From contig PFGG01000075.1 of NCBI GenBank assembly GCA_002783405.1, positions 124,001 to 188,000 of the forward strand: a stretch of DNA of 64,000 bases, given 5' to 3'. The position numbers and the translations under genes were made by a program. How positions within the stretch are numbered: the stretch's first letter is position 1; each line of letters starts with the position of its first letter. Of this stretch, positions 1 through 64,000 are shown in pieces. The stretch comes from a bacterium (Candidatus Blackallbacteria) CG13_big_fil_rev_8_21_14_2_50_49_14. GTDB lineage: Bacteria > Cyanobacteriota > Sericytochromatia > UBA7694. The notes under the pieces were generated by a model. That model was not told the origin of the DNA, did no database searches, and saw only the letters and a program-made list of their open reading frames with translations.

Positions 1-2517
1 CAAGCGCCGGGGGGCATCGCCCAATTTTTCAATCGGCGTGCGAAACAAACGGTTAAAGCGGTCCAATGGCCCCAAAAATCCAGGCATCACGAAACGGTAA
101 ATCGACCAGAGTTCCGCCAAATGGTTTTCCATCGGCGTGCCCGTCAGGGCCAAACGCTGCTGGGCCTGAAGCTGAAACAGCGCCTGGGCTGTTTTTGAAC
201 TGGGGTTTTTAATATTCTGGGCTTCATCCAAAAGAATCAGGGGATAATTGAAGCGTTTGTGTACTGCCAAATCCTGGCGTACCAGGGCATAGGTCGTAAT
301 CACCAGATCATGCTCGGCAATCCGCGCCAGATCCGCGCCACGCTGCGTGCCATGCAAAACCAAGGAGCGCAGGTCTGGGGCAAAGCGGGCGGCTTCACGC
401 TGCCAGTTAAACAAGAGGCTGGCTGGCACCACCACCAGGGCAGGCCCCGTCAAACGTCCTGCATCTTTTTCAAGCAAAAGATGCGCCAAAGCCTGAATGG
501 TTTTGCCCAAACCCATATCATCGGCAAGCACACCGCCCAGGCCAAAGGAGCGCAAAAACTGTAACCAGTTCAGGCCCTCCTGCTGATAAGCGCGCAGTTC
601 GGTTTGCAGACCCGCAGGGGGTGCCACAGACTGAATCCCTTCAAAGGCCTGAATACTCCGGCTCAATTCCTGAAGATAGTTCGCCCCCTGCCAGTTCAGA
701 TCGGGGTCATTGAGCAATTGATGCAGTTGCAGACTTTCACTTTCAGAAAGTTCAAGCTTGCCCTCTTCATTGAGGGGTTCTTTGTCATAGAGTTCGATCA
801 GGGTTTCGAGAATGGTCAGCAGGCGCTCTCCCGGCACACGCACCCAACGGGCCTCACCCAGGGGCAAAAGCACGCTGGACTGGGCCAGCATGGCCTCACG
901 CAATTGCTGGGGGCTTTCGGCCTGGCGCAGCAAGCTGACCAGAATCGGCAGCAGATTGATCTGCTCCCCTTGAATTTCAATCCCCAGACTCAGCTCAAAC
1001 CAGCCGTTTTCAGAGGGTTGCCCCAACTCACCAAACCATTCTTCGGCCTCGTCAATGCGCAGAAACTGTTCTTCACGCTGAATCTGCCAGCCTGCCTCTT
1101 TCAGACGGGGCAGGCCCTCGCGCAGAAACAGATCCCAGTCCATAATCCGCTCCATTAATGAAGAAGCCAGAAAACCAAAACGCAGAGGGGGCTCTGCCGC
1201 ACGGCTTTCTTTCCAGGGCAGGGGCTTGAGCTTTAAATCCTGGGTTAAAAATTCAATCGCGGCCTGCTCCAAGGCCAGATCGCGATAAACCCGCAAGCGG
1301 CTGCCCGCCTGGTAAAGGGTCTGCACTTCACGTTGCACAGAAGTGCTGATGCGGGCCCCGGCATAATCAAACTCAAGCAGGGCAATAGGCTGAGGTTCTT
1401 CTTCCAGGCCAGGCGTAGCGGCCAGGGTCAGTCTGAGATGGGGCACAGGCTGCACCCCCTGAATTTCACGCTGTTGAATTTCCAGCCCCTTGGGCAGAGG
1501 CAGTTGCAGTTTGGGCAAACGCTCATGCAAACGTGGCACCAACGATTCGAGGGTCACCCGTGGAATTTCGGGGGCCTTGAGCAAATGCGCCAATAAGCGC
1601 GGCTCCAGTTCAGACTGCAAAAGCCCGACCTCTCCCCGTTCCAAATCGAAGTAAAACAAGCGGGGGGACAAAAGAATCTCTGTGCTGGGGGGGGTAGAAA
1701 CCACCCGCATGCGCTCACCACGGCCTGTGCTTTCCCAGCTGACTTCCAAAGCACGCGGTTCACCCGCCAGAATAATTTTGCCCTGGGGTTCTTCCCAATG
1801 GCAGCGGCCCGTGGCCAGAATTTTTTCAAGGGCCAGAAAACCCAGATTGCTGTTGAGCGGAATCGGGGGTTGGCTGGAAGACCCCTGGTAAGAACCAAAC
1901 CGGCCAAAACTCTCGGCCCGCAAAAGCCGGGCGATTTCCTGATCCTCTGGCAAAACGCCCTCGGGGGGCGAACTGCTGGTCAAACTCAATAAATCCTGAG
2001 AACGGGGTTTGCCCCAGCTACCATTGCGCAACAACTGGCTGCGCACGACCCTGACCTGGGCCAGCTTATCTGCATCTAAAGAGAGCAGATAGAGCAGGTT
2101 GGAAGGGCCACCCGCCACCGTTTTAACTTCGTTTCCGGTGGAGGCATCTAACTGCAACAAGGTTTCCAGCCAACGCTCAACCGGCGAACGGCCCACGCTT
2201 TTCTGGGTGGGCCGGCTTAAATCACTGCGCAGATATTCATAGGCCACCGCCGCACAATGTTTGCAATCACTGCCCACCGGGCAGGAGCAATCCCCCTGCA
2301 GCCAGAGGTCTTCGGATTCAGCCAAAACCGTCAGGCGTACCCGATAGGGTTTGTGGCGGTTGCCGCGTACCTGGGCTGAAATGACCAGGCCCCCGGAACG
2401 CTCTAAAAGGGAGGTGATTTCAACGCGCTTTTCTTCTTGGTAAGCCGCTCCACGCTGGGCGTAGACGCTGCCAAAATTTTGAATAATGCCCGCAGCACTC
2501 AGACTGGGTAAGGACAT
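1..2517 (-). CDS. SWIM zinc finger / SNF2-family helicase (partial, C-terminal part outside window)
   Basis: Superfamily 2 DNA-dependent ATPase of the SNF2/RapA type, expected to translocate on double-stranded DNA. The visible 839 residues start at an ATG at 2517 behind a purine-rich stretch and run off the left edge. A SWIM finger (CSC then CKHC) lies near residues 75-90, a long SNF2-associated region fills the middle, and the helicase core starts near residue 640. Walker A DDMGLGKT lies near residue 669, DEAQ (motif II) near 764, and motif III LTGTPMENHLAELWS follows. The C-terminal helicase lobe (motifs IV-VI) is not in the window. SWIM-SNF2 proteins of about 1000-1100 residues are common in cyanobacteria and Firmicutes; the exact role is not known. 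Confidence 0.9.
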   Translation of the reverse strand, partial: MSLPSLSAAGIIQNFGSVYAQRGAAYQEEKRVEITSLLERSGGLVISAQVRGNRHKPYRVRLTVLAESEDLWLQGDCSCPVGSDCKHCAAVAYEYLRSDLSRPTQKSVGRSPVERWLETLLQLDASTGNEVKTVAGGPSNLLYLLSLDADKLAQVRVVRSQLLRNGSWGKPRSQDLLSLTSSSPPEGVLPEDQEIARLLRAESFGRFGSYQGSSSQPPIPLNSNLGFLALEKILATGRCHWEEPQGKIILAGEPRALEVSWESTGRGERMRVVSTPPSTEILLSPRLFYFDLERGEVGLLQSELEPRLLAHLLKAPEIPRVTLESLVPRLHERLPKLQLPLPKGLEIQQREIQGVQPVPHLRLTLAATPGLEEEPQPIALLEFDYAGARISTSVQREVQTLYQAGSRLRVYRDLALEQAAIEFLTQDLKLKPLPWKESRAAEPPLRFGFLASSLMERIMDWDLFLREGLPRLKEAGWQIQREEQFLRIDEAEEWFGELGQPSENGWFELSLGIEIQGEQINLLPILVSLLRQAESPQQLREAMLAQSSVLLPLGEARWVRVPGERLLTILETLIELYDKEPLNEEGKLELSESESLQLHQLLNDPDLNWQGANYLQELSRSIQAFEGIQSVAPPAGLQTELRAYQQEGLNWLQFLRSFGLGGVLADDMGLGKTIQALAHLLLEKDAGRLTGPALVVVPASLLFNWQREAARFAPDLRSLVLHGTQRGADLARIAEHDLVITTYALVRQDLAVHKRFNYPLILLDEAQNIKNPSSKTAQALFQLQAQQRLALTGTPMENHLAELWSIYRFVMPGFLGPLDRFNRLFRTPIEKLGDAPRRL

Positions 2518-2558
2518 GCCATACTTCTCTTCTCTCTGATTCAAAAACTCAAACGTGC

Positions 2559-2564
2559 ATTATA
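2559..2564 (-). promoter_or_regulatory. -10 box TATAAT for the SNF2 gene
   Basis: A perfect TATAAT reads on the minus strand 42 bases ahead of the SNF2 start codon. No convincing -35 is visible at normal spacing. Confidence 0.4.
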
Positions 2565-2653
2565 CCGTGGAAGTCAGACCCAAGGGTACCGGATGCAGTC
2601 TTCTTTTCAGAAAGCCCCTTGCCACTCCTGGCGCTTCGAACCACAATAGAGGT

Positions 2654-3019
2654 ATGAAAATCACCACTGCAAAAGTTTTTGCCCTGATTCTTTTTATAAT
2701 CTTTTCGGGCATGATGCTGCTCTATCTCTGGATTGGCAAGTTGGGCAGCGAAAATCTGCAGGCCGATAAACTGCTCAGTCTGCAAATCAACGCCCAGGAT
2801 GCCCTGGAACAGAAACGCCCCGATCTGGCCCTGAAATATTTTGACAAGGCCCTCAAGACCTTGGGCGACAGTAACGATAAGGCACGCGCCGCCGTGTTTC
2901 ATGAGGGCCGGGGCCTGGCGCTGAGTGGGCTCAAACGCTGTCCTGAAGCCCAAAAAGAATGGAAAGAAGCCTGCCAATTGGGCCGCCAGGAAGCCTGCAA
3001 ACGCACCTGCAGCCCCTAG
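2654..3019 (+). CDS. Small membrane-anchored TPR-like protein
   Basis: A 121-residue protein. The reading frame is open further upstream, but the ATG at 2654 follows AGAGG and gives a clean N-terminal membrane anchor (residues about 7-28, VFALILFIIFSGMMLLYLWI). The outer part contains one or two TPR-like helical hairpins (ALEQKRPDLALKYFDKAL; GLALSGLKRCPEAQKEWKEACQ) and a Cys-rich tail. It ends three bases before hypE, so the two are probably co-transcribed. Function unknown; TPR units suggest protein-protein contacts. Confidence 0.6.
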   Translation: MKITTAKVFALILFIIFSGMMLLYLWIGKLGSENLQADKLLSLQINAQDALEQKRPDLALKYFDKALKTLGDSNDKARAAVFHEGRGLALSGLKRCPEAQKEWKEACQLGRQEACKRTCSP

Positions 3020-3021
3020 CC

Positions 3022-4053
3022 ATGTCAGATTTTAAACTTCAATGCCCGCTGCCCCAAGCCCCTGAACAGGTTTTACTGGCCCATGGGGGCGGAGGCCGTC
3101 TGATGCAGAACCTGCTACAGAAACAGATTTTTCCGGCCCTGCAGTCGGATTGGCTCAAGGCCCCCCACGATGGCGCCCTGCTTGCTGAAGGGCTGGCTTT
3201 TACCACCGACAGCTATGTCGTCAGTCCGCTTGAGTTTCCAGGGGGCGATATTGGTTCATTGGCAGTCTTTGGGACCGTCAATGATCTGGCCATGTGCGGG
3301 GCGCGCCCCCGCTGGCTGAGTCTGGCGCTGATTCTCGAAGAGGGTCTGCCCTTGGAACAGTTGCAACGCATTCTTCACTCTATACAGCAGGCCGCCGGGC
3401 GCTGTCAGGTAGAAATCGTCACGGGCGATACCAAAACCGTTGAGCGCGGCAAAGGCGATGGCCTGTTTATCACCACCACAGGGCTGGGCACCCTGCTCAG
3501 CACCCCGCCCCCTCACCCCTCACGGATTCAGACCGGGGACGCGATTTTGATCAATGGCGATCTGGGCCGGCACGGTCTTGCCGTTTTGGCTCAGCGTCAA
3601 AAACTGGAGCTGGAAGGCCCGCTTTTCAGTGACTGCGCTCCAGTTCACGCCGAGGTCGAAGCCCTGCTGCAGGCTGGCATTGAGCTGCGTTGCCTGCGCG
3701 ACCCGACCCGAGGCGGCGTAGCCTCTGTACTGCATGAACTGGCCCAAGCTTCGGGCTTGAGCTTTCAACTCGAAGAGACCTGTCTGCCCCTGCATGAAGA
3801 GGTGCAGGCCGTCTGTGAAATTTTGGGTTTTGACCCGCTCTACCTGGCCAATGAAGGGAAATTCCTTGCTTTCGTGCCAGCCCCCCAGGCCGAAGCGGCC
3901 CTGCAGATTCTCAAGCATTTCAATTCCGAAGCGGCCCAGATTGGAGCCGTCACGCAGGCCAGCCCCACGCCCACAGTGAATCTCAAAAGCCCCTGGGGCA
4001 CCACCCGCACCCTGGACCTGCTCAGCGGAGAACAGCTGCCACGCATTTGCTGA
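3022..4053 (+). CDS. hypE: Carbamoyl dehydratase HypE ([NiFe]-hydrogenase maturation)
   Basis: HypE dehydrates the carbamoyl group that HypF places on its C-terminal cysteine, giving the thiocyanate that supplies the CN ligands of the [NiFe] site. The 343-residue protein has the family signatures: HGGGG near the N-terminus, the TTDSYVVSPLEFPGGDIG metal/ATP region, VFGTVNDLAMCGARP, VTGDTKTVERGKGDG, DPTRGGVAS, and the hallmark terminus LPRIC with the acceptor Cys last. The ATG at 3022 was preferred over an upstream start at 2959, which would overlap the TPR gene. No hypABCDF or hydrogenase genes are nearby, which is unusual. PurM-fold relatives (SelD, ThiL, PurM) lack the PRIC end. Confidence 0.95.
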   Translation: MSDFKLQCPLPQAPEQVLLAHGGGGRLMQNLLQKQIFPALQSDWLKAPHDGALLAEGLAFTTDSYVVSPLEFPGGDIGSLAVFGTVNDLAMCGARPRWLSLALILEEGLPLEQLQRILHSIQQAAGRCQVEIVTGDTKTVERGKGDGLFITTTGLGTLLSTPPPHPSRIQTGDAILINGDLGRHGLAVLAQRQKLELEGPLFSDCAPVHAEVEALLQAGIELRCLRDPTRGGVASVLHELAQASGLSFQLEETCLPLHEEVQAVCEILGFDPLYLANEGKFLAFVPAPQAEAALQILKHFNSEAAQIGAVTQASPTPTVNLKSPWGTTRTLDLLSGEQLPRIC

Positions 4054-4116
4054 GGGGCGCAAACACAGGTCTTTGCTGCTCTTTTGCGATTTATCCCAGC
4101 CTGAAAGAAGACCTCA

Positions 4117-4125
4117 TGCTATAAT
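4117..4125 (+). promoter_or_regulatory. Extended -10 promoter TGCTATAAT (ylqD-rimM)
   Basis: Perfect extended -10 element with no recognisable -35 at 17 bp. It lies 47 bases ahead of the ylqD GTG start and probably drives the overlapping run of genes to 8.7 kb. Confidence 0.65.
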
Positions 4126-4172
4126 GCCCACCATTGGCAATTATTTGTTTATCTGAGAAAGGACGAGTTTTC

Positions 4173-4604
4173 GTGGAATCCATTCAACTCAAACGCCCCG
4201 TCGCAATTAAAGCGATCGTCACTGAAAAATTCAAGAGCGAAGCTACCAAAGAAATTCAGCAGGCCCTTCAAAATTTTGATTTGGCCCTGCAACAACTCGA
4301 ATTCCAGGGCAAACGCGCTCTGGCCGATATCGACAAAGATCCCCAGATTCCCCAGAAAGAAGATGCCAAGCGCCAGATTGGTGCTCAGGTAGATCAACAG
4401 CGCAACCAGATCAATGCCCAAAAAGCTGAACTGCTGCAACGTCTGAACATGATCTCTCAACTGGAAATGGACAGTGAGTTCCTCCAGGCCACCGTTGACA
4501 ATTATGTCACCGTGAAAGTTGGAGACAATCTCTATGAAAAGATGTCCAATACTGAGGTAGTCGTCAAGGATGGAATTGTTGTCGAAATCCGCGGCCAAGA
4601 ATAG
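4173..4604 (+). CDS. ylqD: YlqD family protein
   Basis: A 143-residue coiled-coil protein that starts at GTG 4173, eight bases after an AAAGGAC ribosome site; an earlier in-frame ATG at 4134 lies too close to the promoter. The N-terminal strand (VESIQLKRPVAIKAIVTEKFK) leads into a long Gln/Ala-rich helical region (residues about 25-100), then a small beta domain (VTVKVGDNLYEKMSNTEVVVKDGIVVEI). YlqD sits directly upstream of rimM in Bacillus, and the same order here supports the call. Its role is unknown; the context suggests ribosome assembly. It overlaps rimM by 35 bases. Confidence 0.75.
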   Translation: MESIQLKRPVAIKAIVTEKFKSEATKEIQQALQNFDLALQQLEFQGKRALADIDKDPQIPQKEDAKRQIGAQVDQQRNQINAQKAELLQRLNMISQLEMDSEFLQATVDNYVTVKVGDNLYEKMSNTEVVVKDGIVVEIRGQE

Positions 4605-5121
4605 CGGATTTATCCTGATTGGCAAAGTTATTGCCGCTCATGGGATCAGGGGAGCGCTGAAAGTTAAATCTCTCAGCGACTTCCCTGAGCGTTTTTTAGA
4701 GCTGGAAGAAGTTTTTCTCAGCACCACTGAAGACGTTCAGAATCCCCAGTGCATGCAGGTTGAAGATGTTCAGGCCCAAAAAGGGGACCAATGGCTGGTC
4801 TGGCTGGATCAAATCCAGGACCGCAACAGCGCTGAAGCCCTGGGCAAACCCTTTCTCTGCGTGCCCGCTGATCAAGCCTTTGAATTGCCCGAAGATACCT
4901 TCTATGTCGATGATTTAATTGGTTATTCGGCCTTTTCTGAAGAGGGAACGCCCTTGGGCGAAATCAGCCAGGTGATTCAAGGCCATCAGGATCTGCTGGA
5001 ATTGCGCACCCCCGATGGCAAACGCCATCTGGTTCCCTTCGTCAAAGCACTGGTTCCTGAAATCCAGGCCTCAGAGCGCCGTCTGATCATCCGTCTGATC
5101 GAAGGCCTTTTGGATCTGTAA
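4570..5121 (+). CDS. rimM: Ribosome maturation factor RimM
   Basis: RimM binds S19 and helps the 30S head to mature. The 183-residue protein shows the N-terminal beta-barrel signature FILIGKVIAAHGIRGALKVKSLSDFPERF and a C-terminal PRC-barrel (FYVDDLIGYSAFSEEGTPLGEISQVIQGHQDLLELR ... LVPFVKALVPEI) split here only for description. The start could be ATG 4570 or TTG 4579; the latter has AAGGATGG at better spacing. The gene overlaps ylqD and ends as TAATG with the next gene. The usual downstream neighbour trmD is absent here. Confidence 0.93.
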   Translation: MELLSKSAAKNSGFILIGKVIAAHGIRGALKVKSLSDFPERFLELEEVFLSTTEDVQNPQCMQVEDVQAQKGDQWLVWLDQIQDRNSAEALGKPFLCVPADQAFELPEDTFYVDDLIGYSAFSEEGTPLGEISQVIQGHQDLLELRTPDGKRHLVPFVKALVPEIQASERRLIIRLIEGLLDL

Positions 5122-6269
5122 TGCGGCCCCTTATTTTTCAGGGGCCGGTTTATGGAGCATCCGGTTACGCCACGGCAGCCCGTCGTTTTTTATTGGCCCT
5201 GCAGGCCCTTCAAGTTACCCCCATTGGTTTAAACCCCCTCACCTGGAACTGTGGCTTTGATGCAGGTGAATCCCGCCAGGATCTGCTGAACCTTCAGCAG
5301 ATGGAAAAAACCCTGGCAGAGCTCCCACGCTCCCAGGCCTGTCTTTTGCATTGGAGCATTGCCAGTGAATTTCTCGGTCGCCAGGGCTGCGCTCAGGCGA
5401 TTGGGCACACGGTCTTTGAGACCAACAGTTTGCTCAAAGACTTTGTAAGCGGTGCCAACCGCATGGACGGCCTGATTGTACCCACCCAATTCAATCAGAA
5501 CTATTTTCGTCAGGCCGGGGTGCAGGTGCCGATGGGCTTGGTCCCCGAAGGGGTCGACAGCGAACATTTCAGCCCCGACGGCCCCGGCTTAAAAGTACTG
5601 CCCCAGCGCTTTACCTTTTTATTTATGGCCCAGCTCTCCTACCGCAAAGGGCTGGATCTGGTTCTGAAAGCCTTCCTTGAACTCTTTGCAAAACATGATG
5701 ACGTGCAATTGGTGATTCGCAGTTATCTGCGCGACAGCACCCCCAAAGATCTGGATCAGGTGCGCCAGTTTATTAAAGCGTTCAGAGATCAGGAATTCAA
5801 AGGCCAGCAGAACGGGCATATTTATCTGCTCAGCAATGTGGCCGACAGCTATATGCCCGCGCTGTATCGCAGCGCCAATGTTTTACTGGCGCCACACCGT
5901 GGCGAAGGCTGGGGCTTGCCCATTTCAGAGGCCCTGGCCTGTGAAGTACCTGTGATTGCCACCGGCTGGGGGGGAATTCATGAATATTTGCAGCCCGATC
6001 ACGCCTGCTGGCTGAACTATACACTCGAACCCATTCCCCCAGATGTGCCCGACCTGTTTTTAGGCGGACACCTGAAACAGGCCCGCGCAGAAGGGCATCT
6101 GCTGGCAGAACCTGATTACCAGCAGTTAAAATATGCAATGTGGGAGATGTATCGCAATTATTTTGTCTACAAAGCCCAGGCCATGCAAGCCCGTGAATTT
6201 CTGCAAAAGCATATGTCATGGCAGCAAGCCGCGCAAAAGTTTGTCAAATGGATGGAGACTCAAGCATGA
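5121..6269 (+). CDS. GT4-type glycosyltransferase
   Basis: A 382-residue GT-B fold retaining glycosyltransferase. The N-terminal half has the glycine-rich GPVYGASGYATAARR loop; the C-terminal nucleotide-sugar domain has FLFMAQLSYRKGLDLVLKAF and the E-x7-E signature EGWGLPISE followed by ALACEVPVIATGWGG. It starts on the A of the rimM stop (TAATG) and ends in an ATGA overlap with the TlpA-like gene, so translation is coupled. The sugar and acceptor cannot be read from the sequence. It sits in a ribosome-maturation operon rather than a polysaccharide cluster. Confidence 0.85.
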   Translation: MRPLIFQGPVYGASGYATAARRFLLALQALQVTPIGLNPLTWNCGFDAGESRQDLLNLQQMEKTLAELPRSQACLLHWSIASEFLGRQGCAQAIGHTVFETNSLLKDFVSGANRMDGLIVPTQFNQNYFRQAGVQVPMGLVPEGVDSEHFSPDGPGLKVLPQRFTFLFMAQLSYRKGLDLVLKAFLELFAKHDDVQLVIRSYLRDSTPKDLDQVRQFIKAFRDQEFKGQQNGHIYLLSNVADSYMPALYRSANVLLAPHRGEGWGLPISEALACEVPVIATGWGGIHEYLQPDHACWLNYTLEPIPPDVPDLFLGGHLKQARAEGHLLAEPDYQQLKYAMWEMYRNYFVYKAQAMQAREFLQKHMSWQQAAQKFVKWMETQA

Positions 6270-6892
6270 GCCAATCTCAAAATAGCCCCCAATGGATCAA
6301 ATACAGCCTGATTTCTCTGGCACTGCTGGCTTTGGGAGTGGGTTTCGCCATGAAACTAAAACAATCTCCACCAGCCAGCAAGACAGAAGCCCCCTCTGCA
6401 CCCGCTACAGCAGAATCGATAGATGCTGGCAGTTTAGAGGGCAAAACAGCGCCCGAATTCAAACTGAAACGTTTTGACGGCCAAGAAGTCAATTTGGCAA
6501 ACTACCGTGGAAAAATTGTCTTTCTCAATTTCTGGGCCACCTGGTGCGACCCCTGCAAAGAAGAAATGCCCTCCATGCAACGCCTCTACCAGAAAATGCA
6601 GGGCAAGCCCTTCGAAATTCTGGCCGTCAGTCTCGACCAGGGTGGAAAACTCGCAGTCGATGCGTTTATGAAAAAAAACAAAGAAGCCTTTACCTTCCCC
6701 ATTCTCAACGACTCAGAACAAAACACCTCAAAAAAGCTTTACCACACCACCGGCGTGCCCGAAACCTTCATCATTGGTGGCGATGGCAAAGTGGTCAAGC
6801 ATGTGATCGGAGCTTACGAATGGGACAGCCCCCAGATTCTTGACTATTTCGAAGGCCTGCTCAAAAAACTGCCTCCTGCTGGCAATGTTTAG
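6266..6892 (+). CDS. TlpA/ResA-like membrane-anchored thiol-disulfide oxidoreductase
   Basis: A 208-residue thioredoxin-fold protein anchored by one N-terminal helix (residues about 10-28) and followed by a Pro/Ala-rich spacer, so the catalytic domain faces the periplasm. The fold begins near residue 55 (GKTAPEFKLKRFDGQEVNL) and carries the active site FWATWCDPCKEEMP (Cys about 93 and 96) plus cis-Pro in TGVPETFII. ResA/TlpA proteins usually reduce apocytochrome c or protect periplasmic thiols. ATG 6266 overlaps the preceding stop; an earlier start at 6218 would bury the anchor. A cytochrome-like lipoprotein at 61.8 kb is a conceivable client. Confidence 0.88.
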   Translation: MSQSQNSPQWIKYSLISLALLALGVGFAMKLKQSPPASKTEAPSAPATAESIDAGSLEGKTAPEFKLKRFDGQEVNLANYRGKIVFLNFWATWCDPCKEEMPSMQRLYQKMQGKPFEILAVSLDQGGKLAVDAFMKKNKEAFTFPILNDSEQNTSKKLYHTTGVPETFIIGGDGKVVKHVIGAYEWDSPQILDYFEGLLKKLPPAGNV

Positions 6893-8696
6893 GCCAAGCT
6901 TCAGCAGGCGTTTAAAACGCCTCCCCACTTTCGTGCTCTTGGGCTTATTGGGGTGTACCATGCCCCTGCCCGTGAGCAATACCAATCCCAAAGAAACCAT
7001 TCTGCCCGACAATACAGGCAATCTGCCTGATTCTACCAGTTTTCAAAGCCGTTTGATTCCGCTTGAGGATATCAGCGCAAAAACAGGAGTTTTTGATGGT
7101 AACAGTCTGGCCTATCTGGATCTGAATGCCTGTGGCACCGATCCCCGCTGCACAAACGAACTGACCACCCCGCTCAACCTGCTGGATGTCTATGAATTTG
7201 TCTTCAGCAACAATAATCCCGTCTTGGGCCAGTTCCCGATTTTTAACCCCCCTGGCCCAACAGAAAAAGAAAGCCCCTTTCGTCGCATTCACAAAGTAAT
7301 CGTACCGGATACCTACCAGGCCAATACCATCCGTTCCTCAGAAGATATTGCCGCCAGTCAGTTTCGCATTGAAGCCAGTACACAGGTCCTGAATCTGCCC
7401 CTGGTCTCCAAGACAGGAGATCCCACCGTTAATCTCAAAATAAAACAGGCCTGGCTCAATAACCAGGAAATTCAGTATGTTGATTTGGGTTCAGTCCCCT
7501 TTTCTGCCAGCAATAATCAATTGGGCGTGGGGCTGATTTATTTTTTACGCAATCACGATCGCACCAACCTGCCCAGCAATCCCGCCCCGATTTTTGATAC
7601 CTTGCCAGGAGATCTGCTCTACAGCCCGATTCGCCAGGTCTTCCGCGCGGTCTCTGAGAATCAGATTGTCACCCCGGAAGGCGATCCCACCCGGGGAATC
7701 CGTTCACAAAAAGAATTGCTTCAAGCCGTCAACCAAGGGGTTCTGCGCCTTGAAGATACAGGGCGATTCTTTAATTACCCGATTCTAACAGACGCCCTCT
7801 TACCCGAGCAAAATACAGAAATTTATGGACTGTATCTGAATGCCCTGCAAGAGCTCCCACCTCCCCCCCCTGATGCCCATTACGCACTGTGGACCAGCAA
7901 TAAAAAACAGGAATACCGGCTGCTCTTGCGTTTTCACGCCACAGGCTCGACCCTACTCGATCTGCAAAATCAACCGCAAAGCCTTTCAGAACCCGTCTTT
8001 CGTTTTTCAAAACAGGAAATTGCTGAAATCAGCAAGCTGATTGTCACCCTTGAGACCACGCAGGCCCAAACCCCCTCAAACACCTTACTCTTGGAAAACA
8101 GCACACCTTCCAGCCAGGGAAGCTGGACTCTGCGTCCGCCCTTCCAAGAGCGCTATTCCCACCTGCAGGAGGGCAGCTTTATTCTGGCAAACCCCACAGA
8201 TACACGCTCAGAATACAGCAGCAGCGGTATCTGGTTCGCCAAACGCATCACAGAGAATACAGGTCTGCCGCTCTCTCAGGAGCTGGAAGCAGGTCTTGTG
8301 CTTTCAAGCCCACCTGAAGGCTGGATTTACCAAGGCTGGGTACTTTATCAACGCTCTCCTGAAATCTGGCTGCCGACCGGACGTTTTACAAATCCCGCCC
8401 AAAAAGACAACTTGTCTCTTTATTCAGGATTTCGAACCGGCTATCCCTTTCCTGGCGAAGATTTTATCAAAAGCGCCCCGGCCAATACGATTTTTCCGTT
8501 GAACCTACCCAGTACGGGTGACAGTGAGGTTGCAGTTTCGCTTGAGCCCATTGCAACAGAAACCCAACATCCCTTCCTCCCGCTTTTCAAAGCAGCACTG
8601 CCCAAAGGCACCCCCTCTTATACCCATCTCAAACTGCCTCCGAGCAAACCGCAAGAACTGCAGATCACAGCCGAACTGCGCCTTGAAACCCCTTAA
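6885..8696 (+). CDS. Large lipoprotein, unknown function
   Basis: A 603-residue predicted lipoprotein. The basic N-terminus (MFRPSFSRRLKRLP) and hydrophobic stretch end in a lipobox LLGC near residue 24. It overlaps the end of the TlpA-like gene by 8 bases, so the ATG at 6885 rather than the earlier one at 6840 was chosen. The interior is beta-rich with no family I can name. Residues about 430-560 contain a GWVLYQRSPEIWLPTGRF segment that resembles the C-terminal fold of RskA-type anti-sigma factors or cell-surface beta domains; this is only a weak impression. Confidence 0.7.
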   Translation: MFRPSFSRRLKRLPTFVLLGLLGCTMPLPVSNTNPKETILPDNTGNLPDSTSFQSRLIPLEDISAKTGVFDGNSLAYLDLNACGTDPRCTNELTTPLNLLDVYEFVFSNNNPVLGQFPIFNPPGPTEKESPFRRIHKVIVPDTYQANTIRSSEDIAASQFRIEASTQVLNLPLVSKTGDPTVNLKIKQAWLNNQEIQYVDLGSVPFSASNNQLGVGLIYFLRNHDRTNLPSNPAPIFDTLPGDLLYSPIRQVFRAVSENQIVTPEGDPTRGIRSQKELLQAVNQGVLRLEDTGRFFNYPILTDALLPEQNTEIYGLYLNALQELPPPPPDAHYALWTSNKKQEYRLLLRFHATGSTLLDLQNQPQSLSEPVFRFSKQEIAEISKLIVTLETTQAQTPSNTLLLENSTPSSQGSWTLRPPFQERYSHLQEGSFILANPTDTRSEYSSSGIWFAKRITENTGLPLSQELEAGLVLSSPPEGWIYQGWVLYQRSPEIWLPTGRFTNPAQKDNLSLYSGFRTGYPFPGEDFIKSAPANTIFPLNLPSTGDSEVAVSLEPIATETQHPFLPLFKAALPKGTPSYTHLKLPPSKPQELQITAELRLETP

Positions 8697-8852
8697 ACCA
8701 AGCCACGATTAATAAAATTATATTGAATATTTATTTGTTTTCTGTTAAATAAAACAAGAGAAACAAGCCTTTTCAGGAAAAGATTGATACGCGGGCTTCT
8801 ATTTTTTAATAACCCCCCTATGAACTGACCGATATTAAAGAGAGGTTTTCCT
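8697..8852. other. AT-rich intergenic stretch
   Basis: This spacer is very AT-rich and holds an imperfect TTTATTT/AAATAAA inverted repeat near 8730-8754 that could end the upstream operon. The promoter of the next gene must lie here, but no clear -10 stands out. Confidence 0.3.
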
Positions 8853-11066
8853 ATGGACTTCAACCGCCTTGCGAGTGGAGCAGACGCCAGCATCAGCAAG
8901 CAGCTGGCAGAACAGCTTCTTTCCAATTCCCTGTTCCGTGATGCGGCTTTTAAAGCCAACCAGCCCAAAGAAGAAAATGAAACAGATAAAACCCAAGCGC
9001 CAGTCAATACTGGCTTGGACAATCTGCTCAATGAATTATCCAGCGCCTTGAATCAAGCCATGAATGGCGCTGAGGCCTCTTCAATTCCCACCTCCTCTGG
9101 TTTTTACAACCCCCAAAGCATTCAGGATCTTTTAACCCATCCTTTCATGCAAAAAGTATTGCAGCAATTGCCCATGGAAGACGCCCTCGGCATTCAGGTG
9201 CTCTTGGGCCAAGTCGATGCAGATGTCGCCGAAAATGTCGTGGACTTGCTCAACGCCCTGCCCTCTTCAACAGTGGCAAAAGTAGAAAGCGTTCTGAAGA
9301 ATTTAACCCCCGAACAGCTCGAAAAAGGCATCGCCTTCTTTCAAGCCTTGTTTGCTCCCGATGAAGACACTATTTTTCACCAACGTGAAAATGGCGATGT
9401 CTACTATAACAGCAGCAATATTGCCGCTGTTTCTGGAGCCGACCTGGATTCGTTCCTGCGTCTTTCCTACTATATCAGCCAACGGGGACAGAGCTTCAGC
9501 CATTTTCTGGATGCCAGTACCGAGGTGCTGCAAAAAGGCGATTACGATGATTTTCGCCGCTTTTTGGAAGTGGGCACCCTGGTGCTCTTCCGCAATGAAG
9601 ACATGGATAAATTCTATGATTTTGGCTCCAAAATTTTGGATAAAAGCCCCAATGACTATGAAGGAAATGCCTTTCAGGTCTATATGACCCTGGCCCATGG
9701 CGGCAGCCTGCAAAACTATATCGATATCGCCAATAACTTAGAAACCACAGGCTTTGAAGGCCGCAACAATCTGGTGGATCTGACACGGGTAGTGGTCGAC
9801 TTTAGAAACCAAGGCTGCTATACCCCCTATCTCTTCCAGATCATGGCTGAAGAAGCCAAAAACGGAGGCGATCTGCGTGAGTTCATGACCAATTATATGG
9901 TTGAGCGCGGCATGATCAGCACCAAGCCCGATCCCCGTGCCTCACAATATGATCGAATTGAACGGATTGATGGCGAACCGATGGTGATCAAGAAGGGCGA
10001 AAAAGCAGCCCTCTTTGCCCAAGCCATCAGCACCCGCGAAGGGCTCCTGCCCGAAAGCGTACTCTTCTGGAGTTCCAAAGAAGAAGGGCCCCTGATGCAT
10101 GGCAGCAGCTATCTCGATCTCTCTAAATTGGGAGTAGGTGTGCACCATATTGCCGTCAAAATTGGCAACTATGCCGGTGGCACAGATACCGCGATTAAAA
10201 CCGTGATTGTGGAAGCCGCTGACGGTCAAAGTGAAGATCTGCCCACAGAAGAAACCACGGTCACAGGGGGCAACACAGAGTCCCAAACCGGCATTGTGCT
10301 TCCCGACAACGGCCAGATCAAAATCACCGTAAAACAGGGTGACGCGGGCCTACCTTCGGATCTCTATATGCGCAAAAACGGTCAGAATGAAGAAATCGCT
10401 AAAAACGCCCAAAACAGTGCGGGCACAACCGTCACCAAGAATGTGAGTGCCGGTGATCGCCTTGATTTCTTTATTCGCACCAAAATGGGCAATTACAGCT
10501 ATGACCATGGCACAGACAGTGAAGACTATAACGGCCATGCCTATGCCAAAGTTGAACAAATCGGTGAAAATAAATGGCGGGTCTCCTTTGAAGATTTGCC
10601 CGGCAATATGACCGATTGGGATTATAACGATGTGGTCATGGAACTGGAGTTTGAGGCTGCTGCCCAGGCAGAAACAGATTCCGGACTTGACTCAGGCGTA
10701 GCAGTAACAGCGTATAGCAGTGAAGAAACCATTCAAATTACGCGCGATGCCTTAAGTGCCTTGAACACGGGCGGAGGAGCCTTCAGTCAATATGCTCAAC
10801 TGCTGAACGAACGCTATTATAAGGCGCTGGATTCCTTGGTCAGCTATAACCAAGAGTATATGGATAAACTGATCGACAATCTGAGCGATATGGAAAACAA
10901 AGAAGACGAATTAAAAGCCTTCTTTGCAAAAGCCTTAACGGATCTGACAGGTGAAGCACCTCCAGCTCCTGAGCCAGCCCCCGCACCCGCACCCGCACCG
11001 GCTCCAGCTCCTGAACCAGGACCTGAAAGCACGCCAACGGTTATCCGTCGCGGCGGTTACGGCTAA
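8853..11066 (+). CDS. DUF4114 domain protein with Pro-Ala tail
   Basis: A 737-residue protein starting at ATG 8853 behind AGAGAGG. It has no signal peptide that I can see. Residues 1-430 are mostly helical. Residues about 490-600 form a DUF4114 domain, with the family's acidic signature near its end (FEDLPGNMTDWDYNDVVMEL). DUF4114 domains occur on large extracellular and surface proteins and probably bind calcium. A helical C-terminal part follows, then an (AP)n/(PE) tail and a short basic end (RRGGYG). It is a single-gene unit closed by a strong terminator. Export route unknown. Confidence 0.75.
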   Translation: MDFNRLASGADASISKQLAEQLLSNSLFRDAAFKANQPKEENETDKTQAPVNTGLDNLLNELSSALNQAMNGAEASSIPTSSGFYNPQSIQDLLTHPFMQKVLQQLPMEDALGIQVLLGQVDADVAENVVDLLNALPSSTVAKVESVLKNLTPEQLEKGIAFFQALFAPDEDTIFHQRENGDVYYNSSNIAAVSGADLDSFLRLSYYISQRGQSFSHFLDASTEVLQKGDYDDFRRFLEVGTLVLFRNEDMDKFYDFGSKILDKSPNDYEGNAFQVYMTLAHGGSLQNYIDIANNLETTGFEGRNNLVDLTRVVVDFRNQGCYTPYLFQIMAEEAKNGGDLREFMTNYMVERGMISTKPDPRASQYDRIERIDGEPMVIKKGEKAALFAQAISTREGLLPESVLFWSSKEEGPLMHGSSYLDLSKLGVGVHHIAVKIGNYAGGTDTAIKTVIVEAADGQSEDLPTEETTVTGGNTESQTGIVLPDNGQIKITVKQGDAGLPSDLYMRKNGQNEEIAKNAQNSAGTTVTKNVSAGDRLDFFIRTKMGNYSYDHGTDSEDYNGHAYAKVEQIGENKWRVSFEDLPGNMTDWDYNDVVMELEFEAAAQAETDSGLDSGVAVTAYSSEETIQITRDALSALNTGGGAFSQYAQLLNERYYKALDSLVSYNQEYMDKLIDNLSDMENKEDELKAFFAKALTDLTGEAPPAPEPAPAPAPAPAPAPEPGPESTPTVIRRGGYG

Positions 11067-11098
11067 AAAGATTTAAAAAATCTAGGTACATAGCTTTG

Positions 11099-11127
11099 CC
11101 CCCTGCCTCAAGCAGGGGGTTTTTTCT
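11099..11127 (+). terminator. Intrinsic terminator after the DUF4114 gene
   Basis: Perfect 8-bp stem CCCCCTGC / GCAGGGGG with a 5-base loop, followed by six T residues. Confidence 0.93.
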
Positions 11128-11171
11128 TGGAATTGCCTGCTAATGAATTTAAAATTAGACTTTAAAGGGTA

Positions 11172-11180
11172 TGCTAAAAT
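11172..11180 (+). promoter_or_regulatory. Extended -10 promoter TGCTAAAAT (first wecB)
   Basis: Extended -10 with no -35. It predicts a start of transcription near 11187, only about a dozen bases before the ATG at 11199. Confidence 0.6.
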
Positions 11181-11198
11181 AGTTTGAAGTTAACACAA

Positions 11199-12269
11199 AT
11201 GAAAATATTTACGATCATCGGAGCCAGGCCCCAGTTTATCAAAGCGGCTGTAGTCTCCAGTGCGCTTGAAAAAGCTGGAGTCCAAGAAATACTGGTTCAT
11301 ACAGGTCAGCATTTTGATGCAGATATGTCGGATATTTTTTTTCATGAGCTGGGCTTAAAACCTCCTGCTTATCATTTGGGCATTGGGGGGTTATCTCATG
11401 GGGCCATGACAGGTCGCATGTTGGAATCCATTGAAACACTGTTAATCAATGAAAAGCCAACCTGTGTACTTGTCTATGGAGATACGAATTCAACCCTGGC
11501 AGGCGCTTTGGCTGCTGCAAAACTACATATCCCCATTGCCCATGTCGAAGCGGGAATGCGCTCTTTTAATCGCCAAATGCCCGAAGAAATTAATCGCGTA
11601 CTGGTCGATCATCTTTCAGACTATTTATTTGTAACAAGCGCCAAACCCATCGAATTGCTGGCCCAAGAAGGCATCACACAAGGTGTTCATTGCGTAGGTG
11701 ATGTCATGTATGACGCGGTCTTAACCTTTACTGCGCTGGCACAAAAATCTCAAATTCTCAGAAGATTAAAGATTAAAGCAAAAAAATATGGACTCGTGAC
11801 ATTACACCGCGCCGAAAACACAGACTCCCCAGAACGCCTCAAACTTTGGTTAAACCAGTTGGAACGGCTTGCTCAAGATTTAGAACTGGTGTTTACAGTT
11901 CATCCCCGTACTTCAAAAGCAATTCAAAGCATACACCCTGATTGGCATCCTAAGGGAATACTTTTAGTTGAACCCCTCGGCTATCTGGATATGCTAGCCC
12001 TCCAAAGTCAAGCCAGCTTGGTTATAACAGACAGTGGCGGATTACAAAAAGAAGCGCTTTATGCCAATACTCCCTGTCTGACCCTACGCAAAGAAACTGA
12101 ATGGGTAGAAACCCTAGAGTGCGGATGGAATCAATTGATAGGAAATAATCCAGAAGAACTTGTTTCAAAGGCCAAAATCCTCATGAATTCCTGTGCTGAG
12201 GCACAAGCACCTCAACTCTATGGAGACGGCACAGCCTCAAAAAAAATTGTAGCAATACTCACTAAATGA
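11199..12269 (+). CDS. wecB: UDP-N-acetylglucosamine 2-epimerase (non-hydrolysing), copy 1
   Basis: Interconverts UDP-GlcNAc and UDP-ManNAc for surface polysaccharide. The 356-residue protein starts with the family N-terminus MKIFTIIGARPQFIKAA and has TGQHFD, VYGDTNSTLAGALAA, HVEAGMRSFNRQMPEEINR, LVTLHRAENTD and the C-terminal TDSGGLQKEA and LRKETEWVE blocks. The ATG at 11199 fits the family better than a TTG 15 bases earlier. It overlaps the next glycosyltransferase by 4 bases. It is distinct from the second epimerase at 40.6 kb, and has the ETEWVE rather than ETTERPE variant, so the two probably serve different pathways (the WbpI/WecB subfamilies may differ in substrate). Confidence 0.92.
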   Translation: MKIFTIIGARPQFIKAAVVSSALEKAGVQEILVHTGQHFDADMSDIFFHELGLKPPAYHLGIGGLSHGAMTGRMLESIETLLINEKPTCVLVYGDTNSTLAGALAAAKLHIPIAHVEAGMRSFNRQMPEEINRVLVDHLSDYLFVTSAKPIELLAQEGITQGVHCVGDVMYDAVLTFTALAQKSQILRRLKIKAKKYGLVTLHRAENTDSPERLKLWLNQLERLAQDLELVFTVHPRTSKAIQSIHPDWHPKGILLVEPLGYLDMLALQSQASLVITDSGGLQKEALYANTPCLTLRKETEWVETLECGWNQLIGNNPEELVSKAKILMNSCAEAQAPQLYGDGTASKKIVAILTK

Positions 12270-13321
12270 ACCCTCGTCCTCATATTCTGATGTTGGGCCA
12301 GTATCCCCTCGAAACCTTGGATTCAGCCCCCAAAATACGCACTTGGTTTCTCTGGAAAGCATTAGAACAAATCGCTGAAGTAACCTTTGTTACGGGAACC
12401 AGAAAAAGCCGTCGCGCCCCTCTGATTAAATTAATCAGACAAGGCAACCTTAAGAAATTTGATGCTGTTTATCTGGAAGCGGCAACCTCTACCAGTATGG
12501 AAATAGATCTCTTACTTTTATTCCTACTGAAATCAGCAAAAATTCCAATTGGGATTTATATTCGAGATGCCTATCCTCTATTTGGGCTCAGTCCGGTGAC
12601 AAATCTTAAGGAATTGCTTCTAAATTGGGCTTGGTACATTTCCCAATGGTTCTACCGTCAAGTTGCAGATATATTATTTTTTCCAACACAAAGTTTAGCT
12701 GATTGTTTTGATTTTAAAAATAAACAGCTCTTGCCTCCAGCATCCCAGACCAACTTAGTTAAAAGTATTTACCAAGGACCTTTTGATACCCTATTCTTTG
12801 CCGGAAATCTAAATCAAGAAAATGGTTGGTCTTTTTTAAAAGAAACGATGGAAAAAATTTACAGGGTTCAACCCTCCATACGTTTGTTAGCCTTAACACC
12901 CACACAACTCGAAGATAATTATCCTTGGCTTGAAATTCGCAGAGGTGTTCTAAAAGATATTCTAGATGACTTACCGCGTATTGCTGCAGCTCTTATTCCT
13001 CGCCCACAAACTGCATATAATAATCTAGCCATCCCTGTAAAACTTATGGATTATTTTTCTTTGGGTTTGCCCGTCATTTCAACTCCCTGTCTTGAAACAG
13101 CCAAAATTATTGTAGACAACAATCTTGGCATAGTCTCTGCTCCAAATGAGTTTGATAAGGCCTCACTCTACCTTATACAGGACAGAGACAAAAGAAATGA
13201 AATTTCAAGTAATATTATTCAAAATTTTCTATCTTCGAATAGCTGGGATAAAAGAGCTTCTGATTTATTGTCTATCCTTCTACAAACCCAAGATAGATTT
13301 TCCTCCAAAAGAATGGATTGA
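12266..13321 (+). CDS. GT-B glycosyltransferase (group 1-like)
   Basis: A 351-residue protein coupled to the epimerase by an ATGA overlap. The C-terminal half has the nucleotide-sugar binding pattern of group 1 transferases (PVKLMDYFSLGLPVISTPC followed by ETAKIIVDNNLGIV), while the N-terminal half is diverged (GQYPLETLDSAPKIRTWFLWKAL). Its codon use is AT-richer than that of genes on either side of the 11-15.5 kb block, in line with a transferred polysaccharide cassette. Donor and acceptor unknown. Confidence 0.75.
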   Translation: MNPRPHILMLGQYPLETLDSAPKIRTWFLWKALEQIAEVTFVTGTRKSRRAPLIKLIRQGNLKKFDAVYLEAATSTSMEIDLLLLFLLKSAKIPIGIYIRDAYPLFGLSPVTNLKELLLNWAWYISQWFYRQVADILFFPTQSLADCFDFKNKQLLPPASQTNLVKSIYQGPFDTLFFAGNLNQENGWSFLKETMEKIYRVQPSIRLLALTPTQLEDNYPWLEIRRGVLKDILDDLPRIAAALIPRPQTAYNNLAIPVKLMDYFSLGLPVISTPCLETAKIIVDNNLGIVSAPNEFDKASLYLIQDRDKRNEISSNIIQNFLSSNSWDKRASDLLSILLQTQDRFSSKRMD

Positions 13322-13392
13322 CCTGTTAAAAAATTTTCTGTTCAAATTACTTAAAGTTGAAATCGATCACACAGAAAATTTAAAATTACGTT

Positions 13393-15249
13393 TTAGCTAT
13401 CTATAAATCTACGTAACCACAATTCTAAATTGATAATTTTCCAAATCATTTGAGATATATCGTCAGATTTTCCACTTACCCATTGCTCATAAGCTTCAAG
13501 TACCCGTTTTCCATTCCAATAATGTCTCTGTTGAAAACGAGAATCGTTCAAAATTTCTCTTACAAAGGGTTGAAGTGTTTGCCTTAGCCAAGTTTGTTGT
13601 GGGACCACAAACCCAATTTTAGTTTTTCTCCATTGGATTTCAGAAGGCAAGATACTTTCCATCGACTGCCGCAAAATCCACTTGGACCAACCTTTTTGAA
13701 TTAAGTAAAATTCAGGCAAGGAAAAAACAAATTGCACCAATCGATAGTCAAGAAATGGAACTCTTGCTTCTAATGAAAAAGCCATAGAATTTCTATCTTC
13801 ATATCTTAATAATTGGCTAAGACTTGAATCAAGCAGGTTATAAAGTTCATTTTTAAGAATTTTCGGATAAGAATATTTATAATTTTCAGCTCGCTTCTGG
13901 CTGTAAATTTGAAGAAACTCTTTATTGAGATAGGGCCTCATAAGGGTTCTACTTTCCCAATTATGAATCAAACGAGGAAAAAACATACGCCCAAAGCGTC
14001 TCATCGTTTGCAGAGGAGCACTGAATATTTCAGGAGCAACCTCGCCATACAAACGGCTCCAATTCATTTCTCGCAATAAATCTGCCCAAAAAAAACTATG
14101 AAAGCCATAACCGGCAAGAACTTCATCAGCTCCTTGGCCATCTAGCAATACTGTAATCCCCTTGTTTTTAGCCGTTTTCATAACCATCCACTGGGCAAAG
14201 ATGCTTAAACTAACAAAAGGTTCATCTTGATAGTAAATAAGTTTTTCAAGATCTTCCATCAAACTATTTTCATCAGGAAATACAAAATTTCTGTTTGCTC
14301 CTGTATTATTAAGAACAAACTCCATAAATGGACGCTCATCAATATTATTTTCTTCAAAGCAAGCAGAAAATGTCTCTTGTTTATATAAAGAAGATTTTTT
14401 TTCTTTACTCAAAAGTTGGTTCGTCATACAAACAATGGATGACGAATCTAATCCACCACTAAGACAAGTGCCAATGGGAACATCACTTCTCATTCTCAAA
14501 CGAATGCTATCAGCAAACAGAAATCGAAATTCATCTACAGGATCAGAATAACTCAAAGCAATGTCCTGGACCGTTGCTAAATCCCAATAACGCCATACTC
14601 TTTTATTTTCACGATCAATCGCCAATGAATGAGCAGGTTCTAACTGAAAAATTTCTCTTATAAATGTTTTATCTTGATAATTTGCAAAATTATGATTTAA
14701 ATATAAAAAAACAGATTCATTAGATATATTTAAATCCAATTCTTTTATGGCACATATCGCTTTCAATTCTGAAGCGAAATAAAAACAACCATTTAATATG
14801 GAATAATAAAATGGTTTAATTCCAAAACGATCTCTACTGCAAAATAATTGCTTACGTTTTTCATCCCAAATTGCAAAGGCCCACATCCCATTAAATTGGT
14901 TAACACAATCGGCACCATACAATTGATAGGCAGCCAAAATCACTTCAGTATCGGTTTCTGTTTGGAAAATAAAACCTTTTTCTTTAAGATCTTGTTTAAG
15001 TTCTATATAATTATAGATTTCACCGTTATAAACAATCCAATAACGCCCATCGGCGCTAGACATCGGCTGATGTCCAGCCTCAGATAGATCAATAATAGAC
15101 AACCGTCTATGCGCCAAACCAATTGAATCATTCAAATAAAGGCCATCATCATCAGGACCTCGATGTTGTATAGCAAGAGCCATTATTTCCAATTGAGAAG
15201 GGTCTATAGAACCTCCATTTAATTTAAAAACCCCGGCAATTCCACACAT
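13393..15249 (-). CDS. asnB: Asparagine synthetase B (glutamine-hydrolysing)
   Basis: A 618-residue class II amidotransferase. The mature N-terminus MCGIAGVF carries the catalytic Cys2 and the glutaminase block HRGPDDDG/HRRLSIIDLSEAGHQPM; the synthetase domain has the ATP-binding SGGLDSSS loop near residue 265 and LEARVPFLDYRLV. AsnB homologues in polysaccharide loci often amidate sugar acids or act on amino-acid decorations rather than making free asparagine, and the neighbouring epimerase and glycosyltransferase favour that reading. It is convergent with the glycosyltransferase and is among the most AT-rich genes of the window. Confidence 0.93.
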   Translation of the reverse strand: MCGIAGVFKLNGGSIDPSQLEIMALAIQHRGPDDDGLYLNDSIGLAHRRLSIIDLSEAGHQPMSSADGRYWIVYNGEIYNYIELKQDLKEKGFIFQTETDTEVILAAYQLYGADCVNQFNGMWAFAIWDEKRKQLFCSRDRFGIKPFYYSILNGCFYFASELKAICAIKELDLNISNESVFLYLNHNFANYQDKTFIREIFQLEPAHSLAIDRENKRVWRYWDLATVQDIALSYSDPVDEFRFLFADSIRLRMRSDVPIGTCLSGGLDSSSIVCMTNQLLSKEKKSSLYKQETFSACFEENNIDERPFMEFVLNNTGANRNFVFPDENSLMEDLEKLIYYQDEPFVSLSIFAQWMVMKTAKNKGITVLLDGQGADEVLAGYGFHSFFWADLLREMNWSRLYGEVAPEIFSAPLQTMRRFGRMFFPRLIHNWESRTLMRPYLNKEFLQIYSQKRAENYKYSYPKILKNELYNLLDSSLSQLLRYEDRNSMAFSLEARVPFLDYRLVQFVFSLPEFYLIQKGWSKWILRQSMESILPSEIQWRKTKIGFVVPQQTWLRQTLQPFVREILNDSRFQQRHYWNGKRVLEAYEQWVSGKSDDISQMIWKIINLELWLRRFIDS

Positions 15250-15522
15250 ACGTAGTTACTCAATAATCCTTGAATTTAAAAGCTTTCTATTTTGCAATAG
15301 GTACTTATGGCTTTATTACAGTTCTTTTAAAACTCTCATAAAAAATAAATTTAGTAATCGCCTTAATATACTAATCAGGCCCTTCGATATATGATTTAAC
15401 AAAGCAAAATTTTTCTTCTTATCTCGAAAGCAAATGCCTTTAGCTCTGTAATACTGACATTCATGATACTCCTGCGGTAAGATGATAGCAAAACCAGTCA
15501 AAAACTTTGGAGATTGAAATGT
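15250..15522. other. Intergenic region between asnB and the small membrane peptide
   Basis: About 270 AT-rich bases. They hold the asnB upstream region and that of the small peptide. A 61-codon minus frame (15316-15501) is present but needs a TTG start and has no clear ribosome site, so it is not called. Nothing else is recognised. Confidence 0.4.
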
Positions 15523-15636
15523 ATGGGTACCCCTGAAAGTACTTTTGTTGTTGCAACGGTTATCACCCTGATTCTAACTGCGCTGGTAGCAGGCTCAACT
15601 TTTCTAGCCCGTATTGGCAAAGTCAAAGGCGAATAA
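15523..15636 (+). CDS. 37-residue single-span membrane peptide
   Basis: ATG 15523 lies ten bases after a GGAG and opens a 37-codon frame ending in TAA. The product starts MGTPESTFVV, has one hydrophobic helix (residues about 8-29) and a basic end (ARIGKVKGE). Length and shape match the small subunits that decorate membrane complexes. It does not match any photosystem or cytochrome b6f peptide closely enough to name. It lies alone between two minus-strand genes, so it would be its own transcript. It was absent from the longer reading frames and is easy to miss. Confidence 0.5.
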   Translation: MGTPESTFVVATVITLILTALVAGSTFLARIGKVKGE

Positions 15637-15680
15637 GCCCTTTCATTGAAACACTTGAAGCTCTGAACAGACTTCCTCCC

Positions 15681-17270
15681 TCATGCAGAGGGCAAAACCG
15701 TTTCATGAGAGCGTTTCAACAGCCAACTGGCAAACGCTTCGGAGAATTTAAAATTCTGATTCTGAAAAATTTCTGGTTGGCTGTTGATGTAGTGTAAGAA
15801 AAAATAGATATCCCTTTCACTGATATTGCGAAAAATCTGACGCATGGGACGGCCCTTATAAGGACCTTGTGAAGGAGCGGGAAACTGGGCGACCAAATCA
15901 ATACAGGCCCGCACATCCTCCATTGCTTTTTCCATAAACAAACGCTCAACTTCTTCTGGCGATTTACCGGTTGCGAGCACCATCGCTTTTTTCTGAACCG
16001 TCAGAAAACGAATATTCTGTTTATAAAGTGGGAAATAGTTCAGCGCAGGAACTTCTGGGAAAGGCTCTGTAATCACTGTTTTATGCGAACGCTTCAAAAC
16101 CCAGCTTGCAAAGGCCTCGGAAAATTTGAATTGCTTGTCTTTAAAGGCCCCAGGATGCGCCTGAACATAATGCAAAAAGAAATAAACATCCTGCTCACGA
16201 CTATTTTTAAAGAGATAGGCCATGGGAATGCCCCGGTACGGCCCTTCTTTGGGATCAGGTAATTTTTGCACCATTTTAATGCATTTACGCAAATCTTCCA
16301 GCGCTTCCTGTAAAAAGCGCGCCTCTAGATCGTGCTCTGAACCCTCAGAGGGAAGAGGGTTCTTTTCAAAGCTCAAAAAGACAATGCCCTCTTTCAGCAA
16401 AGGCCCATATTGAACAGGGGGAACAGGCGGCACCTGATCCAAAAGACTGCTCTCAGCAACGGGCGCAGCAGCCACAGGGGCTGGCGGCGGTGAAGAAGAG
16501 TGAACAGAACCCACAGGGCGCGCCTGGGGCTGAGAGGGCAAAGGTTCATCTTCAAAATCCTGATCTTCCATTTCTTCAGCGCGTGAGGAAGATTTTTTCC
16601 CCCATCGGTTGATCATGCCCACCATGCGATTGCCGACCTTTTTCACCCCTCCCACCACAGAAGCAGAAAGTTTATCCCCGATTTGACGGATATTATCGCC
16701 AATTGAATCTGCCGCAGTTTTCACATTTTCAGCGGTTTCATCGATTTTTTCGGCAATGTCTTTGATATTGGTCTTGAGTTCAGTGGTTTTATGGCTGTTG
16801 CCAGAATTTAAACTTCGTGTGCGTGAAGGCATTTCAGGCTGTTGTTCGGCCTGTCGGCGGGCCGCCTCAGCAGCTTCCTCGCGTTTCTTTTTTTCATCTT
16901 CAGCAGCCAGTTCATTGTAGCGACGGGCCCTTTGAATACTCGGTTTATTGACACGGGTAATCTGTACTTTGGGCTTGGCTTCGACAACAGGCTTGGCAGA
17001 GACCGGTGAAAGATCCGCAGGTGTAATCACTGACAAAGGCGGAAGATCACCATAAACAGGCCCTTGAACAGGTGGCGAAGGATCCTCTAAATTCTCAAGA
17101 TCTTCTACCATATGCATTTCCTGCGGCTCAAGCAAAACCTCTTCTTCAAAGTCCTCGCCCAAGGAATAGGAATCCTGAGAGATCACCGCATCGGCAGCAC
17201 TCCAGTCACGATAATACTGAGGCCCCGAATCTCCACGCAGGGAACGGGGAGGACGTTTCTGCTCTGCCAT
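15681..17270 (-). CDS. Unknown protein with tandem C-terminal domains
   Basis: A 529-residue soluble protein. Residues 1-150 are acidic, Pro-rich and probably disordered; residues about 155-230 form an amphipathic helix (IKDIAEKIDETAENVKTAAD) and a basic patch (VGNRMVGMINRWGKKSS). Two copies of a domain of roughly 110 residues follow (about 288-395 and 408-525). Each copy carries GPYxGxPM, then a Glu-x-Asp-x-YFFLHY motif, and ends in FKFSEAFASWxLKRSHxTV. I know no family with this signature. The gene has an extended -10 (TGATATACT) on its own strand. Confidence 0.7.
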   Translation of the reverse strand: MAEQKRPPRSLRGDSGPQYYRDWSAADAVISQDSYSLGEDFEEEVLLEPQEMHMVEDLENLEDPSPPVQGPVYGDLPPLSVITPADLSPVSAKPVVEAKPKVQITRVNKPSIQRARRYNELAAEDEKKKREEAAEAARRQAEQQPEMPSRTRSLNSGNSHKTTELKTNIKDIAEKIDETAENVKTAADSIGDNIRQIGDKLSASVVGGVKKVGNRMVGMINRWGKKSSSRAEEMEDQDFEDEPLPSQPQARPVGSVHSSSPPPAPVAAAPVAESSLLDQVPPVPPVQYGPLLKEGIVFLSFEKNPLPSEGSEHDLEARFLQEALEDLRKCIKMVQKLPDPKEGPYRGIPMAYLFKNSREQDVYFFLHYVQAHPGAFKDKQFKFSEAFASWVLKRSHKTVITEPFPEVPALNYFPLYKQNIRFLTVQKKAMVLATGKSPEEVERLFMEKAMEDVRACIDLVAQFPAPSQGPYKGRPMRQIFRNISERDIYFFLHYINSQPEIFQNQNFKFSEAFASWLLKRSHETVLPSA

Positions 17271-17318
17271 AATCTGCCCTTGCCTTTTCTAAAAATCGGA
17301 AAAGTTTTCGCTATAATC

Positions 17319-17327
17319 AGTATATCA
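17319..17327 (-). promoter_or_regulatory. Extended -10 promoter TGATATACT (tandem-domain protein)
   Basis: Reads on the minus strand 49 bases before the ATG at 17270. It overlaps the last bases ahead of the enoyl-CoA hydratase stop codon. Confidence 0.45.
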
Positions 17328-17335
17328 GAGGTGAT

Positions 17336-18121
17336 CTAAGCGTCCTGCCAAACCGCTGGCCGTTTTTCGAGAAAAGCTTGAAGCCCTTCACGCGCATCGC
17401 GGGTATGCAAATTTTGGGAAAGCATGCCCTTGAGATAAGGCAGCGCCTGGTGAATATCCATTTCTGACATGGTATAAAAGGCTTCACGCCCCAACTGTAA
17501 GGTTTTGGCACTTTTGGTACTGAGTTTCTGTACCAATTCAGACACCTTGAGATCCAGTTCTTCAGCAGGCACAGCATAATTGATCATGCCCAATTGTTCG
17601 GCTTCATGGGCAGAAATTTTGTCACCGGTAAAGATCATTTCCAATAATTTTTTGCGGCTCATATTGCGAAACAAAACAGGCATGATCATCATCGGAAACA
17701 GACCAATCTGAATTTCAGGCGTTCCAAAACTTGCATTTTTAGAAGCCACAACTAAATCACAGGCCAAAGCCAAACCAAACCCACCTCCCAGGGCAAAACC
17801 ATTGACCCGCGCAATCGTGGGCTTATTGAGCTTCATCAAAAGTTCAAAGAGTTGCAAAAGACGCTCACGAAAGGCGTGTTCATCCATACTGGCCTGGGTT
17901 TCATTGTAAAAGCTGTCAATATCTGCACCGGCACAGAAAGATTTCTCGCCAGCTCCTGTAATCACCACCACCCGTGCAGCATGATCTGCCTGCGCCTTTT
18001 GCAACGCCGCTAAAAGCGCATCCAACAAGGGAATGCTCAAGGCATTCAAACGCTGGGGGCGTTGAAGGGTCAGCCAGGCGGCTTTTTCTTTCAGGGTATA
18101 AGTGACGAGTTCTTCTGTCAT
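17336..18121 (-). CDS. Enoyl-CoA hydratase/isomerase family protein
   Basis: A 261-residue crotonase-fold protein. The oxyanion-hole segments are visible (FCAGADID near residue 62 and ALGGGFGLALACDLVVAS near residue 108). Glu of PEIQIGLFP lies where a catalytic Glu is expected, whereas the first catalytic Glu position of ECH1 seems to be taken by a non-acidic residue in the ALGGG helix. It could be a hydratase, isomerase or a methylglutaconyl-CoA-type enzyme. It follows the BatB-like gene by eight bases on the same strand. No other beta-oxidation gene is nearby. Confidence 0.85.
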   Translation of the reverse strand: MTEELVTYTLKEKAAWLTLQRPQRLNALSIPLLDALLAALQKAQADHAARVVVITGAGEKSFCAGADIDSFYNETQASMDEHAFRERLLQLFELLMKLNKPTIARVNGFALGGGFGLALACDLVVASKNASFGTPEIQIGLFPMMIMPVLFRNMSRKKLLEMIFTGDKISAHEAEQLGMINYAVPAEELDLKVSELVQKLSTKSAKTLQLGREAFYTMSEMDIHQALPYLKGMLSQNLHTRDAREGLQAFLEKRPAVWQDA

Positions 18122-18129
18122 GATCTTTC

Positions 18130-20094
18130 CTACCAGTCTTTTTGATCTGATTTTTTGGCATTCAAAAGTTTTTCAAGGTCTTCAAGCGGACGTGTCAGCA
18201 AATCCTCAGGCGTCAGCGCATTGTCTTGGGATTGAAAACGCTGAAAAAACTGTCTTGAGCGGTTCTCTTTTTCATTTTCCTCCATCGACTGCAGAAATTT
18301 TTGAACTTCCTGATCACTGAATTGATTTTGCGCCTGAGATCCTGATTGTCCTTGTTCTTGCGGTTTGGAGCTGCCTTGTCCTTTGGGCGGAGCAGAGGAT
18401 TTGGGCTGGGGTTTTCCTGAAGACTTATTTTGCTGATTCTTGCCCTGCTGCTCTTGCTGAGGAGTTCCCTGATTCGCATTTTGTTCTTGCAAAGCCTGAA
18501 GCTGGGCCTGCACGAAATCCCGGTTCTCTTGTGCCTGACTGTCCTCAGGGTTGATGGCCAAAGCTTTTTGATAGGCCTCTAAGGCCTGCTGCCAATTCTG
18601 TTGGGGATCAGCCCCCTGATGCCCCTGGCGGTAATAGCTATTGCCCAGGTTATACCAGGTTTGCGCCAGCTCACGGGGATTGCCATCTAAACTCAAGGCC
18701 CGGCGATAGGCCTCACTGGCCTGATCATATTTTTTCTGCTGGTAAAGCGCATTGCCCTTATTATAATAAAGACGCGGTTCAGAAGGAGCCGCTTGAATCC
18801 CCTGTTCAAATGCCTGAAAACTTTGTTCGTATTTTTTTTCACGGTAGGCTTTTTGAGCTGCACGATCCGCCAGAAAGGGGGCCCAAGGCCAAATCCAAGC
18901 ACTTTGCAAAAGAAAAAAGCAGCCAACAACCATTCCCTGCCGTAAAACACCCCTTAAAAGACGGGGAAAAATCCATCGCGAAGACATACGTTCAAACCAC
19001 TCCACACTCAAAACTTTCAATCGCTCTATTATTTTCGCAAGCAGGAACTCCCACCCCCACAAAAGCAAAGCCAACCCCAAATACCATTGGAAGCGTTCCT
19101 CATAGCTGCGCAGTTCTGTTCCTGAACCCGTTCCAAGCGGCAACTCACGTCGCACCCTGTCCAATTCACGCAAAAGCCGCAAAGGTTGTTCCACATGCGC
19201 ATAAGCCCCCCCGCCTGCGCTGGCCATGCTTTTCAGCACCCCCTCATTGAGACGGGTGACAACGGGTTCCCCCTGATATTGTTTATAACCGACCGAGCCC
19301 CAATTGTCATTGGCTTCAGGAATTCTCGCTCCGCCTGTGGTGCCCACCCCCACGGTAAAAATTCGCGTGCGGGCTGAACGCAATTTTTTAACGGCCTCAA
19401 CGGCATTGCCCTCATGGTTTTCGCCATCACTGAAGATGATCAAGACTTTCCCACGCTCAGAGCTGCGCTCAAAGCGCTCTTTGGCAAGTTGGGTCAAGGC
19501 AGGAATATTGGTACCCCGTGAAGGCAACATGGCTGGGTCGATATCTGTTAAAAGCGTATCCAATGCTGCATAATCATTGGTAAAGGGCACCACTGAAAAA
19601 GCTTCTCCTGAAAAAACAGCCAGCCCCACCCGATCATTGCTTAAACGGCTCAAAACCTGACGAATCATCTGCTTGGCTGCTTCCAGGCGATTGGGATACA
19701 GATCGGCAGCCTTGCTACTGTCTGAAATATCCAGCGCCATGAGTAGATCAATTCCTTGATCCTGGCTTTCAGCCAAAACAGGTGGTCCTTGAGGACGGGC
19801 CAAAGCGATCACCAGACAGGCCAGAATCATCAAGTGCAAGCCCAAGGGTAAAAGATACTGTAAGCGCAGGGGTTGAAAGCCTTGTCTTGGCCAAAGATCC
19901 TTTGCCACCCAAGTTTCAAAAGCAGTGTGCTGCTGCTTGCGATAGCGAAAACCCATCCAAAAAAATAAAGGAAAGGCCAAAAACAAAACCAGCACGGCGG
20001 GATAAGCAAGCCGAAGAAAGCCCAGATGCAGACTGACCCATCCTGTCAGCACCAAAAGGGTAAAAACAAGGAAGTACCTTTGCACTAATCGCAT
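18130..20094 (-). CDS. VWA-TPR membrane protein (BatB-BatC-like fusion)
   Basis: A 654-residue protein. ATG 20094 has GGAGAGG at good spacing; the longer frame would start at TTG. Two N-terminal helices precede a von Willebrand A domain with a complete MIDAS (DISDSS, SRGTNI, FSDGENHEG). A membrane helix near residue 320-340 and another near 375 lead into three TPR units (EPRLYYNKGNALYQQKKYDQA, AQTWYNLGNSYYRQGH, then ALEAYQKALAINPED). A Gln/Ser/Lys-rich tail ends the protein. BatB (VWA) and BatC (TPR) are usually separate genes of the aerotolerance operon; here they are one chain, and no BatA, BatD or MoxR gene adjoins. Confidence 0.85.
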   Translation of the reverse strand: MRLVQRYFLVFTLLVLTGWVSLHLGFLRLAYPAVLVLFLAFPLFFWMGFRYRKQQHTAFETWVAKDLWPRQGFQPLRLQYLLPLGLHLMILACLVIALARPQGPPVLAESQDQGIDLLMALDISDSSKAADLYPNRLEAAKQMIRQVLSRLSNDRVGLAVFSGEAFSVVPFTNDYAALDTLLTDIDPAMLPSRGTNIPALTQLAKERFERSSERGKVLIIFSDGENHEGNAVEAVKKLRSARTRIFTVGVGTTGGARIPEANDNWGSVGYKQYQGEPVVTRLNEGVLKSMASAGGGAYAHVEQPLRLLRELDRVRRELPLGTGSGTELRSYEERFQWYLGLALLLWGWEFLLAKIIERLKVLSVEWFERMSSRWIFPRLLRGVLRQGMVVGCFFLLQSAWIWPWAPFLADRAAQKAYREKKYEQSFQAFEQGIQAAPSEPRLYYNKGNALYQQKKYDQASEAYRRALSLDGNPRELAQTWYNLGNSYYRQGHQGADPQQNWQQALEAYQKALAINPEDSQAQENRDFVQAQLQALQEQNANQGTPQQEQQGKNQQNKSSGKPQPKSSAPPKGQGSSKPQEQGQSGSQAQNQFSDQEVQKFLQSMEENEKENRSRQFFQRFQSQDNALTPEDLLTRPLEDLEKLLNAKKSDQKDW

Positions 20095-20116
20095 CGCCAC
20101 CTCTCCAGCCCTGGGG

Positions 20117-20122
20117 TACAAT
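20117..20122 (+). promoter_or_regulatory. -10 box TACAAT giving a probably leaderless transcript
   Basis: GGGTACAAT with a four-of-six -35 (TCGCCA) 17 bases upstream. Its last base is only eight bases before the ATG at 20131, so the message should start at or next to the start codon. Confidence 0.55.
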
Positions 20123-20130
20123 GAAGCACG

Positions 20131-20901
20131 ATGTATCTTTCTAGCCGTTCAAATCCAAAAATTAAATATATACGTAGCTTACACCAAAAAAAGCATCGCG
20201 ATCAGCAGAATGAGTTTCTGATTGAAGGTCAAAATCTGGTTGAAGAAGCGTTACAAAGCAACTGGCCGCTGGTTCAGGTGCTTTATCTATCTTCGGTTTC
20301 ACGCCCCGAGGCAGCTGCTGGAGTTGAATGTCTGGAAGTTTCTGCAGAGGCCATGGCCTGGGCCAGCACGCTTGCTTCACCCCCTGATTATCTGGCGGTC
20401 GCAAAGCAACAGGCTATTCCCACGCCCCAACATTGCCACCCTTGTATTTTGGTGACTGCTCCCCTGCAAGACCCGGGCAATCTGGGAGCACTGCTGCGCT
20501 TGGCTGATGCCATGCATCTGACCGGCGTCTGGGTGGTGGGTTCTGGAGTTGACCCGTTTCACCCCAAGGTGATTCGGGGCGCCATGGGCTCAGCCCTGCG
20601 TGTGCCCATTCGGATCCTGGATTCCAGCAAAGAGCTGCTCCAATTGAAAGAACAGGGCTGGCAACTGCTCGCCACAGATGCGCATGGAAAAGCCTCAAGT
20701 TTTTCGCTTGCCTTTCCTGAAAAAACAGCTCTGCTCTTGGGCAGTGAAGGGCCTGGTCTGCCAACTGAACTGGCTGAACTTGCAGATCTGAGCGTGCGGA
20801 TTCCGATCCACACCCAGGTTGAATCTCTGAACGTGGTGACTGCTGCCGCCATGTTACTGCATGAATATTGCCGTCAATACCCCTTGGAAACACAGCGATG
20901 A
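20131..20901 (+). CDS. SpoU/TrmH-family RNA 2'-O-methyltransferase
   Basis: A 256-residue SPOUT enzyme that methylates a ribose 2'-OH in rRNA or tRNA using S-adenosylmethionine. The N-terminal substrate-binding domain (KIKYIRSLHQKKHRDQQNEFLIEGQNLVEEA region) is of the SpoU_sub type. The knotted catalytic domain shows the three motifs: LQDPGNLGALLRLADA, LLLGSEGPGLP and RIPIHTQVESLNVVTAAAMLLHE. The start codon lies almost at the predicted transcription start. It overlaps tatC by an ATGA. Which nucleotide is modified is unknown; the RNA methyltransferase TsnR/RlmB group is closest. Confidence 0.9.
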   Translation: MYLSSRSNPKIKYIRSLHQKKHRDQQNEFLIEGQNLVEEALQSNWPLVQVLYLSSVSRPEAAAGVECLEVSAEAMAWASTLASPPDYLAVAKQQAIPTPQHCHPCILVTAPLQDPGNLGALLRLADAMHLTGVWVVGSGVDPFHPKVIRGAMGSALRVPIRILDSSKELLQLKEQGWQLLATDAHGKASSFSLAFPEKTALLLGSEGPGLPTELAELADLSVRIPIHTQVESLNVVTAAAMLLHEYCRQYPLETQR

Positions 20902-21668
20902 ATACGCCCCACGATGATCCCCGTGAAATGAGTTTTATCGGGCATTTGTCCGAACTACGCAGGGCACTTGTCATTTCTGCCGTGGCAGTTCTTGTGGGGG
21001 CCATGGTTGGATTCTATTACCACAGTTGGTTTTTACAAACCCTGATGGGCCAGATCCCCGATGTGCGCTTCGTGATAGTTTCTCCTGCTGAAGGGCTCAG
21101 CGCCGTCTTGCGCCTCTCCATTCTGCTGGGACTTTTTCTGGCTCTGCCCGTTATTCTGCGCGAATTTTTCTGGTTTATTGGCCCCGCCTTTACACCCCGT
21201 CAACGTCTGCTGCTGATACCCGTTACCCTGGCGAGCTATGTGCTTTTTGTTTTAGGGGTTCTGTTCTCCTATGGCACACTCTTGCCTCTGGGGGTGCGTT
21301 TTCTGATTGGATTTACTCCCCCAGGCATTCAGCCCATGCTCTCGATTGGACGTTATATTGATTTCAGTACCACTCTACTATTTGGTACCGGCCTGCTCTT
21401 TCAGGTTCCTGTTCTGATGCTGGTTCTGGCTCTGCTGGGCGTCGTCAGACAAATTCAATTAAAAACGCGGCGTAAATATGTCTATTTTGGCAGTTTTGTC
21501 GTGGCAGCAGTGATTACACCCTCTGTCGATATTCTGACCCAGTCCCTGCTGGGGGGAACCCTGATTTTTCTGTTTGAATTGGGCTTGATTCTGATGGGCT
21601 TTGCCGAACGCTTACATGGAAAAACAGGCTCAAAAGAAGAGGCGTTCGAAGAAGAAGACGTCAAATAA
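20898..21668 (+). CDS. tatC: Sec-independent translocase subunit TatC
   Basis: The polytopic core of the twin-arginine translocase, which recognises RR signal peptides and exports folded proteins. The 256-residue chain begins with the conserved MSFIGHLSELRRAL motif and has six membrane segments, with FTPRQRLLLIPVTLASYVLF in the centre and VITPSVDILTQSLLGG near the end. ATG 20898 overlaps the methyltransferase stop. TatA/B partners are not in the window. The C-terminus is acidic. Confidence 0.93.
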   Translation: MNTPHDDPREMSFIGHLSELRRALVISAVAVLVGAMVGFYYHSWFLQTLMGQIPDVRFVIVSPAEGLSAVLRLSILLGLFLALPVILREFFWFIGPAFTPRQRLLLIPVTLASYVLFVLGVLFSYGTLLPLGVRFLIGFTPPGIQPMLSIGRYIDFSTTLLFGTGLLFQVPVLMLVLALLGVVRQIQLKTRRKYVYFGSFVVAAVITPSVDILTQSLLGGTLIFLFELGLILMGFAERLHGKTGSKEEAFEEEDVK

Positions 21669-21674
21669 TTGGCT

Positions 21675-22436
21675 TCAATCGGCCAACATCTGAAAAATAC
21701 CACTTTCCTGAGACAGATAGGATAACGAAAAAAAAGCAACATGTATTGGATTCCAATTATCCTGTTCTTTCACAAAACGCAGCATATAATTAAAATTTAA
21801 GCGAATACTGGGATTTAATTGCCAAGCAACCCCCACCACACTGCGGTTTTGATTCAGCCCCTCATTTAAATCAAAGAAAAACTCACTCGAAACAAAAGGC
21901 GTCCACACCCGATCCGGCGTATCAAAACTAAAGGCCAACCTGTTGCGATAGCGCCAACGCTGTTCCTGAGATCGGATTCTGTATTCAAGGCGTTGACGGT
22001 TGGCCCAGCTCAACCAGGGAAGCAAACGTCCTCTTAAGAGGGGTTCGAACTCCAAACGATGTTCTTCGACAAACTGATGCTCAGGCAAGCGCTGATTCGC
22101 AGCCTGGGTGAAATGGGTTGCCACACTGAAATTGGGAGTAACCTCCCAAATTGGCCCCAAACGCCACAGCAATTGGTGCATTTCAGGAAAAACAGGCCCC
22201 TCCTGTAACTCTGTATAGACACGAAAGCGATCGGGAATGAAATCATGCCAACCCAACTTCGCTTCTGGCTCAGAAGTCAGCGTCAATTGAAACTCACTGG
22301 CCAGCCAAATTTCAGATTTAAAAGTCTGTGCTTGAGCAGCTGAGCAGCCAAAACTGAAACTGAGACAGAGAAAAATCAGGTTGCAAATTGGGGAGGCCTT
22401 CAAAATTGAACGCTTCAGTGTTTCTGTACCAACCAT
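21675..22436 (-). CDS. DUF2490-type outer-membrane beta-barrel protein
   Basis: A 253-residue protein with a signal peptide (residues about 15-37, ending AAQA). The rest alternates aromatic and polar residues as in a small outer-membrane barrel (SEIWLASEFQLTLTSE; WLSWANRQRLEYRIR; RYRNRLAFSFDTP; PFVSSEFFFDLN). The RWRYRNRL and EEHRLEF blocks match the DUF2490 pattern. Its start overlaps the end of the L,D-transpeptidase gene by 22 bases, so the two are co-transcribed envelope genes. Confidence 0.75.
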   Translation of the reverse strand: MVGTETLKRSILKASPICNLIFLCLSFSFGCSAAQAQTFKSEIWLASEFQLTLTSEPEAKLGWHDFIPDRFRVYTELQEGPVFPEMHQLLWRLGPIWEVTPNFSVATHFTQAANQRLPEHQFVEEHRLEFEPLLRGRLLPWLSWANRQRLEYRIRSQEQRWRYRNRLAFSFDTPDRVWTPFVSSEFFFDLNEGLNQNRSVVGVAWQLNPSIRLNFNYMLRFVKEQDNWNPIHVAFFSLSYLSQESGIFQMLAD

Positions 22437-23476
22437 TTTTGATAATTTTCATAGACAAAGGGTTGAACAGGCTTTTTAAAAATTTCAATCGGTGTGCCCA
22501 CAGGGACATGGCTGAAAACCCATTTGGCACCCCCAATATTTAACCACTCCCCATCTTTCTGAACCCATTTATTGCTGAGTCTTAAACAGCCATGAGAGGC
22601 GGGCGTGCCCAATAAATAAAGATAGGATTCGCCAACCAGCCCATGGTTGCCATATTCAAAGCTGAAATTGGGCACAAGAATGGTGGTCCAAAAGGGCATG
22701 ACCGATTCATAAAGCGTCGATTTCGGCGAGGCGATTTTGGGCCCCAGCTTAAAACGGCCTGTGGGTGTAATTTTACCAGGCGCCGCACTGGAGGTGAGTA
22801 AACGCTGAACAATTTCACCTTTATAGGTGATCAGATAATACTGACGCTGAGGGGCATCCGCAGACATAGAATGGTAAATATTCACCCAAACATGCCAATC
22901 CTGGGGATTTTTCTCAAAATCAGAGTCTGTTTCACGCGGAAAAACCGTCGCCGGAAAGGGTTTGCTGTAAACCCGCAGATTGCGGGGTGCAACTCCCGGA
23001 TATTGAAGCTGCACGCGTAAATCCTTGCGACCAGGGGATTGAAAAATAAGCTCGGCTTGCGTCACACCACTGGCAGGGATTTTAAAGCGTATCTTTTGTT
23101 TAGACAAAGGCATTTGATTATAGCCAAGATCGGCATAGCTGATCTCTCCTTCAAGAGGAAAAGCAGAAGCTGGAAGAGAAGCTGCATTTTCAAGCGAAAT
23201 ACGCAAAGAACTGCGCACTCCTTCTGTAAAATCAGGCAATTCTACTTTTAAACTCAATTTCAAAGGCCCAGAGGTCGGGGTTGAACTGGGCAAGGGTGTA
23301 AAAACAGGAAAGGGCGTTGGACTGGGGCTTTGAATGGGTTTTGGGGTGGTAGAGGGAATAATTTCGGGGTAATCGCTTAAATCTGGAGAGGGAACAGGCT
23401 CATAGGGTTGAGCCCAAGCAGGAAGATAAAATGATGTTAAAAGTACGCTTGCTGTGATGGCAAGAAAAATTCGCAT
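22415..23476 (-). CDS. L,D-transpeptidase (YkuD domain)
   Basis: A 353-residue exported enzyme that forms 3-3 peptidoglycan cross-links or attaches proteins to peptidoglycan. A signal peptide (residues 1-22, LTSFYLPAWA) is followed by a Pro/Ser/Thr-rich linker, a beta domain (about 75-165) and the YkuD catalytic domain (about 190-340) with the active-site block ASHGCLRLSN. The conserved His upstream lies in YGNHGLVG. It is the only peptidoglycan enzyme in the window. Confidence 0.9.
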   Translation of the reverse strand: MRIFLAITASVLLTSFYLPAWAQPYEPVPSPDLSDYPEIIPSTTPKPIQSPSPTPFPVFTPLPSSTPTSGPLKLSLKVELPDFTEGVRSSLRISLENAASLPASAFPLEGEISYADLGYNQMPLSKQKIRFKIPASGVTQAELIFQSPGRKDLRVQLQYPGVAPRNLRVYSKPFPATVFPRETDSDFEKNPQDWHVWVNIYHSMSADAPQRQYYLITYKGEIVQRLLTSSAAPGKITPTGRFKLGPKIASPKSTLYESVMPFWTTILVPNFSFEYGNHGLVGESYLYLLGTPASHGCLRLSNKWVQKDGEWLNIGGAKWVFSHVPVGTPIEIFKKPVQPFVYENYQKWLVQKH

Positions 23477-23551
23477 GTAAGGGTTCCAATCGTCAGGGAT
23501 AAAGTGTGATTTTCTCTAGCTCAAGAGGTTATTCTTTTACCTTTCTCATGA

Positions 23552-23560
23552 TGGTACAAT
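23552..23560 (+). promoter_or_regulatory. Extended -10 promoter TGGTACAAT (AtpZ/I-like gene)
   Basis: Extended -10 element 53 bases ahead of the chosen start. It overlaps an upstream in-frame ATG (23559), which therefore cannot be in the transcript. Confidence 0.55.
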
Positions 23561-23612
23561 GCGCAGGGGATGTCAATCAGATAGTCAGGCAATTCCCGGG
23601 AATTCTGACAAA

Positions 23613-23870
23613 ATGGAGCAATTGATGGGGCACGGTCTGGATTTGGCCTTTAGCATGGTTTCACCCATGATTTTTGGTCTTTTTTTTGGATTGTATCTGG
23701 ACAAAGTCCTGCATACCCAACCGCTCTTCATGCTGAGCCTTACCCTGTTGGGAATCGCAACAGGATTTTGGAGCATTTTGAAGCAAGCGTATGGAATTCG
23801 CCCCGCCTCTGAAGACACTGCAAAGATCGAAACTGAAAATAAAACGCCTCACGAAAACAAAGATCCTTAA
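23613..23870 (+). CDS. AtpZ/AtpI-family membrane protein
   Basis: An 85-residue protein with two membrane helices (residues about 9-29 and 37-58) separated by the family's GLYLDK turn. The pattern SPMIFGLFFGLYLDK and TLLGIATGFWSI is that of AtpZ/AtpI-like proteins that usually precede ATP synthase genes and assist c-ring assembly or Mg/Ca transport. Here no ATP synthase gene adjoins; instead the NHL protein follows after 44 bases. The start at 23613 was chosen because the longer frame begins inside the promoter. Confidence 0.75.
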   Translation: MEQLMGHGLDLAFSMVSPMIFGLFFGLYLDKVLHTQPLFMLSLTLLGIATGFWSILKQAYGIRPASEDTAKIETENKTPHENKDP

Positions 23871-23914
23871 AACTTGGGCTTGAATCATAAAACAGGGACA
23901 GACGGGGTAAAGAT

Positions 23915-26900
23915 ATGGCACGCGGAGATATAGATGAGCGCATTCTCAAACAGGCCTTAATTGAGCGTGGCCTGGTAGAAGCCTCAGCCCTTGAAAATCT
24001 GGTCAATGAGCAAAAAGAACGTTTTCAAACCGTCCAAAAAACCTTGCCTGGTTTTTCTTTTCTGATCAATCTCGATAAACATTCCCTCGAAATTCGGGAC
24101 ACCATTTCTGGAGAGCTGAAAAAATCACTGGTTCTCAACGCAAAGGCCGAAGCCTATGATCCAGATAACTGGGAAACCTGGGGCAGTTCCCCCCTGCTCG
24201 CCGACAAAACAGATGGCACCCTGACCACACGCCAGGAAAGGGGCCCGCTCAATATCTACGGTCTGATTACTTTTCCTGAAGGAAGCTATCTCTATAATAA
24301 TGGCCGTCTGGATACCGAGTTTCTGGGGCTGAGTGACCATGCTTACTTTAATGGGCTTTACAAAGGAAAACCCACAACCGCGCCCTATGACCTCTTTCTT
24401 TCCCGCGATCATTCACAACTCTGTATCACGGATCGGGGTGCTGGCACCTTGCGGATTATTTCCACAACCGACTTCAGCGAAAAAGGCCCCTTTTCGATCC
24501 GCGAGCCGGGCAGCAACCTGAGCCTCAATCTTGCCCAGGATACCGCACACAAACGAATTTTTATTACCGACAATCAAACCTCTAACCTCTATATCCTTAA
24601 CCAGGAGACGATGAGCATCGAAAGACAACGGGTCGGTTTAGGGGTTCTGGGCAATATTTTACTGACCCCCGACAGTCAGCACCTTTACCTGCTCACCCTA
24701 AAACCCAATCAAAATCTCGTCTATTTAAATACCCACAGTTTTTCCCAGGAAAAAACCGTGAAGTTAAAAGGGGATCTGTTTAAAGCCAATAGCAGTGACC
24801 CCGCCGATCTGATGGCCCTCTCCCCAGATTTAAAACAATTGCTGGTCATGAGCTATTTGAATGACCCCACCCCCTTCACACCGATTATCAGCGTGCTGGA
24901 AACCGACGGCGTAAAAACAGTCAGACGCTATTCAATCAAAGAAGAGGGCAAACCCAGTCAAATCGCCTTTGCGCATAAAAACCCATTTTTGGAACATGCC
25001 CGCCGTCTGGAGGACATGCTGGTCGATGCCCGTTTAATTGAACCGCGCGCGCTTTGGGAACTCAAACGGGAACTCAGAGAATTGGAAGGTCTTGAACCCG
25101 AAGAAGAAAATACAGGCAGTTCACGTGGCAAAGAGTCTGCTGAAGAACCTGAAGCAGCCGACAAAGAAGAAGTTCAGGAAACAGCCCCCGAAGAAACACC
25201 TGAAGAAAAAACAGACGAACCTGAATTTTTAGAAATAGAACAGCATATTATTGATATCGCCGTCCTGCGCAAAGATCAGCAGAACAAAGATGAACTCAAT
25301 CTGACCCCCAACAAAGCCCCTAAAATTGATCTGCCTCGAGAAGCCCTCGATGAAATCATCGATATTATGGTGCAAACTTTTCAAAAACAGGTTGACGAAG
25401 AAATCAGCGACTACCCCGATGTCATGTCCCGCCTGCGCGAAGAAGCTGAAAAAGTACGGCAAGAACTGGAAAACTTTGATTCTGTGATTGTACAGGTCGC
25501 CGATCTGTTCGAAGGCAAGTCCTTGCGCACAATTATTCTGCGCGAAGCAATCGTGATGATGCTGGACCTGAAAGCATCGATCAAAGAAGCGGGTGTGCGC
25601 ACCGTTCCCACCCATTGCCCCAATTGCCGTCAACCCCTCTTGGGCAGCTGGGATTGCGAAGCCTGTGGCTTTGAAATTGACAATGCTGAACGCTCTTTTA
25701 AACGCAGAACCGCCTCTGCCGAGGCCACTGCCAATTTGGCCCGCGGTCAGATCCTGGTTCCAGACCCTCTGGGTTTGCGAATTCTACAACTGAATCCGTT
25801 TAAATTTGTAAGCTGGAACCTCGACCCCGATCAACTCTCCTGTGATTACCCCGTAGACTGTCTGATGCTGCCCAACAATAACCTGCTGCTGGTGGATAAA
25901 GACGGGCATAAAATCATGGAGATCGGCAGCCGGGGCAAAATTTTCTGGACCTTTGATGCCCATGCCTCTGCCCGGCATCGTCTGAATGAGCCAGTTCGCA
26001 TTACCTATCGTTTTGAAGATGACCATTCCTTACGCTACCTGATCGTAGACCAGGGCAATCACCGGGTTTTTGAAACCGATAAGAACCACGAAATTCATTG
26101 GGAATTCGGCGTTCAAGGCGAAGAAGGGGAGCATGGAAAATATCTCGATACGCCCAGCGATATTCAATATACCCATGACAATACCTACCTGATCGCAGAT
26201 ACTGGCAACCACCGCGTGATTGAAGTCAAAGGCAGCACGATTGAACGGGAATGGGGCGAAAATCTGGGGCTCAAATCGCCGACCTGTGCTCAACGCCTGC
26301 TCAACGACCACACCCTGATTCTCGATGCCGGCAACTACCGTTTACTTGAACTCGACAGCCAGGGCCAAATCCTACGCGAATCGACCTATTTTACCCGCGA
26401 AATTGACGAGGAATTCCGGGTGGTGCATCCGATTAAAATGATTCGCCTGCTCAATAAAGACATTTTGATCATGGACGAAGACAAGCTGATTCAGGTCATG
26501 CTCAATCACAACAAGCTGGTTTGGTACTCCAAACTGGATGATCTGGCTTTCCAACCCCAGGTACAGGAAGGCGAGGTGGTCATTGATGAGTTTGGCAATG
26601 AGCGGCGAATCTACAAAGTCATCGATCACGGTGAAATGAAACCCGTACGCCTATCGCAAAAAATCAATTTCAAACGCATGCAGAAACTGATTTCAGCACG
26701 GCTCTCCAGTGCTTTAAAACCCGGCGAAGAAGAAGATCCCGATAAAATGAGTTCAATGGCTGCCGATCGCCTGCGCAGCCTCTTGGCCAACCGCAAAGCC
26801 GAACAGGCCAAAGCGATGCAGGAACTCAATCTTGAAACCTTCCAGCCTTCGGCGATTTTTCAGAAACCTGATCTGGAACTTCCCAATATCCGCCGTTACT

Positions 26901-28069
26901 GTATTGATAAACACCACAATGCCTTGATTCGAATTAACCGCAAAGGCGAAGTCAAATGGCACTATGGCTTTGAGGTGGGGCAAACCCTCTCTCGCCCTTT
27001 TCATATTGCCGAAACCAAGCGAACACTCCTGGTCTCTGATACGGGCAATAACCGCGTGCTGGAAATCTCCAAGGCCGATAAGGAAGTGATCGCCGACTTC
27101 AAAGGGCCCGCCGACGCTCCACTTTCTGGCCCCCGCAGCGCCAACCGCACGGCGATGGGCAAAACACTGATCGCCGATCAGAAAAACAAACGGATCATTG
27201 AACTCGATGCCCGTGATCGCATCACCTGGGAATTCAGCAAAGCCAGCCATATCTCTTCTCCCCAATATGCTGAAGAAATTGAAAGTGGAGACGTGCTCTT
27301 TGCCGATTCTATGCTCAACAGTATTCGTCAGGTCGACCGGGAGGGCAATCTACGTTGGTCTTACGGCAGTCGCATCAAGGGAACGGGTCCGGGGCAGCTT
27401 TTCGCGCCTGAATTCGCAACCCGTTTGAGCAATGGCAATACCCTGATCGCAGATACCCGCAACAACCGGGTCGTAGAAGTGGAAATGAATGGTTCACTGG
27501 TTTGGTCCTATGAAGGACGTGGCCGGCAGAAAATCCTCAATCCCACCCGCTGTGAGCGCACAGAAGAAAACACGACCTTGATCATATTCAATAATAACCG
27601 TGAAGTGATCGAAGTCGATGCCAAAGGAGAAACGCTCTGGTATTTCCGCATGGGCAACGATGTGTTTCTCCCACCTGTACAGGGCATGGGCAGCAAGCAA
27701 TTGGTTGAAAAACTCAGCACCTACTACAATCCGATTGAAAAACGCCTGATTCGCATGGCCGAGAAAGACGGCATGAAAGGGGTCGAAGTGCATGTCGCCA
27801 TGCTCGACAATGTTCAGATGAAATCGGTGCGCGCCTCCTTGGTGCTGATGGCCCTTGAAAACTCTGGCACCGTGATCAAAACCTTTCCCACCCCCGAAGA
27901 AATTCTGGCCGATAAATTTGGGAAATTTATGATCGTGGCCTTTATTCTAAACCCCGGAATCAGCCTTGAAACACTTGAAGCCGACGTATTCACCATTGCG
28001 GAGATAGAATCGGTCAAAGTGGAAGCGATCCATTTTGAAGATGCTTCCGCTCCAGGAGCCGGTAAATAA
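23915..28069 (+). CDS. 1384-residue NHL-propeller protein with zinc ribbon and CheA-P2-like C-terminus
   Basis: No signal peptide is seen, so it is probably cytoplasmic. An N-terminal helical motif (ERILKQALIERGLVEASALENL) resembles the short N-terminal units of PilB/GspE ATPases and recurs near residue 365 (RRLEDMLVDARLIEPRALWEL). A beta-propeller fills residues about 45-350. An acidic linker and a coiled coil (about 490-550) lead to a zinc ribbon near 565 (CPNC and CEAC). NHL repeats (ADTGNHRVIEV, SDTGNNRVLEI, ADTRNNRVVEV) span about 600-1280. The final 90 residues (NVQMKSVRASLVLMALENSG, TFPTPEEI, IESVKVEAI) match the pattern of the CheY-binding P2 domain of CheA. Function unknown; a scaffold is likely. 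Confidence 0.8.
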   Translation: MARGDIDERILKQALIERGLVEASALENLVNEQKERFQTVQKTLPGFSFLINLDKHSLEIRDTISGELKKSLVLNAKAEAYDPDNWETWGSSPLLADKTDGTLTTRQERGPLNIYGLITFPEGSYLYNNGRLDTEFLGLSDHAYFNGLYKGKPTTAPYDLFLSRDHSQLCITDRGAGTLRIISTTDFSEKGPFSIREPGSNLSLNLAQDTAHKRIFITDNQTSNLYILNQETMSIERQRVGLGVLGNILLTPDSQHLYLLTLKPNQNLVYLNTHSFSQEKTVKLKGDLFKANSSDPADLMALSPDLKQLLVMSYLNDPTPFTPIISVLETDGVKTVRRYSIKEEGKPSQIAFAHKNPFLEHARRLEDMLVDARLIEPRALWELKRELRELEGLEPEEENTGSSRGKESAEEPEAADKEEVQETAPEETPEEKTDEPEFLEIEQHIIDIAVLRKDQQNKDELNLTPNKAPKIDLPREALDEIIDIMVQTFQKQVDEEISDYPDVMSRLREEAEKVRQELENFDSVIVQVADLFEGKSLRTIILREAIVMMLDLKASIKEAGVRTVPTHCPNCRQPLLGSWDCEACGFEIDNAERSFKRRTASAEATANLARGQILVPDPLGLRILQLNPFKFVSWNLDPDQLSCDYPVDCLMLPNNNLLLVDKDGHKIMEIGSRGKIFWTFDAHASARHRLNEPVRITYRFEDDHSLRYLIVDQGNHRVFETDKNHEIHWEFGVQGEEGEHGKYLDTPSDIQYTHDNTYLIADTGNHRVIEVKGSTIEREWGENLGLKSPTCAQRLLNDHTLILDAGNYRLLELDSQGQILRESTYFTREIDEEFRVVHPIKMIRLLNKDILIMDEDKLIQVMLNHNKLVWYSKLDDLAFQPQVQEGEVVIDEFGNERRIYKVIDHGEMKPVRLSQKINFKRMQKLISARLSSALKPGEEEDPDKMSSMAADRLRSLLANRKAEQAKAMQELNLETFQPSAIFQKPDLELPNIRRYCIDKHHNALIRINRKGEVKWHYGFEVGQTLSRPFHIAETKRTLLVSDTGNNRVLEISKADKEVIADFKGPADAPLSGPRSANRTAMGKTLIADQKNKRIIELDARDRITWEFSKASHISSPQYAEEIESGDVLFADSMLNSIRQVDREGNLRWSYGSRIKGTGPGQLFAPEFATRLSNGNTLIADTRNNRVVEVEMNGSLVWSYEGRGRQKILNPTRCERTEENTTLIIFNNNREVIEVDAKGETLWYFRMGNDVFLPPVQGMGSKQLVEKLSTYYNPIEKRLIRMAEKDGMKGVEVHVAMLDNVQMKSVRASLVLMALENSGTVIKTFPTPEEILADKFGKFMIVAFILNPGISLETLEADVFTIAEIESVKVEAIHFEDASAPGAGK

Positions 28070-28070
28070 A

Positions 28071-29669
28071 ATGCAAACCCTTGATTTAATCGTGATCGTG
28101 CTCTATTTTGCAGGAGTGGCTGCGATTGGCTATTTTTCAAGCCGCAAAAGCCTGACGGATAGCAAATCCTATTTCCTCGGCGGGAGTGGGGTGGGTTGGA
28201 TGGCAATTGGCGCCAGCCTCTTTGCCAGCAATATTTCTGCCGAACATTTTATTGGCTTGGCGGGCAGTGGTGCAGCGGGAGGTCTGGCCGTAGGCCAATT
28301 TGAATGGTTGGCTTGCTTAATCCTGATTCTGCTGGGCTGGCTTTTTGTGCCCTTTTATTTGCGCACAGGCGTGTTTACCATGCCTGAATTCTTGGAATTG
28401 CGTTTCAATCGCCAGTGCCGAACCTATCTCTCTGCGATTTCTTTAATCGCCTATGTCTTTACCAAAGTCAGTGTCGCCGTTTACGCAGGCGCTTTGGTGC
28501 TTAAAACCATTTTGGGCTGGGATATCTGGCTGGGAGCAATTGTTTTAATCGTAGCCACGGGTGCCTATACGGTTTTTGGCGGACTTCGGGCGGTGATCTA
28601 TACCGATTTTTTTCAGGCTTTTGTTTTGATTGGCGGGGGGCTGTTTTTAACGGTGGCGGCCATCAGCCAGGTCGGCGGACCTTCGGTTCTGTTTCAGAAA
28701 TTGCCCCTGGGTTTCTTTAATCTTTGGAAAGGGGTTTCACACCCCGACTTTCCCTGGACCGGCATCCTTTTTGGGGCACCTATTTTGGGAATTTGGTATT
28801 GGTGCACCGATCAGATGATCGTACAACGCACCCTGGCGGCCAAAAATATTTCAGAAGCGCAAAAAGCGACACTTACGGCAGGTTTTCTCAAGCTTTTACC
28901 TGTTTTTATCCTGGTTTTACCAGGTATGGCCGGGCATGTGCTTTACCCCCAGGTCAAACCCGATGAAATTTACGTCACGCTCGTTCACAATCTCTTGCCG
29001 ACAGGCATCAAAGGTCTGGTCGTGGCGGGTCTGTTGGCGGCTTTGATGAGCTCACTCTCAAGTGTGTTTAACAGCAGCTCGACCCTGGTGGTCATGGATT
29101 TTTACCACCATTGGCGCCCCCAGGCCAGCGAAAAAGAACTGGTAAGAGCAGGTCAGGCCTCAACCCTGGTTCTGGTCGGAGTCGGCCTGCTCTGGTTGCC
29201 ACTGATTGGTCTGATGAGCAATCAACTCTATCTCTACCTTCAATCTGTTCAGGCCTATATCTCCCCCCCGATCGCAGCAGTTTTTCTGGCCGGACTGCTC
29301 TGGAAACGTGCCAATGGCCAAGGCGCCTTTGCCGCACTTTTAACCGGTTTTGTTTTGGGCAGCCTGCGCTTTGTGGCCGAAATTTTACTCAAACTTCAGA
29401 AAATAAGCCCAGAAAGCTTTTTAGGGGCGTATGCCAGCATCAATTTTTTACATTTTGCCATTCTGCTTTTTGTGGTCGCAGGCAGCGTGCTGGCACTGGT
29501 CAGCCTGCTTACCCTTCCACCAACAGCCAGTCAACTGCAAATTTTCGCCTCCACAGAGGGCCCCACAGAAACAAACAAAAAGGCCCCCAACGCTGCCGCC
29601 CTCTTTTTAATTCTGATTGTTTTGGCAATGTGGTTTCTACTCAGTCCTTTGATGGGTTTTAAGGGCTAA
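28071..29669 (+). CDS. Sodium:solute symporter (SSS/SGLT family)
   Basis: A 532-residue inner-membrane carrier with about 14 helices. Family blocks are SKSYFLGGSGVGWMAIGASLFASNISAEHFIG, FVPFYLRTGVFTMPEFLELRF (both shortened from continuous sequence), WYWCTDQMIVQR and AALMSSLSSVFNSSSTL, the last containing Na2-site Ser residues. It begins one base after the NHL gene stop. The SGLT-like ISAEHFIG and CTDQ..VQR segments suggest a sugar or polyol substrate, but this is inference. ATG 28071 was chosen over an earlier one inside the NHL gene. Confidence 0.9.
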   Translation: MQTLDLIVIVLYFAGVAAIGYFSSRKSLTDSKSYFLGGSGVGWMAIGASLFASNISAEHFIGLAGSGAAGGLAVGQFEWLACLILILLGWLFVPFYLRTGVFTMPEFLELRFNRQCRTYLSAISLIAYVFTKVSVAVYAGALVLKTILGWDIWLGAIVLIVATGAYTVFGGLRAVIYTDFFQAFVLIGGGLFLTVAAISQVGGPSVLFQKLPLGFFNLWKGVSHPDFPWTGILFGAPILGIWYWCTDQMIVQRTLAAKNISEAQKATLTAGFLKLLPVFILVLPGMAGHVLYPQVKPDEIYVTLVHNLLPTGIKGLVVAGLLAALMSSLSSVFNSSSTLVVMDFYHHWRPQASEKELVRAGQASTLVLVGVGLLWLPLIGLMSNQLYLYLQSVQAYISPPIAAVFLAGLLWKRANGQGAFAALLTGFVLGSLRFVAEILLKLQKISPESFLGAYASINFLHFAILLFVVAGSVLALVSLLTLPPTASQLQIFASTEGPTETNKKAPNAAALFLILIVLAMWFLLSPLMGFKG

Positions 29670-29739
29670 GAGCAGGCCCACAGAAAGCACACTGTATGCT
29701 GGAAATGTGATGATTAATTCCTTATAACAAGCGGAAGCC

Positions 29740-29748
29740 TGTTACTAT
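29740..29748 (+). promoter_or_regulatory. Extended -10 TGTTACTAT (ClC gene)
   Basis: Extended -10 element 41 bases ahead of the ClC start codon; no -35. Confidence 0.4.
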
Positions 29749-29789
29749 AGAAACAGTTACCTCTCACATCAACCCGCCACAAGGTTGCC

Positions 29790-31223
29790 ATGTCTCAACC
29801 CAGACCGTTTCGTAAAACACTTTTAGAAGAAACCCTGCTGATCTCGGATCTCTTCAAATGGACCCTTTATGCCACCCTCACAGGCAGCGTGATCGGTACG
29901 GGTGTATCCTGGTTCCTCAAACTGCTACACTGGTCAGAAGGAATGAACCACGGTCAACTCTGGCTGCTTCCCATCGGCTTATTCGTAAGCAGCCTTTTGG
30001 TCTATTATCTCGCACCCGATGCCGAAGGGCATGGTACCGAAAAAGTCATTGAAGCGATTCACAAGCATGAGGGAAATATTCGTCTGCGGGTCATTCCTGT
30101 CAAACTTTTGGCCACCTTGGTCACCCTGGGTGTGGGCGGTTCCATCGGCAAAGAAGGCCCCAGCGCACAGATTGGTGCAGGTTTAGCCTCAGCTCTGGCC
30201 AAGCTTTTCAGTTTCAGCATCAGCCCCCGCGACCGCAAACGTTTAGTGGTTTGCGGGATCAGCGCGGGGTTTGCAACGGTTTTTGGAACCCCTGTAGCAG
30301 GTGCGCTGTTTGCGATTGAAGTGCTTTTCCTGGGCCGGATTGTCTATGAAATTCTCTATCCTTCTTTTGTGGCCAGTATTACTGCCTTTTATTTGGGACA
30401 ACTCTGGGGAAACCATTATCTGCACTTTGATCCGGGTCTCCTGCCCAAACTGAATGAATGGCACGTTTTACAAACCTGTCTGTTTGGCTTGCTCTGTGGG
30501 TTGGTGGCTTTGTTCTTTATAGAAACCCTCAAAACAGTTGAGCATCTCTTTCATTCGCTTAAAATCTGGAAACCCGCCAAGGGTCTGATTGGGGGGGGGA
30601 TACTGGCCCTTCTGGCCTGGAGTATTTCACCCCTTTACCTGGGCTTGGGCATGAAACCGATTGCGGATGCACTGCAAGGCAGCCCCATGCCCTGGGATGC
30701 CGTCTTCTGGAAAACCATCGCGACCTCTCTGACCCTGGCCACAGGCGGCAGTGGCGGCGTGATTACCCCGCTCTTTTTTCTGGGAACCTCGCTGGGGAAT
30801 ACCTTCGCACAGTGGTTCGCGCCTGAGCATTTGGCCTTCTTCTCGGCGGTGGGCATGGTGGCCGTCCTGGCTGGTGCCACCAATACCCCCTTGGCCTGCT
30901 CTGTACTGGCCATGGAACTCTTTGGTTCTGCCATTGGCCCCTATGCCGCAGCTGCCTGTATTGCCAGTTTTGTCATTGCAGGTTATCGCAGTGTTTACCC
31001 TTCTCAGGTTTTAGCGATCGAAAAAAGCAGCTATCTGCGCACCACCCAAGGTAAAACCCTGGCAGAATCCTCTATTGCCATGGATGTTGAAAGTGGTAAA
31101 ATTCCTGCGTTGATTCAAACCTTGGGGCATAACAGCCGCCATGCCTTTTTCAGGCATCAGTTTTCGCAAACCATGCCCTTACACCCCTCTGACGCGGAGC
31201 CCCCTTTTTCAGAAAGGAAATAA
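29790..31223 (+). CDS. ClC-family chloride channel or H+/Cl- antiporter
   Basis: A 477-residue membrane protein. The anion path motifs are present: GGSIGKEGPSAQIGAG (with the gating Glu) near residue 118, GTPVAGALFAIEV, and GGSGGVITPLFFLGTSLGN near residue 325. No CBS domains follow the last helix; a soluble tail of about 70 residues ends the protein. The Glu that marks proton-coupled exchangers cannot be assigned with confidence. It is followed at two bases by the DUF4286 gene. Confidence 0.92.
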   Translation: MSQPRPFRKTLLEETLLISDLFKWTLYATLTGSVIGTGVSWFLKLLHWSEGMNHGQLWLLPIGLFVSSLLVYYLAPDAEGHGTEKVIEAIHKHEGNIRLRVIPVKLLATLVTLGVGGSIGKEGPSAQIGAGLASALAKLFSFSISPRDRKRLVVCGISAGFATVFGTPVAGALFAIEVLFLGRIVYEILYPSFVASITAFYLGQLWGNHYLHFDPGLLPKLNEWHVLQTCLFGLLCGLVALFFIETLKTVEHLFHSLKIWKPAKGLIGGGILALLAWSISPLYLGLGMKPIADALQGSPMPWDAVFWKTIATSLTLATGGSGGVITPLFFLGTSLGNTFAQWFAPEHLAFFSAVGMVAVLAGATNTPLACSVLAMELFGSAIGPYAAAACIASFVIAGYRSVYPSQVLAIEKSSYLRTTQGKTLAESSIAMDVESGKIPALIQTLGHNSRHAFFRHQFSQTMPLHPSDAEPPFSERK

Positions 31224-31225
31224 GC

Positions 31226-31531
31226 ATGATTCTTTACAGTGTAACCGTTTCTTTGCCAGAAACCCTCGCCGCAGAATGGCTGCAATGGCAAAAAGAAATC
31301 CATATTCCTGAAGTACTCGCCACCGGTTATTTTAAACACCATCAAATGCAAAAATTATTAGAGCCTGTGATTGAGGCTGGTTTTGTGACCTATAATATTT
31401 TATATACAACCGATTCGCTTGAAAAACTGAACAATTACCGCATGCATGAGGCGCCAAGATTACAAGCCCAGCATCTTGAGCGCTTTGGCGAGGATGTTTT
31501 TGCTGTGCGTTCCGTTATGGAAATTTGTTGA
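31226..31531 (+). CDS. DUF4286 family protein
   Basis: A 101-residue protein with a ferredoxin-like alpha/beta pattern (MILYSVTVSLPETLAAEWLQW, HIPEVLATGYF, FVTYNILYTTDSLEKLNNY, and RLQAQHLERFGEDVFAVRSVM). This is the DUF4286 signature, a family often found beside unrelated housekeeping genes. The ATG follows AGAAAGGAA. Its function is not known. Confidence 0.8.
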   Translation: MILYSVTVSLPETLAAEWLQWQKEIHIPEVLATGYFKHHQMQKLLEPVIEAGFVTYNILYTTDSLEKLNNYRMHEAPRLQAQHLERFGEDVFAVRSVMEIC

Positions 31532-31568
31532 GCTATACTGAAGCAAACCATCTGAAAGAGGTAAGCCT

Positions 31569-31907
31569 GTGGCGAATATCGTGCTCTTGGATGCCCAACT
31601 CAAAGAGAAAACCTGGCAGATCGAAGACGGCTCACTTCAGATAGCCAAGGTTATTCCCCCTTTTAATGACCCTGTTCCTCTCGGTTATGATCGCGAAGTC
31701 GCTGCACGTGAGGGGTATCGGGTCAAGTGCAAAATTTTCTTCAGCAAAAATCCAGAAGAAAACCATGAACTGAGCTTTATTTATCTGGGCCAGCAAAAAA
31801 GAATTTTCAATCTCTCGATCCCAGCCAAACACCGGGTAGAGGACTTAACACCTTTACTCCAGCAGATTCAAGCCCAGCTCCTGGCTGAAAATTCTAGCGG
31901 CTCTTGA
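31569..31907 (+). CDS. Hypothetical protein
   Basis: A 112-residue soluble protein. GTG 31569 sits behind AGAGGTAAG and a TATACT -10 at 31534-31539, so it may have its own promoter. The sequence is mixed alpha/beta with no motif I recognise (EKTWQIEDGSLQIAKVIPPF; YRVKCKIFFSKNPEENHELS; LTPLLQQIQAQLLAE). Its end overlaps by 14 bases the end of the convergent gene. Confidence 0.55.
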   Translation: MANIVLLDAQLKEKTWQIEDGSLQIAKVIPPFNDPVPLGYDREVAAREGYRVKCKIFFSKNPEENHELSFIYLGQQKRIFNLSIPAKHRVEDLTPLLQQIQAQLLAENSSGS

Positions 31908-32310
31908 GCGCCTCAATCATTTTGCGGGCATGGTTGACAGACAGATGCGTATGGGCCTGATTCAGGGCCTGCGGAGTGAGTTTCTCGTAATCCCCTGTTG
32001 AAGCCACGCGCCAGGTGCCATCTTGGCTTTGATGCATCAGCACAAAATAAAGGGCCTGCGCCTCAGGTCGGGTCACGCGCACCAAAACCCAAGGTTTGCT
32101 GACCACCAATTCTTCGGCATAACAGACAGGTTTTCGATCCCCGCCACAGATCTTGGCTTCTGCCAAGGCCTTGATTTTTTCACGGGGTTTATCCAATGCC
32201 TTGTCCAGGCGGTTCTGCAAATTACGAATATCGCGGGTCTGCGCAAAAGCGCCCAAGCTCAGATTCAAACCCGACACAATCAATAGGGTGGCAAGCAAGG
32301 CCTGTTTCAT
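31894..32310 (-). CDS. Small exported protein
   Basis: A 138-residue protein with a signal peptide ending near AFA-QT (residue about 24). Two Cys in KICGGDRKPVCYAEE may form a disulfide. ATG 32310 is nine bases after GAGAGG; an ATG at 32319 is next to it. The C-terminal half is Thr/Asn-rich with HTHLSVNHARKMIEAL. Family unknown. It has its own extended -10 on the minus strand. Confidence 0.55.
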   Translation of the reverse strand: MKQALLATLLIVSGLNLSLGAFAQTRDIRNLQNRLDKALDKPREKIKALAEAKICGGDRKPVCYAEELVVSKPWVLVRVTRPEAQALYFVLMHQSQDGTWRVASTGDYEKLTPQALNQAHTHLSVNHARKMIEALKSR

Positions 32311-32341
32311 GGGAAGCATCCTCTCAGGTAGGTGTGGGCTT

Positions 32342-32350
32342 ATTCTAGCA
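32342..32350 (-). promoter_or_regulatory. Extended -10 TGCTAGAAT (minus strand)
   Basis: Perfect TGnTAnAAT pattern 32 bases ahead of the start of the small exported protein. The same nine bases occur on the plus strand 95 bases further on, ahead of mdh. Confidence 0.55.
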
Positions 32351-32444
32351 GAAGCAGGCTTTCGTTCTCAAGTTTCAGTATTCAACCGATTTCCCTTTTT
32401 CAGCACGAAGATCTCTGGCCAATCCAATAGAGAGAAGACGGGCA

Positions 32445-32453
32445 TGCTAGAAT
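32445..32453 (+). promoter_or_regulatory. Extended -10 TGCTAGAAT (mdh)
   Basis: Extended -10 element 80 bases ahead of the mdh start. It overlaps an upstream in-frame ATG (32452), which argues for the later start. Confidence 0.55.
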
Positions 32454-32532
32454 GAGGTGGCTTTCTCTCTCGACAATCAGCCGAGCCAAAGCATTCAGAG
32501 AAAGAGCAACTATCAAGCGAGGATCTTTTTTT

Positions 32533-33522
32533 ATGAGTCGCAAATCCGTAAAAGTAGCCATTACTGGTGCCGCAGGCCAGATTGGCTACGCCCTTCTGTT
32601 TCGTTTAGCCTCTGGTGAAGTTTTTGGTCACGAAGTCGATGTGCATCTGCAACTGCTCGAACTGACCCAAGCCCTGCCCGCCCTGGAAGGGGTCAAAATG
32701 GAGCTGGATGACTGCGCTTTCCCAAACCTGGCCTCTATCACCTGCACCGATGATATGCGCGTGGCCTTCAAAGACGCTGACTGGGCATTGCTGGTGGGTT
32801 CTGTGCCCCGCAAAGCCGGTATGGAACGCAAAGACCTGCTGAATATCAATGGCGGGATCTTTACCAAACAGGGCCTGGCCTTAGACGAAGTCGCCAGCCC
32901 AGACTGCAAGGTACTGGTGGTAGGCAACCCCTGCAATACCAATGCCTTGATCGCCAAAAGCGTCTGCAAACGCTTACCCGCCCAAAATTTCTTTGCCATG
33001 ACCATGCTCGATCAAAACCGAGCCTATTCACAAATTGCAGAAAAAGCAGGCGTTCACAGCACCGCCGTGAAAAACGTCGCGATCTGGGGCAACCACTCAG
33101 CCACCCAATACCCCAATTTCTTTGATGCCACAGTGAATGGAAAACCCGTACCTGAAGTCATCAGCGACCACGAATGGCTGAAAGGCGAATTCCTGAGCAC
33201 CGTACAACAACGGGGAGCCGCGATTATCAAAGCCCGTGGTGCCTCTTCTGCAGCTTCTGCAGCCAATGCGGCCCTCGACACCGTTAAAAACCTGATCAAA
33301 CCCACCCCTGCTGGAGAATTTTTCTCTGTGGCTGTCAGCTCTGATGGCAGCTATGGTGTGCCCGAAGGTTTGATGTTCAGTTTCCCAATCCGCACCGATG
33401 GCCACAACTGGGAAATCGTTCAGGGCATTGAACTGAATGATTTCTCACGCGAAAAAATTGGCGCCACCCAACAGGAATTACTGGAAGAACAAGAAGCTGT
33501 CAGCGAATTACTCGGCGGCTAA
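32533..33522 (+). CDS. mdh: Malate dehydrogenase
   Basis: NAD-dependent oxidation of malate to oxaloacetate, TCA cycle. The 329-residue protein has the dinucleotide loop [13 protein letters not shown], substrate Arg in [20 protein letters not shown], the catalytic His in [10 protein letters not shown], and the C-terminal GxxxxxxVPxG region ([18 protein letters not shown]). This is the cytosolic-type clade found in Actinobacteria, Proteobacteria and some cyanobacterial relatives. ATG 32533 follows GCGAGG; the upstream frame lies partly before the promoter. A terminator closes the gene, so it is monocistronic. Confidence 0.95.
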
Positions 33523-33541
33523 ATAGCTTTCAAACAGATCA

Positions 33542-33572
33542 AAAGCGGCAGAACATTCTGCCGCTTTTTTTT
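33542..33572 (+). terminator. Intrinsic terminator after mdh
   Basis: GCGGCAG / CTGCCGC stem with a 6-base loop, followed by eight T residues and preceded by an A run, so it can work on both strands. Confidence 0.9.
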
Positions 33573-33582
33573 AAGCCTGAGA

Positions 33583-34278
33583 CTAAACTTCAATCCTTTG
33601 CAGTTCAGGTGTGAAACAGGCCTCACTGTTCACGGCTTCCAGGCCGGTTTCATTCCCAGAGGGAATCAAGCGCAGAGCACAGGCAGATTTGGTATTTAAA
33701 AAGATCCGAAAACAGACCTCAACCTCGGTGCAGGTGGGAATGCGCAATAAACTGCCTGAAAAATGTCCGGGTTGTACATCACCGATCAGAATCACGGCAT
33801 CGGGTTGTTCCAAAACCTCAAGATCCAGAGAGACCTCCCGCGCATCAACAGTCTCAACCCTGATCTGGATACGTTGGTAATCCAGTAAAGCAGGCAAGGG
33901 TTTGCAGACTATCCCTGCCGTCACAAGCTCAGAAGTCAAAGTACGCTCTTCATAAAACCAACGCGCCTGTTCGTGCAAGGTGCGCAGCAAAGGGGTAGGG
34001 GATTGCTCGGCACAAATATCCGAGAGAGAAGGCGCTTCGCAACGTACCCTGACCTCAGCACGCGGAGCCACAGGATAGACCTTTAAGGGGGCCAGCTTAA
34101 ACAGATCGGCCTCCCGCAAAGGGGCCATCGGTTTGGGCAAAGGCGGCAAAGAGACCTCTGGCTCAGTCCGCAGAGAAACAGGCAATTGCAAAGGCGGACG
34201 ATCGGCCTCAAGCGCAGAATCAGCAGCCAAACCAGGAAAAAATGCAGTGTGCAGAAGTTGTTGAACGCGACGAAGCAT
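33583..34278 (-). CDS. Hypothetical protein
   Basis: A 231-residue protein of unknown family. The first 90 residues are Pro-rich and low in complexity (PPLPKPMAPLREADLF). Residues about 100-231 look like a folded beta domain (RIQIRVETVDAREVSLDLEVL; VILIGDVQPGHFSGSLLRIP; EVEVCFRIFLNTKSACALRL), with several Cys. No signal peptide is clear. It lies downstream of a possible extended -10 (TGCTATGCT on the minus strand at 34347-34355). It converges on the mdh terminator. Confidence 0.55.
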   Translation of the reverse strand: MLRRVQQLLHTAFFPGLAADSALEADRPPLQLPVSLRTEPEVSLPPLPKPMAPLREADLFKLAPLKVYPVAPRAEVRVRCEAPSLSDICAEQSPTPLLRTLHEQARWFYEERTLTSELVTAGIVCKPLPALLDYQRIQIRVETVDAREVSLDLEVLEQPDAVILIGDVQPGHFSGSLLRIPTCTEVEVCFRIFLNTKSACALRLIPSGNETGLEAVNSEACFTPELQRIEV

Positions 34279-34415
34279 GAGCCCTAAACCTTGCTATTTG
34301 GAAGATATTGTCAGCAGCCTGTCATTTTAAGCTGCCTTGTGGATCCAGCATAGCATTGGGGAAAGGTTTCAGGCTGTGAGGGATCGCCCTGAATTTAAGA
34401 CGGATCGATCACAGA

Positions 34416-35399
34416 TCAGGCCACCGCCTGAATAAACTCATGGATCCAGATCTCCAAAGCCAAGGCAGGATCCAAACGCAAGCCCTGACGCATACGGGTT
34501 TGCAATTCCAGCAGGCGGCGCACTTTCAAATCCAGTTCAGAGAGGGTATAGCCCTGCCAAAGTTCCAAATTTTTCTTGAGCCTGAAACTGTGCTGCCCCA
34601 ATTCCTTAGCAATCTCTTCAAGCCCCCATTTCTGAGCCTGCAAACTCCGCGCCCGATAAAGCGAACGCAGATTGGCAGCCAGAGACGCCATCAAGGCCTC
34701 CGGGCTTTCACGCAAAAGCTGGTGCTGCAAATGATTCTGCGCCAAATCCTCACGCCGACGGGCCAGCATATCCAACAGACTGAAGACATCTGCCTCTGTT
34801 TGGGCCACCAAAACCCTGACCTGGGTTTCTTCCAAGAGTGTTTCTTCACCAAGATAGGTCAATAGTTTATCAAGGGTCTGGTGCAGAGCAAATTTATCCA
34901 CCCCCAAGGCCTGGCCCAAATACTGCAAAGCGGGCCGGGTAATCCGCTTGCCAGCTTTGCGTAATTCTTCTTCGATCCAGGGATAGAGTTCTTTTTCTAT
35001 ATTCCAAGATTTGATCGCTGGAAAATCAAGATGTTGAATTTGTTTTAAAAGATTTTTGGCTTCTTTACGGCGCTTATCAAGACCTTCACTCATGATGACC
35101 ATCAGATTTGGCGTTTCAGGCTGATGAGATTCAAAATAAGCGAGCAGAAACCCCATCAGCGTATTGAGGGCTTCAGGAGAGCGTTGAAATTCAATCAGCA
35201 AAATGCGACATTCCCCCCAAAAGGGCGGTGTCAGCCAACTTTCCAGCAGCACAGAGGGTTCTGTATCATCTCCATTAAAACGTTCGAGATTCAAATCCCG
35301 CCATTCGGGCTCCAAATGACGTTCCAAGAGTCCTTGAAAATATTTTTGGCGCTGCCAGTGATCTTCACCGGTTAAAAGATAAATTCCCGCACTGCTCAT
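34416..35399 (-). CDS. holA: DNA polymerase III delta subunit
   Basis: Clamp-loader subunit that opens the beta clamp. The 327 residues show the AAA-like but ATP-inactive pattern of HolA: the N-terminal YLLTGEDHWQRQKYFQGLL, the region around LDKRRKEAKNLLKQI, ALGVDKFALHQTLDKLLTYLG, and the C-terminal helical collar (VFSLLDMLARRR, LRSLYRARSLQAQKWGLEEIAKELGQHSF). Its start overlaps the CdaA-like stop by an ATGA on the minus strand, so the two are translated together. Confidence 0.9.
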   Translation of the reverse strand: MSSAGIYLLTGEDHWQRQKYFQGLLERHLEPEWRDLNLERFNGDDTEPSVLLESWLTPPFWGECRILLIEFQRSPEALNTLMGFLLAYFESHQPETPNLMVIMSEGLDKRRKEAKNLLKQIQHLDFPAIKSWNIEKELYPWIEEELRKAGKRITRPALQYLGQALGVDKFALHQTLDKLLTYLGEETLLEETQVRVLVAQTEADVFSLLDMLARRREDLAQNHLQHQLLRESPEALMASLAANLRSLYRARSLQAQKWGLEEIAKELGQHSFRLKKNLELWQGYTLSELDLKVRRLLELQTRMRQGLRLDPALALEIWIHEFIQAVA

Positions 35400-36772
35400 A
35401 GGGGCGGTGAAGGATGGGGGCCAGGTTTGGAGATCGGCTTGCGCCGGATCAAATGCAGATCGACCGTACGCGGCCGAATATCTTTGAACTGAATATCCGG
35501 GGGCAAGGACACCGCCAAAGGCAAAATCTGATCTGGCTTTTGATTGTTTTTCAATTCTACATACACACGCAATTGAGATAAGTCGAGATTTTTCAAGGCA
35601 TCTGACTTGCCACTGACAATCACGGTGGCCTGGGCCGGTTGAATTTCAGCCTGAACCTCTTCATTGTTTTGAGACAAGCCAATCGGAACCAAAATTTCTT
35701 TGGTATGTTGTTCGAGATCCAAACGGGGAGGGGCTGTGGACTCTGTACCCAAGCCAATCGCAAGCCCCCAGATAATCGCAATCAGAATCGCGATAAAACG
35801 CAGATTAAACAGAAAGCTATCTGAGAAACGCCGCAAAAGACCCGTAAAGGGGCTGGCAGGAGAAGCTTGCAAGGGGCCGGAAGGTGTATTGGGAAGATCG
35901 CTTTCGGTTTGGGTTTTACGCAAAGGCAGCCAGCCCCAAAAGCCGGGAGCCCGCTCTTTTTGCTCGGTTCCCTGCATCTGGTAAATTTCAAGCAATTTGC
36001 GCTCCAAGGTCTCTTCACCCAGATTGCGGTGAATTTTGCCCTGTTCTACCAGCGCAATACTGCCCGTTTCTTCTGAAACCACAATACAAGCAGCATCTGA
36101 GACGTCGGTAATCCCCAAAGCGGCCCGGTGGCGCGTGCCCCAATAAATACCAGCCGGTGATTTGAGCGTTTCAATCAAAGGCAAAACCACCCCTGCCGCC
36201 ATCAGGCGATTGCCCCGCAAGATCACGGCCCCATCATGCATCGGCGTGCCTTCATAAAAAATCGTTAAAAGCAGCTCTTTGGAGACTTCCCCATCAATCG
36301 GATAGCCCGACTCAAAGTATTCATTCAAACCCAATTGACGCTCAATCACGATCAAGGCCCCAATCCGGCTTTCAGACATTTCCTGCACGGTATTGATCAG
36401 AATATTGATCACGCCAAAGAGTTCGCGCCCCTTTAAACGTTCACTTTGAAAAAGCGAAAGCCCGCGACCCAACTCCGACAAAGCCCGCCTCAATTCGGGT
36501 TGAAAGACCACAGGGATCGCAACAATTACCAGGGTGGCGGCATTTTGTAAAACAGAGGTCAGGATTCTCAATTCCAAAAAGGTATTGGCAATAAAATAAA
36601 TAATCACCAAAAGCAGAAAACCCCGGATCAGATGAGCAGCACGGGTCTCTTTGACAAAGGAAAAAAGCCTGTAAAAGACAAAACTGACCAATGCCACATC
36701 CAACACATCCTGCCAGCGCAATGACGTGAAAAAATGGGTTGCCAGTTCCCAGAGGCCCTGCAGGGATTCCAC
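35396..36772 (-). CDS. cdaA: Diadenylate cyclase CdaA fused to a CdaR/YbbR-like segment
   Basis: Makes the second messenger c-di-AMP from two ATP. Three N-terminal helices (residues about 20-95) anchor the DAC domain, which has the active-site motifs MHDGAVILRGNR and GTRHRAALGITDVSD near residues 175 and 215. The protein does not stop after about 275 residues as CdaA does. A linker, a fourth membrane helix (FIAILIAIIWGLAIGLG, about 335) and a YbbR-like outer domain (QAEIQPAQATVIVSGKSDALKNL region; ending PRTVDLHL) follow. YbbR/CdaR is normally a separate partner gene. GTG 36772 has AAGGAAAG at good spacing. Confidence 0.88.
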   Translation of the reverse strand: MESLQGLWELATHFFTSLRWQDVLDVALVSFVFYRLFSFVKETRAAHLIRGFLLLVIIYFIANTFLELRILTSVLQNAATLVIVAIPVVFQPELRRALSELGRGLSLFQSERLKGRELFGVINILINTVQEMSESRIGALIVIERQLGLNEYFESGYPIDGEVSKELLLTIFYEGTPMHDGAVILRGNRLMAAGVVLPLIETLKSPAGIYWGTRHRAALGITDVSDAACIVVSEETGSIALVEQGKIHRNLGEETLERKLLEIYQMQGTEQKERAPGFWGWLPLRKTQTESDLPNTPSGPLQASPASPFTGLLRRFSDSFLFNLRFIAILIAIIWGLAIGLGTESTAPPRLDLEQHTKEILVPIGLSQNNEEVQAEIQPAQATVIVSGKSDALKNLDLSQLRVYVELKNNQKPDQILPLAVSLPPDIQFKDIRPRTVDLHLIRRKPISKPGPHPSPPL

Positions 36773-36926
36773 TGAAGCTTTCCTTTCCCGCTCAAGTAAG
36801 GTTTCAGCCCCTCTAAAAGGGCACCTTAGTCTTATTCAAATATTAACAAATCCGGAGACGAATTCATGCCTTCTCTCAGTCTAAACTGAAGCGCCCTTGA
36901 ACTTCGGTGATCGATACGCGCAGCGC

Positions 36927-37463
36927 TTAACCAAAAGCCTGCTCGTAAAGTGCGACCGCATCGCGCACAATTTGTTGTGCTTCTTCACGGTGCACCCATT
37001 TTTCGATGACCACCTGCTTGTTTTCGAGCTTTTTATAGTCTTCAAAAAAGCGTTGAATTTCAACGGTGGTGTGAGGCCCCAACTCAGAAATATCGCGAAT
37101 ATGATTGACTGACATATCATGGGTCGCCACCGCGATAATTTTATCGTCGTGTTCCTGGTTGTCCTGCATTTGCATGGCCCCAATCACGGTAGCTTCTACG
37201 ATACAAAGCGGTTGAATTTCAATCGAACAGAGCACAAGAATATCCAGGGGATCTTTGTCATCGCAATAGGTATGGGGAATAAATCCATAATTGGCGGGAT
37301 AATGCACAGCAGAAAACAGCACCCGATCCAAACGCAGGAAACCTGTTTCTTTGTCTAATTCGTATTTGGCCTTTGAACCCTTGGGAATTTCAATGATCGC
37401 ATTGACGGTTTCAGGCAGGCCCTCGCCAGGGGAAATAGCATGCCAGGGATGATTCTGAGTCAT
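36927..37463 (-). CDS. ppa: Inorganic pyrophosphatase (family I)
   Basis: Hydrolyses PPi to phosphate and so pulls biosynthetic reactions forward. The 178-residue protein has the Mg2+-binding block [10 protein letters not shown] and the [19 protein letters not shown] and [13 protein letters not shown] substrate segments. ATG 37463 is about eight bases after AGAAGGTGA; a GTG four codons earlier sits on the ribosome site itself. It closes the operon pnp-sirtuin-ppa, five bases after the sirtuin stop. Confidence 0.95.
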
Positions 37464-37467
37464 TTGA

Positions 37468-38226
37468 TTACTCACCTTCTGTCGTATTCATGAGATCCAG
37501 CAAGCGCGGAAAAACCTGGCCCGAAGGCCCTTGCAGCAGAAGATCGGCCTGTGTGGTTAAATCTGTAGGCTCGAGATTGACTTCAATCACTTCGCCCCGA
37601 TGCACCTGCAAAAGTCCAGAAACAATCCAGACCATGCCCGATGTACCGGCCACCACAATCAGCTCCGCCCGTGCAGCTGCTGCCTGGGCTTTGCGCATGC
37701 GCTCGCCATCATACACTTCTCCAAACCACAAAACATTGGGACGCGCCAAAGCACCGCAGGAACAGTATACTGGAAGTACTTGCAAAGGGAGATGATCTTC
37801 CCAGATTTTTCCTTCACGGGTACAACGCAATTCCCAAATACTGCCATGAATTTCGACGATATTGCGGCTGCCGGCCTGCCGGTGGTAGCCATCCACGTTT
37901 TGGGTGACCAGGGTGAAATCAGGAATTAAAGTCTCAAGCTCTGCCAGGGCAAAATGCCCTGGATTGGGCTGATTCTCCAAAAGCGCCTGGCGGCGTTCAT
38001 GGTACCAGCGCCAGACCAATTCAGGGTCGCGGCGAAAGCCTTCAGGCGAAGCCAGTTCTTCGGCGCGAAACTTTTCCCAAAACCCGCCTGCTCCCCGAAA
38101 AGTAGAAATGCCACTTTCGGCAGAAACACCGGCTCCCGTAATCACCAACAGAGACCGAACGCCACGGAGCTTTTGGGCCAGCTCAGACCAACCCGCTGAA
38201 TCAGCGAGGGTCAGAATCCGGGTCAC
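37468..38226 (-). CDS. cobB: NAD-dependent protein deacylase (sirtuin, CobB-like)
   Basis: Removes acyl groups from lysine using NAD+, giving nicotinamide and O-acyl-ADP-ribose. The 252 residues show [28 protein letters not shown], and [11 protein letters not shown]. Tyr and Arg in WRWYHERR match the YxxR pair of class III (succinyl/malonyl-preferring) sirtuins. The zinc knuckle is atypical: only three Cys are seen (RCTREG and YCSCG). The GTG start overlaps the pnp stop (GTGA). Confidence 0.9.
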
Positions 38227-39062
38227 AAATTACGCAGCAGGGCCTGCAAAAGCCGATCCAAACGGGCTGAGCTTTGCTGAGCAACCTGCACAACCTCTTC
38301 ATGGGAGGTATTGGCCAGGGCAGAAGGGTCATAGGTTACATTGGTCACGCAGGAGAAACACACTACATCCATGCCCAAGGCCTGGGCCCAGATCGCTTCA
38401 GGAATCGTAGACATGCCCACAATATCTCCACCCATGCGGCTGAAGAGTTTGAGTTCGGCATGGGTCTCATAGGTGGGGCCCAAAAGACAGACATAGGTAC
38501 CCTGACGCAAAGCCACATCTGCACTGTGTGCCGCTTGGCGGGCTTTTTCAAGCAATTCAGGATTATAACCATAATACATACGGCCGCCCCCCGTTTGAAG
38601 ACTGAGATAAGCCCGTTCTTCCTGGGTGACAGGTTGCCAATAAATATGATCGCGGATCAAAACAAGATCGCCAGGCGTATAGTAACGGTGAATGCCGCCG
38701 GCGGCATTGGTTAAAATCTTGGTTTTAATACCCATGGCATGCATCAAAGTGGTTGGAAATACGACATTGGACCAGGGGTGTCCCTCATAGCGATGCAGAC
38801 GGCCATGGAAAATTGCCACGGATTTGCCTTCAAATTTGCCCAGGGTAATTTCCCCCTTGTGGCCTTTGACAGAGGCTTTGGGAAAGCCCTGAATTTTTTC
38901 GTAGGGCACCACTTCCTGGTCTTCCAGGTTATCAAAAATTTGGATGCCAGAACCCAGAACAATGGCGACTTCCGGGCGAATGGAGGTTTGGCTGAAGAGG
39001 CTGTCGCGCGCTACTTCAGCAGGTTCAAAAAGATTTTCCAGGCGATATTGCTGTATAGTCAT
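38223..39062 (-). CDS. Purine nucleoside phosphorylase (class II)
   Basis: Phosphorolysis of inosine or guanosine to base and ribose-1-phosphate. The 279 residues contain LGSGIQIF, FHGRLHRYEGHPW, TNAAGGIHRYYTPGDLV, GPTYETHAELKLFSRMGGD, and the purine-binding Asn in SCVTNVTYDPSA. It is the first gene of the PNP-sirtuin-PPase operon and has TATAAT on the minus strand at 39094-39099. Methylthioadenosine phosphorylase is a related alternative, but the Asn-bearing block favours PNP. Confidence 0.9.
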   Translation of the reverse strand: MTIQQYRLENLFEPAEVARDSLFSQTSIRPEVAIVLGSGIQIFDNLEDQEVVPYEKIQGFPKASVKGHKGEITLGKFEGKSVAIFHGRLHRYEGHPWSNVVFPTTLMHAMGIKTKILTNAAGGIHRYYTPGDLVLIRDHIYWQPVTQEERAYLSLQTGGGRMYYGYNPELLEKARQAAHSADVALRQGTYVCLLGPTYETHAELKLFSRMGGDIVGMSTIPEAIWAQALGMDVVCFSCVTNVTYDPSALANTSHEEVVQVAQQSSARLDRLLQALLRNL

Positions 39063-39200
39063 GAAATCCCATTATTGTTTTTTCAGTTTTCTCATTATAA
39101 CGTGATTGTGAAGGTTTGGTGAGTCTGGCCCCCGCAAAGCACAGACAGGCTCCCCTGAATCGGGTATTCTAAAAACACGTCACTTCAGAAAGCATGCAGC

Positions 39201-40433
39201 ATGCAAAACAAAGAGAAGAGATCCTCTTCACGATTTTCACCGACCGTCTGGCTGGTGGCCTGGGTCAGTTTATTCACCGATATTTCAAGTGAAATGCTCT
39301 ACCCTGTCATGCCCCTTTACTTGCGCTCAATTGGGTTTTCTGTTTTTTGGATAGGTCTGCTTGAGGGGCTGGCTGAAGCCCTGGCCGGTTTGAGCAAGGG
39401 CTATTTTGGCAGACGTTCTGATCTCAGCGGCAAACGCGTCGCTTATGTGCGGGGGGGCTATCTGCTCAGTGCACTCTCCAAACCCATGCTGGCCCTGTCT
39501 GGCGCTTTGCCGTGGGTTTTCACGGCCCGCCTCAGCGATCGCCTGGGCAAAGGACTACGCACCAGCGCCCGTGATGCCCTGCTTTCAGCGGAATCCTCAG
39601 CCGAAAACAAGGGAAGGGTCTTTGGGCTGCACCGGGGCATGGATACCTTGGGAGCCGCAATCGGCCCCCTGATGGCCTTGGCCTTTCTCAGCCAATGGCC
39701 AGGGCACTACCAGCCGCTTTTCCTGCTGGCCTTTCTGCCTGCCTTGGCTGGCGTAGGGTTGACCCTGCTGCTACGCGACCCCCCTCTCAAAAACGCCGCA
39801 AAAACGGCAACGCCAACCGGCTTTTTAGCCTATCTCGGCTATTGGAAAACGGCCTCGCCAGCCTATCGGCGTTTGCTGATCGGCCTGCTTGCTTTTGCCC
39901 TGTTTAATTCTTCAGATGCTTTTCTCTTGTTGCGGGCCCGTGAGCAAGGCCTTTCCGAAACCGGTGTTTTGGGGCTGTATATTGCCTATAATCTGATCTA
40001 CGCGGCAGCAGCCCTGCCCGCCGGAAGTTTGGCCGACCGCTGGGGTATGCGCCGGGTTCTGCAAGCGGGCCTGCTGATTTTTGCAGGGGTTTACGCAGGT
40101 TTCGGCTGGGGGTTCAAGGGCCCTGAATTGCTGGGGCTCTTTGCACTTTACGCACTTTATGCCGCCTGCTCGGAAAGCATTGCCAAGGCCTGGATTGCCC
40201 AATTGGTTCCACTGGAAGAAACCGGCACAGCCCTGGGGCTGTTTCTCAGCCTGGCCAGCCTTGCCACCCTGCTGGCCAGCACTCTGGCGGGACTGCTCTG
40301 GCAGTGGGGCTTTCCGGCTTTGCCCTTTCAGGTCAGTGCCTTGGGCAGTCTGGGCGTTTGGGGCTATTTTGTTCTGAATGGAAAAAATATGCCTGAAGGC
40401 ATCACGCGCTCAGGCAATCCGCTCAAAAAATGA
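39201..40433 (+). CDS. MFS transporter
   Basis: A 410-residue twelve-helix major facilitator. The first helix has SLFTDISSEMLYPVMPLYL and the loop 2-3 signature reads GYFGRRSDLSGKR; a second copy is in the C-terminal half (GSLADRWGMRR). This subfamily is widespread and its substrates are unknown; drug or small-metabolite efflux is usual. It is transcribed alone, 138 bases after the divergent PNP start. Confidence 0.88.
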   Translation: MQNKEKRSSSRFSPTVWLVAWVSLFTDISSEMLYPVMPLYLRSIGFSVFWIGLLEGLAEALAGLSKGYFGRRSDLSGKRVAYVRGGYLLSALSKPMLALSGALPWVFTARLSDRLGKGLRTSARDALLSAESSAENKGRVFGLHRGMDTLGAAIGPLMALAFLSQWPGHYQPLFLLAFLPALAGVGLTLLLRDPPLKNAAKTATPTGFLAYLGYWKTASPAYRRLLIGLLAFALFNSSDAFLLLRAREQGLSETGVLGLYIAYNLIYAAAALPAGSLADRWGMRRVLQAGLLIFAGVYAGFGWGFKGPELLGLFALYALYAACSESIAKAWIAQLVPLEETGTALGLFLSLASLATLLASTLAGLLWQWGFPALPFQVSALGSLGVWGYFVLNGKNMPEGITRSGNPLKK

Positions 40434-40570
40434 AACCAAGCAAGATGCTCTTGATACTTGCAACAAAGCTTAGGCGGGATAGCGAAAGCCCTCACTGACT
40501 TCACAAGACACAAGCGCAACAGAGCCTCTTTCGCCGAGACAAAAGCAGTTCCCAAGCACGCTGAAACCTA

Positions 40571-40579
40571 TGCTAAAAT
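40571..40579 (+). promoter_or_regulatory. Extended -10 promoter TGCTAAAAT (second wecB)
   Basis: The same nine bases as the promoter of the first wecB, here 61 bases before the start codon. The rest of the 206-base spacer after the MFS gene shows no other feature. Confidence 0.6.
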
Positions 40580-40639
40580 GCCTGCAATCTCAAGCCTTGA
40601 CTGGGTTGCATACAAGGTTCTATACAAGGGTAAGCAAAA

Positions 40640-41788
40640 ATGAAAAAAATTCTCGTGGTATTTGGCACCCGCCCCGAAATTATTAAAATGTTCCCCGTGA
40701 TTGAAGAACTCAAACGCAGTGAATTCAACTGCCAGGTACTGACCACCGCCCAGCACCGCGAAATGACAGATATGTTCATGCAAACCTTTGGCATCCAACC
40801 CGATATCGACCTCGACCTGATGCAGGATCGGCAAACTCTGCCCGATCTCACCGCTCGGATTATGCAGACCATCTCCCCTGTGCTGGTGGAACACAAACCC
40901 GATATGGTGCTGGTTCAGGGGGATACCACCACGGTCATGGTCACCGCCCTCGCGGCGGCCTATCAGCAGATTCCCGTCGGGCATGTCGAAGCCGGTTTGC
41001 GCACAGACCAGCTGTTTAACCCCTTTCCAGAAGAAATCAACCGCCGTCTCTGTGGACAATTGACCCGCCTGCATTTTGCCCCCACTCCCCGATCAGAGGC
41101 TTCCCTGCTGGCCGAAAATATTCCTGCAGAATGGATTTATCGTACAGGCAATACCGTCATTGATGCCATTTTGCGCATGCATGCCCGTCACCCCGATTAT
41201 AATTACCCTGCCGAAATCGGACTGGATCTCAGCCAAGGGCAACGTCTGGTACTGGTCACCGCCCACCGCCGGGAAAACTGGGGCCTCCCCCTGGAGCAGA
41301 TTTGCAAAGCATTGCTTTCGCTCTGTGAAAGCTTTCCCGATCTGCGTTTGGTCTTTCCTGTACACCGCAACCCCGTGGTACGCGAAACCGTCTTTCCGAT
41401 GCTGGGGGAGCACCCCCAAATCCGCTTGATTGAACCCGTGGATTATATCCCACTGATGGATTTGATCCGACGCAGCAGCCTGGTTCTCACCGATTCTGGC
41501 GGAATTCAGGAAGAAGCGCCCTCATTGGGCAAACCGGTTCTGGTCATGCGTGAAACCACCGAACGCCCCGAAGGGGTGGAAATGGGAACCGCCAAACTGG
41601 TGGGCACCGATCCTGAAAAAATCATCCGTGAAGCCACGCATCTGCTTCAGGACAGCGAAGCCTATGCCCAGATGAGCCGGGCGATCAATCCCTATGGCGA
41701 CGGGCGCGCCGCAGAGCGGATTGTACAGGCCCTGCGCCACTATTTTGGGTTGGGAGAACGCCCCGAAGCCTTTGATGCTGCTCATTGA
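40640..41788 (+). CDS. wecB: UDP-N-acetylglucosamine 2-epimerase (non-hydrolysing), copy 2
   Basis: A 382-residue protein with the full family pattern: MKKILVVFGTRPEIIKMFPVI, TAQHREMTDMF, VQGDTTTVMVTALAA, HVEAGLRTDQLFNPFPEEINRR, VTAHRRENWG, TDSGGIQEEAPSLGKPVLVMRETTERPEG. The RENWG and ETTERPE variants are those of genuine UDP-GlcNAc/UDP-ManNAc epimerases. It overlaps prmC by 14 bases. UDP-ManNAc would feed enterobacterial-common-antigen-like or teichoic-type polymers; no dehydrogenase (WecC) is in the window. Confidence 0.94.
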   Translation: MKKILVVFGTRPEIIKMFPVIEELKRSEFNCQVLTTAQHREMTDMFMQTFGIQPDIDLDLMQDRQTLPDLTARIMQTISPVLVEHKPDMVLVQGDTTTVMVTALAAAYQQIPVGHVEAGLRTDQLFNPFPEEINRRLCGQLTRLHFAPTPRSEASLLAENIPAEWIYRTGNTVIDAILRMHARHPDYNYPAEIGLDLSQGQRLVLVTAHRRENWGLPLEQICKALLSLCESFPDLRLVFPVHRNPVVRETVFPMLGEHPQIRLIEPVDYIPLMDLIRRSSLVLTDSGGIQEEAPSLGKPVLVMRETTERPEGVEMGTAKLVGTDPEKIIREATHLLQDSEAYAQMSRAINPYGDGRAAERIVQALRHYFGLGERPEAFDAAH

Positions 41789-42662
41789 AGCCCAGACCTG
41801 GTTGATCCAAACCCTGATCAACGCAGGCATTGAACCTGCCGAAGCCGAAGCCGAAAGCCGCTGGATGCTGCTTGAAACAGGCCTCAGCGCCGTACAGATG
41901 CGCTTGAACCCGGATCAGCCCCTGTCAGCCGCAAGCGAAAAACAACTCAAGCAAATGCTGGAGCGCCGCCAAAAACGGGAGCCCCTTCAACATATTCTGG
42001 GCCATCAACCCTTCTGGGATCTGAACCTGAAAGTCAGCCCCGACGTGTTGATTCCCCGCCCCGAAACCGAAGAATTGGTGGAACTGGCCTTGGCCTATTT
42101 GCCCACCCAGGGCCCAGTACAAATTGCAGATATGGGTACCGGCAGTGGCGCAATCGCCCTGGCCTTGGCGCAAACCCTTCAAAAGCGGGGGCAGCCAGCC
42201 GAAATCTGGGCAAGTGATCTTTCAGAAGGGGCTTTGGCCGTGGCCCAAGAAAATGCCCAGCGCAACCAACTTGAAAAGCGTGTGCTCTGGCTGCAAGGCG
42301 ATGGGCTGACCCCTTTCTTCAAGCAGGCCCTTCAGCTCGATCTTTTGGTTTCCAACCCCCCCTATATCCCGCTCAAAGATTGGCAAGAACTGGCCCCTGA
42401 GGTCAAAGACTTTGAACCCCGTCTGGCTTTAACGCCTGGTGAAGACGCGCTCCTTTTCTACCGCCTGCTGGCAAGCGAAGGCTCCCATCTGCTCAAAGCT
42501 GAAGCCTGGCTCTGCGTGGAATTGGATCATGGCATGGCTCAGGCCACCCTGGCTCTGTTTCAAATCCCAACCTGGCAAAACGCTGCCTTAAAAAAGGATC
42601 TCAGAGGCTGTTGGCGTTTTCTGTGCGCGCAAAAATCCCCCTCAAAACATCACAGCCCCTGA
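41775..42662 (+). CDS. prmC: Release factor glutamine methyltransferase PrmC
   Basis: Methylates the Gln of the GGQ motif in RF1/RF2. The 295 residues have an N-terminal helical domain (QTWLIQTLINAGIEPAEAEA), the ILGHQPFWDLNLKVSPDVLIPRPETEELVE bridge (in two parts), the SAM site IADMGTGSGAIALALA and the catalytic VSNPPYIP. ATG 41775 lies inside the epimerase end, so translation is coupled. The usual partner prfA is not adjacent. Confidence 0.92.
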   Translation: MLLIEAQTWLIQTLINAGIEPAEAEAESRWMLLETGLSAVQMRLNPDQPLSAASEKQLKQMLERRQKREPLQHILGHQPFWDLNLKVSPDVLIPRPETEELVELALAYLPTQGPVQIADMGTGSGAIALALAQTLQKRGQPAEIWASDLSEGALAVAQENAQRNQLEKRVLWLQGDGLTPFFKQALQLDLLVSNPPYIPLKDWQELAPEVKDFEPRLALTPGEDALLFYRLLASEGSHLLKAEAWLCVELDHGMAQATLALFQIPTWQNAALKKDLRGCWRFLCAQKSPSKHHSP

Positions 42663-42677
42663 AGTTCAGGGGCTGTG
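42651..42677 (-). terminator. Terminator-like palindrome between prmC and the lipoprotein gene
   Basis: Two 13-base arms (CACAGCCCCTGAA and its complement) around one base. On the minus strand it is followed within 20 bases by T-rich sequence, so it probably ends the lipoprotein message. It overlaps the prmC stop. Confidence 0.6.
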
Positions 42678-42698
42678 GAAAAACGGTGGAAAAACGGT

Positions 42699-43751
42699 TT
42701 AGAGCGTAAAAGCTGAGGCCGGGAAACGGGGATTGACGTCCAATTGCTCAAGTTTGGCAGAATAAACCAATTGGGTTCCCTCATACATTTCATGGACACG
42801 GGGCAACCAGGTTTTGGAATCAAGCCCCAAATGCTCTTTGCTGATGCGGTTATCAAAATGATTGTGGGTGATGATTTCAAGCACAATCACCTCAGCACCA
42901 TTCTGAGTCATTTTGCCCAGAACACGGGTTTCAGCTCCTGGCTGGGTCAAACGGGTGACGGTAGAAGTCAAATCAATCTGGCCAATCAAATAGCCACGAC
43001 CCGATTTTACTTTGGCATCGCCCATTGAGAGCGTAACGGGAACCAGACTGAGCAAACCACTGGCACGTACCCGTACCTGATCATTGCCATTCTGATACAT
43101 CAGTTTAACCCCCTTGCGGCTGGAGTCTGAACTTTGCAGCACTTCAATCTTGACTTCGCCGGGCTTGCGGAAATAATACTGAATTTTCGCCTGCCCCGGA
43201 AGCGTGCCTTTTTCAAAGGTTGAAATCGTGGCTGACATGCCCTGCAAACCATCGATCGCCTGACGGGCCTTGCTCAGAAATTGACTGGCCTGACTCACCG
43301 CAGGCGTTGTGGTTTTCGCGGGTGTTGTGCTTTTGGGTGCCTGGGTTACAGCGGTTTTGGTCGGGGTCGTTGCCCGTGTCGCCGTCTTGGCCTGGGTGGG
43401 CTGTGCAGTATTCAGATTTTGGTTTGGATTGGAAGCATAGCTGGTCTGTTGGGCAGGGGCAGCATAGCCATTCAGGTTCTGTTGTGTGGGCTGGGCATAG
43501 CCATTCAGGCTCTGGGTGGGGGCAGCATAACCGCTCATTCCTGGTTGGGCATAAACAGAAGGCGCAATCCCAGGCTGGTAGCTGTTCTGAGCGTAAGCGT
43601 TCTGACCATAGGCGGCCTGTCCGTAAGCTTGGGCATAACCTGTCTGAGCATAGGGCATAGCACCATAAGGGGAATACGCGGTATTCATGGTACTGCCACA
43701 GGCAGTTAAGAGCAGGGGAGCCAACAGCAGAGACAGGCTTTTCAATTTCAT
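42699..43751 (-). CDS. LolA-like outer-membrane lipoprotein with Tyr/Gln-rich repeats
   Basis: A 350-residue lipoprotein (lipobox LLTAC near residue 18). Residues about 25-110 are low-complexity Tyr/Ala/Gln repeats (GYAQ, AYGQ, NGYAQP), then a Thr/Ala/Pro stretch to about 150. The remaining 200 residues form a LolA/LolB or DUF4292-type half-barrel (ARQAIDGLQGMSATISTFEKG; AKIQYYFRKPGEVKIEVL; GKMTQNGAEVIVLEI; DSKTWLPRVHEMYEG). Such proteins carry lipid or lipoproteins. The Tyr/Gln repeats may let it self-associate. Confidence 0.78.
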   Translation of the reverse strand: MKLKSLSLLLAPLLLTACGSTMNTAYSPYGAMPYAQTGYAQAYGQAAYGQNAYAQNSYQPGIAPSVYAQPGMSGYAAPTQSLNGYAQPTQQNLNGYAAPAQQTSYASNPNQNLNTAQPTQAKTATRATTPTKTAVTQAPKSTTPAKTTTPAVSQASQFLSKARQAIDGLQGMSATISTFEKGTLPGQAKIQYYFRKPGEVKIEVLQSSDSSRKGVKLMYQNGNDQVRVRASGLLSLVPVTLSMGDAKVKSGRGYLIGQIDLTSTVTRLTQPGAETRVLGKMTQNGAEVIVLEIITHNHFDNRISKEHLGLDSKTWLPRVHEMYEGTQLVYSAKLEQLDVNPRFPASAFTL

Positions 43752-43973
43752 GGACAGACCTCTTCCAACACGGTAATAGTATAAGTTATGTGAAAAAATA
43801 GGATCTACCTGACCAACAAAAGGATAAGCTCTATTTAAGATCGTGTAAAAGTTTAGTTTTTTGCAAGGAGAATGGCGCTTGGCCCCGAAGTTTCCTGAAG
43901 GTCGGATTGAACTGTGCTATACTCTACATGGATTCCGCATTTGAGACGTTTTGCGGAGTGGTTGCGCAACTGA
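43752..43973. promoter_or_regulatory. Divergent promoter region, lipoprotein / kinase; -10 TGCTATACT at 43915-43923
   Basis: The spacer holds an extended -10 for the kinase gene (TGCTATACT) and on the minus strand a TATACT around 43783 for the lipoprotein gene. No other structure is recognised. Confidence 0.5.
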
Positions 43974-45395
43974 ATGATTGAAATATCCAGCAAAGAAGCA
44001 CGAGAGTTGATCTGCCATACCTGCGGTTTTGCCAATATGATTGGCGAAAAATACTGCAGTGAATGTGGTGCGCCGTTGATCCATGAGCCCGTCCGCGTTG
44101 TGGAACTGGTGCGAGAGGAAGCAGAGGAAGCACCCGTACTTTCACCTGCCACAGCAGAACCCGAACCCTCAGAGCCTCCGCCCCCAGCTCCACGGAATGG
44201 ACAACGTCCTGGCCCCCGCAAGGACAAACAGGTCTATTGCCGCTATTGTGGTTCAAAAAATATTATTGGCAATAAATACTGCCATGAATGTGGTGCACCC
44301 TTGGTTTCACATACCCACCCCAATCAAAGTGTTCAGGCCACGCAATCAGCAGTACGGGCCCGAAAATCCTATAAGCCCGAAGATGATGAAGATGCAGGCC
44401 CTGCGCTGCTGCCTGAAAATGCCGTTCTTCAAGGCCGTTACCAAATCACCAAACTGATTGGCCAAGGGGGCATGGGCGCCATTTATCTTGCCGATGATTT
44501 ACGCTTTTCACGGCGTGTGGCTGTGGTCAAAGAAATGCTGGATCATTTTGCCGACCCTGAACAACGCCGAATTGCCACCAGCAATTTTGACCGTGAAGCC
44601 GAAATGCTTGCCAATTTAAAGCATCCGGGCATTCCTGAGGTCTATGACCGCTTTACCGAAGGCAACCGCCACTACCTGGTCATGGAGTATATTGATGGCT
44701 CCGATCTCGAACAACGCTTGATTTCTCAAGACAACGCTCCCTTTGAAGAACAAGACGTACTCGATTGGGCCGTGCAAATCTGTGAAATCCTGGCCTATAT
44801 GCATGAACAAGACCCACCGATTGTTTACCGTGATATGAAACCCGCCAATCTGATTTTGAATAAAAAAGGCAGGATTTATGTCGTGGATTTTGGCATTGCC
44901 CGCCACTTCAACCCCACCAAAAAAGGTACCATGATTGGCACCCAGGGCTATGCGCCGCCCGAACAATACCGGGGTCAGGTAGAGCCGCGCTCAGATATTT
45001 ATGCCCTGGCAGCCACCCTGCACCATCTGCTGACCGGACGTGATCCCCAGGGGGAAGCGCCCTTCAGTTTCCCCGCTTTGCGGGAAGAAAATCCTAAAAT
45101 TTCACCGCAGACCGACAAGCTCGTTGCACGTTGTTTGAGCATGGAGCCTGAAGCCCGCTTTAAAAATGCACGTGAAATGATGGAGGCCTTGCAAAAAATC
45201 AGTGGTCGTCGCAACAATATCGCTCCGACCACGATTCCAGGAACCGTTCCGATTCAATCCCGGGGCATTTCCACAGCCTTGATGAAGTTGGGCTTTTCAC
45301 ACAAGCTTTTTTCATCTGAATGGCTTTTACGTCTGAATATTATTCTGCTCAGCATCATCGTCATCCTCTTGGTGATGCTTTTAGCTAAAAACTGA
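43974..45395 (+). CDS. Ser/Thr protein kinase with two N-terminal zinc ribbons
   Basis: A 473-residue bacterial Hanks-type kinase. Two zinc ribbons (CHTCG...CSECG at residues 14-33, CRYCG...CHECG at about 88-108) flank a Pro/Glu-rich linker. The kinase domain (about 150-415) has GQGGMGAIYLA, the ATP-binding Lys in VAVVKEM, REAEML, the catalytic loop YRDMKPANL (HRD changed to YRD), DFGIAR and GYAPPEQYRG, so it should be active. One C-terminal helix (LNIILLSIIVILLVMLLAKN) anchors it. It precedes the pseudokinase-phosphatase by 22 bases. Zn-ribbon YRD kinases are known in cyanobacteria and Actinobacteria; substrates unknown. Confidence 0.9.
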   Translation: MIEISSKEARELICHTCGFANMIGEKYCSECGAPLIHEPVRVVELVREEAEEAPVLSPATAEPEPSEPPPPAPRNGQRPGPRKDKQVYCRYCGSKNIIGNKYCHECGAPLVSHTHPNQSVQATQSAVRARKSYKPEDDEDAGPALLPENAVLQGRYQITKLIGQGGMGAIYLADDLRFSRRVAVVKEMLDHFADPEQRRIATSNFDREAEMLANLKHPGIPEVYDRFTEGNRHYLVMEYIDGSDLEQRLISQDNAPFEEQDVLDWAVQICEILAYMHEQDPPIVYRDMKPANLILNKKGRIYVVDFGIARHFNPTKKGTMIGTQGYAPPEQYRGQVEPRSDIYALAATLHHLLTGRDPQGEAPFSFPALREENPKISPQTDKLVARCLSMEPEARFKNAREMMEALQKISGRRNNIAPTTIPGTVPIQSRGISTALMKLGFSHKLFSSEWLLRLNIILLSIIVILLVMLLAKN

Positions 45396-45417
45396 ACCGG
45401 AAAGGGAACCGCAGCGC

Positions 45418-47067
45418 GTGTCTGTACCAGAAAAACCCGAAATTCAACGCCCCGCCTCCAGTCCCTCGGAGCCCTCTCTGGAAGCGGGTTACCGCTTACG
45501 TAACCGTTACCGTATTGACGCCTTTTTGGAAGTCAAAAGCGGTGCCAGTCTCTATCGGGCCACCGATGAGGTCACCAATCTGACCGTAATTGTCAAAGAA
45601 AAAAATCATGCCGGCAGCGGTTTGATTTCACAGGGAGCCCTTAAAAATCCCTGGTATGACGAATTTACGATTTTGCGTTCCATCAGCTACCCCACGGTGG
45701 TCAAAGCCGTGGATATGTTTGAAGAAAATCAACGGTATTACCTGATCATCGAACAACTCGAAGGCCGGGATTTGGGCTTTTTCCTGACCAAGGAAAAAGT
45801 CACCGTTCATCAGTCCTGCGACTGGATGATTCAGCTCTGCCAATCGATCAGCCAATTACACCGCCGCAAAATTGTCCACCTCGATCTCAACCCCCGCTGC
45901 GTGGTCGTCACACAAGACCTGCAACGGGTACGCCTGACCGGCTTCAGCCGTGCCCTGCAATTGCCGATTATGTTTCCACTGCAGGGCAATACCCCCGGTT
46001 ATTCAGCCCCTGAATTAGAACAGCAGGGCAAACGCATGATCGATGAACGGGCGGATATCTATTCGCTGGGCGTGATCTGGCATGAATTGGTCACGGGCTG
46101 CAGCCCGCTCCGCCACCGCCGTGATGAAGATGGGCTGGTGATCTTCCCTGAGGTCACCTATTATGTGCCGGATATCAACCCCCAGATCAACAGTATTATC
46201 ATGAAAATGATTGATACCGAGCCCAAATACCGTTATCAGAATATTGATGAGGTCAAACGGGCCATTCTCAGCCTGTTTCACAATACGCCCTTCTATGCCA
46301 GTTTTATCACCGATGTGGGCATGGTCAGAGAAGCCAACGAAGACAGCTATTTTGTTCAGGACTGGCACTATGTCAGCCAAACCCAACGGCAAAGCTATGG
46401 CATTTTTATCGTAGCCGATGGCATGGGCGGCGCCCAGGCGGGTGAATATGCAAGCGCCTTGGCCACCCGTGATGTTTCACAGGTTATCAACAGCCGTTTT
46501 GAACAGCTCAAAGATCACCCCAACCGGGAACTCAATATTCCTGAAATTCTGGAAGAGGCTGTCAAAAAAGCCAATCGCAGCATTTATGATGCCGCCAAAC
46601 GCAACCCCCAATACCAAGGCATGGGCACGACCGTCACCGCTGCAGTGGTCTACCAGGGCATGCTCTATATCGGGCATGTGGGGGATAGTCGGGCCTATTT
46701 GATTGCCCGCCAGGAAATCGAAAAAGTCACCCGCGATCATTCGCTGGTGGGACGTTTGCTGGAAATTGGCCAAATCACAGAAGAAGAAGCTGCCATTCAT
46801 CCCCAACGCAATTTGATCTACCGCTCATTGGGGGCCTATCCCAACGTAGAAGTCGATCTCTATGAGCGACCTTTTGTACCAGGCAATTGTCTTTTGCTCT
46901 GCTCTGACGGCTTGGTCGAACATGTTAAAGATCCCGAAATTCATCAGGTGGTCACCCAGGCCAAGGACCAATGGCGTTCGTGCAACCAATTGGTGAATAT
47001 GGCCAATATTCGGGGAGGCGACGACAATACCACAATTATTATTGTGTATATGGACGACTTGCGTTAA
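45418..47067 (+). CDS. Pseudokinase-PP2C phosphatase fusion
   Basis: A 549-residue protein, GTG start behind AAAGGGA. Residues about 30-285 follow the kinase fold, but the glycine loop is degraded (LEVKSGASLYRA), the catalytic loop reads HLDLNPRC instead of HRDLKPxN, and DFG is replaced by TGF. The ATP Lys may remain (VIVKEKN). The C-terminal half is a complete PP2C phosphatase: TDVGMVREANEDS, VADGMGGAQAGE, GTTVTAAVV, HVGDSRAYL, LLLCSDGLVEHV, GGDDNTT. All metal-binding Asp residues are present. It most likely dephosphorylates what the upstream kinase phosphorylates, with the dead kinase as sensor or tether. Confidence 0.9.
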   Translation: MSVPEKPEIQRPASSPSEPSLEAGYRLRNRYRIDAFLEVKSGASLYRATDEVTNLTVIVKEKNHAGSGLISQGALKNPWYDEFTILRSISYPTVVKAVDMFEENQRYYLIIEQLEGRDLGFFLTKEKVTVHQSCDWMIQLCQSISQLHRRKIVHLDLNPRCVVVTQDLQRVRLTGFSRALQLPIMFPLQGNTPGYSAPELEQQGKRMIDERADIYSLGVIWHELVTGCSPLRHRRDEDGLVIFPEVTYYVPDINPQINSIIMKMIDTEPKYRYQNIDEVKRAILSLFHNTPFYASFITDVGMVREANEDSYFVQDWHYVSQTQRQSYGIFIVADGMGGAQAGEYASALATRDVSQVINSRFEQLKDHPNRELNIPEILEEAVKKANRSIYDAAKRNPQYQGMGTTVTAAVVYQGMLYIGHVGDSRAYLIARQEIEKVTRDHSLVGRLLEIGQITEEEAAIHPQRNLIYRSLGAYPNVEVDLYERPFVPGNCLLLCSDGLVEHVKDPEIHQVVTQAKDQWRSCNQLVNMANIRGGDDNTTIIIVYMDDLR

Positions 47068-47114
47068 TTTACAGCCCCTGATCCGTACTTAAGATTCTGA
47101 GGAGAATAGATCCG

Positions 47115-47627
47115 ATGTATTATGAAACCCTGCAAATATTTGCCAAAATGCTCTTAAACCTCTCTGCCTGGTTAGACAAACTCGAAGCCTATGCAGAAGA
47201 ACGCAAATTTGACCCTGCCAACCTGCTCACCGCCCGCCTGGCACCCGATCAGTTTCCCTTGATCCGTCAGATTCAATCCAGCTGTGACAGTGCAAAATTT
47301 GCAGCTTCACGCCTAACAGGCCGTGAAGCCCCCAGTCACCCCGATACCGAAACCAACCTTGCTGAACTCAAAAGCCGAATTCAGGCCACCGTTGACTATT
47401 TGCGCAGTTTTGACGAAACTGACTTCAAAGATTCAGCCGAGAAACAGGTCGTCCTGCCCTTTTTTCCGGATAAATTTCTGACAGGCCAAGCCTATCTCCA
47501 GGAATTTGCCCTGCCCAATTTTTATTTTCACCTCAATACCAGCTATGCCATCCTGCGTCACAATGGCGTCTGCATCGGCAAGCAGGATTATATCGGCAGC
47601 CTGCCCTTTCAAGAACTGCCGGCCTGA
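47115..47627 (+). CDS. DUF1993 family protein
   Basis: A 170-residue helical protein with the DUF1993 pattern (MYYETLQIFAKMLLNLSAWLDKLEAYAEERKFDP region, LAPDQFPLIRQIQSSCDSAKFAASRLTG, LPNFYFHLNTSYAILRHNGVCIGKQDY, each only partly quoted here). It resembles DinB-type four-helix proteins. The ATG lies behind GAGGAGAA. It follows the phosphatase after 47 bases and may be in the same transcript. No function is known. Confidence 0.82.
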   Translation: MYYETLQIFAKMLLNLSAWLDKLEAYAEERKFDPANLLTARLAPDQFPLIRQIQSSCDSAKFAASRLTGREAPSHPDTETNLAELKSRIQATVDYLRSFDETDFKDSAEKQVVLPFFPDKFLTGQAYLQEFALPNFYFHLNTSYAILRHNGVCIGKQDYIGSLPFQELPA

Positions 47628-47634
47628 AGCCTTT

Positions 47635-47663
47635 TTGTTCAAGCGGAGGCTATCCGCTATAAT
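47635..47663 (+). promoter_or_regulatory. Sigma70-type promoter with overlapping hairpin
   Basis: TTGTTC (47635-47640), 17-base spacer and TATAAT (47658-47663). A six-base inverted repeat AGCGGA/TCCGCT (47642-47658) fills the spacer and touches the -10, so it could be an operator. Confidence 0.6.
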
Positions 47664-47711
47664 AGGCAAACTGGATTTTAACAAGCAAAATAAAAGCGAA
47701 GGAACCATTCA

Positions 47712-48026
47712 ATGTACAAAACTTTTTTAGCGGCCAGCCTGTTTTTTTTAGCAGCCTGCAGCCCTGCAGCCAACCAGACAGGAAACCCCATTACAGATGC
47801 CGCGATTGATGCCATCGTAGTTGAAGCCAATAAATCCTGTGTAGAAGAAACCACAAAAACCTCAGGCGCCGAAATGGCAACCAAAATTTGTGGCTGTGTT
47901 TCAACAGAAGTTGGCAAAGAGCTGAAAAAAGATCCTTCAGCGGCAACGGATAAAACCAAGCTCAACAACCTGATGCCAGGCGTCACCGCCACGTGTATCA
48001 AGCAGATTCAAGGCTCCAACAGCTAA
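47712..48026 (+). CDS. Small lipoprotein
   Basis: A 104-residue lipoprotein with a lipobox LAAC near residue 16. The mature part is polar and has four Cys (SCVEE, KICGCVS, ATCIKQ), which could make two disulfides. The motif KICGCVSTEVGKELK is the most conserved-looking part. It has its own promoter and terminator. Family unknown. Confidence 0.65.
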   Translation: MYKTFLAASLFFLAACSPAANQTGNPITDAAIDAIVVEANKSCVEETTKTSGAEMATKICGCVSTEVGKELKKDPSAATDKTKLNNLMPGVTATCIKQIQGSNS

Positions 48027-48042
48027 AACCTGCCCCCTCCTG

Positions 48043-48074
48043 AAATAAGCCTCAGTTTTTCTGGGGCTTATTTT
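48043..48074 (+). terminator. Intrinsic terminator after the small lipoprotein gene
   Basis: AAATAAGCC(TCAG) pairs with (CTGG)GGCTTATTT over a T-rich loop, followed by a T run. It can work both ways, also ending the permease gene at 48084. Confidence 0.8.
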
Positions 48075-48083
48075 TTTGCACCC

Positions 48084-50603
48084 TTATTCATATTTCAACG
48101 CTTCAGCAGGTGCCAGATGGCTGATCTTCCAGGCTGGCCACAGCCCCGCCAACAGAGAGGCACTTAGGGCAATGCCCAAGGCTTGAACATAATAACGGGC
48201 CTCAGGCACAAAATTGAGCAACCAGCCAAAGGAACGCAAATTAATCACATAAATCAAAGCCCAGGAAAGCCCTGTCCCCAGCGGCAAAGCCAAAAGCCCT
48301 GCCGCCAAGCCCATCAAACCACTTTCAAGTAAAATCAGACCACTCAATTGCCAACGGCTTAAACCCAAAGCCCGCAAAAGCCCAAATTCACGGGTACGTT
48401 CCAGTTGCAGAGACAACAGGGTACTGAAAATCCCCATAAACGCCACAACCACTGCCAAGAGTCGCAAAGCTCCCGTAATCGCAAAGGTGCGGTCAAAAAT
48501 TTCCAAAGCCCCCTCTCGCAAGGTTCGATTGGATTGAATTCGCAAACCAGGGTATGCCACCAGTTGCTTTTCCAATTCTTCTCTGAGTGGCTCCAATTGC
48601 GCTGGTTCACGCGCAAAAACAGCCAAGGAATCCAGCTGGGAATCCTGCCAAAATTGGCGGTAAAGGGTATCGGCCATCAACAGTGTATCGCGTCCGGCAC
48701 TGAAATCATGAAAAATACCCAAAACGGGAAAGCTGCGCAGCCCCTGTTCAGTATGTAAACGCAGGGTTTGCCCCGGTTCCGAACGCAATTGATGGTGGTA
48801 GGCAAAGGGTTGAGAGACCAAAACCCCCCCGGCCTCCATTCTCTGCCAAAGTGTCGTCTGCGGCCCCTCCAACCAGACATAGGGGCGATCCCTGGCAATA
48901 TCGTGGCTGAGAGACACAATCTGAATCGCGCCATAGCTTGCTTCATTCAGGTTGTGGTGGCGGGCCGACTCCACCCCCACCACGCCCGGAAAGCGTCTAA
49001 GTTCCGCCAATAAAGCTCTGGGCAATCCAGAACTTCCTGGCCCGGAGCTGATAAAAATATCTGCTGAAAGCGTACGTCCCAACCAATCCACCAAGGTCGA
49101 GCGAAAACTGCCAATCATCATATTCACACTGACCACCACTGCCACGGCAACCATCAGAGCAGCCACAGAAACAGCGGTGCGGCTTAAGGCCCGCAATAAA
49201 TTGCGCGCCGCCATGCGGGCCATCAGACTGAAAGGCCCCAAGACCAGAGAAAAGCCCAGCATCAGCGGACGCATCAGCCCAGGCACCCAAAGCGCGCTGC
49301 CCACCACCACTGCAAAAAAACCACTGAAACTCAAAAAGAGTCCTTGACCAGGCCAGCCCATCAAGACCAGGCCAGCAACCAAACACACACAACCGGCCCC
49401 AAACAGAAGAGGAATCACACTTTCTACCCGTTCTTCTAAAGCAGAGCGTTTCATCACCCCCACAGGATGGGTTTGCGACGCCTCCCAGGCAGGCAAAAGA
49501 CTGGCAGCAGAGGCGGCAAAAATACCGGCAAAGAGACCTTTGAACAAACTCCAGACAGAAAGACTGAAGGCCGAAACTTCAAGCGTGAAATAGAGATCCT
49601 GAATCGTACGCAAGACCAAAGCCAAAGCAACCTGTCCCAGAAAAATACCCAAGCCCAGCCCCAAAAACAGCCCAATCAAGGTCAAAAAAAGCGTTTCAGA
49701 CAGAACCAAGCCCAGCACTTCACTGCGTGTGACTCCCAAACAACGCAGCGTAGCCAGCAAAGGCCGACGCTGCAGAACAGAAAAACTAATCGTGTTGTAG
49801 ATCAAAAACATGCCCACCAAAAGCGCCAAAAGACTCAAGGCGCTCAAATTCAAACGAAAAGCACGGGTCATGGCCTGCATACTCATCTGACGGCTGCCCG
49901 CTTGCTCCAACCGCAAAGTAGGCGGCAGGCTTTTTTGCAGCATAGCAATCTCTTCGGGTTTTAAAATCAAATCGATTTCACTGAGAAACCCCTGCAGACC
50001 TAAAATCTGCTGGGCCAAACCTGGATCGCAAAGCACCACCTGGCGCAGACCTTCCTGTTCCCATTGATTCTGAGGATTCAAAATACCCGCGATTGTCAGT
50101 TTCCATTCTTTTTCAGCCACTTTCAAGCGCAAAGGACCCGTCGCAAGTGTCTGGGCCCATTGTTTCGAAATCAAAACAGCCGCTTCCCCTGTCAAGAGGG
50201 GGCCCCAAACAGAAAAATCCGTGCCCGAGGGTCTGTTCAACCAGGTTCGAAAAGGCGCTTCAGCAAAGGGATCGACCCCCAAAATCCGAATATTTTTAAA
50301 CGGTTTTTCAGCCAGACGGGCTTCGCCGCTGACGATGGGGGCCGCCACCAGCAAAGGAAACTCTCGCCTCAATTTGAAATAAAAAGCCTCAGGGATGCCT
50401 GCTTTTCCCCCCAGCAGGCGATGCGTTGCCTTGCCGCTGAGCGTTCTCGCTGAAATAGCAAAGGCCCGCTCAGCTCCTGTATTGGCAAGATCAATCGCAA
50501 TCACCACGGCCACGCCCAAAGCCACGCCCAGAATCAACAGACAGGTCTGAAGCCAGTGGCGACGAAAATAAGCAAAGCTGATACGAAAAAATAAAGACTG
50601 CAT
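48084..50603 (-). CDS. FtsX-family ABC permease (large, duplicated)
   Basis: An 839-residue permease with two FtsX units, each with a periplasmic MacB-like domain: helix 1 (LLILGVALGVAVVIAIDLAN), domain about 45-260, three helices, then the second unit starting near residue 430. The NALSRTAVSVAALMVAVAVVVSVNMMIGS-like helix and LRALGLSRWQLSGLILLES are typical of lipoprotein-release and peptide-export permeases (YbbP/DevC group). No ATPase gene adjoins, so the partner must be elsewhere. No periplasmic adaptor is seen. Confidence 0.88.
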   Translation of the reverse strand: MQSLFFRISFAYFRRHWLQTCLLILGVALGVAVVIAIDLANTGAERAFAISARTLSGKATHRLLGGKAGIPEAFYFKLRREFPLLVAAPIVSGEARLAEKPFKNIRILGVDPFAEAPFRTWLNRPSGTDFSVWGPLLTGEAAVLISKQWAQTLATGPLRLKVAEKEWKLTIAGILNPQNQWEQEGLRQVVLCDPGLAQQILGLQGFLSEIDLILKPEEIAMLQKSLPPTLRLEQAGSRQMSMQAMTRAFRLNLSALSLLALLVGMFLIYNTISFSVLQRRPLLATLRCLGVTRSEVLGLVLSETLFLTLIGLFLGLGLGIFLGQVALALVLRTIQDLYFTLEVSAFSLSVWSLFKGLFAGIFAASAASLLPAWEASQTHPVGVMKRSALEERVESVIPLLFGAGCVCLVAGLVLMGWPGQGLFLSFSGFFAVVVGSALWVPGLMRPLMLGFSLVLGPFSLMARMAARNLLRALSRTAVSVAALMVAVAVVVSVNMMIGSFRSTLVDWLGRTLSADIFISSGPGSSGLPRALLAELRRFPGVVGVESARHHNLNEASYGAIQIVSLSHDIARDRPYVWLEGPQTTLWQRMEAGGVLVSQPFAYHHQLRSEPGQTLRLHTEQGLRSFPVLGIFHDFSAGRDTLLMADTLYRQFWQDSQLDSLAVFAREPAQLEPLREELEKQLVAYPGLRIQSNRTLREGALEIFDRTFAITGALRLLAVVVAFMGIFSTLLSLQLERTREFGLLRALGLSRWQLSGLILLESGLMGLAAGLLALPLGTGLSWALIYVINLRSFGWLLNFVPEARYYVQALGIALSASLLAGLWPAWKISHLAPAEALKYE

Positions 50604-50666
50604 ATTCTATTCACGGTAAGCCGATAGTGGGGTTCAAGGCAAGCAATTTAATCCAAGCTCAGCATG

Positions 50667-50675
50667 TGCTACGAT
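50667..50675 (+). promoter_or_regulatory. Extended -10 TGCTACGAT (DHH-like gene)
   Basis: Extended -10 pattern 28 bases ahead of the start at 50704. Confidence 0.45.
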
Positions 50676-50703
50676 AATTTCAAATCGTAAAAAGCAGGAC
50701 AGC

Positions 50704-51612
50704 ATGAAAATCATTGTCCAGCGAGGGGCAACGCTTCCATTCAGTGACTTGCCAGCGCATTCTGTGGCATTGGATGGTTATGTGCAGGGGCCGGCCATTG
50801 ATGTCATCAACCACCGCTACAGTTTTGATCATCACGCTGGCTGTCTGCGTCTGGTGACCAAAGCCACCTGCGCGCAGGTACTGGATGCATTGATCTTGGG
50901 GTTGGATCCCCGTGAAATGACCATTTATCTGAATGATATCGATGCCGACACGGTACTGGCTGTCTGGCTGCTTGAACACCCGGAAGAAGTCACCGATCCC
51001 CGCGTGCGCAATTTGGTCGAAGATGTCGGCAATATCGATGCCCACGGCCCTTCCTATTTTCCCTTTGTCAGAGATCAGGAACTGTGTCAGCGTTTTTTTA
51101 AAGGCGCAATGGAGCCTGAAGCCATCGCACGTCGCGAAGGAGCTTACGCCACCACGGATCTCTACCTGCTTTTGCAGGAGTGCCTGGAACGCATTGATAA
51201 ACTGATCTTTCGCAATAAGCGTTTTCCCCTGCCACGCGATCGCAAAGCCCCTACTTATGAGATCACCCACCAGGGACACGGCTGGATCATGACCCGCAGC
51301 AATGAACGTGTTTTTGGCACCCTTTACCGCGATGGCTATACACGGGTTGTGGCCTATCATCCCATGGAGGTGCATTTGCCCTCAGGCGAGATTGAATATT
51401 CCTGGGCCTATACCATCGCCAAACAATCTGACCTGGTCAGTGGTTTTCCGATCTCCAAAATCCTCACCCGCCTGGCTGAAATTGAACCGGGCTGGGGGGG
51501 AGGAAGCAGCATTGGCGGAGCCCCCCGCTTGGCCAATGGTTCACGCAGCTTCCTGCACCCTGATCGGGTTTTTGAATTGATTGAAACCCTTTTAGAGGAA
51601 CCTGAAACATGA
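50704..51612 (+). CDS. DHH-like protein, unknown function
   Basis: A 302-residue soluble protein. Residues about 38-50 (HRYSFDHHAGCLRL) contain the DHH triplet of the DHH phosphoesterase superfamily. Two further acidic clusters (LNDIDADTVLAVWLL and VGNIDAHGPSYF) could complete a metal site. Residues about 262-285 (GWGGGSSIGGAPRLANGSR) echo the Gly-rich end of DHHA1-type domains. Fold assignment is tentative. It overlaps by 4 bases a four-helix membrane protein, so the two probably act together. The substrate, possibly an oligonucleotide or a cyclic dinucleotide, is unknown. Confidence 0.55.
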   Translation: MKIIVQRGATLPFSDLPAHSVALDGYVQGPAIDVINHRYSFDHHAGCLRLVTKATCAQVLDALILGLDPREMTIYLNDIDADTVLAVWLLEHPEEVTDPRVRNLVEDVGNIDAHGPSYFPFVRDQELCQRFFKGAMEPEAIARREGAYATTDLYLLLQECLERIDKLIFRNKRFPLPRDRKAPTYEITHQGHGWIMTRSNERVFGTLYRDGYTRVVAYHPMEVHLPSGEIEYSWAYTIAKQSDLVSGFPISKILTRLAEIEPGWGGGSSIGGAPRLANGSRSFLHPDRVFELIETLLEEPET

Positions 51613-52055
51613 GTTTTATTCTGCTGCTGCTTTACCTGCTCGAGGTCGGGGTCGAAGGCTATATGTTCCGAATTGTGCTGGAGGGCTGCAAAGATCGCCC
51701 GGTCAAAGAGGTTTTCGTGGATATCTTCGCCGTGAATATGGTCACCCTGGTCCTGGTCGTATTGGTGCTTGGCAGGGTCTTGGTCGGCCTTGATTTTAAT
51801 ATGGCGATGGTGTCTTCCTTTCGCACCGCCATGATCGTTCTGCCCCAAACCCTTGTCAAGGTTTCATTGTTTACGATCCTGGCCGACGCCATTGTCCTGC
51901 CCCTCTATCTGCATATCCGTTATCCTGGGCGTTACGATCCAGTCGATACCGCCTTTAAAGCCGGGATCATGAATATGCCAGCCATGCTGATCGCTGCTGT
52001 ACTTTGGATTTTCACCGAATTAATCAACGAATTCCTGCTCTGGATTCGCCTTTAA
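51609..52055 (+). CDS. Four-helix inner-membrane protein
   Basis: A 148-residue membrane protein coupled to the DHH-like gene by an ATGA. Helices lie about residues 3-20, 38-62, 75-105 and 125-146. Polar residues sit within helices (RTAMIVLPQTLVKV) and a charged loop YPGRYDPVDTA follows helix 3. No family recognised. It converges on the LolE-like gene with only five bases between stops. Confidence 0.65.
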   Translation: MSFILLLLYLLEVGVEGYMFRIVLEGCKDRPVKEVFVDIFAVNMVTLVLVVLVLGRVLVGLDFNMAMVSSFRTAMIVLPQTLVKVSLFTILADAIVLPLYLHIRYPGRYDPVDTAFKAGIMNMPAMLIAAVLWIFTELINEFLLWIRL

Positions 52056-52060
52056 CAGAT

Positions 52061-53218
52061 CTAGCTGTTGCGGCGCAAAATCTCAATCGGTTCAGCCCGC
52101 ACCGCTCTGCGGGCCGGAAAAAAGCTGGCAAGAATACAGATTACGAGGGTCGCCAGGGCCACCAGAATAAAATCCTGGGGCTGCATTTGCACCGGCAGAT
52201 AATCCAAATCATAGACATCTCCGGGAATGCGTACCGGAAAAAAAGTAAGGTAGAGCGAAGCGCCAACCCCCAAGAGAGAGCCACTCAAGACCCCCACCAC
52301 CCCAATCACAAAACCCTGGGCCAGAAAAATCAAACCGATCTGATGTCGGCTGGCGCCCAAGGCACGCAAAATACCAATATCCATGGTTTTCTCCATGACA
52401 ATCATCACCAGGGTATTGGCAATCCCAATCATGGCGACCACAATAATAAACAGAATCACGAGAAAAATCACTTTTTTCTCAAGCGCCATGGCACTGAGCA
52501 GACTCTTGTTGCTGTCCATCCAGGTGCGCAGATAAAGGGTCGGAAAAGCCTCTTGAATTTGAGAGGAGATCGCGTGCACCCCAAAGACATCCTTGACCTT
52601 GACCGCAATTTCACTGGCCACATCTTCGGTCTGATAGAGCACCTGTATTTGTTCAAGCGGCATCAGCACAATCCGCACATCCAGCTCATACAACCCCGAA
52701 TGAAAGACGCCGGTCACCGTAAAAACAGAGGTTCCCTGGGCGGTGATCAGCTCAACCGTATCCCCGATAAACAGCTGAAGTTTTTTCGCCAGCTCCGACC
52801 CCACCACCAGACTGGCCTTACCAGGAACCTGCCATTTGCCTTTGGTTAAATAGGTTTTCAGGCTTTTTGCAGCATCTTGAGCGCTCACCCCATAGACCAA
52901 GGTGCCTGTGGTATGCAGCGGGTTGCGAATCAAGGCCTGCTGTTTTTGTAAGGGATAGGCGCTGATCACCCCTGGATAACGCAAAATTTGACTTTGCAGG
53001 GTTTTGTATTTTGAAAGATAATCCTCAAGGCCCGGTTTCACGCTGATATGCGGGGTCGTACCTAAAATTTTCTCCACCATATCCGATTCAAAGCCGTTGG
53101 TCAGCGAAAGCGCGGTGGTCAGAATCATCACCCCCACAGCCACACTCAGAACCGAGACCAAAGTCTGCTTCCAACGGGTGCGCAAATGTTTCAGGGCGAT
53201 AAAAAGCGTCGGGTGAAT
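52061..53218 (-). CDS. LolC/LolE-like ABC permease with an apparent AUU start
   Basis: A 385-residue FtsX permease. The chain IHPTLFIALKHLRTRWKQT leads into helix 1 (VLSVAVGVMILTTALSL), followed by a periplasmic domain (about 50-270) and three helices (VILFIIVVAMIGIANTLVMIVME; VIGVVGVLSGSLLGVGASLYL; ILVALATLVICILASFFPARRAV). The only start codon placed after a good ribosome site (AGGAG, seven bases) is ATT at 53218. The alternatives, CTG 53194 and TTG 53185, would remove the conserved FIALKHLRTR amphipathic start. The ATPase partner is not in the window. It follows the ApbE-like gene. Confidence 0.8.
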   Translation of the reverse strand: MHPTLFIALKHLRTRWKQTLVSVLSVAVGVMILTTALSLTNGFESDMVEKILGTTPHISVKPGLEDYLSKYKTLQSQILRYPGVISAYPLQKQQALIRNPLHTTGTLVYGVSAQDAAKSLKTYLTKGKWQVPGKASLVVGSELAKKLQLFIGDTVELITAQGTSVFTVTGVFHSGLYELDVRIVLMPLEQIQVLYQTEDVASEIAVKVKDVFGVHAISSQIQEAFPTLYLRTWMDSNKSLLSAMALEKKVIFLVILFIIVVAMIGIANTLVMIVMEKTMDIGILRALGASRHQIGLIFLAQGFVIGVVGVLSGSLLGVGASLYLTFFPVRIPGDVYDLDYLPVQMQPQDFILVALATLVICILASFFPARRAVRAEPIEILRRNS

Positions 53219-53230
53219 GGGAAAACTCCT

Positions 53231-54235
53231 TCAGTGGCTGTATTCCAAGGGTATCAGCAAACTGTTCTGACTGACCAGTTTGAGGGCATGGGTTTGCTCC
53301 AATTCTGGCAAAACTTTCTGAATTTCAGCGGAAGTCAAACGAATCAGCAAATGCGCACTGAGTTCCGCAGCCAAGGCATTGGGGCGGGTAATACTGAGTG
53401 CCAGCCCCTGTTCAGTTGGCTGGCCGGTACGGGCATCCAACAGATCATGGTAGTTTAAGCCCCCATAGGTAAAGGTATTGCTCAAAACACTGATCCGCGC
53501 CAAGGCCTGATCCTTGACATAGAGATACGAGAAAACGCGTCCCGGCATTTGCGGGTGGGGCATGGCCACCTTCCAGGCCTGAGCCCCGGGTGGAACCCCC
53601 TGATAATAGCCCACCTCGCGTGTACTGAGAGCCGCCACCAAACCCGATTTTTTCAAAAGCGGAACAGCCCGATCAATCAAAAACCCCTGCAAACCGGGTC
53701 TGAGATTGAGGCGAAGATTTTTTTTTGAAATCTGCAAACGAAAAGGGGACTCCATCAACTTCAGCGCAGAGGCATCCAAAAGCGGTTTTATTTTTTCCCA
53801 ATCAGCCGTTCCCGGCAAATGATAATTAAAAGACCCTGGCACAAATCCCCAAAGCGCATAAAGAGGTTGAGAAGTAGGGTCTAAGGCTCCCTGGCTCAAA
53901 CGGTGGTAGTTCAAAAGCGCTTTTAAAAAATTGAAGAGGGGCTCAGAAACCACCACAGGCTCAAGTTGGGCTGCTTTTTCAAGTTTTTCAAGGGCAGGCT
54001 CAGCAAGAAGCGGCACCTGAAGTTTGAGTTCCTGCCAGATATCTGTCGCCAGTTTCTGAGCCGCACCCGCTTGGGCACTGTAAACCTCAAGCTGAAAAGC
54101 AGCGTCTAGAACCTGTTCGTGAAAGACAAAGCGTTTGACTGGATCGCCGCTGGGCACAGGGGCTTGCGCCCAGACAGGCAAGAAAAAGATCAGACCCAAA
54201 CCCCAGAAAAAAAGCAGGGCTTTGTTCACACTCAA
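53231..54235 (-). CDS. ApbE-like FAD:protein FMN transferase
   Basis: A 334-residue exported protein (signal peptide residues 1-23, ending VWAQA). The ApbE pattern is present in part: QGALDPTSQPLYALWGF, LQGFLIDRAV in place of GKGYAVD, and NYHDLLDARTGQP in place of HIIDPRTGxP. The GD(I)R flavin-site block looks poorly conserved (TREVGYYQG), so activity is uncertain. ApbE enzymes attach FMN to Thr/Ser of NqrC/RnfG-type proteins in the periplasm. It overlaps the epimerase gene by an ATGA and is followed by the LolE-like gene. Confidence 0.8.
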   Translation of the reverse strand: MSVNKALLFFWGLGLIFFLPVWAQAPVPSGDPVKRFVFHEQVLDAAFQLEVYSAQAGAAQKLATDIWQELKLQVPLLAEPALEKLEKAAQLEPVVVSEPLFNFLKALLNYHRLSQGALDPTSQPLYALWGFVPGSFNYHLPGTADWEKIKPLLDASALKLMESPFRLQISKKNLRLNLRPGLQGFLIDRAVPLLKKSGLVAALSTREVGYYQGVPPGAQAWKVAMPHPQMPGRVFSYLYVKDQALARISVLSNTFTYGGLNYHDLLDARTGQPTEQGLALSITRPNALAAELSAHLLIRLTSAEIQKVLPELEQTHALKLVSQNSLLIPLEYSH

Positions 54236-54921
54236 ATTTCCGCGAAGGGATCAGCCATGCGCGCAACAAAGCGGCGGGCAATCAACTGGGGGCGCGTAAT
54301 CGCCGAACCAACAACCACGGCATAAGCCCCCAATTCCTGCGCCACCATCGCCTGTTCCGGCGTCCAGATTCTGCCCTCCATGATCACGGGCAGTGAAACA
54401 GCTTGTTTCAAAGCCTGTAAAAGTTGAAAATCAGGCTCCTTCTGTTGGCGGCTATACGGGGTATAACCTGACAAAGTGGTGCTGATACAGTCGAAACCCA
54501 AACGTTCAGCTTCTTTGCCCTCTTCCAGCGTGGAAATATCTGCCATCAGGCACACGTCTTTCACTTTCAAGGCTGTGACGATCTGTGCCAGAGATTCTCC
54601 ACCCGGTCGGGGACGCGAGGTGGCATCCAGGGCCAGAATATCCGCTCCGGCAGCCAGAATTTCTTCAGCATCTGCCAAAGTGGGGGTAATATAGACTTCA
54701 CTCTTGGGATAGGTTCGCTTCCAAAGCCCAATCACGGGAGCCTCGACCTGCATGCGCACATGCCGGATCGTCTCGGGCCCATTCAGGCGCAGACCCTTGG
54801 CCCCACCAAGAAGAGCAGCCTGGGCCATGCCCGTAACAAAACGGTGATTATAAAAAGCCTCATCAGCCTCTGGCTGACAAGAAACGATCAGAGCGTGGTG
54901 TAAAGTTTCAAGATTAAACAA
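54232..54921 (-). CDS. nanE: N-acylglucosamine-6-phosphate 2-epimerase
   Basis: Interconverts ManNAc-6-P and GlcNAc-6-P. The 229-residue TIM barrel has LIVSCQPEADEAF near the start, then GGAKGLRLNGPETI, ITPTLADAEEILAAGADILALDAT (in two parts), LMADISTLEEG, CISTTLSGYTPYS and PVIMEGRIWTPEQA, all family blocks. No sialic acid or ManNAc kinase genes adjoin. Together with the two UDP-GlcNAc epimerases it gives the window three routes touching ManNAc. Confidence 0.93.
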   Translation of the reverse strand: MFNLETLHHALIVSCQPEADEAFYNHRFVTGMAQAALLGGAKGLRLNGPETIRHVRMQVEAPVIGLWKRTYPKSEVYITPTLADAEEILAAGADILALDATSRPRPGGESLAQIVTALKVKDVCLMADISTLEEGKEAERLGFDCISTTLSGYTPYSRQQKEPDFQLLQALKQAVSLPVIMEGRIWTPEQAMVAQELGAYAVVVGSAITRPQLIARRFVARMADPFAEI

Positions 54922-55040
54922 ATATTAACCTCAATTAATACATATCTTTAATTTGATCCGACAAGTCTGAACGACAGCGTCGCTATATAGATACTAGCAG
55001 TTTATACGGTATTTGAATCTAAAGTAGAGGGCAAAGAAAA

Positions 55041-56354
55041 ATGAAAGTCAATCAGATTAAAAAACTCAGCAAGCCCCTGTTGGTTGGGCTGATCGGCAGC
55101 ACCCTGCTGCTGGCGACTGGCTGTGGCAAGCGTACCCCGCTCGTCAGCGATGTCGCCAGTTCAGAACCTGCCGCAGGTGTTCCTGGCGTAGATCCCAATT
55201 TGGGTTCTGGCATTGGCGCTCCCGCACCCTATCCCGGAGACAGCAACAGTGATGGCTATTCTGATTTGCCCCAGCAGCCCACTGATATTCCTGAGCCCCT
55301 GCCTGCTCCTACTACCCCCGTACAACCCGGCGCACCGATCACAATGCGTGCCGTTGCAAATACCACTGCTTTTGCTCTGCCCCAATTCAGCAACCTCTTC
55401 CGTATCAACGGTGTCTATGTCTATATCCACCTGACCTGGCAGCCTGTGACCAACGCTGCTGAATACTGGCTCTATAAAGGCCGTATCCCCGAATTCAACG
55501 AAGCCCGTCGTGAAACCGCTTACGCGATTGTTCCCGCTGGTTTTGCCCGTGCAGGTTTTAAGGATGGCCTTGAAGCCCCCAACCTGAACGGTGGCAGCCT
55601 GCTCGACAAACTTCAGCGCGGTTTCAATATGATTACCAATCGTCCTGGCGTTCAGTACGATTACAAGGTCATCGCAGTAGACGCCAATGGCATTCCGATG
55701 TCTGAATCCCCCATGGTTCAGAGCGTCCCCCTGGCGCCGATCAGCTCTCCCAAGCTGGATCCCGCCGCTGATACCAATACCCGCAACCCCCTCTTCACCT
55801 GGAGAGATGGTCAAGAAGGCACCAAGCCCGATGGTTACTACACCATGGTTTTCCCCTCCGTGCAGTTTACCAATGGCACCTTGCCTCCTACCTCTATCGC
55901 CTACTGGAGCGTTTTCCGCCCCGCTGGCACCAACGTGGTTCGCTATGGCGATGACAGTTCCAATCTGACCTCTTATAGTGGCACCTTGCCCTTTGACATC
56001 ACCTTCACCCTGGGTGCGGGCAAGAATTATTCCTGGACTGTGGTAGGTGTCAAAACCGATACCGGCGATATGAAAACCGCCAGTGCCATTTCACGTAGTT
56101 GGAGCGGCTTTGGTAACTTCCAAATTGCAGCAAATGCTGCTCCTCCTGTGGTCACTGCCAACAGCGTCCGCCGTCGGCAACAACAGGGTGGCGTGAGCAG
56201 CTTCGCAGCTCCCCGTTATGGACAGGCTCCTGTGGGCCAGACCACCTATGGTCAAGGTTATCCTCAGCAGACAGGTTACCCCCAACAGTATCCTCAACAA
56301 CAGGCTCCGCGTGCTCCCCAGCCGCAGATCCCCACCAATGCACCCCGCTTCTAG
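55041..56354 (+). CDS. Large surface lipoprotein with Gln/Pro-rich tail
   Basis: A 437-residue lipoprotein (lipobox LATGC near residue 28; GAGGG ribosome site). The N-terminal region is Pro-rich and acidic. Residues about 110-360 form two beta-sandwich-like units with FnIII character (YVYIHLTWQPVTNAAEYWLYKG; KNYSWTVVGVKTDTGDMKTASA). The last 75 residues are Gln/Pro/Tyr/Gly repeats (YGQGYPQQTGYPQQ). No enzyme motif is seen. Its gene is followed after 44 bases by the NHL lipoprotein and may share its transcript. Confidence 0.72.
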   Translation: MKVNQIKKLSKPLLVGLIGSTLLLATGCGKRTPLVSDVASSEPAAGVPGVDPNLGSGIGAPAPYPGDSNSDGYSDLPQQPTDIPEPLPAPTTPVQPGAPITMRAVANTTAFALPQFSNLFRINGVYVYIHLTWQPVTNAAEYWLYKGRIPEFNEARRETAYAIVPAGFARAGFKDGLEAPNLNGGSLLDKLQRGFNMITNRPGVQYDYKVIAVDANGIPMSESPMVQSVPLAPISSPKLDPAADTNTRNPLFTWRDGQEGTKPDGYYTMVFPSVQFTNGTLPPTSIAYWSVFRPAGTNVVRYGDDSSNLTSYSGTLPFDITFTLGAGKNYSWTVVGVKTDTGDMKTASAISRSWSGFGNFQIAANAAPPVVTANSVRRRQQQGGVSSFAAPRYGQAPVGQTTYGQGYPQQTGYPQQYPQQQAPRAPQPQIPTNAPRF

Positions 56355-56398
56355 TTTGAGTTACAATAAAAAGTAATCAAACCCAATTTGGAGGCGCC

Positions 56399-57922
56399 AT
56401 GCAAGTCAAACGACTGATTCATCTGCTCACTGCAGTTTGGATCAGTCTTGTCTTTTTGCTCGCCTGCCGCCCCAGCAATCTGGTGGATGGGGGCATTCTT
56501 GGCCCCGGCATTCCTGTTTCGCTCACCATTCAAGTCGTCGATGCCCTGACCCTACAACCCATCAGTGGGGCCCGCATCACCCTCAAAAAAGATGGGCAGA
56601 ATATTGCGCCCGATCAGGCCTCTGATGGTTCTGGGGCCGCCGTATTTACCAATGTGCCCTCGGGTGATGGCTATAAAGCCTTTGCAGGCAGTGTCAGGGG
56701 CTATACCCCAGCCGCCTCCCCCGCAATCAAACTCACCCAAAATGACAGTGTACAAATTGCCATGTCACCGAGTGTCAATTCCGGCGCCGGTCTGGTAGCG
56801 GGCTCGGTCAAAGATGCAAGTACCCAGGCCCCGCTGGCAGGGGTTTCTGTCAATCTGGTGCCCATGGCGGGTCTGGCCAGCTACCGTGCCCCCACCCCAA
56901 GAGCGGGCGTGCAGCAAATGTCAGTGCCGCGTTATCCCCCCTACCGAATTCAACAGGTTCCACCAGTGCCCGGTGGCAGTGTGGTTCAAACCGACGCCTC
57001 CGGCCAATTTACCTTCAACAGTGTTCCCGGTGGCGCTTACCAGGCTGTTTTTCAAATGCCTGGCTATAAACAGATGACCCGTGACAATATCGTGGTCACC
57101 CCCGGTGAAAGCACCACGATTGAAACCGTCTTCATGAAATCAGGCTCAGGCACGGGCAACAGTGCCGGCAATATCCTGGTCGTCGAATCAGGTCGCGTGG
57201 TGCAAATGAATGCCCAAAACCAGATTATCTGGCGTTTTGCCACGCCCAATCCCTCTTCGGCCACCCGTCTGCCCGATGGCAATACCCTGGTCGCCGATGA
57301 AAGCGCCAGCCAAGTCTGGTCGATTGGCCCCGATGGCAGCATCCTTTGGAAAATGGGCAGCACCTTGGGCCTGATCAATACCCTCTCTGGGCCGGGCTGG
57401 GTTTCAGCGGCCAAAGACGGATTGTCTTTTCTGATCACAGATACCGGCAATAACCGCATCCTTGAAATTCAAAACGGTCAAATTGTCTGGGAATTCAAAC
57501 AAACCCTCTTGCGTCCCCGTTCAGCCACCTATATTCCCAATGGCAATATTCTGATCGCTGACACAGGCAGCCGAAGAGTGATTGAAGTAACCCGCAATGG
57601 ACAGGTAGTCTGGAGCTTTTTAACCGATATGTCGGCCCCTGTGCACGCTGTTCGTTTGGAAGACGGCAATACCCTGATCACCGATGCGGGCTATAACCGC
57701 GTGATCATGATCAACGCGGCCGGACAATCCGTTTGGTATTTTGATGGTTCAGCCGATCCAGCCGGCCCACTCAACCGCCCCCGCAGTGCCATGGCCTCTG
57801 CTACCGGTACCTTCTTGATTTCAGATACCGGCAATAACCGCATTCTTGAGGTCAATCGGCAGCGTCAGGTGGTCAATGCCCTTTCCAATTTTGCGCACCC
57901 TCAGGTCATTGAACGGCTTTAA
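56399..57922 (+). CDS. NHL-propeller lipoprotein with two carboxypeptidase-regulatory-like domains
   Basis: A 507-residue lipoprotein (lipobox LLAC near residue 22; GGAGG ribosome site). Two CarboxypepD-regulatory beta-sandwiches (IQVVDALTLQPISGARITLKK region about 38-120; VAGSVKDASTQAPLAGVSVNL about 130-245) precede an NHL-type propeller (about 255-505) with units such as ADTGSRRVIEV, TDTGNNRILEI, SDTGNNRILEV. The same ADTGNNR repeat occurs in the large cytoplasmic NHL protein at 24 kb. It is probably a surface binding protein; no catalytic site is seen. Confidence 0.85.
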   Translation: MQVKRLIHLLTAVWISLVFLLACRPSNLVDGGILGPGIPVSLTIQVVDALTLQPISGARITLKKDGQNIAPDQASDGSGAAVFTNVPSGDGYKAFAGSVRGYTPAASPAIKLTQNDSVQIAMSPSVNSGAGLVAGSVKDASTQAPLAGVSVNLVPMAGLASYRAPTPRAGVQQMSVPRYPPYRIQQVPPVPGGSVVQTDASGQFTFNSVPGGAYQAVFQMPGYKQMTRDNIVVTPGESTTIETVFMKSGSGTGNSAGNILVVESGRVVQMNAQNQIIWRFATPNPSSATRLPDGNTLVADESASQVWSIGPDGSILWKMGSTLGLINTLSGPGWVSAAKDGLSFLITDTGNNRILEIQNGQIVWEFKQTLLRPRSATYIPNGNILIADTGSRRVIEVTRNGQVVWSFLTDMSAPVHAVRLEDGNTLITDAGYNRVIMINAAGQSVWYFDGSADPAGPLNRPRSAMASATGTFLISDTGNNRILEVNRQRQVVNALSNFAHPQVIERL

Positions 57923-57924
57923 AA

Positions 57925-58305
57925 TCAAGCCGGGACAGGCACTTCTCCCTTAAGCCATTGGCGAAAAAGACGTGCATTTTCAAGGGTCAAAGGATAATCT
58001 TCCTGCGGTTCAATCCAAAAAGAACAGACCTCGGAGATCAATTCATCTTCCCATTCAAAGATCTCTGAGCGGGTCAAGGTTTCAGCGATCAGTCTGAGAT
58101 CTTCAGGGGGCATAATTTCATTCAAAACAGAATCACAAACCCGTACCAGATCAAAGGGTTCTAAAATATACACAGTGTTCATATCGCGAAAGGTATAGTG
58201 AAACGACTCGTCTTCATCCTGTTCGCGTGCCAGTTGCAGAACATCCTGCAAGTCCTGGGCATCAATTTCTTCCAGAAAAAATTGGTGTAATGCGTTTTCT
58301 AACAT
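57925..58305 (-). CDS. Hypothetical protein
   Basis: A 126-residue acidic, helical protein (QDLQDVLQLAREQDEDESFHYTF; RDMNTVYILEPFDLVRVCDSVLNEIMPPEDLRL). It has no signal or membrane segment and belongs to no family I recognise. It ends two bases after the NHL lipoprotein stop on the opposite strand. The following 142 bases to the menC gene show no recognised feature. Confidence 0.55.
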   Translation of the reverse strand: MLENALHQFFLEEIDAQDLQDVLQLAREQDEDESFHYTFRDMNTVYILEPFDLVRVCDSVLNEIMPPEDLRLIAETLTRSEIFEWEDELISEVCSFWIEPQEDYPLTLENARLFRQWLKGEVPVPA

Positions 58306-58447
58306 CTCATTGTCTCTTCTTTAGTATCATCAATCCGCAACAAGCGGTAGGCAGCATAAATCATAAAAGGGGGGAACCAGGTGGCAGGTGTTCAGCACAA
58401 AGCTTGCTGCACGCTCTCCCTACAAGAGCGACCTGCTTACGTGGATT

Positions 58448-59446
58448 TCAAAATTGAATCTTTTTTAAATAAACTGTGTTCAGCAGGGGCTTGTCAAGCA
58501 TTTTAGGCTCAAGAATCAGGGCTCCGGCTTGAATCCGAAAAGGAGAAGCCAAAAAAGAATCTGAAAAAACACGCCAGGTATCCAAGCCGGCGGGCAAAAC
58601 GGGCTTGAGTTGAGCAGCACGCAGGGCAAGAAAACCAAGTCCCCAGGCACTTTCAAAAACACTGCTGAGGGTGAGGGTTCTGTTTCTGGCACGGGCCGCC
58701 TGAATCCAAGTCTCTGTCTGAGCAGCCCCCAAGAGCATGGGCTTGAGAACGATTCCAGCAAGCGTATGCCAAGGCAAATGCTCGGGCTGAAAGGCCATCA
58801 GACTCTCATCCAGCACCAGTGACCAAGCCGTCTCTTGGGCCAATACCGACAGATCAGCCAGATCACGGAGAGGCTCTTCTATATAGGCAAAGGGTAGATC
58901 CTGCCAAGCTTGGGCACGGGCCAAGGCTTCAGGTAAATTCCAGCTGCGGTTGGCATCCAAGCGCAGCTGAATATCTGAAGCTGTGGCATCAAAAATCGCG
59001 TGAACTCGCCGGGTATCCTGAAGCAAATCCAAAAATCCCACTTTGAGTTTAAAACACCGGTAGCCCTGGGCATAATAAGCCGCACTCTCTTGTGCCAGGG
59101 TCAGGGGATCCGCTGCTGTTAAAAGTGCATTCAAAGGAATCTCTACGCTGTGAAGCTCCCTGCGAAAAACATCGTCCTGGGCCATTTTCAGCCCCCAGGC
59201 CAAAGCGGGGAAGCGCTCTGCGCTTGAAGGACGGAGATCCTGAGCATTCTGAACCAGCCAGGTCTGAGCCTCCTGAAGTGAATCCGTGCTTAAACCTGGA
59301 AAAGGGGCAACTTCACCCCACCCACGCGAACCATCGCTGCGCCTAATCTCAAAGAACAAACCCTGACGCGCTTCTAAAAGCCCATATTTCATTTCTAGAG
59401 GAACCCGCAAGGGCAGATGGTATGACCAGAGTTTTTTTAATTGCAT
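58448..59446 (-). CDS. menC: o-Succinylbenzoate synthase (enolase superfamily)
   Basis: Dehydrates SHCHC to o-succinylbenzoate in menaquinone synthesis. The 332 residues have the enolase-superfamily set: FKLKVG (KxK catalytic Lys), DANRSW, YIEEPL and DES for the three metal ligands, and KPML in the last strand, then SSVFESAWGLGFLA, which favours MenC. N-acylamino acid racemase or dipeptide epimerase are related alternatives. No other men gene is nearby. Confidence 0.88.
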   Translation of the reverse strand: MQLKKLWSYHLPLRVPLEMKYGLLEARQGLFFEIRRSDGSRGWGEVAPFPGLSTDSLQEAQTWLVQNAQDLRPSSAERFPALAWGLKMAQDDVFRRELHSVEIPLNALLTAADPLTLAQESAAYYAQGYRCFKLKVGFLDLLQDTRRVHAIFDATASDIQLRLDANRSWNLPEALARAQAWQDLPFAYIEEPLRDLADLSVLAQETAWSLVLDESLMAFQPEHLPWHTLAGIVLKPMLLGAAQTETWIQAARARNRTLTLSSVFESAWGLGFLALRAAQLKPVLPAGLDTWRVFSDSFLASPFRIQAGALILEPKMLDKPLLNTVYLKKIQF

Positions 59447-59452
59447 TGTACA

Positions 59453-59490
59453 AACAAACAGGGTGGGCCCTTGAACCCACCCTGTTGAGT
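59453..59490 (-). terminator. Terminator of the PQQ-propeller lipoprotein gene
   Basis: An 11-bp perfect stem (AACAGGGTGGG and complement) with a short loop; on the minus strand it runs into TTTGTTTG. It lies 16 bases past the stop at 59506 and just ahead of menC. Confidence 0.85.
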
Positions 59491-59505
59491 TTTCACCTTA
59501 TCAGT

Positions 59506-61524
59506 TTAGGGACAGGTCCCGATCAGGCCTGTGGCAGAAGCGCCACCCTGAGACTTGGACCATTGAGCCGTATTGGAAAGGCCAGTACTGTCACCATAGA
59601 CCGTGTACATGCGTCCATCCAGCGTACCCGCAAAGATCGTACCATCACTGCCAATCGTAATACTGCTGCGAATCGGTCCGCCTAAATTTTTGACAAAGCG
59701 TTGAGAAAGAGGAGAGGTCGCATTGGTTCCATTGATAGAATACAGCAACCCACCTTCGGTACCGACATAGATAATGTCTTTTCCGTCAGCCCCTTTGCCA
59801 ATCGCAGGGGCAGAAAACTCAACCACATTGCCCAAACCAAACTCCAGAATCACTCCTGAATTGGTACCATTATAAGAGGTAGGAATGGCTTTTAAAATCC
59901 CATTTTCAGAGGCCGTATAGACGGTTCCATCCGAGCCAATCACGGGATTTGCATCTCCCTCACCGACAAAAGCACGCCAGACTTCAGCTCCAGTAGTCGG
60001 GTTGACCTTGAACAGGGTTCCCGTTTCATTCATGACATAAATCATGCCCTGATTATCAACTGCCAGCGGGGAGTTGAGGGCCATGTCCAAAGCTGTGGCA
60101 TTCACATTGCACCCCCCTGAAGTACAGACTTGAGTGGGCGTGAAGGTCGTGACAGCGCCGCCCGTTAAACTGGTAATTTTCAAACCATTTTGTGAACCCG
60201 AAATCACCCGGTTATTGGTTTGATCCACCAAAGGAGAAGCGTAGCGAGATGTTTGTGTTGCGGTTGTAGGAAAGCCAGTCGGCAAACCAATCGTCGGAAT
60301 CAATTCGGTCATCGCACCCGTGGCTAAATTAACCTTGACCAAACGGCGATCGTTGGTTTGCATATAGACATTGCCCGAACAATCTATCGCAGGCGCACTG
60401 TATTCAAAATTTCCTCCCGCGGTTGCCACTGGAAAATTGAGATTCTTTTCAGCAAGAGCCAAAGGGTTTGAAATATCAATGGCATGAATCTTGCCCGCAC
60501 TGTCGCCAAAATAGACCACATTGTTAAACAGAGCAGGAGGAGCAGTTACCGTTAAAGAACTCACCCCCAAACTCAATGAACTTTTCTGCACGCCATCAGG
60601 CCCAAACACATAAAATTTATTGCCCGCAGCAAAATAAGAATTGCCGCTTGCATCTACCAAGGGCGTAGATGATACCTGCTGATTGAGAGACAGACTCCAT
60701 TTTTGAGTTCCTGCCGGCACACTGAAACTGGGATTGACGTCAAATACGACATTCCCAGTCGCGGCCGGATTCGTTCCACCCGTCGTTCCACCCGTCGTTC
60801 CACCCGTCGTTCCTCCCGTGGTGCCACCTGTGGTTCCACCCGTGGTTGTACCACCTCCTCCTCCGCCACCTCCGCCTCCGCCGCCACCACCACCACTGGT
60901 GATGCCGCTGTTGGAGATTTGAACTTTCAAGGCCGGAGAAAAGAGAATCTCATCATTATGAAGCGTCACTTTTGTCACCACTTCATAATTGCCATCAGTC
61001 AACAAAACAGTATTGATTTGATATTTAAACCCGTCTCCGCTGACCAACCCTCCAATCGGGGTAAAATTTCCTACGGGTAAGAGACGGTACATATACTGCA
61101 CGGTTTTTACATTCTCACTACAACTCAAAGAGGAACTCACATTCAAATAGCCTTGAATCACATCTTGTTTATCCAAGGACAGGCTGGTTCCGTCTACGCG
61201 CTGACCATTGATACTGATCAAAGGAGAACAAGCCACACCATTATTGGTTAAGTTTGGGTTTGTAACAGGAGAGGTGGGTTCCGGGTTGCCAGAAGTGCCA
61301 CTCACAGGGCTGGCTGAAGCCTGAGGCGTGGTGGAAGAAGTTCCTCCATTTGAACCTGTATTTTGCGCAGCACCTGTATTATTACCAGTATTTGCAACAG
61401 ACTGCACAGGAGAAGGATTCTCTGTATTTCCCTGGGGTTGAGTTACAGGTGTCACACAACTTGCCAAAGCAAAACTAACCGCCAGGCTAAAGGCCCATTT
61501 ATCCTGAAACTTAAAATTAAACAT
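59506..61524 (-). CDS. PQQ-like beta-propeller lipoprotein with TTGG/poly-Gly hinge
   Basis: A 672-residue lipoprotein. ATG 61524 follows GGAGAG and gives a lipobox LASC near residue 23; a longer frame (61608) would lie upstream of the operator. A Thr/Asn/Gly/Ser-rich region (to about 105) is followed by a beta-sandwich (about 110-200), a poly-Gly plus Gly-Thr-Thr-Gly repeat (about 210-255) and an eight-bladed-type propeller of PQQ repeats (KWSLSLNQQVSSTPLVDASGNSYFA-like units; GNVYMQTNDRRLVKV, DGTVYTASENGILKAI, DGTIFAGTLDGRMYTVYG). No PQQ ligand set is obvious. It may be a BamB-like scaffold or surface protein. Confidence 0.82.
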   Translation of the reverse strand: MFNFKFQDKWAFSLAVSFALASCVTPVTQPQGNTENPSPVQSVANTGNNTGAAQNTGSNGGTSSTTPQASASPVSGTSGNPEPTSPVTNPNLTNNGVACSPLISINGQRVDGTSLSLDKQDVIQGYLNVSSSLSCSENVKTVQYMYRLLPVGNFTPIGGLVSGDGFKYQINTVLLTDGNYEVVTKVTLHNDEILFSPALKVQISNSGITSGGGGGGGGGGGGGGGTTTGGTTGGTTGGTTGGTTGGTTGGTNPAATGNVVFDVNPSFSVPAGTQKWSLSLNQQVSSTPLVDASGNSYFAAGNKFYVFGPDGVQKSSLSLGVSSLTVTAPPALFNNVVYFGDSAGKIHAIDISNPLALAEKNLNFPVATAGGNFEYSAPAIDCSGNVYMQTNDRRLVKVNLATGAMTELIPTIGLPTGFPTTATQTSRYASPLVDQTNNRVISGSQNGLKITSLTGGAVTTFTPTQVCTSGGCNVNATALDMALNSPLAVDNQGMIYVMNETGTLFKVNPTTGAEVWRAFVGEGDANPVIGSDGTVYTASENGILKAIPTSYNGTNSGVILEFGLGNVVEFSAPAIGKGADGKDIIYVGTEGGLLYSINGTNATSPLSQRFVKNLGGPIRSSITIGSDGTIFAGTLDGRMYTVYGDSTGLSNTAQWSKSQGGASATGLIGTCP
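60771..60897. repeat. 12-bp tandem repeat then CC-rich run (Gly-Thr-Thr-Gly repeats and poly-Gly)
   Basis: About six near-identical copies of CGTCGTTCCACC (later copies read CCTGTGGTTCCA) encode the Gly-Thr-Thr-Gly series on the minus strand. A run of GCC/GCA-type triplets encoding roughly 15 Gly follows. Copy number could vary between strains. Confidence 0.85.
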
Positions 61525-61600
61525 AGTCTCTCCATCTCCTTGTTTACATTGAGAGCCCCGAACAAAACCTTCCATTTTCATGCTATGCCAGCTGGTGACG

Positions 61601-61650
61601 CGTATCAAGAAGGAAGGATTGCTTATTCCTTGATACGTATCAAGGAATAA
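61601..61650. promoter_or_regulatory. Long palindrome plus extra half-site, divergent operator
   Basis: A 28-base perfect palindrome fills 61623-61650, centred on TACGTA with arms reading CGTATCAAG. A further CGTATCAAG stands at 61601-61609, 35 bases from the copy in the palindrome. It lies between the start of the PQQ-propeller gene (minus, -10 candidate TAGCAT near 61582-61587) and the cytochrome-like lipoprotein gene (plus, start 61794). Confidence 0.6.
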
Positions 61651-61793
61651 ATCTGCTCGATATATATTAATATATTACTATATATTATCATAAAAATGAG
61701 AATCTACCGTATCTGATTTATCGTAAAATAAGAAGAGTTCTTGCACGGCTTAAAAAAATAAAATTTTTTTTTTAATATAGGCTTAAAAAACAA
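61651..61793. other. AT-rich spacer
   Basis: Very AT-rich (runs of ATATATATTAATATATTAC), likely holding the plus-strand promoter of the cytochrome-like gene. No single -10/-35 stands out. Confidence 0.35.
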
Positions 61794-62294
61794 ATGTTCT
61801 CCCAATTTAGTGGCTATTTAAGGATTATCTCTCTAATCGTCGTGCTCTGTAGCTGTGCTCCCAGCACAAAGCCGCAAAAAACGCCATCCTCCCCCTCTTA
61901 CTTTGGAGCCGCTTTCACAGTTATCACAAACAGCTGTATGCCCTGTCACAATCACCAAACCCTGCCTGAAGTAATTGTCAAAACACAATCATTAAACGCG
62001 CAAAACATCGCCGGTGAATCACGGATACGTATACTCAAAGAATTAAAGGAGCTACGCACAGCGCAAGCTTCTGGCAGCCCCCTCAGTTTCATGCGTGAAG
62101 AAGATTTAAAAAATCAATTTCTCGCTATGCCAGGAGAATTTTATAACCTATTGGAAAAGGGAAACATGCCCCCCTCTTGGGCTCCTGAACTGATGAAGCA
62201 GATCAAATGGCCCTATTACAAGCCCCTGACGCCTAAAAACAGAGTTTTACTCCTGCAATACGCAAAACCCTATTCTGAAAAATATTTGCGCTAA
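61794..62294 (+). CDS. Cytochrome c-like lipoprotein (one CxxCH)
   Basis: A 166-residue lipoprotein with a hydrophobic N-terminus and lipobox VVLCSC near residue 19. One haem-binding motif CMPCH lies at residue 48. The C-terminal half (PPSWAPELMKQIKWPYYKPLTP) has no clear second ligand, though Met residues (MPGEFY, MPPSW) are candidates. It is too divergent to name a cytochrome family. It diverges from the PQQ-propeller gene across the palindrome, and ends 4 bases inside the end of the HAS-barrel gene. Confidence 0.7.
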   Translation: MFSQFSGYLRIISLIVVLCSCAPSTKPQKTPSSPSYFGAAFTVITNSCMPCHNHQTLPEVIVKTQSLNAQNIAGESRIRILKELKELRTAQASGSPLSFMREEDLKNQFLAMPGEFYNLLEKGNMPPSWAPELMKQIKWPYYKPLTPKNRVLLLQYAKPYSEKYLR

Positions 62295-62890
62295 AGTTGT
62301 AAACGCGCAGCAATCGAACGCAGACGTTCATATTGGTCCTTCAACAAATAGGCCAATTCTTGCCCTGCTTTGAGCAAAAATTCGGAATCTCGCCCACGCA
62401 CCTCCCAAATTTGGCGAATAAACGCAGCGACCACTTCATCATGTACGCCTGGAGCTTCGATTAAATTGCGCAGACAGAAAAGGCGCTCACTGAAGCGGAT
62501 CACCTCGTCAGAATTGCAGGCAAAAGTAAAATCGTGAATCTGAGGAGGATAGGGTGGGAAATGCTGATAATAAATACCTTTTTCCCAATAGCCCACAATC
62601 AAAGCTCGAAACTCCAAACTTAAAAGGTCAAAGATCTGGGGCTGTTGCTCCCTGAGTTCCCTCCGCGTCAAATTCAAGGCCACCGGACGGTGAACCCCAT
62701 CCATGCTGCGGGTTTCAACATGGGAAACCACACCCAGAATATACAGCCCATTCTCTTCACCACGGGCCTTCACCAAACGTCCCAAGCGAGGCGATTGACG
62801 TTCACCGGTCTCTGGGTTTTGAAGTGCCTGCGACAAGAAATGGATCGTGCTGGCTTCGATTACTTCACCAATATGTTCAAAGGCCGTCAT
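62291..62890 (-). CDS. HAS-barrel domain protein
   Basis: A 199-residue protein of the type found beside nurA/herA in cyanobacteria. The N-terminal part (GEVIEASTIHFLSQAL ... PRLGRLVKARGEENGLYILGVVSHVETRSMDG, shortened) is the beta-barrel that caps HerA-like ATPases; the helical C-terminal half (DEVIRFSERLFCLRNLI; LLKAGQELAYLLKDQYERLRSIAARLQ) follows. It lacks an ATPase domain. The start overlaps the nurA stop as ATGA, so the two are coupled. Confidence 0.72.
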   Translation of the reverse strand: MTAFEHIGEVIEASTIHFLSQALQNPETGERQSPRLGRLVKARGEENGLYILGVVSHVETRSMDGVHRPVALNLTRRELREQQPQIFDLLSLEFRALIVGYWEKGIYYQHFPPYPPQIHDFTFACNSDEVIRFSERLFCLRNLIEAPGVHDEVVAAFIRQIWEVRGRDSEFLLKAGQELAYLLKDQYERLRSIAARLQL

Positions 62891-64000
62891 CAGACTATTC
62901 CTCGTCTTTTTTTCAATTCTTTACGTGAAACCTGAATCCCGATCTGGGCATCTGCCAATTTACGAGAAAGTAGGGCATAAAATTGAGCGCGATCAGAACT
63001 TTTAACCACCGCCTGATTATGTGCTTCAGCCAGGGCAATCGGGTAACCTCTGCCTTTTTCTACCTGACTGAAAACATATCCATGCACAGCCATCAACCAC
63101 TCGGGCCGATCAGCCACCCATCTCGGAATTTCAATTCTGGCAACCTCAGCACCACAATGCAGATAAAAGAAACAGAGTTCATGCCCCTGAAGTGGCTCCG
63201 GCGTAGTTGCCAAAGGCGTAAATAAAGGAGAACGTTCCCCCAAATCCAATATATCCTGCCAGAGCTGCCGGTCAGGGAAAGGAGCCAAGCCAGAACAGGG
63301 TTCTTGCCCTTCGGTACAAAGTGTTTCGCAAGTCGGCCGCTCATAAGGACAGCGCTGCAAACGTAAAAAATTGATCACTTCCGTACGTCTGGATTGACTG
63401 ATATAAGCGCAAAGCGGAATCCCTTGGGAACGGATCTGATTGAAAGCTCCAGCCAAACGTTTAAAGGCTGTCATCTGCAAAGTTTGGGGCAAGGCCATCA
63501 ATTCAGGCAAGAGACCTGTCAAACTTCCATCAATCATGGCAAGAACAGGCCTTTCAGGCCATAGACGACGGGTCTCTACACAAAGCTCGGCCAACTCCTC
63601 AAACTCTTTTAAACCGCGTTCCAAGCCAATCCATTGTTCTGAAACCCCAACAAACTGGCGACGAACCTGGGTATAGAGATCCTGCTCACGGTGATAAAGA
63701 AATGGCTCACTCTCTTGCAAAGGGCGCTCACCCGTTCCATAAAGGTAGCGGATTCGCCCAATATTGACCAGATAACAGGGGCTGATTTCATGACGGCTGG
63801 GCACGATCTGTGAGCCATCCGTCGCCAGAACAATATGCTGTGGCGCAAGATCGGGCAGCGCAGCCCGATGATTTAAGGGTTCCAAAGGACGTGCCGAACC
63901 CCAAGGAAAGTCTTTCGCCTGAAGCAGTTTTTCAACCAAGCTTGCTTCCTGAAGCAAGGCCCCATTCCAAGTCTGCCGAACCAACGCGCGACGTCCATCA
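62890..64000 (-). CDS. nurA: NurA-family nuclease (5' end outside window)
   Basis: At least 370 residues of a NurA domain. Its metal site is visible: LATDGSQIVPSRHE and MIDGSLTGL, with AYISQSRRTEVINFLRL and a conserved end (GYPIALAEAHNQAVVKSSDRAQFYALL). The frame stays open to the right edge (DGRRAL before VRQTWNGA), so the true start lies beyond. NurA resects DNA ends with the HerA translocase. A four-Cys cluster (CPYERPTCETLC...EPC) near the middle could hold zinc or iron-sulfur. Confidence 0.85.
   Translation of the reverse strand, partial: DGRRALVRQTWNGALLQEASLVEKLLQAKDFPWGSARPLEPLNHRAALPDLAPQHIVLATDGSQIVPSRHEISPCYLVNIGRIRYLYGTGERPLQESEPFLYHREQDLYTQVRRQFVGVSEQWIGLERGLKEFEELAELCVETRRLWPERPVLAMIDGSLTGLLPELMALPQTLQMTAFKRLAGAFNQIRSQGIPLCAYISQSRRTEVINFLRLQRCPYERPTCETLCTEGQEPCSGLAPFPDRQLWQDILDLGERSPLFTPLATTPEPLQGHELCFFYLHCGAEVARIEIPRWVADRPEWLMAVHGYVFSQVEKGRGYPIALAEAHNQAVVKSSDRAQFYALLSRKLADAQIGIQVSRKELKKRRGIV

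Follow-up and report, generated by a model that had tools for sequence, protein, structure and literature searches.

What is a CheA domain doing at the end of a protein that is not a CheA? The question arises from a window of DNA, by which we mean the whole 64,000-nucleotide stretch analysed here, in which a reading frame at 23915..28069 encodes a 1384-residue protein with three propellers and a C-terminal P2 domain. All window coordinates given below are on the + strand. An earlier note on the sequence had described this frame as coding for an NHL protein with propellers; the frame is confirmed, and Pfam NHL and PQQ-type matches bear out the propellers. The source genome, G000 (5.65 Mb), is related to the class Candidatus Sericytochromatia. 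At the level of the locus, the genome nearest to it is 80% identical and corresponds to G015, of the same genus. These two and G014, G016 and G017 are the five genomes of family f1, while G013 and G012 are genomes of a sister order. Orthologues of the 1384-residue protein occur in G014 (partial), G015, G016 and G017.

Identity of the C-terminal domain

Sequence comparison assigns the last 84 or so residues, 1288-1371 (27776..28027), unambiguously to the P2 response-regulator-binding domain. Pfam model PF07194 matches residues 1291-1370 at profile positions 3-80 of 81, with an E-value of 9.2e-14 and 51.7 bits against a curated cut-off of 23. Searched as a single sequence against all PDB chains, the protein has one significant match, E 4.6e-6, to the P2 domain of Thermotoga maritima CheA in the entry 1u0s (chain 1u0s_A), where it is in complex with CheY. 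A profile of the propeller-borne P2 domains alone leads to this chain again, at E 9.4e-14, with no other chain below E 1. AlphaFold2 models the region with the ferredoxin-like order of strands and helices, in blocks whose pLDDT is mostly 73-91.

Because the ferredoxin-like fold is common, a chance match by some generic domain of this fold might be proposed. That explanation, to which we give almost no credence, is already refuted so far as Pfam and PDB searches can speak: many paralogs score far above the curated cut-off, and CheA P2 is the only significant PDB sequence match. A different ferredoxin-like domain at the C-terminus was considered and rejected, the only other PDB sequence match being a thioredoxin family protein at E 2. 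The earlier note had read the C-terminus as CheA-P2-like and that reading holds; neither a lack of P2 matches nor a clear match to another ferredoxin-like domain emerged from the Pfam, PDB sequence and profile searches.

P2 is listed as an auxiliary domain of CheA in a published survey (PMC10782961). The protein described here is not a CheA histidine kinase, as a Pfam scan of its whole length, up to E 1, detects no Hpt, dimerisation, HATPase_c or CheW domain. Nor is the fusion an artifact of a chimeric assembly, since several paralogs, and the independent assemblies of G015, G016 and G017, all have it.

Domain architecture of the propeller protein

The protein was modelled with AlphaFold2 in two parts, residues 1-470 and residues 441-1384, each with a mean pLDDT of 82. 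The model of the C-terminal part has a low pTM of 0.43 and gives no relative placement of domains. From the N-terminus, the models show a helical hairpin, propeller 1, a second hairpin, an acidic linker of low confidence, a helix-helix-strand-strand-helix unit, a zinc ribbon and propeller 2, followed by a helix pair (residues 917-975), propeller 3, a helix and P2. Three propellers are therefore modelled, of about 7, 6 and 6 blades as counted from strands in the models, and not two as had been supposed.

Propeller 1 (residues ~47-355, 24053..24979) is YVTN/YncE-like. Its best Foldseek match is the YVTN structure 1l0q, at E 1.9e-12 with low TM-scores, the model having a pLDDT of 82, and its NCBIfam match is YncE at E 1.6e-4. 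Propeller 2 (residues ~613-873, 25751..26533) is of the NHL type, with PF01436 at E 1.1e-7 and 31.9 bits against a cut-off of 20, the best stretch being residues 745-768. Propeller 3 (residues ~994-1245, 26894..27649) is of the NHL/PQQ type; Pfam PQQ_2 matches it at E 1.1e-7, and VIA-align gives Z-scores of 24-27 to NHL and other propellers. In a Foldseek search with the C-terminal part, the NHL domains of TRIM2 and TRIM71 rank first, with the matched region not resolved; propellers fill the list, which is thus silent on the P2 and Hsp70-related domains. A 507-residue lipoprotein-like reading frame elsewhere in the window (56399-57922) has NHL-type similarity to propeller 3.

The zinc ribbon that the earlier note had pointed out, CPNC-x9-CEAC (C568, C571, C581 and C584; 25616..25666), is confirmed, each of its four cysteines being at least 90% conserved among 24 family members. 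A coiled coil had also been placed in the middle of the protein. The stretch before the zinc ribbon proves to be something else, described in the next section, but a coiled-coil-like helix pair does occur between propellers 2 and 3 (26663..26839).

The models have helical hairpins at residues 8-43 (23936..24043) and 365-391 (25007..25087), which had been taken for two copies of a PilB/GspE-N-like unit. We drop the GspE-N/MshEN identification, because neither MshEN (PF05157) nor any other Pfam model matches residues 1-50 or 352-402 up to E 10, a search in which the HMMER filters can hide very weak matches. The same genome yields ten MshEN matches elsewhere, one of them in the paralog L025 at a different position (residues 466-544). 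The MshEN matches aligned for comparison with the hairpins seem to span the latter portion of MshEN and not a hairpin. The suggestion that the protein recruits a PilB/PilT-type partner was built on these units, and it loses its support with them.

A free-standing relative of Hsp70 subdomain IIB

Residues ~477-550 (25343..25564), just before the zinc ribbon, represent an isolated relative of subdomain IIB of the Hsp70 nucleotide-binding domain. A profile of 22 family members matches 136 PDB sequences at E-values of 1 or lower, the best being 1.5e-11, and this result replaces the coiled-coil reading of the stretch; the best 60 of the 136 are chains of the Hsp70/DnaK family, matched at about residues 233-305 in Hsp70 numbering. 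Taken alone, 14 of the 22 family members match PF00012, the best at E 7e-6. The modelled helix-helix-strand-strand-helix topology agrees with that of subdomain IIB. The remainder of Hsp70 has no match, only profile positions of about 229-297 being hit, and the protein has neither the full nucleotide-binding domain, with its ATP-binding motifs, nor the substrate-binding domain of a complete chaperone.

The unit is part of the propeller family's core, since members without P2 carry it as well. In Hsp70, the IIB lobe is the place where several nucleotide-exchange factors bind. The lobe in the propeller family may likewise dock GrpE-like or other chaperone partners. We found no open-licence paper that joins Hsp70, subdomain IIB and a propeller, and the free-standing lobe is a second oddity of the same family.

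An expanded family with several P2-tailed members

Searched at full length, the protein has matches in each of the 18 genomes of the class; many of these genomes match it only through propeller repeats. The propeller family of G000 has about 15 proteins by a count of listed reading frames, and further members occur in G014-G017. P2 is present on five non-CheA proteins of G000, namely the 1384-residue protein, L018, L019, L020 and L021. L020 is 39% identical to the 1384-residue protein, while L018, L019 and L021 have, besides P2, a cNMP-binding domain after propeller 2. The P2 of L021 is degenerate and scores 16.7 bits, below the cut-off. This degenerate form, lacking the motif M-K-x-x-R, is kept in two genomes (L021:8541-11030 in G000, and L099:7847-10096). 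Other regulatory domains occur in members without P2, MshEN in L025 and two cNMP-binding stretches in L024.

Several P2-tailed paralogs, often with a cNMP-binding domain, are found in five Sericytochromatia genomes. Across the phylum, 16 of 292 genomes have a P2 match at E 1e-5, and all 16 belong to this class. In that 292-genome sample, checked by Pfam for some carriers and by inspection of frames for others, we saw no P2 outside CheA beyond the f1 propeller family. Two candidates for such a carrier were rejected: G003:C3 has Hpt and HATPase_c, and G001:C214, an incomplete frame following cheR- and HDOD-like genes, is taken to be a CheA.

AtpZ as the conserved partner gene

Directly upstream of the propeller gene, at 23613..23870, lies a gene for a small membrane protein of 85 residues, which had been noted as AtpZ/I-like. 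It is a clear member of the AtpZ/AtpI family, with PF09527 at E 2.5e-15 and 56.7 bits against a cut-off of 26.6; an alternative in-frame upstream ATG is possible at 23559. When the pair was surveyed, each of the five f1 genomes proved to have AtpZ immediately before the P2-propeller orthologue, and in four of the five it is the only AtpZ found. In the sister-order genomes G013 and G012, AtpZ stands directly before atpB. The atpB genes of G000, G015, G016 and G017 are on another contig than the AtpZ/P2-propeller pair. In f1, AtpZ has moved from the atp operon to the P2-propeller gene.

G000 has two more genes of the AtpZ/AtpI family (G000:C14:34744-34905 and G000:C21:83339-83503). These adjoin ATPase subunit genes in what, to judge by sequence, look like operons of the N-ATPase type, and another atpB is found at G000:C59.

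Origin and retention of the propeller P2

A tree of 42 P2 domains, whose 76 columns allow limited resolution, keeps all 19 propeller P2s together, set off by a branch with support 99/92. The propeller P2s and the first P2 of the two-P2 CheAs of f1 are in turn split from other CheA P2s with support 95/89. In the propeller tree, P2-bearing proteins cluster; their placement calls for two changes, and one clade uniting them is not rejected (pAU 0.41). The simplest history compatible with these sequences would be that the lineage's own CheA supplied P2 once and that duplication came afterwards; the transfer probably went from CheA to propeller, since CheA P2 is widely spread. CheAs of this order with two or three tandem P2s include L120:2759-5674 (G013), L017:8628-11138 (G000, minus strand) and L101:4846-7206 (G016).

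An alignment of 17 propeller P2s has invariant M, K, R, L, G and P positions, mostly common to CheA P2s: K, R and P, and G in most, are kept there too. The propeller P2s also have derived features that are rare in CheA P2s, an H at the second position past the first E, and P-E/D substituted for V-x.

Purifying selection acts on the 1384-residue protein. Between G000 and G015, a comparison in which dS is near saturation for several parts of the protein, dN/dS is 0.087 overall, 0.045-0.048 in propellers 2 and 3, and 0.13 in P2. The faster change of P2 might be taken to mean that the domain is a passive remnant of gene fusion that docks nothing, and that the protein acts through its propellers, Hsp70-related lobe and zinc ribbon, for example in assembly of a membrane complex with AtpZ. 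The many paralogs without P2 fit such a history, as does the departure of the f1 AtpZ from the atp operon to its present place beside the P2-propeller gene. We nevertheless regard a passive remnant as improbable, because none of the complete orthologues has lost P2, several paralog groups spread over four genera also carry it, purifying selection still acts on it, and in most cases its motif is invariant.

Chemotaxis genes and gene neighborhoods

The earlier note had remarked that no chemotaxis gene is present. This is correct for the surroundings of the reading frame and for the window, but not for the genome, since G000 has several CheAs, CheR, FliM and short stand-alone receivers, among them G000:C65:188841-189176, near FliM, and G000:C75:243316-243657. 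One of its CheAs, outside the window, has two P2 domains, and there are 128 receiver matches in the genome.

Downstream of the P2-propeller gene, a sodium:solute symporter of the SSF family (28071..29669; PF00474, E 9.1e-91) starts adjoining the stop codon. SSF is the next gene in G000 and G016 (L092) and in no other f1 genome. In G017, AtpZ, the P2-propeller gene, fliD, fliS and fliT follow in a row on one strand (L091:2620-9964), with 27 bp between propeller gene and fliD; fliD is located elsewhere in G000, G015 and G016. A P2-cNMP propeller gene of G016 lies 4.3 kb from a two-P2 CheA gene on the same strand, and in G000 about 14 kb separate another P2-propeller gene from the two-P2 CheA gene; for each of these two proximities a rough post hoc estimate of chance is 1-3%. 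In four relatives, the P2-CheA gene is 7-10 kb from fliM, which ties P2 to flagellar chemotaxis there.

Other P2-tailed paralogs keep other company. A P2-cNMP propeller gene is directly followed by genes for an ABC-2 ATPase and permease in three of three genomes (L018:6875-12110, L098:7847-13048 and L100:6731-11855), the pair being identified by Pfam for L018, where there is no gap, and by sequence likeness for G015 and G016. A further P2-cNMP propeller gene overlaps a PP2C phosphatase gene (L019:7951-10912 by Pfam, and a look-alike in G015, L097:7859-10814).

A proposed docking role

Computation establishes the identity of P2, its single clade beside CheA P2, the expansion of the family, the purifying selection and the pairing with AtpZ. 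On this basis we lean toward the reading that the C-terminal P2 of the propeller scaffold docks CheY or a CheY-like receiver. Of the partners that the earlier note had put forward, a CheY-like one gains support from an origin adjoining the lineage's own CheA P2, from purifying selection and from some of the genome context. A soluble three-propeller scaffold would carry a P2 captured from the lineage's own two-P2 CheA; the domain would still bind CheY or a CheY-like receiver, and would tether the receiver, phosphorylated or not, to the client of the propellers. The machine at which a receiver is docked might then differ from one P2-tailed paralog to the next, being AtpZ in the present locus and an ABC-2 exporter or a PP2C phosphatase elsewhere, and some of the scaffolds could be gated by their cyclic-nucleotide domain. 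The effect would be either to deliver chemotaxis output to the machine or to sequester CheY from CheA and the flagellar motor.

Retention of the CheY-binding face is judged here by conserved motif positions. Several observations weigh against docking: the fliD and CheA neighborhoods are each seen in just one or two genomes, the main conserved partner, AtpZ, is no chemotaxis protein, and the L021/L099 group has lost M-K-x-x-R. In a second explanation, possible if less probable, the CheA-derived P2 now binds some other partner, such as a non-receiver protein, AtpZ-linked machinery or, serving as a module for intramolecular contact or oligomerisation, the propeller of its own protein. The stable neighbors of the P2-propeller genes are indeed AtpZ, ABC-2 and PP2C rather than che genes, and the derived residues rare in CheA P2s could reflect such a change. 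Set against a change of partner are the invariant positions shared with CheA P2s, the fact that their nearest relative is a P2 from the CheA of these very bacteria, and the receivers of the genome, all of them possible partners.

The P2 tail suggests that in this Sericytochromatia lineage chemotaxis signals may be wired to unrelated machines. A more speculative extension, which we hold to be doubtful, is that the propeller paralogs, several of them cNMP-binding and one, without P2, bearing a c-di-GMP-type MshEN, form extra chemotaxis wiring: their CheA-derived P2 tails would compete with CheA for CheY, and so deliver CheY to, or withhold it at, an ATP-synthase assembly factor, transporters and the flagellar filament cap. 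With P2 on an unrelated and expanded family of scaffolds, docking sites for CheY would not be confined to the kinase and the motor. The single clade of propeller P2s beside CheA P2 makes a shared partner testable by a simple competition assay.

Comparison with known systems

Among open-licence papers we found no report of P2 on a class of proteins other than CheA. The individual domains are known; as far as can be told, what is new is their combination and its lineage-specific expansion. The domain at the C-terminus resembles the P2 of CheA (PF07194; T. maritima CheA, 1u0s) in sequence family, length, predicted order of strands and helices, and motif, and the propeller P2s are one clade adjoining the P2 of CheA from the same bacteria; it differs in being C-terminal on a propeller protein that lacks the Hpt, dimerisation, kinase and CheW domains. 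Propellers 2 and 3 share the NHL fold with TRIM2/TRIM71 and NHLRC2, whereas here two NHL propellers and one YVTN-like propeller occur in one bacterial protein together with the Hsp70-related lobe, a zinc ribbon and P2. A stretch of about 70 residues corresponds to residues 233-305 of Hsp70/DnaK, where subdomain IIB is part of the nucleotide-binding domain, but appears here as a free-standing lobe with the other parts of Hsp70 unmatched. The neighboring gene is a clear member of AtpZ/AtpI (ATPase_gene1, PF09527), paired here with a P2-propeller gene and found before atpB in the sister genomes.

Follow-up and report, generated by a model that had tools for sequence, protein, structure and literature searches.

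PstP is the phosphatase of the actinobacterial PknB/FhaA-FhaB network, which joins a membrane Ser/Thr kinase, a PP2C phosphatase, an FHA protein and the pseudokinase MviN. In mycobacteria PknB phosphorylates MviN, which is then regulated by FhaA, and clusters of kinase and FHA genes are known in Actinobacteria (PMC3989709). Composite proteins of Pseudomonas and Deinococcus carry PP2C and kinase on one chain, the PP2C domain being N-terminal and the kinase half being treated as a kinase (PMC1262709), and a 2025 survey of bacterial PP2C phosphatases finds most fusions to kinase domains in Pseudomonadota and interprets such proteins as possibly bifunctional (PMC12088040). The described bacterial pseudokinase families comprise ActPs1-3, GLW, CP1, DYD and DLHK, and the 2025 review of bacterial pseudokinases contains no mention of PP2C (PMC12599244). 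We found no publication containing both 'pseudokinase domain' and 'PP2C domain' in a literature search outside of which most subscription papers lay. Here we describe a gene pair of the Sericytochromatia which, as far as the searched literature goes, is a real, conserved and undescribed variant of the kinase-PP2C-FHA module.

The pair lies in a window of 64,000 nucleotides, i.e. the whole stretch of DNA analysed here, which originates from a 5.65 Mb genome of 84 contigs. Related contigs are named Candidatus Sericytochromatia and Tanganyikabacteria, and the host is a non-photosynthetic relative of Cyanobacteria. Both genes are encoded on the + strand: P0001 (43974..45395) is a zinc-ribbon Hanks-type Ser/Thr kinase of 473 amino acids with a C-terminal hydrophobic tail and P0002 (45418..47067) is a pseudokinase-PP2C fusion of 549 amino acids, the GTG start codon of which is located 22 nt past the P0001 stop codon, the two genes presumably being transcribed as an operon. 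Coordinates, strands and domains given for both genes in the preliminary description, made from the sequence of this window alone, are correct. Immediately downstream of P0002 follows a gene for a DUF1993 protein (47115-47627), which is not among the conserved neighbours in other loci. Upstream of the kinase, loci outside the window's family (L027-L033) show a same-strand gene run, encoding in L032, among others, a CarboxypepD_reg protein, a subtilase and a fervidolysin-prodomain-like protein. In a separate part of the window (12001-16000) the G+C content drops to ~0.37 compared to ~0.50 around, with glycosyltransferase-like and asparagine-synthase-like genes beside a UDP-GlcNAc 2-epimerase-like gene, possibly representing an acquired surface-polysaccharide locus.

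P0001 has all features of a Hanks-type Ser/Thr kinase (fold, VAIK Lys, HRD Asp, Mg-binding Asn and DFG Asp). Its kinase domain (residues 154-409; 44433..45200; Pfam and alignment) matches Pkinase with 144.4 bits and contains the complete catalytic set, i.e. K186 of the VAIK motif, E208 of helix αC, D287 of the YRD motif, K289, N292 and D305 of the DFG motif. All six residues are invariant in an alignment of 17 P0001 orthologues, extending to these orthologues what had been described for the single protein, and the same holds for the activation-loop threonines T319 and T323. The two zinc ribbons previously noted are confirmed by Pfam, the first at residues 14-36 (44013..44081; DZR, with CxxC pairs in the sequence) and the second at residues 88-110 (44235..44303; Zn_Ribbon_1, E 2.3e-8). 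These ribbons distinguish P0001 from the PknB system, in which PASTA domains are present instead: P0001 scores 226.7 bits against a cut-off of 450 in the NCBIfam model NF033483 for PASTA kinases PknB/Stk1, so we rejected this assignment, and Pfam found no PASTA repeats in P0001. Reading the sequence by eye, we observe the hydrophobic segment formerly described as tail anchor at approximately residues 454-470 (45333..45383), and orthologues carry such a segment C-terminal of the kinase domain as well; the stretch itself is thus present, its role in anchoring the kinase to the membrane being probable judged from the sequence. In one family (L029, 7143-9737; L030, 7414-9999) the hydrophobic segment of the partner kinase is followed by a C-terminal extension of TPRs and a Peripla_BP_6 domain, which is likely an extracytoplasmic ligand sensor, suggesting that the kinase of this family responds to a signal from outside the cell. 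P0001 has no Peripla_BP_6-type domain. An architecture of kinase and ANF-receptor is known in Nostoc (PMC1262709).

The N-terminal half of P0002 (residues 29-290; 45502..46287) is assigned to the kinase fold by Pfam (Pkinase, 95 bits, residues 44-274, the PP2C domain lying C-terminal of this match), by alignment and by an AlphaFold2 model with Foldseek. Aligning 17 active partner kinases with 17 P0002-type domains reveals its active site to be degraded in every orthologue. In P0002, E38, K40 and A43 replace the three glycines of the Gly loop, the HRD motif reads H154-L155-D156 with Leu replacing Arg, Asn replaces the catalytic Lys, C161 occupies the position of the Mg-binding Asn and G175-F176-S177 that of the DFG motif. 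Across the orthologues the three glycines are exchanged for Glu (17/17), Lys or Arg, and Ala, Ser or Val; the HRD Arg for Leu or Met (17/17); the catalytic-loop Lys for Asn, Gln or His (16/17); and the Mg-binding Asn for Cys, Tyr or Val (17/17). DFG is replaced by GF(H/S) in nearly all domains, its Asp being gone from all 17, so that none retains either Mg ligand. The preliminary description, which had listed the losses of the Gly loop, the catalytic-loop Asn and the DFG motif, therefore holds for the whole family, and we rejected the possibility of an intact Hanks kinase. It did not mention the retention of the VAIK Lys (K60; 15/17), the αC Glu (E82; 16/17) and the HRD Asp (D156; 17/17), to which we add the APE Glu and the αF Asp (both 17/17). 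Because the catalytic residues are lost across the alignment, phosphotransfer from Mg-ATP by the kinase half is very unlikely, and since the Lys-Glu pair and the HRD Asp are kept in 15-17 of the 17 domains, binding of a nucleotide is conceivable. In one genome (G007, locus L026) Lys and Glu are both lost, being exchanged for Met and Tyr, and the gene is still paired. Showing a kinase fold by homology, catalytic losses and selection, the N-terminal half of P0002 has all features of a pseudokinase and resembles ActPs1-3, GLW, CP1, DYD and DLHK in being a conserved bacterial one. CP1 comes with a linked COG3899 domain, and the partner domains of DLHK, in which the catalytic-loop Asn is kept, are mostly of the helicase type (PMC12599244); by these criteria we rejected both families for P0002, in which PP2C is the only other domain and this Asn is absent.

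The C-terminal half of P0002 is a PP2C domain of the Stp1 type (residues 294-549; 46297..47064; Pfam, NCBIfam and Foldseek), passing the NCBIfam model NF033484 (Stp1/IreP) with 265.5 at a cut-off of 230. The presence of every metal-binding Asp, as proposed earlier, is borne out by the motifs RxxNED, DGMGG, GDS, SDG and DN, which are invariant in the 16 full-length P0002 orthologues. Unlike the usual free-standing members of NF033484, this PP2C is preceded by a 290-residue pseudokinase. We rejected P0002 as PRK14559 cyanobacterial serine/threonine phosphatase, as NF011149 reaches 116.3 versus a cut-off of 374 within the PP2C part only, and the two belong to separate PP2C clades. The AlphaFold2 model, built from 14 sequences of the window and related loci, has a mean pLDDT of 75 and predicts a complete kinase fold with both lobes being present. 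In Foldseek, the kinase-like half matches Stk1/PknB (TM 0.76-0.79 on target) and the phosphatase half tPphA/Stp1/PstP (TM ~0.8 on target); at a pTM of 0.49, the model is no reliable guide to how the halves are positioned towards each other.

P0002 has full-length orthologues in 17 of the 18 Sericytochromatia genomes at 48-93% identity, one being clipped by a contig end, and the sole genome lacking it (G006) is 74% complete. In all 17 loci an orthologue of the kinase lies immediately upstream on the same strand. With conservation in 17 genomes and adjacency in 17/17, chance is excluded as the origin of the pair, and neither an arrangement confined to this contig nor homologues devoid of a paired kinase, either of which would have contradicted the preliminary description, was encountered. 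Among 292 genomes of the phylum the pseudokinase profile finds orthologues, with E < 1e-123, in the class only, the next-best match (5e-40) being the active kinase next to the fusion gene in one of the class genomes. A scan of GTDB genome contigs, extending the search beyond the phylum, used short peptide patterns which diverged relatives could escape; it returned 13 loci of the class and two ordinary kinases of remote relationship. The dN/dS values between the window and a genome of the same genus (G001) are 0.038 for the pseudokinase, 0.040 for the active kinase and 0.023 for PP2C, being rough as synonymous sites are near saturation. Purifying selection acts on the pseudokinase and the active kinase with equal strength, and the whole pseudokinase domain is conserved with no domain loss among the class orthologues. 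Conservation of the active-site columns of the pseudokinase does not significantly exceed that of the remaining domain columns (p 0.11), and sequence conservation therefore singles out no particular surface.

The statement that no FHA domain is adjacent to the pair is true within the window and is misleading for the class, most members of which have an FHA gene as downstream neighbour. It directly follows the pair in 8/8 loci (L027-L032, L034, L036), these being the loci outside the window's family whose contigs reach far enough downstream. In addition, an FHA gene starts at the contig end in G010, and in G007 FHA comes after a P0002-type PP2C of which the contig holds the end. The FHA protein bears an N-terminal zinc ribbon in most of the eight loci, L027 and L028 having two FHA copies, and the phosphothreonine-binding motifs GR, SRKH and NG are present. 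FHA orthologues were found in 17 of 18 class genomes, that of the window's genome (G000:C50:32289-32603, 72% identity) being unlinked from the pair and lying next to an HD-GYP gene. In four genomes of the window's family the neighbour of the FHA orthologue encodes two HD domains with HD...GYP motifs (L136, 5245-7013; L138, 3441-5218), a possible link to cyclic-di-GMP.

Linkage and co-occurrence suggest that kinase, PP2C and FHA protein may form one module, in which P0001 and P0002 would be writer and eraser of Ser/Thr phosphorylation and the FHA protein, encoded elsewhere in the window's genome, would be the phosphothreonine reader and third part. P0001, which is probably membrane-anchored, would probably autophosphorylate its activation loop at the conserved T319/T323, and P0002 would be a dedicated PP2C, its kinase-fold half being very unlikely to perform Mg-ATP catalysis. 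We propose a model according to which this half is a docking and regulatory domain binding either the partner kinase, through contact between the two kinase folds, or the phosphorylated assembly of kinase and FHA, thereby directing PP2C to putative substrates within its own pathway and sparing the other phosphoproteins of the genome. The link between pseudokinase and kinase is suggested by the strict gene pairing and the fusion, that between reader and writer by the cyanobacterial FHA being naturally fused to a kinase. We consider the chances to be about even that the pseudokinase serves to dock PP2C, either to the kinase of the pair or to the FHA reader of this kinase. The earlier proposal of the dead kinase as sensor or docking unit fits the purifying selection and the strict pairing, its variant of reading the phosphorylation state of the partner being inseparable from docking. 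The further proposal of both enzymes forming a toggle is hypothetical.

The retained VAIK Lys and αC Glu would also fit an allosteric sensor, in which a nucleotide or metabolite bound without Mg switches the fused PP2C and contact to the kinase is secondary, and bacterial pseudokinases have been modelled with ATP despite missing canonical residues (PMC12599244). However, both Mg ligands are gone throughout and the G007 protein has lost Lys and Glu while still being paired, suggesting that not all orthologues bind a nucleotide, and we regard a ligand sensor as rather unlikely. The mycobacterial precedent of MviN and FhaA (PMC3989709) and the proximity of an FHA gene to the pair in the majority of class members would agree with the pseudokinase being a decoy or scaffold substrate, phosphorylated by P0001, read by FHA and reset by the fused PP2C. 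As the activation-loop threonines of the kinase are not jointly retained in the P0002 orthologues and a conserved Thr-rich tail was not found in these, such a role appears improbable.

Some pseudokinases, such as SelO and SidJ, have other activities, and the HRD Asp is invariant in all 17 P0002-type domains, which would be in line with an atypical transferase activity, i.e. AMPylation, metal-independent phosphorylation or other group transfer; with the catalytic-loop Lys missing in 16/17 and the Mg-binding Asn and DFG Asp in all domains, we give little credence to it. That the PP2C half passes the Stp1 cut-off by itself would be expected as well if P0002 were an ordinary Stp1-type phosphatase and its kinase-like half a mere tethering relic, the fusion having no specific role. 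Selection on the pseudokinase equalling that on the active kinase and the class-wide retention of the whole domain make this highly improbable. Docking of PP2C to the partner kinase or its reader thus is the reading we prefer.

Comparison with known systems shows the same components in other combinations. The pair resembles the PknB/PstP/FhaA-FhaB cluster in its inventory, whereas in Actinobacteria the pseudokinase is a separate protein and PP2C is plain; here the two are fused. Compared to the composites of Pseudomonas and Deinococcus, P0002 has the reversed domain order, a dead kinase half and a separate active kinase adjoining. The cyanobacterial FHA-kinase proteins (PMC1262709) include the sampled kinase closest to P0001, which also adjoins a zinc-ribbon PP2C, but there FHA is fused to the kinase, the ribbons are on the phosphatase and this PP2C falls outside the P0002 clade. 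In 19 of 23 sampled cyanobacterial loci (L149, 3902-7286; L150, L151, L169-L188) a double-zinc-ribbon PP2C of ~640 amino acids, a relative of PRK14559, is followed by the FHA-zinc-ribbon kinase. The latter is the nearest sampled kinase of P0001 in the tree (bootstrap 100, SH-aLRT 97), alternatives to this grouping not being rejected by the AU test (p 0.11). When the N-terminal region of PRK14559 was compared directly to kinases by profiles, no signal was obtained (probability 1-2%). The middle domain of the double-zinc-ribbon PP2Cs shows a weak colinear signal to kinases (probability 10-17%), matched by 0/60 shuffles in each of three comparisons; this is suggestive only, and the domain may be a decayed kinase.

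A further cyanobacterial arrangement, the CY type, has the order zinc-ribbon FHA, decayed kinase-PP2C and zinc-ribbon kinase with TPRs (L060-L062, L142-L148) and occurs in 11 cyanobacterial genomes in a sample of 146 genomes. Against the pseudokinase profile of the Sericytochromatia, the kinase-like region of the CY type reaches 97% probability (E 1.8e-11), compared to 95% against active kinases, and in a 117-genome sample the related FHA was found only at CY loci and at three class loci. In the PP2C tree P0002, the CY type and the PRK14559 type form separate clades, the union of which is unsupported. A single ancestral pseudokinase-PP2C fusion is possible, and since the three PP2C types lie in unjoined clades, convergence is conceivable. 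We tentatively consider, while doubting it somewhat, a phylum-wide design of phosphatases aimed by a dead kinase, in which the common ancestor of Cyanobacteria and Sericytochromatia would have possessed a zinc-ribbon kinase, a PP2C tethered to a kinase fold and an FHA reader as one module, later reshuffled into varied fusions, the widespread zinc-ribbon PP2Cs of Cyanobacteria related to PRK14559 containing an unrecognised, heavily decayed kinase domain.

Bacterial PP2C phosphatases are few and promiscuous, and how they find their targets is largely open. To our knowledge, almost no functions of bacterial pseudokinases are known. A phosphatase with a dead kinase travelling beside a live kinase would be a simple, testable answer to PP2C targeting and extends the bacterial pseudokinases by a family which is defined through its partner. 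Counterparts in Cyanobacteria are found in genetically tractable organisms, in which this idea can be tested.
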